Origin: Candidatus Kapaibacterium sp.
GTDB lineage: Bacteria; Bacteroidota; Ignavibacteria; Kapaibacteriales; WFXC01
NCBI GenBank assembly: GCA_027082775.1
Contig: JALWUI010000145.1
Location: 1-38,300, forward strand
DNA: 38,300 nt
Reading direction: 5' to 3'
Both the position numbers and the translations under genes were made by a program. Numbering within the stretch: the first letter of the stretch is position 1; each line of letters starts with the position of its first letter. Of this stretch, positions 1-38,300 are shown one piece after another. The notes beneath the pieces were generated by a model. That model had not been told where the DNA came from. It saw nothing but the letters and a program-made list of their open reading frames with translations, and ran no database searches.

Positions 1-522
1 AATCATCAAAGCTGCCTCTGTTTTCGCTTCTTCTACCATTGAGTCCAGCAAATACTTCTTTGCATCTTCCCGCGACATCCCGGTAATGCGCTCCAGGCGG
101 ATCAGTTGCTCTTCCCGCAACTGCTCTACTTCTTCCATCCGCTGCTGTACCTGTTGTTGCTGCTGCTGGAGCGACTGTTCCAGACTCTGCAACTGCTTTT
201 CCTTATTGCTCAGCAGTTCCAGCTTCCGGGTGATCCGATCTTCTCGCTCTTTGATCTCCTTCTCATATGCTCGCAGCTTTTCGTGCCGATCCTGCATAAT
301 CTGATCAAATTCCCGCTTTTTCCGATCCCACTCCGCCTTGACTTCCAGCAGCTTTTCTTTTTTGAGAATCTCTCCCTCTTTTTCGGCATCCCGCAGAATG
401 ACTTTGGCACGTTCTTCCGCATCCCTGATTTTCATTTTCAAGGAACGCTGGACCAGCCAATAGCCAACTCCTCCTCCCAGCAAGAAGCCAAGAATTGTCA
501 ACCCAACAATCCACCACTCCAT
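1..522 (-). CDS. rny: Ribonuclease Y, N-terminal part (gene continues beyond window start)
   Basis: Reverse-strand translation begins MEWWIVGLTILGFLLGGGVGYWLVQ (TM segment), then a long charged coiled coil (AEERAKVILRDAEKEGEILKKE...) and LERITGMSREDAKKYLLDSMVEEAKTEAA, the RNase Y N-terminal architecture. Confidence 0.9.
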   Translation of the reverse strand, partial: MEWWIVGLTILGFLLGGGVGYWLVQRSLKMKIRDAEERAKVILRDAEKEGEILKKEKLLEVKAEWDRKKREFDQIMQDRHEKLRAYEKEIKEREDRITRKLELLSNKEKQLQSLEQSLQQQQQQVQQRMEEVEQLREEQLIRLERITGMSREDAKKYLLDSMVEEAKTEAALMI

Positions 523-561
523 TGTTTTCTCCTTTCCGACTTGCTGTTCGACATCATCAAT

Positions 562-841
562 AAAAAAGCCGCATCATTCTGTCTGCGCTTGTAATGAAGC
601 GGATAGCTGGTAAGAACCCTTACCGGACACAGTGGGTGCTTGCCTGATTACCTTTTGCTTCCCCCGAACCCTGGGAACATCCGCCTGGATGTTCACGGTG
701 GATGACAGCGGGCCATCCACACGCAGGGTTACTGCTATGATAGCAGTTGGGGCCTGCAATCAGCAACCAGAGCCAAGCTCCCTTTTCGTTGAAACTGTCG
801 GTTCTTACCTTCGCTATAACGATCCGACAGAATGATGCGGC
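562..841 (-). ncRNA. Candidate highly structured ncRNA (6S/SsrS candidate by position), about 280 nt
   Basis: Minus strand 5'-GCCGCATCATTCTGTC (841-826) pairs perfectly with GACAGAATGATGCGGC (583-568), followed by TTTTTT (567-562). Nested inside: ATAGC/GCTAT (813-817 with 603-607), GGTAAGAACC/GGTTCTTACC (800-809 with 609-618), GGGAGCTTG/CAAGCACCC, CTGATTGC/GTAATCAG, AACCCTG/CAGGGTT, and hairpins ACTGCTA-TCA-TAGCAGT, GTGGATG..CATCCAC, GAACATCC-AGGC-GGATGTTC. Lies between zapA and rny with no credible ORF. Confidence 0.65.
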
Positions 842-843
842 AA

Positions 844-880
844 AGAAGCTTTGGCACTGTTACTGCCTGCTCAAGCTTCT
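844..880 (-). terminator. Hairpin just downstream of zapA (terminator or RNA-processing element)
   Basis: Perfect 8-bp inverted repeat AGAAGCTT (844-851) / AAGCTTCT (873-880) with inner GGCA/TGCC pairing, directly after the zapA stop codon. Confidence 0.45.
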
Positions 881-890
881 ATGGAAAAGA

Positions 891-1187
891 TCACCCATCT
901 TCAGCAGTAGCATCCGCAAGCCGCTGCTGAAGAAACCCGGTCATTTTCTCAATTTCCTGTTCATAAAGTTTTATCTGCAATGCCATTTGCTCGCAGCGAA
1001 CATCATATTCCTCTAACAGATTCAAAGCTGCTAAAACGGTGACGACTAAGGTTGAAACTCGATCCTGCCGCTGCTTCATTTGCCGCATCATTTCGTCAAA
1101 CCGGTGAGCCAGTCGCCGTACCCGTTCCGGATCCTCACAACGCAGCGTATACGTTTGCTCACCAATTTGCACCTGGACTGTTTCCAT
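891..1187 (-). CDS. zapA: Cell division protein ZapA
   Basis: 98 aa, METVQVQIGEQTYTLRCEDPERVRRLAHRFDEMMRQ... matches ZapA family layout (N-terminal beta domain with YTLR, C-terminal coiled coil). Confidence 0.88.
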   Translation of the reverse strand: METVQVQIGEQTYTLRCEDPERVRRLAHRFDEMMRQMKQRQDRVSTLVVTVLAALNLLEEYDVRCEQMALQIKLYEQEIEKMTGFLQQRLADATAEDG

Positions 1188-1254
1188 TCAGATAATTCAA
1201 ACTTTTCCAATCTTGCCTGCAAAGCCCATTTTTATGAACGTATGCCCATTGCGG

Positions 1255-2139
1255 TTATTGATCCGCTGGATAGCTTGCCAGAATCTGATCCAAGCGCTGG
1301 AGCACTGTCACAATGCGTTGCTCCAATCGCTGTTTCGCCTGCCGCTGCTCCTCTGACAATCCCCGTTGAGATGACCGTTTTACTGCTGCCAGCTCACTCT
1401 GCAACGCATCAATACGGAAGCGGTAGACCTCCAATTGCTCTTTGTATGCCTGCGCTTCCTGGTACCGTGCTTCCAGTTGCTCCAACTGGAGCTGGAGCCG
1501 GGCGTTCTCTTCCGCTAAACGTTCCACTTCTTTCCGTAATTGCTTTGCTTCCAGTTGGAGCTGCTGTTCCGCTAAGGCATCTTCCAGCTGCTGCAGTTGC
1601 TTGTGCAACTTATGCAGCTCCTCATTTTTCCGCACGATCTCTTTCTGCGCTAATCGATACTCATACTGCACCTGCTGCACCTGTTCCTCCAGTTGCTGAA
1701 GCGTTTGCTGCAACCGCTCGTACTCTGTACGATAATGTTCGAGTTGCTGTTTGGACTCCTCCTGCTGGTGCTGCCACTGCTGACGATCCTGCTCCCACTG
1801 CTGACGTTGCTGGCGAAGCTGCTCCAATTCCTCTCGCAGGTTCTGTTGCTGTGCACGCTGTGCCCGCTCCCGTTCCAACTGCTCCTGCAACACTCTATGA
1901 TGATGCTGCTCTAAGGCTGCCCGCGTTTTCCACTGATATAACTCCTGCTCCAATTGCCGAATGCGTTCCTCCTTTTCCTCCACTGCCGCTGCCAGCAGGC
2001 GGTACGTTTCCAGCTCTTCAACCTGGCGCCGCAGTCGGGCATTTTCTTCTCTCAACGCTGCGCACGTATCTGCCAGCCGCGGCAACTGCTCTCCAACTTG
2101 CTGAATAACGGTCCACAACGCTTGCAGCCGATCATCCAT
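1255..2139 (-). CDS. Glu/Gln-rich coiled-coil protein upstream of zapA
   Basis: 294 aa almost entirely heptad-like E/Q/L/R sequence; same strand and immediately upstream of zapA. Confidence 0.8.
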   Translation of the reverse strand: MDDRLQALWTVIQQVGEQLPRLADTCAALREENARLRRQVEELETYRLLAAAVEEKEERIRQLEQELYQWKTRAALEQHHHRVLQEQLERERAQRAQQQNLREELEQLRQQRQQWEQDRQQWQHQQEESKQQLEHYRTEYERLQQTLQQLEEQVQQVQYEYRLAQKEIVRKNEELHKLHKQLQQLEDALAEQQLQLEAKQLRKEVERLAEENARLQLQLEQLEARYQEAQAYKEQLEVYRFRIDALQSELAAVKRSSQRGLSEEQRQAKQRLEQRIVTVLQRLDQILASYPADQ

Positions 2140-2236
2140 TCGTCCGATACTCCCACCTTATTTGCAATCTCAGGAGTGTAAAGTTACGAAAAATCAGGTA
2201 GACACGTGCACCGATCTTCCCGGTTTGCTGCTTTCC

Positions 2237-2797
2237 TCAGAGTGGTTGCATTGCTGCTTCCGGACTATGCGGGAACTGATGACGAAGGCGTTCCAGCAGC
2301 GCCTGAAATGCCGGGAGATTATGATGCTGCAAATAATGTGCGATACCCTGCCAGTACAGCAAGGTAGCGCTCCGGGGATTGTCAGGATATTGTTCGACAG
2401 TCGCCGCTAACAACTGCTCGGCTTCATCAAATTTGCCTCGCGTCAGCAGCAAGCGCGCACGCGCAAGGCGCAGCACCAGCCGCAGGTCTTCGGCTGAGAG
2501 CACTCCGTGCACCGCTTCAACCAGCGCTCCCCGACGATCCAGAAAAAACATCGACGGGGTCCATATTGCCTGATACTGCCGCCGCAATGTGGCTTCCCGA
2601 TAAATATCCGCTTTGAGCAGCACAAACCACTGCTCCAACTCCTCCATCACCTCCGTCACCGTATAGGTCTGGCTATAGAGTTTCTGACATCCCAGGCATC
2701 CCTGTTTCTCAAATTGCAGAAAAATGCCCCGGCGCGTTCTGGTCGCCAACTGCTGTGCCTGTGCAAAATCCGTCTGCCAGCGACTCCAATCAACCAT
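2237..2797 (-). CDS. Thioredoxin-fold protein with C-terminal TPR-like region
   Basis: MVDWSRWQTDFAQAQQLATRTRRGIFLQFEKQGCLGCQKLY (CxxC), cis-Pro-like WTPSMFFLDRRG, TPR-like C terminus. Start ATGGTTGA overlaps the upstream stop codon. Confidence 0.75.
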   Translation of the reverse strand: MVDWSRWQTDFAQAQQLATRTRRGIFLQFEKQGCLGCQKLYSQTYTVTEVMEELEQWFVLLKADIYREATLRRQYQAIWTPSMFFLDRRGALVEAVHGVLSAEDLRLVLRLARARLLLTRGKFDEAEQLLAATVEQYPDNPRSATLLYWQGIAHYLQHHNLPAFQALLERLRHQFPHSPEAAMQPL

Positions 2798-3902
2798 TCC
2801 CCTGAGATCCTGTTGTTGCACTTGCTGACTTGGATGCTGACGGCGAAGCAGGAATTCCCCCCATCAGAACCGCCAGCGGTTTGAGTGGCGGAACATTTTC
2901 GCAAATAATTTTCAGGGTTGCAATCATCGGCACAGACAACACCATCCCAATCAATCCCCACAGCCATCCCCAAAAGATCAAAGCAACCAGCACCAGTAAG
3001 GGGCTGAGGTCTAAACTCTCCCCCATAATTTTGGGCTCAATGACATTCCCAATCACCATTTGCATCCCTGTCAGAATACCGCCCAGCAATAATGCCAGTC
3101 CCAGATCTCCGAACTGAATCAAAGAAAACAGGGACGGCAACAGGGTAGCAACGATAGATCCAAAGTTGGGAATGTAATTGAGAAGAAAAGTCAGCACCCC
3201 CCACAGGAGGGCAAAATCAACGCCAAAGAGTGCCAGAATAAGGGTGGCAATGCTGCCGGTTGCCAGACTGATCAAAGTTTTTGTAAAAATGTACTGTCGC
3301 ACCTGATGGTCAATATTCCGAACAATGTGCTCCAGTCGTTCCGCATACTGCGGATAAAAGGCTTTCCGCAGCTTTTTTCCCACATCGCCGGTACCGGCAA
3401 GGATAAACATCATAAAAAACAGCACCAGGAAAAAATTTGTCAGAAAGGCAAAGATGGATCCCAGGCTGGAGGTCAAAACAGTGGAAAGCGCTGAAATGTC
3501 GATCAGTTCCTGCCAGGAAATGTCAGCAACCAGATCCCGAAGCTGCGACCGCTGGATAGTTTCCCAGAAGGACTGAATGAGAAAATCAATCCGCTGCTGG
3601 TAGCGGGGTAGCGCCGCAACGAAAGCATCAACGGTGGAATACACACCCAATGCAAACAGCGTCACAATGGCAGCAACCGCAATAAGCACAATTGCAATGG
3701 TAATGGGCATTGGAATGCCTCGCCGCTGCGACAGCGATGCTACCAGCGGCTTAAAGAGGTAAGAAAGGAAGATAGCAATCACAAACGGAATCAGGATCGA
3801 GCGCAACTGGTAAAATACAAATCCAACGGCGACGGTAGCCAGAATGATCAGTGGAATACCCAGAAGCCGAATTTCCCGAATGAGAGGATCGCGCCCATCC
3901 AT
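2790..3902 (-). CDS. AI-2E family transporter / permease
   Basis: Multi-TM protein with PerM/AI-2E-like motifs (LLNYIPNFGSIVATLLPSLFSLIQFG, VIEPKIMGESLDLSPLLVLVALIFWGWLWGLIGMVLSVPM). Start chosen at MDGRDPLIREIR just after the tamB stop. Confidence 0.88.
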   Translation of the reverse strand: MDGRDPLIREIRLLGIPLIILATVAVGFVFYQLRSILIPFVIAIFLSYLFKPLVASLSQRRGIPMPITIAIVLIAVAAIVTLFALGVYSTVDAFVAALPRYQQRIDFLIQSFWETIQRSQLRDLVADISWQELIDISALSTVLTSSLGSIFAFLTNFFLVLFFMMFILAGTGDVGKKLRKAFYPQYAERLEHIVRNIDHQVRQYIFTKTLISLATGSIATLILALFGVDFALLWGVLTFLLNYIPNFGSIVATLLPSLFSLIQFGDLGLALLLGGILTGMQMVIGNVIEPKIMGESLDLSPLLVLVALIFWGWLWGLIGMVLSVPMIATLKIICENVPPLKPLAVLMGGIPASPSASKSASATTGSQGNG

Positions 3903-3909
3903 AAAAACA

Positions 3910-6900
3910 TCACCAACTGTATCGATACAACACTTTGATTTCGTATTCACGTTGCTGACTGAGCAAAGATTGTGTTTGAACCACGCTCCGCCGAATCTGG
4001 ACGACCAGACCACGAAGCGCTTCAACATTGGTCAAACTCCCCAGAGGAAAGTTAATTTCAAACGTTGCACGACTGATGTCTCCCACTTCCCCTCCATACT
4101 GCCACAATACTCCCAGGGGGGCGATTTCGCCACGCAGCCGAATTTCCGCCTGCGTCAGGTCCCAATCCCCAAAAGTTTCCGACTGTCGGAGCACAATGTC
4201 GGCACTGCGAATAATGCCAGTGCTTTGCAGCACTTCTGTGATAAATTTCGATAACCCGGAGGAAATGCCCGACGAAAAGATGCTTGCCAACTGCGGATCG
4301 CTGCTTCCCTGCTGAAATTCTGCTTTTGTTTTACCGAACAAAATCAAAAAAATGCTATTTGCCTGCACCTCCTGTGGATCCCCTGTCTGTTCCTCCCCGT
4401 TAATGTAGTAAGCAAAGCGTAATTTCGGCGCTTTTTTCGTGCCCTGAATGTAGATGATCACCCGATACGTTTGCACCTCCTGGTCTACAAAACGGCGACC
4501 GCGCAATTCTGCTACCAGATCCAGCTCAGGGTTATCAATGCCGGTGCGAAAAGAAATCCGCCCTTCAGCAGAAAAAATCCGATAAAACTTGTACGTTGAT
4601 CCCTTGCGGACAATTAACTCACCATAGAACTCCGGCTTGCCCGTAAGTGGATTGGTCATATAATACAACGGCTCCGGAGCTTCCAATTCCGCCACCAGTT
4701 GCTCGAAAGGACTGAAGTCCATTGTCACCAGAACGGATGTTCGAAAGTGAATGGTCAGGAAATAGTGCAGTCGATCTAAAAATGAAGGGTGCAAATTCGG
4801 TAGCTCTGCTACCGGTTTCGCCGCTGTATCTCCCACCGTCTGGTACAGTTCATCGGGGCAGTTGCGATCCAATCGCAGCCGCTTGCCATTCTGATACACA
4901 ATCCGCTCGTAGCAATACGGTTGCTGAAAGTTTTCCATATCCTGCTGTTCGGGGAAAAACAGCACCGCTTTCAGCACATCAATTTCTCCGCTCAACGATG
5001 GCAGCTCTAAGGAACCGGATAATCGCAGTGGAGTGCGAGTTCGGAGGACAAGAGTACCATAGAGTGCCGGGTTGACTGCCTGCGTTGCCCGGCTCATTAC
5101 CAGTAATTTTGCTGTGTGTAACTGGAGATCGAACTGCTTGAGCGAAAAGCTGGGGAGAAAAACAAAACCTCGAAGCTCTGCTCTGCCATCGGACAGATCC
5201 TCTGGCATATTCTGCACATTCAGCGAGCGAATAAAAAGAGTATCCTTGCGAAACGTAATTCTTCCCTCGACGCGGTATCGAATATTCGTAGCCGGGACGA
5301 CGAACTGTCCCCGATCAATGTTTGCTTCCCCCCGATACACCAATCGATCCGGCAGATATCCACTAAGCTGAAGCTGGAGCTGCCAGACCCCCGTGAGATC
5401 CGCCACAAAGGGGAGAAAAGACTGGAGCAGTGCCAGCGGCATACGCTCAGCAACGACACTTGCATACAGCGGGCGCGTTGTATCAACGGCAAACTGCCAG
5501 TCCTGAAAATTGATCTGGAGTGGCAATTGCTGCAACACCAATTGCAGCCGTGGCTTTGCGCGATCCGTCAATACTGCCTCTCCCTGCCAGACCTGGTATT
5601 GGTACCGCAGTGTACCGGCAAAAATTCCCAGCCTCTGACGCTGGAAAAAGAGAGTATCTGTTGCCCATTCAATATAAATCTCCGGTTCTGCCAGCGCGCC
5701 CTGCACGACCATCTCACACCGGCGAACCGTGCCCTGCAAGGTACTGAGTAAAGCGGTACTATCCAGTCCAAGGATCTGGTGGAACACAGGATGAAATGCC
5801 TCATTGGTCACTGTCAGCGTCAGATCAGCCCAATCAGCAAACCGCCAGATTCCCCGAACACGAATGCTGTCTCCGTAAATACCGGCAAATTCCACCTGTT
5901 CGAATGTTATGGCTGCCGGCGTCAGATACGCCCATACAGGGCGCGTCGCCCCCCACTGAAGCTGGCGATACCGAATGCTTGCAGTATCTAACTGCACCTG
6001 AAGTCGGGCATTCCCCGTAATCACTGTTCCTGCCAGTGCCAGCCGCATAGAATCAGAGGCAAAAGCCACCGTACCTTCAATGCGAACACTGTCTCCCCGA
6101 CGGTGAAAAACCGCACTTCCCTGCCAGATATCCAGTTGATTTACGCGCAATCCGTAAGGTAAACGTGCAACGATGTGAACCTGATCCCGCTCAGGCTCCG
6201 GGAACAATTGCTGCTGAATGCTTCCCGTTATGGCAAAAATCTGGATGGTATCGCTGGCTGTGTGGAGATCGAAATTCACAAGCTGGAGTGAATCAATGTG
6301 CAGCATGCTCGCCTGTTCAGGATACTGAATCACCCGTCCTGTCAAGGTCCCCTGAAACCAGAGGGCAAAATCTGGCAGCAACGGCTGCAAGTAGGCAGCA
6401 TTAAGCAAATGGAGGGAAAAGCGGCAATCCACAGAATCCTGAAACATCCGCTCTGGCTTTGCAGTGGTATCCGCAAAGAGCCGGACCGACTGAACAAAGT
6501 ATGCTGCAAGCTCCGTGGAATGGTGCACCAGACTGTGCACCAGAGCTGCCCATCGAAATGTTCCATCCAGACGAACGGTTGCAAAATCAGAGCGCAACGC
6601 TACCGATCGCCCCGCAGAACTTCGATCCGACAGCAATTGCAGGGTAAACGGCAGAAAACTCCGGTCTTTCCAATCGACGCGATCCACCTGCGCCGTTAAT
6701 TGCCCGACAAAATCATCTACCGTTGCGCCCTGACCGGCTAAACGCACCTGTGCGGTCACCCGAAAAGGCAATGAAGGCAAGAGTTGCTGCAACGCCAGTT
6801 GATCCATCTGGAGCGCAACATCATACCGGGGCGTTGCGGTATCCACGTAGACCCATCCCTGCACCCGTAAGTTGCGTTGCAACGCAGCATCGTGATAAAA

Positions 6901-8412
6901 GACCAGAGAATCCAGAGACAGCCGTTGATCCCGATAGCGGGCAGCGAGCAGCAGTTTCCCAATCTGTCCGGATTCCACAGTGGAATGGCGAAGCGTTAAC
7001 GCCAGCGTTGCCTGGCTATTTTCCAGAGTCGTTCCCTGCAAACAGCCCTCAATGGTACCGGTAAGCCGGGTAGACGGAAACAGCCGCTGACTGAACTGCT
7101 GCAAATTCAGCTGCCGGAATTGGAGTCGCACACAGTATCGATGTTTTGCAAGGTCATACTGCACTTGCCCCTGCACCGGAGCCGCATCGGCGAGTGCCTG
7201 CACTTCGACCGTCGCCCTGACAGGGGTACCGTCGAACTGCAATTGCCGAATGCGCAGTGAATCCAGATCCTGAAGCATCGGGGGAAGCGCTACAGGGAAA
7301 ATTCGGCGAAGATCCGAACGAAAGACGACCGCTGATGCCGCCGCCGTGGTAAAGCGAGACTGCTCCAGCGATGTTGCCAGTGTTCCGGCACCCCGGAGCT
7401 GGAGGAAACTGTTGCCAGCAGCAAGCCTGAACCGCCGAATCGCTATACGCCGATTCTGAAGGTCGCCCACTGCCTGAAGATATACCGAACCTTCACCGGG
7501 TGGCAGTTGGGGTAGAAACAGCCGGAACTCTTCCATCCGGAGGGAGTCTGCTTCCACTGACCACCGAGCAGCAAGTGCATCCTGATCGCCTGCAATGAAA
7601 GCCTGGAGGCTATCAGTCTGGATATTCAGCCGGACCGACGAGCCAGCGCTTTGCACCATCGCGTTGAAAATTTCCAGTGCATCCCCGGCTTTGCGAACGG
7701 TTCCCGTCGCATTGCGAAGTCGAAAAGAAGAGAATCGATCAATGAAAGCAAGCTGTTTGAGAAACACCGTGATCATTGTACCATCGGTGCTGCCAGCCAG
7801 TTGTGCTTGCAATGCCAGACTATCCAGTTGCAACCGATCTACTAAGAACCGATCAGCAGGAGCGTGTAACCGGCGTTCGTCGATGTGCACCAATTGACCG
7901 CTGCGGATTTCCAGTTGGTCGATCCGGTAAGACCAGGGAGTAGCCGTCGATACAGTCGTATCCGGTCGCACAAGGCGCTGATAATTCCACCACTGCTTCT
8001 CCCGACGGCGGTAGAGATACACTTTTGGCTGATCGATCAGCAGTTTCGAGATCTCAAGGTGACGCCGAAGCACCGTCTCGATATTGTAGTCAATGCGGAT
8101 CCGAGGAATAAAGGCAAGCGTATCCCCATCGACGACCAGCAGGACATTCTCCAGGCTCAATGTATTCCACAATGTACCGCCAACGTCTCCGATGTGGAAA
8201 GTCGCACCGGGCAGGAGCATCCGGTTAATCGAGCTTTCGATTGTGCGCAGCACCAGGGAGCGGACCGGAGGAAGCTGAAACAATCCGATCACGCCTACCG
8301 GGAACAGCAGCAGAAGCAATACGATACCCCCAACAATTCGTCGGAATGACCATCGAGATCGCCGGCTGCCCGGTGATGGCTGTGCTGATGCTGGGGACTG
8401 CTGTTCCGACAT
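3910..8412 (-). CDS. tamB: TamB/DUF490 translocation and assembly module protein
   Basis: 1500 aa, N-terminal TM anchor, long beta-rich AsmA/TamB-like region, C-terminal TamB domain (GKPEFYGELIVRKGSTYKFYRIFSAEGRISFRTGIDNPELDLVAEL; ending EIKVLYRYSW). Confidence 0.87.
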   Translation of the reverse strand: MSEQQSPASAQPSPGSRRSRWSFRRIVGGIVLLLLLFPVGVIGLFQLPPVRSLVLRTIESSINRMLLPGATFHIGDVGGTLWNTLSLENVLLVVDGDTLAFIPRIRIDYNIETVLRRHLEISKLLIDQPKVYLYRRREKQWWNYQRLVRPDTTVSTATPWSYRIDQLEIRSGQLVHIDERRLHAPADRFLVDRLQLDSLALQAQLAGSTDGTMITVFLKQLAFIDRFSSFRLRNATGTVRKAGDALEIFNAMVQSAGSSVRLNIQTDSLQAFIAGDQDALAARWSVEADSLRMEEFRLFLPQLPPGEGSVYLQAVGDLQNRRIAIRRFRLAAGNSFLQLRGAGTLATSLEQSRFTTAAASAVVFRSDLRRIFPVALPPMLQDLDSLRIRQLQFDGTPVRATVEVQALADAAPVQGQVQYDLAKHRYCVRLQFRQLNLQQFSQRLFPSTRLTGTIEGCLQGTTLENSQATLALTLRHSTVESGQIGKLLLAARYRDQRLSLDSLVFYHDAALQRNLRVQGWVYVDTATPRYDVALQMDQLALQQLLPSLPFRVTAQVRLAGQGATVDDFVGQLTAQVDRVDWKDRSFLPFTLQLLSDRSSAGRSVALRSDFATVRLDGTFRWAALVHSLVHHSTELAAYFVQSVRLFADTTAKPERMFQDSVDCRFSLHLLNAAYLQPLLPDFALWFQGTLTGRVIQYPEQASMLHIDSLQLVNFDLHTASDTIQIFAITGSIQQQLFPEPERDQVHIVARLPYGLRVNQLDIWQGSAVFHRRGDSVRIEGTVAFASDSMRLALAGTVITGNARLQVQLDTASIRYRQLQWGATRPVWAYLTPAAITFEQVEFAGIYGDSIRVRGIWRFADWADLTLTVTNEAFHPVFHQILGLDSTALLSTLQGTVRRCEMVVQGALAEPEIYIEWATDTLFFQRQRLGIFAGTLRYQYQVWQGEAVLTDRAKPRLQLVLQQLPLQINFQDWQFAVDTTRPLYASVVAERMPLALLQSFLPFVADLTGVWQLQLQLSGYLPDRLVYRGEANIDRGQFVVPATNIRYRVEGRITFRKDTLFIRSLNVQNMPEDLSDGRAELRGFVFLPSFSLKQFDLQLHTAKLLVMSRATQAVNPALYGTLVLRTRTPLRLSGSLELPSLSGEIDVLKAVLFFPEQQDMENFQQPYCYERIVYQNGKRLRLDRNCPDELYQTVGDTAAKPVAELPNLHPSFLDRLHYFLTIHFRTSVLVTMDFSPFEQLVAELEAPEPLYYMTNPLTGKPEFYGELIVRKGSTYKFYRIFSAEGRISFRTGIDNPELDLVAELRGRRFVDQEVQTYRVIIYIQGTKKAPKLRFAYYINGEEQTGDPQEVQANSIFLILFGKTKAEFQQGSSDPQLASIFSSGISSGLSKFITEVLQSTGIIRSADIVLRQSETFGDWDLTQAEIRLRGEIAPLGVLWQYGGEVGDISRATFEINFPLGSLTNVEALRGLVVQIRRSVVQTQSLLSQQREYEIKVLYRYSW

Positions 8413-8475
8413 CCAGACCGTTACCCTGCTACTTTCTGCCCATCAGGGCTCAGTGACGCATAGCTGCCACCTGTG

Positions 8476-9510
8476 TTACAACTGCAACGCCGAAGAATTT
8501 TCCAGAAACAGGGTCATCAAAGCAATGGCTGCTTCAATGTCTTCTTGATGCGCTGTTTCCACGGCACTGTGGGTGTAGCGAGTTGGGATCGAAATAGTAC
8601 AAACTGGAATCCCTTCCCGACTGCGCTGCATACCACCGGCATCCGTTCCACCGCGGGGCAACACTTCCATCTGGTAAGGAATGTTGTTTTCCTCCGCCAG
8701 TTGGCGGAAGAAATGCACCAGCCGCTGATCAGAGATCGAATAGGAATCCAGCACTTTAATAGCAACGCCTTCACCCAGCCGCGTGCAATAATCTTTTTCC
8801 TCCATCCCGGGAATATCCGCCGCAATGGTAATATCGATCGCTATCCCAATGTCAGGTTCCAGTCCAAAGGCAGCCGTTTGCGCGCCCCGTAGTCCTACTT
8901 CTTCCTGAACAGTCGCTACCGCATAAATATCATCTTCGGACGCCTGAAAACGCCGGAATGCTTCGATCATCACATACAAACCGACACGATCATCTAAGGT
9001 TTTGGAAGTCACACACTGCCCTAAGGGGATAAACTCCCGCTCCAGCGTAATCATATCCCCAACCTGCACCAACTGCCGCACTTCTTCACCGGGCAAGCCG
9101 ACATCGATAAACAAATCAGACAGGGGGATCACTTTATTGCGCTCCTCCGGTGTCGTAAGATGCGTCGGCTTAATGCCAATCACGCCATCCAGCACTTCCC
9201 GGCCATAGACTTTCACCCGCTGAGCAACTAAGGTACGCGGATCGAATCCACCAACGGGATGGAAATAAATAAACCCCTCTTTGGAAATGTAGCGTACCAC
9301 AAATCCAATCTCGTCCATATGGGCGGCAATCATAATGGTGCGAGGACTGGGACCACTGCCTTTCCGAACAGCGAACAGATTCCCCATCTGGTCTTCGAAA
9401 AAGTCCTCTGCATACGCACTCAGCTCCTGGCGAATCAACTGCCGCATCTGCTCTTCCCGTCCCGGAATGCCGGGAGTGCGGCATAATCTGGCTAACAATT
9501 CCAAAGACAT
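8476..9510 (-). CDS. M42 family metallopeptidase (glutamyl aminopeptidase/endoglucanase-like)
   Basis: MSLELLARLCRTPGIPGREEQMRQLI..., IAAHMDEIGFVVRYI, TLDDRVGLYVMIEAF, TVQEEVGLRGAQTAAF, PRGGTDAGGMQ, IPTRYTHSAVE. Confidence 0.93.
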   Translation of the reverse strand: MSLELLARLCRTPGIPGREEQMRQLIRQELSAYAEDFFEDQMGNLFAVRKGSGPSPRTIMIAAHMDEIGFVVRYISKEGFIYFHPVGGFDPRTLVAQRVKVYGREVLDGVIGIKPTHLTTPEERNKVIPLSDLFIDVGLPGEEVRQLVQVGDMITLEREFIPLGQCVTSKTLDDRVGLYVMIEAFRRFQASEDDIYAVATVQEEVGLRGAQTAAFGLEPDIGIAIDITIAADIPGMEEKDYCTRLGEGVAIKVLDSYSISDQRLVHFFRQLAEENNIPYQMEVLPRGGTDAGGMQRSREGIPVCTISIPTRYTHSAVETAHQEDIEAAIALMTLFLENSSALQL

Positions 9511-9526
9511 TGTGCACAATCCAGAT

Positions 9527-10060
9527 TTATGATACAGCGAATTTTTCCAGTTCAGCAGCGGTAAAGAGTGCTCGCAGGCGCAAATGCGCCTTTCCAAGAT
9601 GCTCAATCGCCACCGCTCCACCCCGGTTGATAACGCACAGCACCACTTCGACCGATGCGCCTGCTTCTCGAAGTGCCGAAACACTTTCCACCACCTGGCC
9701 CCCGGTGGTCACAACATCCTCCAGCACAACGACGTTTTTGCCTGCCACTGCCGCTCCTTCGGCGATGCGCTGCGTTCCATACGGCTTTGGCTGCTTTCGC
9801 ACAAATGCAGCCGGGATGCCGGTATACAGCGACAGCGCCGTCGCCAAAGGGATCCCTCCCATTTCCAGTCCAGCAATAACTTCCGCTCCTGCGGGCAGGA
9901 GTGCCGCCAGATGTTCGGCAATCGCTGCTAACAACACGGGCTGGCTTTCAAACTGATACTTGTCAAAATATTCCCGGCTGATTTGACCCGAACGCAGTTT
10001 GAATTGGCCAGTCAAATGCGCAACACGATAAATGGCGCGTGCTAAATCCGTTCGGTGCAT
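9527..10060 (-). CDS. pyrE: Orotate phosphoribosyltransferase
   Basis: MHRTDLARAIYRVAHLTGQFKLRSGQISREYFDKYQFES, PRPP motif VVVLEDVVTTGGQVVES. The start at 10060 is preferred because the putative promoter lies at 10096-10103. Confidence 0.92.
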   Translation of the reverse strand: MHRTDLARAIYRVAHLTGQFKLRSGQISREYFDKYQFESQPVLLAAIAEHLAALLPAGAEVIAGLEMGGIPLATALSLYTGIPAAFVRKQPKPYGTQRIAEGAAVAGKNVVVLEDVVTTGGQVVESVSALREAGASVEVVLCVINRGGAVAIEHLGKAHLRLRALFTAAELEKFAVS

Positions 10061-10095
10061 CGAATCCTCAGCGGCTTCCTTCGTTTCCAAAACTG

Positions 10096-10103
10096 CAAAT
10101 ATA
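10096..10103 (-). promoter_or_regulatory. Bacteroidota-type -7 element (TATATTTG) upstream of pyrE
   Basis: CAAATATA on + strand = TATATTTG on -, matching TAnnTTTG; located in the divergent pyrE/xth gap. Confidence 0.5.
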
Positions 10104-10121
10104 CAGTTTTCCTCTTCGATC

Positions 10122-10129
10122 TACGTTTG
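10122..10129 (+). promoter_or_regulatory. Bacteroidota-type -7 element (TACGTTTG) upstream of xth
   Basis: TACGTTTG matches TAnnTTTG, 15 nt upstream of the first xth ATG candidate. Confidence 0.45.
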
Positions 10130-10143
10130 CGTGCTTCGGTGAG

Positions 10144-10971
10144 ATGAAGGGAACACAGCGCAAAATGAAAATTTGCACGTACAACGTAAACTCTATTCGC
10201 GCACGCTCCGAGCTGGTAACGCGATGGTTAGAAAAACGCAACGCCGATCTGGACGTCCTCTGTTTGCAGGAACTGAAAGTAGTCGATGAACTTTTCCCTC
10301 ATTCTCTGTTCCAGCCGGCTGGTTACCACTGCTACCCGTTCGGTCAGAAAACGTACAACGGGGTTGCCATCTGTACCCGACATTCTTTAACGACCGTTCA
10401 CTATGGGTTTGGAGACCCCCGGTGGGATGAGCAAAAACGGTTAATGTGGGGTGCAACCGAAATGGTCACCATCGTCAATGTGTACGCACCACACGGCGAC
10501 GTTCGAGGAACGGAAAAATACTTCTACAAACTCCGATGGTATGAGCGATTTCGGGACTTTTTGAACACCACCTTCAATCCGGATCAACCGCTGGTCGTCG
10601 TCGGTGACTTCAATGTTGCTCTGGAGGACAAAGATGTGTATGATCCGGAGGCGCTTCGAGACACTATTGGCACAATGCCAGAAGAGCGAGAAGCGCTGCG
10701 CTCCATTCTGGAGTGGGGCTTGACCGACACTTTCCGTTTTCTTTATCCCGATCAACAGCAATTCACCTGGTGGGATTACATTGGCGGCGCGATCTGGAAG
10801 AATGCAGGGATGCGAATCGACTACATCTTCTGCACCCGACCGCTGCTGCCCGCCCTCCAGGACGTTGAGGTGGATTTATGGGCACGGCGGCGGCGCAAGC
10901 CAACGCCGTCAGACCACGCCCCGGTGATTGCAACTTTTGACTTATCACAAATAAAGATGGAGAAGCCATAA
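10144..10971 (+). CDS. xth: Exodeoxyribonuclease III (Xth/ExoA family AP endonuclease)
   Basis: MKICTYNVNSIRARSELVTRWL, LCLQELKV, GDFNVALEDKDVYDP, WWDYIGG, RIDYIFCT, SDHAPVIATFDL. Start 10144 or 10165. Confidence 0.92.
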   Translation: MKGTQRKMKICTYNVNSIRARSELVTRWLEKRNADLDVLCLQELKVVDELFPHSLFQPAGYHCYPFGQKTYNGVAICTRHSLTTVHYGFGDPRWDEQKRLMWGATEMVTIVNVYAPHGDVRGTEKYFYKLRWYERFRDFLNTTFNPDQPLVVVGDFNVALEDKDVYDPEALRDTIGTMPEEREALRSILEWGLTDTFRFLYPDQQQFTWWDYIGGAIWKNAGMRIDYIFCTRPLLPALQDVEVDLWARRRRKPTPSDHAPVIATFDLSQIKMEKP

Positions 10972-12404
10972 TGCGGCAATGCTACTTCTGGATAATCGCA
11001 GCATTCTTTGTTGTATTCCCGGCAACCGGATGGTCTCAACCGCCGTCCGCAGTGTACCGGTGGGAAACAGCGCATATCTTCCAGCCGGCAGCGCCATTAA
11101 GTGTCTATCAGCAGCGGCGGCAGCGCTTGCTGGAGCAACTGCCCGATTCCGCTTTTGCCCTTGTGTTCTCTGCCGACATCCGCAATCGTCAGAACGATGT
11201 CGATTACGAATACCGACAGAACAGCAATATGCTCTATCTGACCGGCATTCCGCAGCCCAATGTCACGCTCCTGCTGGTGCCTGGCGGTATTGTTATTGAC
11301 ACGGCGAGCAACTTGCGGGTCTCTGCCGTTGTCTTTGCGCCCCCCCGCAAGCCGCACGCAGAGTTATGGACAGGTGTCAGGCTGGGTCCGGAGGAAATCT
11401 CGGAGATCTATGGGATTCCAGCCCTGCCGGACTCCCTGTACAGTCCTGTGATTCGGCGACTACTGCAAGAACGCACGGCAGTATACCTTGATAAATCGCC
11501 AACGCCCTTTCTAAATGATCCTCTGTTTCAGCGCCGCATTTACCTGCGACGGGAGTGGCGGAAAATTCTGAAAAAGCGGTATCCCCATATCCGCCTTCGT
11601 TCCCTCCATCCGCTGCTGGCAGCAATGCGGCAAATCAAGGATTCTGTGGAAATTGCGCTGCTCCGACGTGCCGTTGCGATCACAATCGAAGGACACCGGG
11701 CAGCAATGCGAGCTGCTGCTCCCGGCATTTACGAATACCAACTGGAAAACGTGATGGAATGCACGTTCCGCGACCTGGGTGCGGAAGCGGTGGGATATCC
11801 TTCGATCGTGGGGTCTGGGCCCAACACCTGCATCCTGCACTACAGCACCAACCGTCGCAAAACACAGGACGGCGATCTGGTGTTAATGGACTGTGGCGCA
11901 GAGTATCGGGGCTATACGGCAGACATCACCCGTACCTTTCCGGTGAATGGCAGGTTCTCGCCAGCGCAGCGGGCACTCTATCAGTTAGTCGTTCGTGCCC
12001 AGGATTCTGCTTTTGCCCACTGCCAGCCGGGTAAGCCTTTTTCCGCTCCGCACGAAGCCGCACGGCGGGTTATCACGCAGGGACTTTTAGACCTGGGCAT
12101 CATCACCGATCCAGAGCAGGTTCGGTGGTATTTCCCTCACTATACCTCGCACTTCCTGGGACTGGACGTCCACGATGTGAGCACTTCACGAACTCTGCAA
12201 CCCGGAATGGTCATCACGGTCGAGCCCGGCATCTATATTCCCGAAGGTAGCCCGTGTGATCCGAAATGGTGGAACATCGGCATCCGCATTGAGGAGGACG
12301 TCCTGATTACCGAATCTGGCTACGAAATCCTTTCTGCTGGCTTAGAGCGGACCGTCGAAGAAATCGAAACACTGATGAGCAAAGAGGCAAAAAACACCGA
12401 TTAA
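10971..12404 (+). CDS. Secreted Xaa-Pro aminopeptidase (M24B)
   Basis: Signal peptide, aminopeptidase P N-terminal domain (RRQRLLEQLPDSAFALVFSADIRNRQNDVDYEYRQNSNMLYLTGI), M24 motifs LMDCGAEYRGYTADITRTFPVNG, PHYTSHFLGLDVHDV, VITVEPGIYI. Confidence 0.9.
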   Translation: MRQCYFWIIAAFFVVFPATGWSQPPSAVYRWETAHIFQPAAPLSVYQQRRQRLLEQLPDSAFALVFSADIRNRQNDVDYEYRQNSNMLYLTGIPQPNVTLLLVPGGIVIDTASNLRVSAVVFAPPRKPHAELWTGVRLGPEEISEIYGIPALPDSLYSPVIRRLLQERTAVYLDKSPTPFLNDPLFQRRIYLRREWRKILKKRYPHIRLRSLHPLLAAMRQIKDSVEIALLRRAVAITIEGHRAAMRAAAPGIYEYQLENVMECTFRDLGAEAVGYPSIVGSGPNTCILHYSTNRRKTQDGDLVLMDCGAEYRGYTADITRTFPVNGRFSPAQRALYQLVVRAQDSAFAHCQPGKPFSAPHEAARRVITQGLLDLGIITDPEQVRWYFPHYTSHFLGLDVHDVSTSRTLQPGMVITVEPGIYIPEGSPCDPKWWNIGIRIEEDVLITESGYEILSAGLERTVEEIETLMSKEAKNTD

Positions 12405-12419
12405 TCCTGCAAATTGCTG

Positions 12420-12427
12420 TAATTTTG
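12420..12427 (+). promoter_or_regulatory. -7 element TAATTTTG upstream of T9SS cargo gene
   Basis: Matches TAnnTTTG, 20 nt before the ATG at 12447. Confidence 0.4.
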
Positions 12428-12446
12428 CAGTCCTGTTCACAAAGCA

Positions 12447-13328
12447 ATGGATACAATGATGCAGAAATGGTGGTTTTTCATAAGCCTATGGCTGCTCACC
12501 ACGCCGTTTATAGCAGCGCAGATCTATAGTGCATCGGTATGCATCGAAAATCCCCGCATCGAAGCAGGGTATTTGAAGTTTGACATTACAGTGCAAAACA
12601 CTGGCATTCAACCCCTGTATCTGGCAGAGTGTGACTTTGTATGGAAATTCAACCAGCAGTATTTCCAGCCTGTTGGCGGACTGGTATTTCGCGTGCAAAA
12701 AGCAGAACGGTATGCGGAGTATCACTTTCTGCCGGAGAACCCACAATACAACATCTTAGCACTGGCAATTTCCGCTCCAACGCCGGCTGGTTCTCAGGAT
12801 CTGGGCGATTTGATCCCCCCCATTCCGCCCCGTGGCAGTTCTATCATTGGCACAGCGGTTGTCGGACCCATCTCCGATGTTACGGGGAAAGCCGGGCTGC
12901 AGTGGAGCACCATTGAACCATTCCAGACGCTGCTTTCCACCTTCCGTGAAGATCAGCCCGACCAGATCGAGTTTATCCAGGATGATGCCTTAGAACCCTG
13001 CCCTATTCCGGAGATTCGGTTGGAAGGCGGTGGTGGAAGAGGAAATGAAGCAATACAGCCGAGCATCAAAGTTTCTCCGAACCCGGTCACCGGTCGCTTC
13101 AAAATTGAAACTCCCAAAGAAATGGAACTGACTTTTACGGGTCCCTTCACCGTGTATCTGTACTCCCTCAAAGGGGGCGAAGTACACCGGTGGGAAAATC
13201 AGGAAACCAACGGGCTGGGAGAAATCCATTTAAACTTACCTCCCACCGTTGCAACGGGAACGTATTTGCTGGAGCTGTGGAAAGACAACAAGCTCATCGG
13301 ATCGGTCCCGATCGTGGTCAAACGTTGA
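12447..13328 (+). CDS. Secreted protein with T9SS type A-like C-terminal sorting domain
   Basis: Signal peptide (FFISLWLLTTPFIAAQ); C-terminal IKVSPNPVTGRFKIETP...GTYLLELWKDNKLIGSVPIVVKR is characteristic of the T9SS CTD. Confidence 0.8.
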   Translation: MDTMMQKWWFFISLWLLTTPFIAAQIYSASVCIENPRIEAGYLKFDITVQNTGIQPLYLAECDFVWKFNQQYFQPVGGLVFRVQKAERYAEYHFLPENPQYNILALAISAPTPAGSQDLGDLIPPIPPRGSSIIGTAVVGPISDVTGKAGLQWSTIEPFQTLLSTFREDQPDQIEFIQDDALEPCPIPEIRLEGGGGRGNEAIQPSIKVSPNPVTGRFKIETPKEMELTFTGPFTVYLYSLKGGEVHRWENQETNGLGEIHLNLPPTVATGTYLLELWKDNKLIGSVPIVVKR

Positions 13329-13329
13329 T

Positions 13330-13614
13330 ATGGAAGCGCTGAAGGCAGTAACAATCCGGGTTTACGGTCGAGTGCAGGGCGTTGGCTTCCGTTACTTCAT
13401 TCTGCGCAATGCTCGAGCGCTGGGTCTGCGTGGCTATGTTCGCAATGAGCCCTCTGGCAACGAAGTGTTTATCTACGCCGAAGGTGAACCGGAAGCAATT
13501 GATCGGCTGATCGCCCTTGCCCGCAAAGGACCACTGGCAGCAAGAGTTGATCGAGTAGAAATCGACGAAGTTCCTCCATCTCACCAGTGGCAGGATTTCC
13601 AGGTGGTGTTCTGA
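13330..13614 (+). CDS. acyP: Acylphosphatase
   Basis: VTIRVYGRVQGVGFRYFILRNARALGLRGYVRNEPSGNEVFIYAEGEPEAIDRLI: acylphosphatase signature GRVQGVGFR. Confidence 0.95.
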   Translation: MEALKAVTIRVYGRVQGVGFRYFILRNARALGLRGYVRNEPSGNEVFIYAEGEPEAIDRLIALARKGPLAARVDRVEIDEVPPSHQWQDFQVVF

Positions 13615-13673
13615 GAATTTGCGCAGGACGCTAAACGAGGACTCCGGCACTGGCAACAGTAAACGAAGTAGCG

Positions 13674-13701
13674 AATCTCCCATTCGTTGATCGATGGGAT
13701 T
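13674..13701. terminator. Weak hairpin between convergent acyP and MGMT-like gene
   Basis: AATC(T)CCCAT / ATGGGATT imperfect stem in the convergent intergenic space; no strong T-tract. Confidence 0.25.
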
Positions 13702-13727
13702 TGAAAAGCGGAACGTTGTAGCAGATG

Positions 13728-14117
13728 CTACCGGTCAATGTCTCTTTTGAACTGGCAAGGGGACAAAGGCGGTGGGATCCACAAATGTCGCTCCAGATCG
13801 ACTCGATTTTCCTCGATAAACCGCACACCTTCCCGGCGCAGCATCGTTTCCATCCACGCTGGCGTCGGGAAATACCGCCGTCCAGACAATTCCCCCCGTC
13901 GGTTCACTACCCGGTGACACGGCAAATCCCATCGTTGCTGTCGGGCTAAGGCGTTGAGTGCATACCCGACCATCCGGGCAGCAGAGCCGACGCCCAGCGC
14001 GCGAGCAATATGCCCGTACGTTGTGACCCTGCCCCGCGGAATTTGGGCCACAATTGCGTACACACGATGGAAGAAATCGGATTTTTTTATCAATTCCGCT
14101 TGCTCTTGCTGCTCCAT
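13728..14117 (-). CDS. MGMT / alkyltransferase family protein (short, DNA-binding domain only)
   Basis: FFHRVYAIVAQIPRGRVTTYGHIARALGVGSAARMVGYALNA...LPCHRVVNRRGELSG; PCHRV active-site motif retained. Confidence 0.87.
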   Translation of the reverse strand: MEQQEQAELIKKSDFFHRVYAIVAQIPRGRVTTYGHIARALGVGSAARMVGYALNALARQQRWDLPCHRVVNRRGELSGRRYFPTPAWMETMLRREGVRFIEENRVDLERHLWIPPPLSPCQFKRDIDR

Positions 14118-14282
14118 TATCGCTGCTTTGTCAATATTTACTCCAGTGCCTCAGGACATTCTCCGTTCAATCAGCCTATCCAGAAATTTCCACCTTTCAC
14201 CCCATTGATGCAACGGGACGTAGCGTCTATCTGCTGCCCTCCTCCCATTGGACACCGTTCGAGCAGTCCATTGCGCAGCCTC

Positions 14283-16577
14283 TCAACGCGCATTTTCTTC
14301 CGGCGACGCCGTTGTCTTATCTGCCACCGGCTGTGCAGGTAACGCTACGGTAAAGCAACTTCCCCTGCCTTCTTCGCTTTCAACGGCGATCCGACCGCCG
14401 CAAAGGGTCACCAGCTTATGGGCAATTGCCAATCCCAGCCCCGTCCCCTCAATAAGCTGCGCATTACGGGCACGATGGAACGGCTGAAAGATGTAGGGTA
14501 ATTCTGACTTCGGAATGCCAATCCCCTGATCACAGACCGTCAAGGTCAAAACATCGTCGGCATATTGCAGGGTTATCCTCACCTCCGTGCCGGGAGGAGA
14601 ATACTTCAGAGCGTTGGAAATAAGATTCTGGGCAACGTGACGGAGCACGATTTTATCTAACTTCAGAACAGGAAACGGTTCAGGCTGCAACTGGATGTGG
14701 ATGATATGATCCGAATGACTGGCAGTAAAGTTGCGGACAATATCTTTCACCACCTGAGCAGCTTCTATGGGCTCCAGCAGCGGTTGGTACTTACCAGTTT
14801 CTACTTTCCCCAAGTGGATAATCTCTTCCAGCAACTCGTTGAGATTCTTACTCAAGTTCAAAATATTTTCCAGATGTTTCTGCCGATCTGCTGGTGAGAG
14901 TCGATCGAAGTAGCGTAAAAGCAGCTCTGCACTGGAAATAATCCCCGTTAGCGGGGTTCGGAACTCGTGGGAAACCAGCGAAATAAATCGCGATTTCATC
15001 ACATTGAGCTCCTGCTCTTTGAGCAGTGCTGTTTTCAAACGGTCCAGCGCTGTTTCCAGCTCCGCTGTCCGCTCCTCCACTTTTTCTTCCAGTGCCTGGT
15101 TCAACCGCCGAAGTTCGCGTTCCAGCGCTTTCTGCTGGCTAATATCGTAGAACACCACCTGGGATGCCGGTTTACCTTTCCACCGAACCGGCATTGCCAT
15201 AACGATGACTTCAAAAGCAGAACCGTCAGCACGCAGGAATTTTTCCTCTATTGCTGGAGCAACCTGGTACTTGTGATAAACATTTTCGATCCGTTTGTGA
15301 GCTATCCTACGTGACTCTGGATGGATAAATTCATAGGGAGAACGTCCAATGGCATCCTCAGGATCTGAAAGTGCAAATGCTTTCGCTGCTGCCGGATTAC
15401 AATACACAATTCGACCTTCGCTATGAATCACTATCGGCACCGGCGAATGCTCCACCAGATTCCGAAACCGTTCTTCGCTCTCCTGTAATGCCTGCATCCG
15501 CTGCCGTTCTTCGGTAACATCCCGCAATACCAGGACCGTTCCGATCCGATGTTCAGGTTCCAATTCTATGGCAGTACTGTAAAGCGTATAAAAGTGCTCC
15601 CCGTCCGGAAAAGAGAGCCTCAATATCTTTTCACAGTCATAAACTCCCTCTGTCGTCGCCCGCTCCAGTGCCCGCTGCAACGGTTGCAATTGTTCCTCGC
15701 GCCAATGAGCCTTGCGCAATACCTCGGAAAGCCGCTGCCCGCGTAACGCATCTAAGGATTGTCCCAACAACCGTTCGGCAGCGTGGTTGATCAGCTCGAT
15801 TTTCTCACCGTCAAAGAGCACCAGCACCGGATCCTGGATAGCCTGCAGAATAGCTTCCAGCTCTCGATTGATACGTTCCAGTTCCCGTTGATATCCAATT
15901 TGCTCGGTAAGCTCCACTGCATACCCCACGACCCAGGAAACCTCCTCCTGCTCATCCAGAATGGGAAAGAAGGAGCGAAGGAAGTATCGGATCTGCCCAT
16001 CCGCTGTCGGAAACTCTTCTACCCACGACACAACCGCTCGGCTATGCAGTGCCTTCTGAAAATATCGTCGTCGTTGCTCAGCGATATGGAGCGGGCGCTG
16101 TCGCTCCCGCGCCCAATCGAAGTCTGTTTTCCCCAGGATCCACTGCCGAACCTCCGGATTCGGCACAGCAGTTGGGCTTACGTATCGATAGCGATGCTGC
16201 GGGTCAAAAACCACAATATCCAGCGGCAGCAGGTCGAAAATCCGACGAAAGAGGGTCAGTTCGGGCTCCGGGTAAGTTTGCACCTGATGCTGAGGAAAGA
16301 TCAGCCAGTGGTAATGGTGATCACTCTTAGCAATCACCGCATAACACTGGACACCAGAGGTCAGCGTAAAAGAGAGCATCGCTGGCGATCTCTGGTCCAG
16401 TTCTGCTAATATCTGGTCTATCCGATCTTGATCAGTTGGCAAGAGGAATTTTCGGAGATTGACCGCTTCGGAAAATTCCCACCATCGATGATCCCCATAA
16501 TACTCAACCTGACTTACCACCCCATCTGCATCGGTCAGCACTGCCACAGCTTGCAAGTTGCTGAGGATAATCTCCAT
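14283..16577 (-). CDS. Multi-PAS sensor histidine kinase
   Basis: Several PAS repeats, H box FISLVSHEFRTPLTGIISSAELL, N box LISNALKYSPPGTEVRI, G boxes DQGIGIPKSELPYIFQPFHRARNAQLIEGTGLGLAIAHKLV. Confidence 0.93.
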   Translation of the reverse strand: MEIILSNLQAVAVLTDADGVVSQVEYYGDHRWWEFSEAVNLRKFLLPTDQDRIDQILAELDQRSPAMLSFTLTSGVQCYAVIAKSDHHYHWLIFPQHQVQTYPEPELTLFRRIFDLLPLDIVVFDPQHRYRYVSPTAVPNPEVRQWILGKTDFDWARERQRPLHIAEQRRRYFQKALHSRAVVSWVEEFPTADGQIRYFLRSFFPILDEQEEVSWVVGYAVELTEQIGYQRELERINRELEAILQAIQDPVLVLFDGEKIELINHAAERLLGQSLDALRGQRLSEVLRKAHWREEQLQPLQRALERATTEGVYDCEKILRLSFPDGEHFYTLYSTAIELEPEHRIGTVLVLRDVTEERQRMQALQESEERFRNLVEHSPVPIVIHSEGRIVYCNPAAAKAFALSDPEDAIGRSPYEFIHPESRRIAHKRIENVYHKYQVAPAIEEKFLRADGSAFEVIVMAMPVRWKGKPASQVVFYDISQQKALERELRRLNQALEEKVEERTAELETALDRLKTALLKEQELNVMKSRFISLVSHEFRTPLTGIISSAELLLRYFDRLSPADRQKHLENILNLSKNLNELLEEIIHLGKVETGKYQPLLEPIEAAQVVKDIVRNFTASHSDHIIHIQLQPEPFPVLKLDKIVLRHVAQNLISNALKYSPPGTEVRITLQYADDVLTLTVCDQGIGIPKSELPYIFQPFHRARNAQLIEGTGLGLAIAHKLVTLCGGRIAVESEEGRGSCFTVALPAQPVADKTTASPEENAR

Positions 16578-16592
16578 ACACTAATGCCCAAT

Positions 16593-16600
16593 TAAATATA
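16593..16600 (-). promoter_or_regulatory. Near-consensus -7 element (TATATTTA) upstream of the histidine kinase
   Basis: 7 of 8 matches to TAnnTTTG, 16 nt before the start codon. Confidence 0.3.
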
Positions 16601-16752
16601 CTGCTCAGGGCTGCACCCAGAGGAATGGTTAGGAACGAACCAAGCAGTTCTGAATTTCGTGTGTTCCAGACTCCATCGTACCACTCTGCAACAAATCACC
16701 TGAATAACCGTATTTGTGCCCTGTTTTCGTTTCACAAAAATAGAAAGGACTG

Positions 16753-18111
16753 ATGATGAAAAAGGGCTGGTTGTCCCGGTTGCAACCGTATTTGCTTGTC
16801 AGCCTGTGTGTCATTTTGCAACTTCCTGCGCAAAATTTCCATCCCATTGAGTTTACCACCTATACACTTCCCAATGGTCTGGAAGTGATTTTCCACCGTG
16901 ACACCTCTGCGCCGGTAGTTGCGACCGTGGTATACTACAAAGTTGGATCTCGTGATGAAGATCCGCACCGAACCGGCTTTGCTCACTTTTTTGAACATTT
17001 GATGTTCTCCGGTACCAAACATATTCCCCGTGGCAAACTGGATCAGTATGTCCAGGAAGCTGGTGGCGAGCTCAATGCCTTCACCTCCCAGGATGCGACC
17101 GTATACCACCTGCGCTTGCCGGCAAATGAGTTAGCCTTAGCGCTCTGGATTGAAGCAGAGCGGATGCGACAGTTGATCATCGATTCCGTCTCCGTTGAAA
17201 CCCAGCGGAAGGTGGTCAAAGAAGAACGGAAAATGCGATATGAGAACTCCCCGTACGGCGGATGGTTTGAAACGATGTATGCCCACCTCTTTGCTGGCTC
17301 ACCATACCAATGGACTCCTATCGGCAAATCGCAGCACATTGACAGCGCAAAGATTGAGGAATTCCAGGCATTCTACAACCGTTACTATCAGCCCGGTAAC
17401 GCTATTTTGGTCATTTCTGGCGATTTTGATCCTCAACAGGCACGCAATCTGATTGATGCTTACTTTGGACAGTACCCAAAAGCAGCGCTTTCTCCTCGAA
17501 AACCGGTGACAATCCCGCCGTTACGGCACGGGTACCGCGACACCATTTATGATCCGAAAGCGCAACTGCCCGCCATTTTCATCGGATTTCGGGGACCCAG
17601 ATCCGGCGATCCCGATGCCTATGCCCTGGAAATGCTGACGACCATTTTAGCCGATGGGGAAAGCTCTCGCTTTTACCGAAATCTGGTCGACAAGCAACTG
17701 GCGGTACAGGCAACCAGCTTCCTCAGTGATCGACAGTATGCTGGCCTTCTGGTAATGCTGGGCATCGCTGGACCGGGACAATCGCTGGATACTATCGAGT
17801 ATGCTTTGTGGCAGGAAATCCGCCGAATTCAGCGCGATGGGATCACCGAAGAAGAATTCCGCAAAGCCCGCAACATTGCGGAAGCCCGCTTTGTTTCGGG
17901 CAAGAAACAGGTGTTGAGCAAAGCGCTGAGCCTGGCAACTTACAAAGCCTACTATGACGATCCCGGAAGAATCAACACCGAATTGCAGTATTATCTCAAA
18001 GTGACGCCGGCAGATATTCAGCGCGTAGCGCAACAGTACTTTGTCCCTGATAAAGCCGTCGTCCTCCAATACCTGCCAGCAGCAATGCAACAAACCAAAC
18101 ACTCAGAATAA
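16753..18111 (+). CDS. M16 peptidase, catalytic subunit
   Basis: TGFAHFFEHLMFSGTKHIPRG contains the inverted zinc motif HxxEH; signal peptide MMKKGWLSRLQPYLLVSLCVILQLPAQ. Confidence 0.92.
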   Translation: MMKKGWLSRLQPYLLVSLCVILQLPAQNFHPIEFTTYTLPNGLEVIFHRDTSAPVVATVVYYKVGSRDEDPHRTGFAHFFEHLMFSGTKHIPRGKLDQYVQEAGGELNAFTSQDATVYHLRLPANELALALWIEAERMRQLIIDSVSVETQRKVVKEERKMRYENSPYGGWFETMYAHLFAGSPYQWTPIGKSQHIDSAKIEEFQAFYNRYYQPGNAILVISGDFDPQQARNLIDAYFGQYPKAALSPRKPVTIPPLRHGYRDTIYDPKAQLPAIFIGFRGPRSGDPDAYALEMLTTILADGESSRFYRNLVDKQLAVQATSFLSDRQYAGLLVMLGIAGPGQSLDTIEYALWQEIRRIQRDGITEEEFRKARNIAEARFVSGKKQVLSKALSLATYKAYYDDPGRINTELQYYLKVTPADIQRVAQQYFVPDKAVVLQYLPAAMQQTKHSE

Positions 18112-18130
18112 ACAAAGGGAGCCGTGAGCA

Positions 18131-20227
18131 ATGCGATGGAACTCTGGATGGAACATGTTAGCCATACTGCTGATTACGTGTGGACTCTACGCCCAGCAGG
18201 CTATTGATGTTACGAAAAGACCGGAACCCGGACCACTGACGGCGGTCCGATTCCCTGCTTTCCAGACGTTGACCCTGTCCAACGGTCTTAAAGTATTTGT
18301 AGTCGAAGACCACGAACAACCAACGATTGCATTCCGGGTACAAATTAGCGTCGGCTCCATTGCCGATCCACCGGGCAAAGCAGGAGCAATGGAAATGCTG
18401 GTCGATATGCTTACCAAAGGGACCAGGACTCGATCGGCGCTGGATATTGCGCAAGCGCTGGATTCTATCGGTGCCTCGCTGACAACGAGCGCCGGCGGTG
18501 ATGCTATGTACGTGGTAGCATCAGGGCTCAAAAAATACAGCGGGCAGATTCTCTCAGTCCTTGCCGATATTTTGCAACGCCCCACTTTCCCGGAATCCGA
18601 GCTTCAGAAATATAAGCAACAGGTGATTGCGGGCTTGCAACACGAAAAAACTCAGCCTTTCACCATTGGGAACAAACTGGCACGCAAGATTATTTACGGC
18701 AATGATCACCCGTACGCACAAAGCCCGACGGAGGAAAGTGTCAATGCAATTACGGCTGAGGACCTGCGCGCCTTGCATCAGCAATACCTTGTTCCCAATC
18801 TTATCTCGATCGCTGTCGTTGGCGATGCCACGGTGCAGGAAGCGCGGCAGTGGATAGAGCAATTTTTCGGAAACTGGGAACGGCACGCCATCCAGATACC
18901 GAAAGTACCGAAACCCCACGTCGCCCCTTCGGGTGTCTATTTCATCGAGCGACCCGGTTCTGTTCAGTCAACGCTTATTGCGACAGCTCCGGCTGTTCCT
19001 TATGCCCATCCAGATTATGAGAAACTCCGGTTAGCTTCAGAAATGTTGGGCAGCGGCTTCGGCGGATGGTTCTTTAAGACGCTACGGGAAACGTACGGCT
19101 ATACCTATACCCCCTTTGCTTTTCTGACCCGTGCGAAGTATGCCAATCGGTTTGTTGGCGCCGCGGACGTGCGGAATCCCGTGACGGATTCCGCTCTGAC
19201 GGTGATGATCGATCAAATCGTCAAATTAGGCAGTCAGGGACCAACCGCTGAAGAATTGTATCGCATTCAGCGCCATACGGTCGGTTCCTATCTGATGTCC
19301 TTTGAGTCCTCCTCATTTGTTGCCTCACTGATCCAGCGGGCTGATCTGTTCGGTGAATCCTTTGAGCACCTGAAGCAATTCCCGCAGCGATATATGAGCT
19401 ACACCCCCGCGGACGTCCAAACGGTAGCAGCCCGCTACTTAGCGCCGGGCAACCTGCGCTTTGTCATTGTGGGCGACCCTTCGGTACAGGCAAAGCTGGC
19501 AAATTTCGGCAATGTCTACCGCTACGATCTGGACTTGCAGCCGATTACCGACACGGCAACGTCGGGCGAGACGATCAGCTTTTCTGTCAACGAAATTTTA
19601 GACCGTTACGAAAAAGCGGTGGGGGGGAAAGAGAACATCCAGAAGATTCATACGGTGCGAGCCACCGGTTCTATCACGATGGCAAGCGGTCCGCAACAGT
19701 TTTCCGGCTCATTTCTCAAGGAAATTAAGCGTCCCGATCAGGGGCACTACAAACTCAGCCTGCCAACGTTCACACACGAAGTATGGGTTTCCAAAGGGAA
19801 AGTGTGGGAACAGGCGATGGGGCAACCGACTCAACAAAAAACCGGGACCGATGCCGAAGAGCTTTCCCGCAATGTTCTGTCTCTGTTCCCGCTTCTGGAT
19901 CTTGCCGATGCTGGCTACACGCTTGAGGTCGATGGGCTGCGTGGTGGAAAAATTGCTATTAAAGCAACATCGCCCGGTGGCAAAGTCATTCGCTACTTTG
20001 TCGATCCGGAGACATACCTGATCACCAAAATTCAGCGAACGATTGAGAATCCACAGGGTGGTACAACGCCGATCACGGAGGAAATCTTAGAGTATATGAC
20101 CGTCAACGGCGTCCAGCTACCGAAGAAGACCCAAACCCGGGTTGGACCGATTACCATCACAGAAGAGATTCAGCAGTACGAGATCAACATTCCTCTGGAG
20201 GACCAGATTTTCCAGCCTTCAGAGTAA
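18131..20227 (+). CDS. M16-like non-catalytic subunit with extra C-terminal lipoprotein-carrier-like (LolA-like) domain
   Basis: M16 fold (LSNGLKVFVVEDHEQPTIAFRVQISVGSIADPPGKAGAMEMLVDMLTKGT) lacking HxxEH. Additional about 230 aa domain EILDRYEKAVGGKENIQKIHTVRATGSITM.... Confidence 0.85.
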   Translation: MRWNSGWNMLAILLITCGLYAQQAIDVTKRPEPGPLTAVRFPAFQTLTLSNGLKVFVVEDHEQPTIAFRVQISVGSIADPPGKAGAMEMLVDMLTKGTRTRSALDIAQALDSIGASLTTSAGGDAMYVVASGLKKYSGQILSVLADILQRPTFPESELQKYKQQVIAGLQHEKTQPFTIGNKLARKIIYGNDHPYAQSPTEESVNAITAEDLRALHQQYLVPNLISIAVVGDATVQEARQWIEQFFGNWERHAIQIPKVPKPHVAPSGVYFIERPGSVQSTLIATAPAVPYAHPDYEKLRLASEMLGSGFGGWFFKTLRETYGYTYTPFAFLTRAKYANRFVGAADVRNPVTDSALTVMIDQIVKLGSQGPTAEELYRIQRHTVGSYLMSFESSSFVASLIQRADLFGESFEHLKQFPQRYMSYTPADVQTVAARYLAPGNLRFVIVGDPSVQAKLANFGNVYRYDLDLQPITDTATSGETISFSVNEILDRYEKAVGGKENIQKIHTVRATGSITMASGPQQFSGSFLKEIKRPDQGHYKLSLPTFTHEVWVSKGKVWEQAMGQPTQQKTGTDAEELSRNVLSLFPLLDLADAGYTLEVDGLRGGKIAIKATSPGGKVIRYFVDPETYLITKIQRTIENPQGGTTPITEEILEYMTVNGVQLPKKTQTRVGPITITEEIQQYEINIPLEDQIFQPSE

Positions 20228-20235
20228 GCTTTTGC

Positions 20236-20270
20236 GGGCTGGCGTGTCGATGGATCATTAGCGCCAGCCC
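20236..20270. terminator. Bidirectional intrinsic terminator between convergent genes
   Basis: GGGCTGGCG (20236-20244) / CGCCAGCCC (20262-20270), perfect 9-bp stem, followed by TTTATAT on + and by AAGCTTTT-side T/A tract on the other strand. Confidence 0.75.
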
Positions 20271-20282
20271 TTTATATGAATT

Positions 20283-22283
20283 TCATCGTTCAACAAAGAC
20301 CCAGACGGGATTTGCTATCCACCGCTCGAATAGCATCTGTTCAGCCCGAACGGGATAATACCCCTCCAGTGGAACCGGCAAACCTTCCAGGGCAGCAGCG
20401 GTCGTTGACGGGATCTGCCATCCCGGTGCTACCACATAGGCATGCTGCAATCCGCCCAACGCCCCCAGCTTCGCTGACATTATCGAGCGGAGTTGCTGCC
20501 ACAATGCGGAATGAAAGCGAACGGGATAAAAAGCGAAGCGGTATCGATGCTGCTGAAGTACACCTACAGAATCGGAGGGAAGTACCCGTACCGTTATGCT
20601 TCCCGTTGGCGTCTGAAACACCTGACCATCAAAATCCTCTACCTGAAAGAAAAAGTGCACCGGCGCAGCAGCAGTTTTCCACCACACAGGAAAACTTGCT
20701 AAGTTCCAATCAACGAACGATGGAGGATCGGAAAATCCCCGGAAGATCCATTTTTGCTCGCCAGCCGTTATGACAATACTCCACCGCTTCACCCCCGCTT
20801 CGGCAACCGTTCGCAGATAGAATCGCACTTTCTGAATGTTAGAGATCAACACTGTATCCTGTTCGGAGCGCAGCAGCAAGGAATCCCGGTGGGGCATAAG
20901 CAGAAAGATATTGCTGGAAGAATGCGGAAAGGCAACGGAAGGTTGCGAAGGAGCACCGGCTGCTTCGATCTCCGGAATAACAACGCAGGGCAGGCAGCGG
21001 GACAGAAACGATGCAAGCCACTGCAATTGCTGGGCAAAGTGCGGAGCGCGCGATGCGGCTGCTATTCCAAACAACGTGAGGGTATCCGATGGCAGCAATC
21101 GTTGCAGTAACCACCGAACCGACGCTGTTCGGCGCGTGGTGCGGAAAAACCACTGCCACTGCTGCTGACACGGCTGTGCCACTGGCGGCGGGAATGCCGT
21201 ATCGGCAATGACAATAGCGGACAGCGGAAAATCGAATCGGTGCTCAATCCCAAGGGTTCCTTCAATACTCAATACGGTATCCTCTTGCCCATCGCGTGTA
21301 ACCAGTTTTGGAACAATGGTCGCCGTCAGCAGCGAGCGAGGCATCGGAACTTTCCGGATGTACGTCTGACGCACAATGGTTAATGCGACGGCCAAATCCC
21401 CAATGGCATAATGTTCGGTCTGCGCCGTTTCCGCTTGAAGCAAGACGGTATCGGCTGCAATCATCACATCGTAGGTTGTGGTTGTATCCCGCTGGTACAC
21501 CGTATCGCGGAACAGTCTTCGCCGAAGAGGCTGTCCCAGCAAATCGCCGGATAGTTGAACCCCAAGGCTGAAGGTCTGAACGTGCCAGTTAGAGTCCGGG
21601 AGCACTGCGCCGATACTTCGCTGGTACCGAAGAAAAGCGGAGGCTCGAAGGGTAGAAGCAATCTTTCCAAAGGTAGCAGCAACCTGGACCCACGGCGCCA
21701 GCAAAGGTTGCTGAATTGGCGAGAGAATTCCTTCGGCGCGTAATTGCTGCCTTGTACCATCGAGGAACGTAGCTTCTGCTGGCGATTGGAGTTTTTCCCA
21801 GTACTCAAAACTGTGACGAGGAAACCAGTAAAAAAAACATCCGCTGGTAAAAGTTACGTTGGCGATGTGCCACGTCACCACTGGCGACACGCCCAGCGGT
21901 GCAATTGCCATCTGCACGCGATGCGCGACGATGCCGGAGACGATGGAATCCCCAGACCGAATGGCTGGAATGCGCTCGGAAGCCTCAAGTTGTGCCGACC
22001 AGCTGCTGTACTCAACAACGCCTCCTATGGTCAGCGCTCTGGTGAGTCTATAGCTCACTCCTACGCCGCCGAACCACGTAGGCTGGACTTTATCGAAGCG
22101 AAATGGCTCTGCAGCGGGTGGCTTCGAGAACATCGGAAGCTGCGTCAATTCCAATCGATGTTGATACCACGCCACGCCGGTATAAATCTGTACCTGCAAC
22201 GGCTGTGCCCAGATGCTGCTAACAAAAATGGTGATCCCTGCTAATAAGCCGAGCCACCACTGCTGCTGCGCTGATTCAATCAT
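20283..22283 (-). CDS. Outer-membrane beta-barrel-like protein with possible degenerate OmpA-like C terminus
   Basis: Signal peptide WWLGLLAGITIFVSSIWAQ, barrel-like N-terminal half (TGVAWYQHRLELTQ...GGVGVSYRLTRALTIGGVVEYSSW). Start MIESAQQ at 22283 overlaps the upstream stop (ATGA). Confidence 0.6.
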   Translation of the reverse strand: MIESAQQQWWLGLLAGITIFVSSIWAQPLQVQIYTGVAWYQHRLELTQLPMFSKPPAAEPFRFDKVQPTWFGGVGVSYRLTRALTIGGVVEYSSWSAQLEASERIPAIRSGDSIVSGIVAHRVQMAIAPLGVSPVVTWHIANVTFTSGCFFYWFPRHSFEYWEKLQSPAEATFLDGTRQQLRAEGILSPIQQPLLAPWVQVAATFGKIASTLRASAFLRYQRSIGAVLPDSNWHVQTFSLGVQLSGDLLGQPLRRRLFRDTVYQRDTTTTYDVMIAADTVLLQAETAQTEHYAIGDLAVALTIVRQTYIRKVPMPRSLLTATIVPKLVTRDGQEDTVLSIEGTLGIEHRFDFPLSAIVIADTAFPPPVAQPCQQQWQWFFRTTRRTASVRWLLQRLLPSDTLTLFGIAAASRAPHFAQQLQWLASFLSRCLPCVVIPEIEAAGAPSQPSVAFPHSSSNIFLLMPHRDSLLLRSEQDTVLISNIQKVRFYLRTVAEAGVKRWSIVITAGEQKWIFRGFSDPPSFVDWNLASFPVWWKTAAAPVHFFFQVEDFDGQVFQTPTGSITVRVLPSDSVGVLQQHRYRFAFYPVRFHSALWQQLRSIMSAKLGALGGLQHAYVVAPGWQIPSTTAAALEGLPVPLEGYYPVRAEQMLFERWIANPVWVFVER

Positions 22284-24100
22284 TCCACAATGAGCAATCG
22301 TGAGAGCGAATACCGACTGTACTGGCACACCAGCAGGTAGGCACCAGCGGTAGGGAACCAGGAGCGATCCAGGACAAAGTGGATCGGGGAATGGTGTACA
22401 GGAAGCAGCAGATCCACCAACGGTTCACCCGTCAGAAAGTATAGCGCCACGTGCACTGAATCAGCCTGAACATTCCCTTCAATAGTCACCACACTGCGAT
22501 CCCGCAGCGGTGACGGATCAATCCGAACAGTGAAAGGGGCAGCAAATGGGTTGATCAATCGAGGAAGGTTGTTGCGATACCACACACCCCGCAACTCTAC
22601 GTACCCCGGTTCTGTATGCTCTGCTATCAACACCGGTTCGTGCTGCTGGTTCTCAATCCACGCACTATCAATCTCTATCCACGTTCCCAGCGCAGCGCCG
22701 AGACACACCACAAAAGAAAGTGCTGCTACAGTATCCAGTGCCTGGATCTGCGGTTGTATTGACGCCAGGGGTATCACAAATGTCCCACTTTCCCATTGTC
22801 CACGCCGCTGAATCTTTGCTGTTGTATCAGCCGCCCACAACAATGTTGCATCCCAGCGGAGGTGGAGTATTAACCGGGGATTCTCAATAGCTCGCAAAAT
22901 TTTTTGCGCCCCCGGATCCATCAACGTCCAGATAGGGACAGCAATCGTATCACCGCTATAAGCCCCAACGTCGCTACTGCCAATGGTAAAGGTTGCCTGT
23001 GACGCCAACCCTTCACCCACCAGCCGAATCCTGTATTGACGCTGATCCTTTAGAAGAAAAATAAAATTACCTTCGACAAATCCGGGTGTTGTTGGCGTAA
23101 AGCGCAACTGGATCCATAAAGTATCGTGCGGCGGTAGCCACACTGTATCCGGTAACGGTTGCAGCATCCGGAACACTGGTCGGTCGATGGTAATCGAGGT
23201 GAGAAATTGTTCAGCGTCGGTACGGTTTACCAATACCAATGTGGTATCTTTTCTCTGCCGAAGGAAAGTTGCTCCAAAATCCACTATGGGGGTATAAACC
23301 AACGGTAGCGGTGGTGGTGTCTCGGGCACCGTCGCTTCTCCAAACACGACAATCCGTCCCCAATCCGGGGAACGAGCAATCCGGAAATAGAGATAGGTTT
23401 TGTGATACCCCGCAGTAGTAGGAGAAAAGGTGATCGTGAAAGTCCGCTGTTCTAAAGCCCGCAGCGTTGAATCCTGAAAGGACAGGGAAAAAGCAGCGGA
23501 AGCAGTATCCAGAAACAGGTAGAAATACCGATCGACCGGAAGATTGTTGGCAATCGTAAAGTTCGACTGAACCGTCGTTCCCACCGGCGTTGTCCCCACA
23601 AACACTACCTGCGGATAGCTGATGTGCTCTAAGGCAGGATGCTGTGTTCGCCCTTCGCCCACCAGATAAATGGAAAACATCCACTGTGCAGTATCCGAGA
23701 TCACCCTCACGCTCACGGCGCCCAGGTAATGCTGCTCTTGCCTCGGCGTAAATCCTACCAGAACAACGTATTGGCGTCCAGGCTGAAGTACCAGCACCGA
23801 ATCCTGCGGATTCGCCAGATAAAACGCACCTTTGAGCCCTGTTCGATTGGCCACCATCAAACGAAAAATCTGGACCTGACGAGAAGGATTTTTCAGAATC
23901 ACCAGATCCAGCTCAGAGCGATCGACCGCCACGGAGCCAAAATCAACGGTATCCTGCGCCAGCGGAACGCTGGATACTGGAAGCGTGTGTTCCTGTGCCC
24001 AAAGCACTGCTGGAAGCATCAAAATCAGGTATGCCAGAAGGCGTTGAAGCCATTGACTGCTGCTCTGTCCGATCATCATGCTGTTCCGATACAATGGCAT
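22280..24100 (-). CDS. Secreted protein with repeated ASH/choice-of-anchor-D-like domains, cohesin-like module and T9SS-like C terminus
   Basis: Signal peptide; repeated DFGSVAVDRSELDLVILKNPSRQVQIFRL... / VDFGATFLRQRKDTTLVLVNRTDAEQFLTSI; C-terminal VQADSVHVALYFLTGEPL...GAYLLVCQYSRYSLSRLLIVE. Confidence 0.7.
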   Translation of the reverse strand: MPLYRNSMMIGQSSSQWLQRLLAYLILMLPAVLWAQEHTLPVSSVPLAQDTVDFGSVAVDRSELDLVILKNPSRQVQIFRLMVANRTGLKGAFYLANPQDSVLVLQPGRQYVVLVGFTPRQEQHYLGAVSVRVISDTAQWMFSIYLVGEGRTQHPALEHISYPQVVFVGTTPVGTTVQSNFTIANNLPVDRYFYLFLDTASAAFSLSFQDSTLRALEQRTFTITFSPTTAGYHKTYLYFRIARSPDWGRIVVFGEATVPETPPPLPLVYTPIVDFGATFLRQRKDTTLVLVNRTDAEQFLTSITIDRPVFRMLQPLPDTVWLPPHDTLWIQLRFTPTTPGFVEGNFIFLLKDQRQYRIRLVGEGLASQATFTIGSSDVGAYSGDTIAVPIWTLMDPGAQKILRAIENPRLILHLRWDATLLWAADTTAKIQRRGQWESGTFVIPLASIQPQIQALDTVAALSFVVCLGAALGTWIEIDSAWIENQQHEPVLIAEHTEPGYVELRGVWYRNNLPRLINPFAAPFTVRIDPSPLRDRSVVTIEGNVQADSVHVALYFLTGEPLVDLLLPVHHSPIHFVLDRSWFPTAGAYLLVCQYSRYSLSRLLIVE

Positions 24101-24103
24101 TCT

Positions 24104-26212
24104 CTAATTCTGTTCTTGATACTGCTGCCGCAGCACCCGCCGCATAATTTTGTTCGAAGCTGTTCGGGGCAACTGCGACAGCAACCGGACATCGGCAATA
24201 TGGAATAACGGATTGAGCCGCTGGCGAATTGCGTTCTGGAACTGCTGCTGCCAATACGCCGGATCATCTGAACGCGATTCGACGACGGCAAAGATTACCA
24301 ACTGCTGGGGTCCCCCTTGCTGCGGCGTAATGCCCACCGCTGCTGTCTCCCGCACACCTTCCAGTGCGTTGAGCACTCGCTCGATTTCAACGGAACTTAC
24401 TTTGATCCCTCCCAGATTCATCGTATCATCCGCTCGCCCGTGGGCACGATAATACCAGCCAGGCAGCCGCTCCATTTCATCACCGTGCCGACGTAAGACG
24501 GGCGGAGCATCCCATTGCGCAAACTGATCTAACACCGGCATCCCAAGGGCACCTACCATTGTTCCCGATACTGGCGGCGTTCCAGCAAAATATTCCTGAT
24601 GGTGGTCTCGATTCAATAGTTGCACCGACAGTCCAATCGTGGGAGGTACAATAAAAATTTCTCCTCGATCCGACGGACTGCCCGAATCATCCAGAATGAC
24701 AAAATCCATTGCGATCGAAGGCGTGGTAAACGTGGAAGGAACGGCTGGATGGACTACCGTCCCCGTTATATAGCCCCCCCCAATTTCCGTTCCGCCACAG
24801 TATTCGATGACCGGTTTGTAGTGCGCCTGGACCATCAACCAGAAGTAGTCTTCCGCGTTGGAGGCTTCACCAGTCGAGCTTAACAGCCGCAACCGTTGCC
24901 AATCAGCGTTCGCGATAGCGTTTTGTTCCCGCCACCGTTTCACCAGGCTGGGCACGACCCCCAGCATTGTCACCTGCGTTCGCTCAACAAACTGGCAGAA
25001 CGCCGCCGTCGCAGGATTGCCATCGTACAGTGCCATTGCTGCCCTGTTCAGCAGGCTGGCAAAAATCAGCCATGGACCCATCATCCAGCCGAGATTGGTG
25101 GGCCAGGCTAACCGATCATCGGGATGGATATCGTGATGGAAAAAGGCATCGGCGGCACATCGGAGTGGCGTGGTATGATTCCAGGGAATGGCTTTCGGAT
25201 CCCCGGTTGTTCCGGACGAAAACAGGATGTTGATCATCGTCATTGGATCGGTAACAGCCGGTTCGGGATCTGCTTCTGCGGTGAGAAATTCGTCCCACTG
25301 AACATCGCGAGGACGGAGTTGCACGCTGAGCGTTTCGTATGGCAACACAATGGCAGTTTCTGCTGCTGCCTCCTCAACTTTATCATATAGCGGCAGCGGT
25401 TTTCCACCTCGCACCTGCACATCCTGCGTCACAATAGTCCGGGCACCGGCAATTGCCATCCGCCGCTGGACTTCAGCCGGGGCCAGGCTATCAGCGATCG
25501 AAACCACCACGCCCCCTGCGAGAATGATCCCCAGATACCAGGCAACTGCCCAGTGGTTCATCGGCATATAAATCGCAATGCGCTCGCCCGACTGCATCCC
25601 CCGCTGCTGCAAAGCAGCAGCGATGCGGCGGGTCCAGTACCACAGCTCTTCATAGCTCCACTGCACCGTCTGCCCATCTTCCCGCTCACTGATCAGCGCC
25701 AGAGTATCAGGATGTGCCTGGAAACAGCTTTCCACAATATTCATCTGCGCTCCGGGCAACCACACCGGCGTTTCCAGTTGCCCCGGTATCGTCACCACTG
25801 CCTCTGCTGGTTGTCGGAGACGCACACCGATTTTTTCCAGAAACCACTGCCAGAAAGCTCGCCGATCCGTCACACTCCAGCGGTGTAGCGCTTCATAATG
25901 CTCAAACCCCAGCTCCGCACAGACCTGCGTAATGTTTGCCCGCTCGATCACCGCTGGTGACGGAATCCACACTGGCGCCGGGCGCTGCTGCGCATCCCAG
26001 GAGCGAAAGATCCACTGGTGCAGGAGTTGGTGGAGGGCAAAAGGGTAAGCAGGCGAAAGCTGCTGGGTTAAATGCAACCACTGCTTCTCAGGATCAGCAG
26101 ATGCCGCCTCTGCTGCTTGCAATAAAGCTTCTATCGCCGCCACTGCCCGTGAATCCCCGGACAGTAACGATGCAATGTGCGCTTGCAATTGTTCCCGTTC
26201 CATTCCCGCCAT
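24104..26212 (-). CDS. AMP-forming acyl-CoA synthetase (acetoacetyl-CoA synthetase / AAE-like)
   Basis: P-loop-like ILFSSGTTGDPKAIPWNH, YCGGTEIGGGY, GRADDTMNLGGIKVSSVEIE, C-terminal PRTASNKIMRRVLR. ATG start at 26212 preferred over the TTG at 26227. Confidence 0.88.
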   Translation of the reverse strand: MAGMEREQLQAHIASLLSGDSRAVAAIEALLQAAEAASADPEKQWLHLTQQLSPAYPFALHQLLHQWIFRSWDAQQRPAPVWIPSPAVIERANITQVCAELGFEHYEALHRWSVTDRRAFWQWFLEKIGVRLRQPAEAVVTIPGQLETPVWLPGAQMNIVESCFQAHPDTLALISEREDGQTVQWSYEELWYWTRRIAAALQQRGMQSGERIAIYMPMNHWAVAWYLGIILAGGVVVSIADSLAPAEVQRRMAIAGARTIVTQDVQVRGGKPLPLYDKVEEAAAETAIVLPYETLSVQLRPRDVQWDEFLTAEADPEPAVTDPMTMINILFSSGTTGDPKAIPWNHTTPLRCAADAFFHHDIHPDDRLAWPTNLGWMMGPWLIFASLLNRAAMALYDGNPATAAFCQFVERTQVTMLGVVPSLVKRWREQNAIANADWQRLRLLSSTGEASNAEDYFWLMVQAHYKPVIEYCGGTEIGGGYITGTVVHPAVPSTFTTPSIAMDFVILDDSGSPSDRGEIFIVPPTIGLSVQLLNRDHHQEYFAGTPPVSGTMVGALGMPVLDQFAQWDAPPVLRRHGDEMERLPGWYYRAHGRADDTMNLGGIKVSSVEIERVLNALEGVRETAAVGITPQQGGPQQLVIFAVVESRSDDPAYWQQQFQNAIRQRLNPLFHIADVRLLSQLPRTASNKIMRRVLRQQYQEQN

Positions 26213-26370
26213 CGATTGTTTTTCCAAACAGTAAATTTAACAAGTTTGGCGGAATAAGGTAGCGGATGTGCTGAAAACTGGCGTGCTCCCCCGGAAATAA
26301 ATTTGACTCTGCTACAACATCGCTACGCATCGATGCGCCGTCGGCGGCATAGTTATCGCCTCTGGTGACC

Positions 26371-26465
26371 GTGATCGGTACTGGATGGCAAAAGAAGGTA
26401 ATGCCAGCGCAAAGTGGATGCTCAACCAAACAAATTGTGATAGGCGCTGGATGACAAAAAGAGGT
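26371..26465. repeat. Imperfect 29-nt direct repeat in the intergenic region (two copies, 66-nt period)
   Basis: GTGATCGGTACTGGATGGCAAAAGAAGGT (26371-26399) vs GTGATAGGCGCTGGATGACAAAAAGAGGT (26437-26465), 23/29 identical by eye. Confidence 0.5.
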
Positions 26466-26474
26466 GCTGCGGTG

Positions 26475-27275
26475 CTACAAAGTTTTCAACAACGGATACC
26501 GATCCAACAATGCTGGATTCCACACGCAGACAAAGCCATTGGTGTGCTTTAAATCCGGGGTATTATACCGCAGCGGCTGCCCGCGGGACAGCACCATCCC
26601 GCCAATGGCATTGAGAATTGCATGTCCGGCAGCCGTGTCCCACTCCCACACGGGCGAGGCGCGATAGTACAGATCCGCCCGTTTCTCCGCAACCAGACAG
26701 AATTTCAACGCACTGCCGATACGGCGAATCTCAGTGATGCCTAACTGCTGCAGGACCTGCTCCTCTTCCGGTTTTGCGTGCGACCGACTGCCCACGGCAA
26801 TGAGCCCATCGTGGTGCTCCTCAGGCGTTTGTCGCAGCAAATTAACAATCTGACCGCCCTGTTGCTTCCACGCCCCATACCCCTGTGCTCCCCAGTACAT
26901 CGTTTGCAAAGCCGGAGCATAGACCACCCCGGCGACCGGTATTGCCTGATGAAGCAAAGCAATGTTCACCGTGAATTCTCCATTCCGATTGATGAATTCT
27001 TTGGTACCATCCAGCGGATCGACCAGCCAGAAAAAAGACCACTGTTGCCGCTGCTCATAGGGAATGGCCGGCGCCTCTTCGGAAATGACGGGAATATCGG
27101 GGAAATGGGCTTGCAACTGGTGAAGAATGAGCTGGTGAGAACGTCGGTCTGCTACTGTGATGGGTGAATCATCGGATTTTTTCTCCACCTCCACGGCTGC
27201 TTCCTGGTACACCTCCAGAATTTCCTTTCCCGCTGAACGGGCAATGGTGGTTATGACTTCCAGAATAGCCTGCAT
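26475..27275 (-). CDS. cysQ: 3'(2'),5'-bisphosphate nucleotidase CysQ
   Basis: SDDSPITVADRRSHQLILHQL, ISEEAPAIPYEQRQQWSFFWLVDPLDGTKEFINRNGEFTVNIAL, VWEWDTAAGHAIL. Start at 27275 or 27290. Confidence 0.92.
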   Translation of the reverse strand: MQAILEVITTIARSAGKEILEVYQEAAVEVEKKSDDSPITVADRRSHQLILHQLQAHFPDIPVISEEAPAIPYEQRQQWSFFWLVDPLDGTKEFINRNGEFTVNIALLHQAIPVAGVVYAPALQTMYWGAQGYGAWKQQGGQIVNLLRQTPEEHHDGLIAVGSRSHAKPEEEQVLQQLGITEIRRIGSALKFCLVAEKRADLYYRASPVWEWDTAAGHAILNAIGGMVLSRGQPLRYNTPDLKHTNGFVCVWNPALLDRYPLLKTL

Positions 27276-27347
27276 CGATACGTCCTGCATCCTTCAGCAT
27301 CATTTGTAAACTTCCAGGGGTTGGAAACGAACAGGAGCACCTGACCG

Positions 27348-27433
27348 TGCCCGGGGCGGGACTCGAACCCGCACGGGGAAAACTCCCCACAGGATTTTAA
27401 GTCCTGTGCGTCTACCAATTTCGCCACCCGGGC
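27348..27433 (-). tRNA. tRNA-Leu (anticodon UAA)
   Basis: Minus strand GCCCGGGTGGCGAAATTGGTAGACGCACAGGACTTAAAATCCTGTGGGGAGTTTTCCCCGTGCGGGTTCGAGTCCCGCCCCGGGCA: 7-bp acceptor, long variable arm (class II), GGTTCGAGTCC T-arm, loop CTTAAAA. CCA not encoded. Confidence 0.97.
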
Positions 27434-27618
27434 GCTCACTATGGCATTGCGAAGGTGGTAACGGATAGCCCCGGCTGGAAATTGTGCCGACTGCCCCCTT
27501 GATTCTTTGACGCCCAACGGACACGGATTCTTTGAATAAACACGATCCGGGACTGTGCCCTTTGTCACCTCCGCCTTGCAACTGGTGTCTACCCGAGATA
27601 CGCCGGACGGGAAACGCT

Positions 27619-28614
27619 TCATGCCTGCTGTCGATTGCGCACCAGTTGTTGCGCCAATCGCAGAGCAGCCGCACAACTGGCAGGATTTGCAATCCCTTTG
27701 CCAGCTATGTCATAAGCAGTGCCGTGGTCTGGCGAGGTTCGAACAAATGGAAGTCCGGCAGTGGTGTTCACCGCCTCGCCGTGTGCCAGCAGTTTTAAAG
27801 GAATGAGTCCCTGATCGTGATACAGCGCCAAGGTCGCAGTAAACTGCCGATACCGCTGCTGTCCGAAAAACGCATCGGCAGCGAATGGTCCCTCAACGGC
27901 TATGCCATCCTGCTGCGCCATACGGATAGCGGGAACAATAATCTCCTGCTCTTCCGTTCCCAGCAGTCCGTTCTCACCAGCGTGTGGATTCAATCCTAAG
28001 ACGGCAATGGCGGGATGCGCATAGGCGAAATCCCGACGCAATGTTGCTGCCAGCAATTGCAACTGGCGGTGCAAAAGAGCAGATGAAATCGCCGTTGCTA
28101 CTTGCCGCAACGGAATATGGATGGTTGCCAAAGCAACGATCAACTGGGGAGACCAAAAGATCATCAGGTACGAAGAAACTTGAAAGCGACGAGCAAGCCA
28201 GTCCGTCTGTCCTGCCGCTGAAAACCCTACCTGCGCCAGCGAATGTTTCGATACCGGCAGGGTAACCAGCGCATCCAACTGCCCCTGCTCCACCCAGCCG
28301 GCTGCTGCCTGTAACGCATTGTATGCCAGCCGCGCTGCCTGCGGCGTGGGAACGCCAAACTGGACGGGAGCAGCAGGCTCCACGGGCACGATCGCTATCT
28401 TGTGCTGTGCGACGATCAGATGCGATGCTGTCTGATGCGCAGCAATACTTAACGGCAGCAATTGAAGGGTCTGTCTGAGCGTGTCCGGGTGGACAAATAA
28501 GTACCATTCTGCCTCCTGCTGCGCATCATACTCGGCTATGGCTTTCAGGAAGACTTCTAAGCCAATGCCGTTACAATCACCGCACGTAACGCCAATGCGC
28601 AGCTTATTTCCCAT
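27619..28614 (-). CDS. pdxA: 4-hydroxythreonine-4-phosphate dehydrogenase
   Basis: LRIGVTCGDCNGIGLEVFLKA, VTLPVSKHSL, LGLNPHAGENGLLGTEEQEIIVPAI, YHDQGLIPLKLL, VRTSPDHGTAYDIAGKGIANPAS. Confidence 0.94.
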   Translation of the reverse strand: MGNKLRIGVTCGDCNGIGLEVFLKAIAEYDAQQEAEWYLFVHPDTLRQTLQLLPLSIAAHQTASHLIVAQHKIAIVPVEPAAPVQFGVPTPQAARLAYNALQAAAGWVEQGQLDALVTLPVSKHSLAQVGFSAAGQTDWLARRFQVSSYLMIFWSPQLIVALATIHIPLRQVATAISSALLHRQLQLLAATLRRDFAYAHPAIAVLGLNPHAGENGLLGTEEQEIIVPAIRMAQQDGIAVEGPFAADAFFGQQRYRQFTATLALYHDQGLIPLKLLAHGEAVNTTAGLPFVRTSPDHGTAYDIAGKGIANPASCAAALRLAQQLVRNRQQA

Positions 28615-28742
28615 TGGTCTGTACTATCCCCGCCTGTTCTCCGAACGCTGCGATCGTTTATAACCTCCAGCCAGATGAAGCGGCGGATTCATTGCTCCCA
28701 TCCACCCTTTTACAGCGCAACAGTCCTGCTTTTGCCTCTCTC

Positions 28743-30821
28743 CTATGGCTTGACGACAAAAGGAATGGAAACGCGACCGTTGCGCCATTGCACTTCACAC
28801 CCGTACCATCCGGGCTGCAACCGAAACGGGAGCGCAACTGTTGCACTACTGGATGAAAAACGCTGCTGGTGCTGCCACAGCATTCGCCCTGCAAGATCGT
28901 ACAAACGGAGCTGCGCATTGCCAGTTCCCACCGGAATGCCGGACAGAACCAACCGTTGAAGATGGGGAAAATACTGGATAGCAGGACGGCGAGCTGATTC
29001 TTCGAACGCAGCAACACCTGTTACCACCTGCTTCTCACACAGCACTTTGTCCTGCGGATCCAGTTCCACATCATTGACCGCAAAGGGAAGCGTAAAAGAG
29101 AACGTCTGCACTTTCTGATTGTTGAGTACCTTTTTGATGATTTTATCCCCTGCCGCACTTTGAAATTGAATTTCCAGTGGCATCACAAAAACCTCCGGAA
29201 CACGCATTCCCACCTGAACCTGCCGGATCGTCACATCGGCTTTTGTTCGATCTTCACTCAGACTGACAGTCACAGCATACTGCGGATGTCCCGCCTGATA
29301 TACCCACTGGTCGAAGAAAGTTGCAAAATCGACGGGAGGATCGGGAATCACATCCTCGAACGCCTGACGAAAGTCTTCGGTCGCAGCGTTGTCGTAAGCG
29401 TGTTTGGTCAGGTACCAGTGAATCGCCTGATAAAAAGCGGAATCGCCAACCAATTGCCGGAGCATATGGTAGACCCAGCCAGCTTTGGCATAGGTTGTGG
29501 CGTAATTGAACAACACCTGCGGTGGCGGATTGTATATGGGAATGGAATTGTTGCCCTGGAGATAGGCAGAGCGATGTCGCATCAGTCGCTGGTGATACCC
29601 TTCCCAACCGTTCTGCGCTTCTTCCCACAATGCCTCTCCGTAAGTCGCTCCCCCTTCATTGAGCCAGAGATCCGCCCACGTCTTGCACGTAACTTTATCC
29701 CCAAACCACTGGTGCGCCAACTCATGCGCAATACCCGGATCCTGACCGCGCAACCACACCCGATTGATCGTCGTCATTGTTTGGTGTTCCATCCCACCAT
29801 AGAAGTACGGTTGCACTGCCACCATCCCGTACTTTTCAAAGGGATAGTCTCCCAGCCGTTCCTCAAACGCTCGCATCATCGCCCGCACATTGCGAAAGGC
29901 AAAGGGAGCATTATAATCACCGGCTGCGGTGCCTTCGTAATCGGGGCGCCACACATAATATTGAATTTCCAGGGAATCGTCGGGATTGCTTACCCGATGG
30001 TACCATTCAGACCAAAAGAAAAACTTCGAGGCATTGGCTACCATCAAATACGGGGGAATGGGATACTGATGAACCCACACGAAAGTGCGGCTGCCATCGG
30101 CGTGGTCAATGGTATCAACGACAAGCCCATTGGAAGCCGTTAAAAATCCTGCCGGGACCCGAATAGCAATTTCTGCCAGCGCTTTGTCGCTCGGCACATC
30201 ATTGCACGGGAACCAGAAGTGAGCATCCTCTGGCTCGCTCATTGTATACGCCAGCCGCTCCTCGACCCGCACCGTATCGCCATTTCGGATCCCAACAAAC
30301 ATTCCTTTTGGGAACAGGAAAAAACTTTGATTTGGAGCACCCGTCGTATGGTAGAAGATCTGCACGTCCGCGGTATCCCCTCGATGGAGCACCTTGCCAA
30401 CTGCCGACAAATCCAGCGTAAACTGTTCATCAATGATTTCCACCGGATCAGAGTAGCGAACACCATCGATGAACACCGAGTCAATAACCATCTCACCGGC
30501 ATCAATGGAAATGCTCGTAACGGTATCCGCCGCTGCCGTAATCAGCATCCGGTTAACGCCATTATAACGGCGATCTTCTGGCTGCACAGTTATACTGCTC
30601 AGGGGATTACGCCAATCCAGAAAGAGTGCATAGCGTAGCACATCGTAATTTTTGGGTGCAATCCACGCTGAACGTACCGGCGGTTGCTGCCAGGCTCGCT
30701 GGCACAGCTCGCCTACCGGTGGCTCCGTAAAAATCCAATCTTTGGGAAGTTGCGCAGTAGCAACGGTCACGGCAATACCAAGTAGCCCTATCCAGAACAC
30801 TCTTCGCACTGTGTTTCGCAT
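28743..30821 (-). CDS. Secreted M1 family aminopeptidase with T9SS-like C-terminal domain
   Basis: GGMEHQTMTTINR, HELAHQWFGDKVTCKTWADLWLNEGGATY (HExxH-18-E). C terminus GNAQLRLYDLAGRMLWQHQQRF...LQPGWYGCEVQWRNGRVSIPFVVKP. Confidence 0.92.
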   Translation of the reverse strand: MRNTVRRVFWIGLLGIAVTVATAQLPKDWIFTEPPVGELCQRAWQQPPVRSAWIAPKNYDVLRYALFLDWRNPLSSITVQPEDRRYNGVNRMLITAAADTVTSISIDAGEMVIDSVFIDGVRYSDPVEIIDEQFTLDLSAVGKVLHRGDTADVQIFYHTTGAPNQSFFLFPKGMFVGIRNGDTVRVEERLAYTMSEPEDAHFWFPCNDVPSDKALAEIAIRVPAGFLTASNGLVVDTIDHADGSRTFVWVHQYPIPPYLMVANASKFFFWSEWYHRVSNPDDSLEIQYYVWRPDYEGTAAGDYNAPFAFRNVRAMMRAFEERLGDYPFEKYGMVAVQPYFYGGMEHQTMTTINRVWLRGQDPGIAHELAHQWFGDKVTCKTWADLWLNEGGATYGEALWEEAQNGWEGYHQRLMRHRSAYLQGNNSIPIYNPPPQVLFNYATTYAKAGWVYHMLRQLVGDSAFYQAIHWYLTKHAYDNAATEDFRQAFEDVIPDPPVDFATFFDQWVYQAGHPQYAVTVSLSEDRTKADVTIRQVQVGMRVPEVFVMPLEIQFQSAAGDKIIKKVLNNQKVQTFSFTLPFAVNDVELDPQDKVLCEKQVVTGVAAFEESARRPAIQYFPHLQRLVLSGIPVGTGNAQLRLYDLAGRMLWQHQQRFSSSSATVALPFRLQPGWYGCEVQWRNGRVSIPFVVKP

Positions 30822-30846
30822 CGTTTTCTCCTCAATTATCCATTCA

Positions 30847-31389
30847 TCAAATGCTTACGCGCTCCAGTTTCCGCAATTGCCACCCCTCGCACTCAACCGA
30901 CAGCGCTGCGCCAATGGCATCGATGCGGATCACGAAGCGATTTTTGCCACGTACCTGCACGACTTCTCCCTGAATACCTCGAAAAGGTCCTTCTTCAATT
31001 TCGACCCAATCGCCCGGTTGAATGGTACGACTGCTGGTCACCTCCATCGGTACATTTCCTTCGACAAAGCGCCGAATGGCTTCAATCTGAGATGCCGGGA
31101 TAAAAGCGGGACGCCCGTTGAACCACACACACCGGACAACACCATAAGTCCGAACGGCAGCTTCATAGGATTTTCGATCAACCCGCACAAAGACATAACT
31201 ACTGAACAGCGGCACCTCTATCCACTTTTTTCGATCGCTCCACTGCCGCAACTGTCGAATCAGTGGCAAATACGCTTCCAGTCCTTTCTGAAGTAACCGC
31301 TGGTATACCTGTTTCTCTGCCCGTGGTTTTGTATACAGCGCAATCCACTCAGGTTGTGCCCAGATAGACCGCTCCGCACCGTGCATCAT
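30847..31389 (-). CDS. NusG-like (NusGSP/UpxY-RfaH-like) transcription antitermination factor
   Basis: WIALYTKPRAEKQVYQRLLQKGLEAYLPLIRQLRQWSDRKKWIEVPLFSSYVFVRVD; KOW region PGDWVEIEEGPFRGIQGEVVQVRGKNRFVIRIDAIGAALSVECEGWQLRKL. Confidence 0.88.
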   Translation of the reverse strand: MMHGAERSIWAQPEWIALYTKPRAEKQVYQRLLQKGLEAYLPLIRQLRQWSDRKKWIEVPLFSSYVFVRVDRKSYEAAVRTYGVVRCVWFNGRPAFIPASQIEAIRRFVEGNVPMEVTSSRTIQPGDWVEIEEGPFRGIQGEVVQVRGKNRFVIRIDAIGAALSVECEGWQLRKLERVSI

Positions 31390-31403
31390 ACCGCCAAAAC
31401 CCG

Positions 31404-31910
31404 CTACTCTGTGGTCAGCCACTGTAAGATAATCGCCTCCAGCTTTTCTCCGTCGCCGGGCAATTCTGATATCTGACCCACCACCGTTCCCTGACGGGTG
31501 CAAAAGATAGTTGGAAGCTTCTGGATCTGGAATCTGTCCGGATCCGGATGTTTATCCTGCGGCGTGCGCATAGAGTAAATCGTCATTGCGGTATCGGGCA
31601 CTGCAGCATCCAGCAAAATGCGCACAATACGGGGGAAAAGCTTGGTCGTCCCTTTGCACTGGCATTCAGGCTTGACAAAGAAGGTAAAGTGATGCACACC
31701 GGGCTGATATGCCTGCGCAATCGCTGCAACCAGTTGCGTATCAGGTTCATAGAGGCTCATCTCCAGATCGAACCAGGAATACCCCGGCGTTGAGCGCAAC
31801 TGCTCCAGCGTCATTGGCTGCGCTTCGTACTCTGGAGCAACCGTCTCCGTACACCGTATCAGGCTGAATATCAGAATAACCCCCAGCGCAAGGAACCACC
31901 CCTTTGTCAT
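31404..31910 (-). CDS. Membrane-anchored or exported thioredoxin-like-fold protein with CxC motif
   Basis: Hydrophobic N terminus ending in Cys (ALGVILIFSLIRC), HHFTFFVKPECQCKGTTKLFPRIVRIL, cis-Pro-like QKLPTIFCTRQGTVVGQI. Confidence 0.6.
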   Translation of the reverse strand: MTKGWFLALGVILIFSLIRCTETVAPEYEAQPMTLEQLRSTPGYSWFDLEMSLYEPDTQLVAAIAQAYQPGVHHFTFFVKPECQCKGTTKLFPRIVRILLDAAVPDTAMTIYSMRTPQDKHPDPDRFQIQKLPTIFCTRQGTVVGQISELPGDGEKLEAIILQWLTTE

Positions 31911-31924
31911 CTTTCTTACTCCGC

Positions 31925-33079
31925 CTATCCTTGAAACTCTTTGTACAGCTCCCGGGCAATTGTAATATGCTGAATTTCAGACGTTCCTTCGTAGATTTCA
32001 GTGATTTTGGCGTCTCGCAGATAGCGTTCAACCAGATACTCCCGCACGTAGCCATAGCCACCGTGGATCTGGATTGCTTCCAGAGCGGATTCGACTGCCA
32101 CGCGGGAAGCAAAAAGTTTTGCCATAGCTGCTTCCTTGATATAACTTTTGCCCGTGTCCTTATGATATGCCGCTTTGTACGTCAACAACCGTGCGGCTTC
32201 GATGTTGGTCGCCATATTGGACAGCTTAAACTGAATTGCCTGGAAATTGGCGATAGGCTGTCCAAAAGCTTCCCGTTCCTGCGCATATTTCAAAGCAGCC
32301 TCAAAAGATGCCTGGGCGATCCCCAGTGCCTGCGCCGCAATGCCGATTCGTCCGCCATTGAGCGTCTGCATCGCTATTTTAAATCCCTGTCCCACCTCGC
32401 CTAACCGATTGGCATCCGGAACCCGCACGTTGGTAAAGTGAAGCGAGCAGGTATCGCTGGAACGAATGCCTAACTTGTCCTCCTTTTTGCCAATTTCAAA
32501 TCCTTCCATCCCCTTTTCCAGAATGAAAGCAGTAATGCCCCGATGCCGTTTAGCAGGATCGGTCTGGGCAAAGACTATATAGACATCCGCACTGGATCCA
32601 TTGGTGATCCAGTTTTTCGTTCCGTTAATAATCCAGTCCTCCCCATCTCGCACCGCCGTTGTCCGCTGATGCGTTGCGTCTGACCCTGCCTGCGGTTCAC
32701 TCAGGCAAAAAGCACCCAATTTCTCACCGGTTGCCAGCGGACGCAAGTAATGCTCTTTTTGCTCCTCCGTGCCATATTTCTCGATTTCCCAGCACACCAA
32801 CGAATTATTTACCGACATAATCACTCCAACGCTGGCGTCAACTTTGGAAATTTCCTCCATCGCAATGACATAACTGATAGTATCCAGTCCACTGCCGCCC
32901 CACTCAGGCGAAACCATCATTCCCATAAACCCCAATTCGCCCAATTTCTTAACGATCTCCGCAGGAAATTCGCCAGTAATATCGCGTTCAACGGCGGATG
33001 GAGCAATCTCGTTCTGAGCAAATTCCCGCGCCGTGTCCTGAATCATCCGATGGGTTTCTGTCAGAGCAAAACTCAACAT
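31925..33079 (-). CDS. Acyl-CoA dehydrogenase (short-chain/butyryl-CoA dehydrogenase-like)
   Basis: GAFCLSEPQAGSDATHQRTTAVRDGEDWIINGTKNWITNG, CSLHFTNVRVPDANRLGEVGQGFKIAMQTLNGGRIGIAAQALG, QIHGGYGYVREYLVERYLRDAKITEIYEGTSEIQ. Confidence 0.96.
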   Translation of the reverse strand: MLSFALTETHRMIQDTAREFAQNEIAPSAVERDITGEFPAEIVKKLGELGFMGMMVSPEWGGSGLDTISYVIAMEEISKVDASVGVIMSVNNSLVCWEIEKYGTEEQKEHYLRPLATGEKLGAFCLSEPQAGSDATHQRTTAVRDGEDWIINGTKNWITNGSSADVYIVFAQTDPAKRHRGITAFILEKGMEGFEIGKKEDKLGIRSSDTCSLHFTNVRVPDANRLGEVGQGFKIAMQTLNGGRIGIAAQALGIAQASFEAALKYAQEREAFGQPIANFQAIQFKLSNMATNIEAARLLTYKAAYHKDTGKSYIKEAAMAKLFASRVAVESALEAIQIHGGYGYVREYLVERYLRDAKITEIYEGTSEIQHITIARELYKEFQG

Positions 33080-33132
33080 CGCTTCGTCCAACCTTACCTG
33101 TTCAACAATACTACCACATTCCTGAAAACTTT

Positions 33133-33140
33133 CAAATATA
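33133..33140 (-). promoter_or_regulatory. -7 element TATATTTG upstream of the acyl-CoA dehydrogenase gene
   Basis: CAAATATA on + strand; matches TAnnTTTG, 54 nt before the start codon. Confidence 0.45.
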
Positions 33141-33285
33141 CGAATCCGGGATAGAACGGGAAGCAGCTCGTTGATCACTGATAGTTCAGGGCAACGGAAA
33201 CCTTTCCTGTTAGAAGCTCGAAGCAATCAGCAAAGCTGCTTTCGGCAAACGCTACGACCGGCTGGTAGTTTGCGCGTCGGCATCA

Positions 33286-34953
33286 CTACCGCAGCATTGG
33301 TATTTTGAGACCGAATTTTTTCGCGTTGTCAATCGCTCGCTGGTAGCCAGCATCGGCGTGGCGAAAGATCCCCGTCATTGGATCGTAGGTCAGCACCCGC
33401 TCCAGCCGCCGCTCTGCTTCGGGCGTTCCATCGGCAACGATCACCATCCCGGCGTGCAAAGCGTAGCCCATTCCAACGCCGCCGCCGTGGTGGAAGGAGA
33501 CCCAGGTGGCACCGCCGATTGTATTCAACGCAAAGTTGAAATACACCCAATCAGCAATAGCATCGGAACCGTCCAGCATTGCTTCTGTTTCCCGATACGG
33601 CGAAGCAACAGAGCCGGAATCCAGATGATCTCGACCAATGACGATCGGCGCTTTGACCTTGCCATCGCGCACCAACTGATTGAACAGCTTCCCCGCTTTT
33701 GCTCGCTCTCCATAACCCAGCCAGCAAATCCGGGCGGGCAATCCCTGCCAGTGTACCTTCTCTTCCGCCTGCTTCAGCCAGCGATGGAGTGCGTGATCTT
33801 CTGGGAACAGTTCCATCAATGCCCGATCGGTAACGTAAATATCTTCAGGATCGCCGGATAAAGCCACCCACCGGAATGGTCCTTTACCATCACAGAACAG
33901 CGGTCGAATAAAAGCTGGCACAAACCCCGGAAAATCAAAGGCATTCTCCACGCCCCCGTGCTCCTTCGCTACTGCCCGGATATTGTTCCCATAATCGAAC
34001 ACCACGGTCCCTTTTTTCTGGAATTCAAGCATTGTGCGAACGTGGATGGCAATGGAACGATACGCTTCCTGCAAGTACTTTTCGGGATCCTCTTCCCGCA
34101 ACCGATCTGCTTCCTCTTTGGTATAACCAGCCGGGTAGTACCCATTGAGGGGATCGTGCGCTGCTGTCTGATCGGTCATCACATCCGGAATAATGCCCCG
34201 ACGCAGGATTTCAGGGTGTACTTCAGCTGCATTGCCAACCAGCCCCACCGAAATAGGCTGCTTCTTCGCTTTGTGTTCCAGAATAATCTCCAGCGCTTCG
34301 TCCAGCGAATGCGTTTTCAAATCGCAATACCCATCGCGCAGCCGGCGATCGATCCGTGCTTCATCAATTTCAACGCACAGACACGCTGCCCCATTGAAGG
34401 TTGCTGCCAGCGGCTGGGCACCGCCCATACCTCCCATCCCGGCGGTCAGCAGAAACCGACCATACAAATCGCCGCCGAAGTACTGACGGGCGCATTCAGC
34501 AAACGTTTCGTATGTTCCCTGCAAAATCCCCTGCGTGCCAATGTAGATCCAGCTTCCCGCCGTCATCTGCCCGTACATAATCAAGCCCTGACGGTCCAGT
34601 TCCCAGAACACTTCCCACGTAGCCCATTTGGGCACCAGATTGGAATTGGCAATGATGACCCGGGGAGCATCGGTGTGCGTTCGTACGATGCCTACTGGCT
34701 TGCCGGATTGGACCAGCAGCGTTTCATCCTCGCCCATTGAGCGAAGTGCTTCCAGAATGGCGTGGAACGACTCCCAGTTCCGGGCTGCTTTTCCATACCC
34801 ACCATACACGATGAGCTGATCCGGTTTTTCCGCTACTTCCGGATCCAGATTGTTCTGGATCATCCGATATGCAGCTTCAATTTGCCAGTTTTTGCACGTC
34901 AGTTCTGTTCCGCGTGGCGCTCTTACGGTTGGCACATCGAGCTTTTCGTCCAT
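33286..34953 (-). CDS. hutU: Urocanate hydratase
   Basis: [107 protein letters not shown]. Confidence 0.97.
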
Positions 34954-35009
34954 TCTCAATCCCTTTCCTGTTATTCCCACGATGACGGTTGTATCCGCAA
35001 ATGTCGCAT

Positions 35010-35378
35010 TCACTGCTCTTCGCTGGCATCCAGCGCTGCTGCCGCATCAGAAGCATCATCCCCACTACGACCATACGTCTGGCACAATTGCTGCAGCATC
35101 TCCCAATCATAGATGCCGCTATCGTGCCCATCCTGCCAGTAGAGCCGGATTGCATAATTGCCAACCAATTCTATTTTGACCAGCTCATACATTCCGGGCG
35201 TATAGGTCTGCATTTCCGGAATCCGGTACACAGTCCCCATCACATTTTCGCCGCGGCAGACTGCACAGGGACAAAACGTGCGCAGCGTCTTCAACTCCAG
35301 TATGCACCGTTGCTGATCCTCCCACTCTATTGCTAAGAATCGGGAATCCAGCCGCTGGATTTTTCGTGGTTTTGCCAT
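35010..35378 (-). CDS. DUF971 domain protein (GBBH-like N-terminal domain)
   Basis: [30 protein letters not shown]...[34 protein letters not shown]. Confidence 0.88.
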
Positions 35379-35515
35379 TAAACGATCCTGCTTTTAAAAG
35401 CACTTTTTGAAACTGCCAAAATACGAAAATTTCGCAATGTGCGAAAAATTGTGCATTTTTGTAATTTGGAAAAGTGTTTCAAAGGACAACGTGGACGAAG
35501 AAAGGGGCAAACATA

Positions 35516-35905
35516 ATGGCAGAACTTGCAAAGTTGACAGATGAAAACTTCGAGCAGGAGGTACTGAAATCGCCAATTCCCGTGCTGGTCGACTTCTGGG
35601 CAATCTGGTGCGGTCCGTGCCGATTGATCGAACCAGTGGTCGCGGAAATGGCAGAAAAATACGCCGGGAAGCTGAAAGTGGGGAAACTGGATGTCGATAC
35701 CAATCCGAAAACTGCAATCGAATACGGAGTACGTTCTATTCCCACCCTGCTGTTTTATGCGCAGGGCAAAATGGTGGATCGGCTGGTAGGCGCTGTTCCG
35801 AAAGCAATGCTGGAAGAAAAAATTGAGCAGGTGTTAGCCCAGTTCGGTCCTTCGGAGCAAACTGAACCATCATCGTCATCGGAGCAAACGCAGTCGGGAG
35901 AATGA
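35516..35905 (+). CDS. trxA: Thioredoxin
   Basis: TDENFEQEVLKSPIPVLVDFWAIWCGPCRLIEPVVAEMAEKYAGKLKVGKLDVDTNPKTAIEYGVRSIPTLLFY; WCGPC and cis-Pro motifs. Confidence 0.96.
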   Translation: MAELAKLTDENFEQEVLKSPIPVLVDFWAIWCGPCRLIEPVVAEMAEKYAGKLKVGKLDVDTNPKTAIEYGVRSIPTLLFYAQGKMVDRLVGAVPKAMLEEKIEQVLAQFGPSEQTEPSSSSEQTQSGE

Positions 35906-36216
35906 GTTTGTCACGAGCGCTGCTCAGCCCGGAAGAACTGCAAGCTGCACTGGCACAACTGCCGGGATGGGAGTTGAAAGATCAGACGTTGATCAGAGAA
36001 TACGAACTTCCTGATTTTGCCACTGCTATTGCACTGGTCACCATCATCGCCACCTTAGCAGAGAAAGTCGATCACCATCCGGATCTCTACCTGCATTCGT
36101 GGAACCGGTTGCGGGTTCTGCTCACGACTCACAGTGCTGGCGGTATTACAGCGTATGACACGCACTTAGCACAACAAATTGAGCAATACGCACAGGCGCT
36201 TGGCGGCGCACGTTGA
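35902..36216 (+). CDS. 4a-hydroxytetrahydrobiopterin dehydratase (PCD/DCoH)
   Basis: LPGWELKDQTLIREYELPDFATAIALVTIIATLAEKVDHHPDLYLHSWNRLRVLLTTHSAGGITAYDTHLA; start overlaps the trxA stop (ATGA). Confidence 0.92.
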   Translation: MSLSRALLSPEELQAALAQLPGWELKDQTLIREYELPDFATAIALVTIIATLAEKVDHHPDLYLHSWNRLRVLLTTHSAGGITAYDTHLAQQIEQYAQALGGAR

Positions 36217-37574
<1,358 letters not shown>

Positions 37575-37575
<1 letters not shown>

Positions 37576-38300
37576 TGATCAAATTTGGAACGGACGGCTG
37601 GCGTGCTATTATCGCTGATGATTTTACCTTTCAAAATCTCCGATATGTGGCTTTAGCAACTGCCCGATACGCCAAGAAACAGGCATCCCGCCATCGCCCC
37701 AGTGTTGTCATTGGCTACGATACCCGCTTCCTCTCCAGAGAATTTGCTCGAGAGGTAGCACGGGTAATGGTGCAGGAAGGGATCAACGTCCACATTACTT
37801 TCCATATGACCTCCACCCCGCAGGTTTCATTTGCAACCAAACAGAAGCGTGCCACGGTCGGCGTTATTATCACTGCCAGTCACAATCCCCCCATTTACAA
37901 CGGGTTCAAGGTCAAGGCGACCTTCGGTGGCCCAGCAGCACCGGAACAAATTGCAGCGATTGAAGAGGAACTGGCAAAAATCTTAAAGAACCCGCCCAAA
38001 AAATGGGATCTCACGGACTTTGACACCTTGGTCACAAAGCGAAAAATTTCACTATTCAGTGCGCGGGAATCGTACTGGCGGCATATTCGGCGCAAGATTG
38101 ATCTGGAACTGATCAATTCCCGGCGATTCAAAATTGCCTACGATCCAATGTACGGCGCTGGCATCCATCTGCTGGAGCCCCTGGTTCCAAAGGCAATCAC
38201 GATTCACAACGAATGGAATCCGGGATTTGGCGAACTCCACGCGCCGGAGCCCATCGAGGCGAATTTGCGGGAATTGATTCAACTGGTACAGGAAGAAGAA
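37575..38300 (+). CDS. Phosphoglucomutase/phosphomannomutase family protein (truncated by window end)
   Basis: MIKFGTDGWRAIIADDFTFQNLRYVALATARYAKK...VVIGYDTRFLSREFA...GVIITASHNPPIYNGFKVKA; start overlaps the eno stop (TGATG). Absent from the ORF track only because no stop is in the window. Confidence 0.93.

Follow-up and report, generated by a model that had tools for sequence, protein, structure and literature searches.

What is the long, nested RNA encoded between zapA and rny in a Kapabacteria genome for which Rfam reports no 6S RNA? The locus lies in a stretch of 38,300 nt from Candidatus Kapaibacterium sp. (contig JALWUI010000145.1, hereafter the window), and the original prediction, made from its letters, left two readings side by side: a divergent 6S RNA or a new RNA class. 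6S RNA imitates an open promoter and holds RNA polymerase in check. Because homology traced through intermediate sequences, conserved motifs, covariation and synteny with zapA all point the same way, the first reading is retained and the second is dropped, and we assign a probability of about 0.94 to the conclusion that the feature is the 6S RNA (SsrS) gene of this Kapabacteria genome, diverged beyond the Rfam cut-off. What appears to be new here is the 6S RNA of a lineage in which Rfam sees none above that cut-off; our literature search found only one paper naming both 6S RNA and Kapabacteria, and its subject, going by title and abstract, is a different one.

The locus and its gene context

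A single RNA of about 274 nt plus a U-tract is encoded between zapA and rny at positions 841-562 of the minus strand, on which all features described below are located. It is preceded by zapA (891-1187; Pfam PF05164, E 6.8e-14) and followed by the 5′ part of rny (1-522; Pfam PF12072, E 9.2e-41), a gene that runs off the window. The RNA begins with GCCGCATCATTCTGTC (841-826), the exact reverse complement of which occupies positions 583-568 and is followed by T6 (567-562). The minimum free energy of the minus strand is -133.6 kcal/mol, vs. -90.5 +/- 5.3 kcal/mol in 200 dinucleotide shuffles, none of which folded as well (z = -8.16); the plus strand folds less stably (-123.8 kcal/mol). The nested structured RNA announced by the original prediction is real, and its coordinates, its arms, the ATAGC/GCTAT pairing and the perfect GGTAAGAACC/GGTTCTTACC helix were given correctly; among the nested pairs listed, only CTGATTGC/GTAATCAG was out of register, the conserved pairing being CTGGTTGC/GGTAATCAG.

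The same prediction noted that 6S genes often sit beside zapA, and the zapA-ssrS synteny is indeed the same as in E. coli: zapA and the RNA are 49 nt apart in the window, and zapA and ssrS are separated by 41 nt in E. coli, where fau, not rny, comes next. A link between zapA and 6S RNA has also been described for beta- and gamma-proteobacteria (PMC7641849). Several further families of the phylum share the order zapA-RNA-rny, and the gene after the RNA is rny in nearly all inspected loci.

Long perfect inverted ends are also what a mobile or dispersed inverted repeat would display, and dispersed copies had been named as the sign of such an element. The RNA is present in one copy in the 2.74-Mb genome and gives one match per matched genome in the order and in the phylum; its fixed place after zapA and its compensatory evolution likewise speak against a repeat. 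Copy number and synteny refute this explanation, the probability of which is vanishingly small.

Conservation and covariation among relatives

DNA downstream of zapA was collected from relatives of the same order (30 loci first, then 18 more) and, together with one locus recovered through the Rfam model from another genome of the order (G059), made up a set of 49 loci, all of which encode the same RNA (49/49). The outer stem and the apex are variable, and the apical arm has two 32-nt blocks with almost no gaps. Among 40 non-redundant sequences, compensatory changes affect many pairs of the helices P1, P2 and P3 (e.g., CG/UA in P1 and GC/UA in P3).

The covariation analysis of relatives' loci called for in the original prediction came out in favor of the fold. 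The 10 best of 6105 column pairs, ranked by an APC-corrected G statistic, all fall within the proposed helices (0.08 expected), and the top 50 column pairs include 24 proposed base pairs (0.4 expected). In alignment A2, 90.4% of the cells are paired and two-sided changes are found in 19 of 31 pairs; cells with such changes number 191 vs. 73 in shuffles, the covariation score was reached by 0 of 500 shuffles, and all slid registers score much worse, with loss of the covariation signal. Under a strict tree-based null, implemented in our own simplified script, one pair only stood at E < 0.05, and the pair ranking was almost perfect.

Homology with 6S RNA through intermediate sequences

At the gathering score, an Rfam scan of the window returns nothing but a tRNA. 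The RNA scores 12.2 bits against the 6S model RF00013, with an 82-nt apical insertion, and the gathering cut-off of 46.4 bits under which it falls is a detection threshold rather than a biological property. This cut-off is passed in 0 of the 61 genomes of the order, three of which have matches below it (41.2, 39.7, and 31.4 bits); the 41.2-bit match, in G059, extends across model positions 1-187. Running the Rfam models, as had been proposed, left the window itself below the 6S cut-off and without a 6S-Flavo match, and succeeded in an orthologue of the same class (L080, genome G097), which scores 47.1 bits, above 46.4, over the full model (1-187).

The identity of the RNA is argued through such intermediates because R1, a covariance model built from the 40 sequences (window RNA among them), fails to recognize E. 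coli ssrS directly, to which it gives 8.3 bits in a register that is not homologous. In the window, R1 gives 128 bits to the RNA, itself one of the 40 sequences of the model, and no other match. All RF00013 matches that were compared coincide with R1 matches (37/37: 3 in the order and 34, sub-threshold, in the phylum sample), and most align end to end, from 1 to 187.

In the orthologues aligned end to end, the register of the 6S motifs is read directly, and the window is linked to them via R1. The bubble and its flanks read AGAACCG...GGG...GCAGGCC...GGAAGC.AAA...CCCACC/UGUG...GGUUC in the orthologues, and their RF00013 counterpart is GAgCCgA...GGG...GcAaGCC...GGAAgC..AA...CCCACCU...GGuUC. P2 (AGAACC) falls on the GAgCC helix, and the 15-17 nt that come after it fall on the 5′ side of the central bubble; the apical arm is matched by GGG...GCAGGCC and GGAAGC.AAA, and the 3′ bubble by CCCACC/UGUG...GGUUC.

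A new RNA class, resembling 6S RNA in its rod shape only and without descent from it, would account for the scores of the window and of the whole order below the Rfam cut-off, for the failure of R1 to find E. coli ssrS and for the extra branched apex. We nevertheless regard it as extremely unlikely given the superposition of all 37 RF00013 matches on R1 matches and the passing of the cut-off by one orthologue, as well as the shared bubble-flanking motifs and the shared gene neighbor.

Anatomy of the RNA

The 16-bp P1 closing stem is formed by the 5′ arm (826-841) and its exact complement, the 3′ arm (568-583), and two-sided changes keep its pairs across the order. With the U-tract (562-567), the 3′ arm constitutes an intrinsic terminator, and most relatives have a T-rich stretch after the stem. 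Next comes an outer internal loop, the 5′ side of which, GGATCGTT (818-825), aligns in orthologues with the internal loop that RF00013 has in its closing stem, and the 3′ side of which carries a small predicted hairpin, CGCTTCATTACAAGCG (586-601), variable in size and sequence among relatives. The original prediction had likened GGATCGTT facing this hairpin to the central bubble of 6S RNA. That assignment was mistaken: the two belong to the closing-stem loop, and the true central bubble, an asymmetric one, is formed by GACAGTTTCAACGAAAA (799-783) and ACTGTGTCCGGTAAG (633-619).

The downstream helix P2 pairs a 5′ strand, ATAGCGAAGGTAAGAACC (800-817), with a 3′ strand, GGTTCTTACCAGCTAT (603-618); within it, GGTAAGAACC (809-800) faces GGTTCTTACC (618-609), and on both strands the assignment is based on a GAAC/GTTC pairing nearly invariant in the 40 sequences and on covarying flanking pairs. 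The 5′ strand of the central bubble has its RF00013 counterpart in the segment GAgCCgAaaauuuuuauaauaGGG, as aligned in orthologues, and the 3′ strand carries the motif CCCAC(T/C)GTGT, of which CCCAC.GTG is found in nearly all 40 sequences and for which RF00013 has CCCACCU. The apical arm P3 (5′ strand, 749-782; 3′ strand, GGAAGCAAAA...CACCC, 634-665) provides the almost gap-free 32-nt blocks, and 17 of its pairs display two-sided changes in A2.

Above P3, the RNA is predicted to fold into a branched, lineage-specific apex (667-747) of three hairpins (747-731, 720-698, and 694-675). The last of these shows compensatory changes between the window and a genome of the same genus (GAACATCC...GGATGTTC vs. 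GAACACCG...CGGTGTTC). The length and the three apical hairpins, which had been noted as exceeding canonical 6S RNA, are both present, and they are explained by a lineage-specific expansion of the apical loop, the size of the apex varying within the order between 14 and 84 nt.

A rival reading is a cis-regulatory leader or attenuator acting on rny (RNase Y), with the closing stem and U-tract as its regulated terminator. It would suit the location of the terminator, which precedes the ribosome-binding site of rny by about 25 nt and the rny start codon by 40 nt, and the conservation of the rny neighbor in much of the phylum. In 6S RNA terms, the 3′ bubble of the window contains a release hairpin (GGTAAG-GGTT-CTTACC), and as a conserved alternative to P2 this hairpin gave no signal across the 40 sequences of the order (mean z -0.13). 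An rny leader is highly unlikely on several counts: the conserved core and the bubble agree with those of 6S RNA, the neighbor shared with E. coli is zapA whereas fau, not rny, follows ssrS there, and the terminator arises from the outer closing stem, the 40 sequences showing no conserved pairing of the 3′ bubble as an alternative.

Distribution across the order and the phylum

With the RNA taken as 6S RNA, an apparent absence throughout an order is filled, from 0 of 61 genomes by the Rfam cut-off to 56 of 61 by R1, with one match in each. R1 also detects 6S RNA in more than half of the phylum sample (137 of 248 genomes, again one match each). Three genomes of one genus (G010, G048, and G053) and two others (G030 and G057), all at least 90% complete, are without an R1 match, which reflects either a more diverged 6S RNA, loss of the gene or an assembly gap.

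A boxA-like element in the leader

Upstream of the RNA, TGATCTTTTCCAT (881-893) overlaps the stop codon of zapA. This sequence occurs exactly three times in the 2.74-Mb genome, once in the 6S leader and once before each of two 16S rRNA genes (G000:C124:3567-3579 and G000:C49:456-468), from which it lies about 85 nt upstream, a position and sequence type that we take to be those of the rRNA boxA. This correspondence suggests that the 6S gene carries an rRNA-type boxA, and it makes rRNA-type antitermination of 6S RNA likely. Between the element and the RNA, a hairpin, AGAAGCTT...AAGCTTCT (844-880), is kept in both genomes of the same genus and is perhaps a processing site or a zapA terminator.

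Many of the order's genomes have TTCTTTGA, or a sequence close to it, ahead of the RNA, usually at a distance of 23-34 nt. Of 40 upstream regions, 20 contain TCTTTG[AGT], where mononucleotide shuffling predicts 1.2, and 10 of 40 zapA-RNA spacers contain TTCTTTG[AG] (0.15 expected). Two genomes, G059 and G013, have CGTTCTTTGAAAATAGGGAGTA in their 16S leaders and GTTCTTTGAAA in their 6S leaders; three f4 genomes each have the boxA-like pattern at the 6S leader and at one other site, which is not at a 16S gene. The link of the element with rRNA is thus seen in three genomes only, that of the window, G059 and G013. In G013 (e.g., L158-L160), GTTCTTTGAAAA/GTTCTTTGGAAA occurs 32 times in the genome and the reversed pattern 4 times, several of the sites lying inside near-identical repeats about 400-480 nt apart (TACTCCTTCGGAGTTTTGGACACAAAGACCGTTCTTTGAAAACAAATC).

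Outside the order, the element was found in 6 of 42 cases vs. 1.5 expected, weakly above chance overall and with a few convincing examples. Three loci from another class of the phylum (L087, L089, and L100) carry GTTCTTTGAAAACAAAGGC, or a variant close to it, about 35 nt ahead of 6S RNA, which extends the boxA-like leader beyond the order. The 6S-rRNA boxA link itself is lineage-limited, since the pattern is frequent elsewhere in G013 and rare among the other members of the phylum.

No paper joining boxA, antitermination and 6S RNA was found in our literature search, and a boxA-like element common to 6S and rRNA leaders offers a new, directly testable hypothesis on 6S transcription. We give even odds to the fuller proposal that the 6S RNA of Kapabacteria is under the same boxA (NusB/NusE-type) signal as rRNA, which would tie the output of the inhibitor to the rRNA machinery, and has in addition gained a lineage-specific branched apex.

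A model for the action of the RNA

By analogy with characterized 6S RNAs (PMC8876501), including that of Bacteroides (PMC7366714), the rod would mimic an open promoter and bind the RNA polymerase holoenzyme containing the housekeeping sigma factor. Established 6S biology predicts that the bound RNA would inhibit transcription as growth slows. RNA polymerase would then initiate a product RNA close to GAACCGAC, within the 5′ bubble, copying the 5′ strand of P2 into approximately 5′-GUCGGUUCUUACC, with a template that continues into 800-817; this copying would open P2 and release the enzyme on outgrowth. Transcription of the 6S gene itself may be accompanied by antitermination at the preceding rRNA-type boxA.

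Comparison with known 6S-type RNAs

Ms1 RNA of Actinobacteria is likewise a 6S-like rod that binds RNA polymerase, and it differs in binding the core enzyme (PMC9130861); a cmscan of the window with all Rfam families gave no match to Ms1. 6S-Flavo (RF01685; Weinberg et al., 2010, PMC2864571) is a divergent 6S RNA from the wider Bacteroidetes group, and its model found nothing in the window or in the 61 genomes of the order, nor did it match any control genome. In Bacteroides, 6S RNA and its pRNAs are known by experiment (PMC7366714).

6S/SsrS RNA (RF00013) is the known family to which the Kapabacteria RNA is assigned. On the one hand, the latter differs from it in its length (274 nt vs. about 200), its branched apex, its score below the Rfam cut-off, its following gene (rny, not fau) and a boxA-like element that is also present in rRNA leaders. 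On the other hand, both are rods with a closing stem, a central bubble, an apical stem and a terminator at the closing stem, both carry the motifs GAnCCgA / GGG and CCCACC / GGuUC around the bubble and GcAgGCC / GGAAGC.AAA in the apical arm, and both are encoded by one copy located after zapA, a gene order common to E. coli and Kapabacteria.
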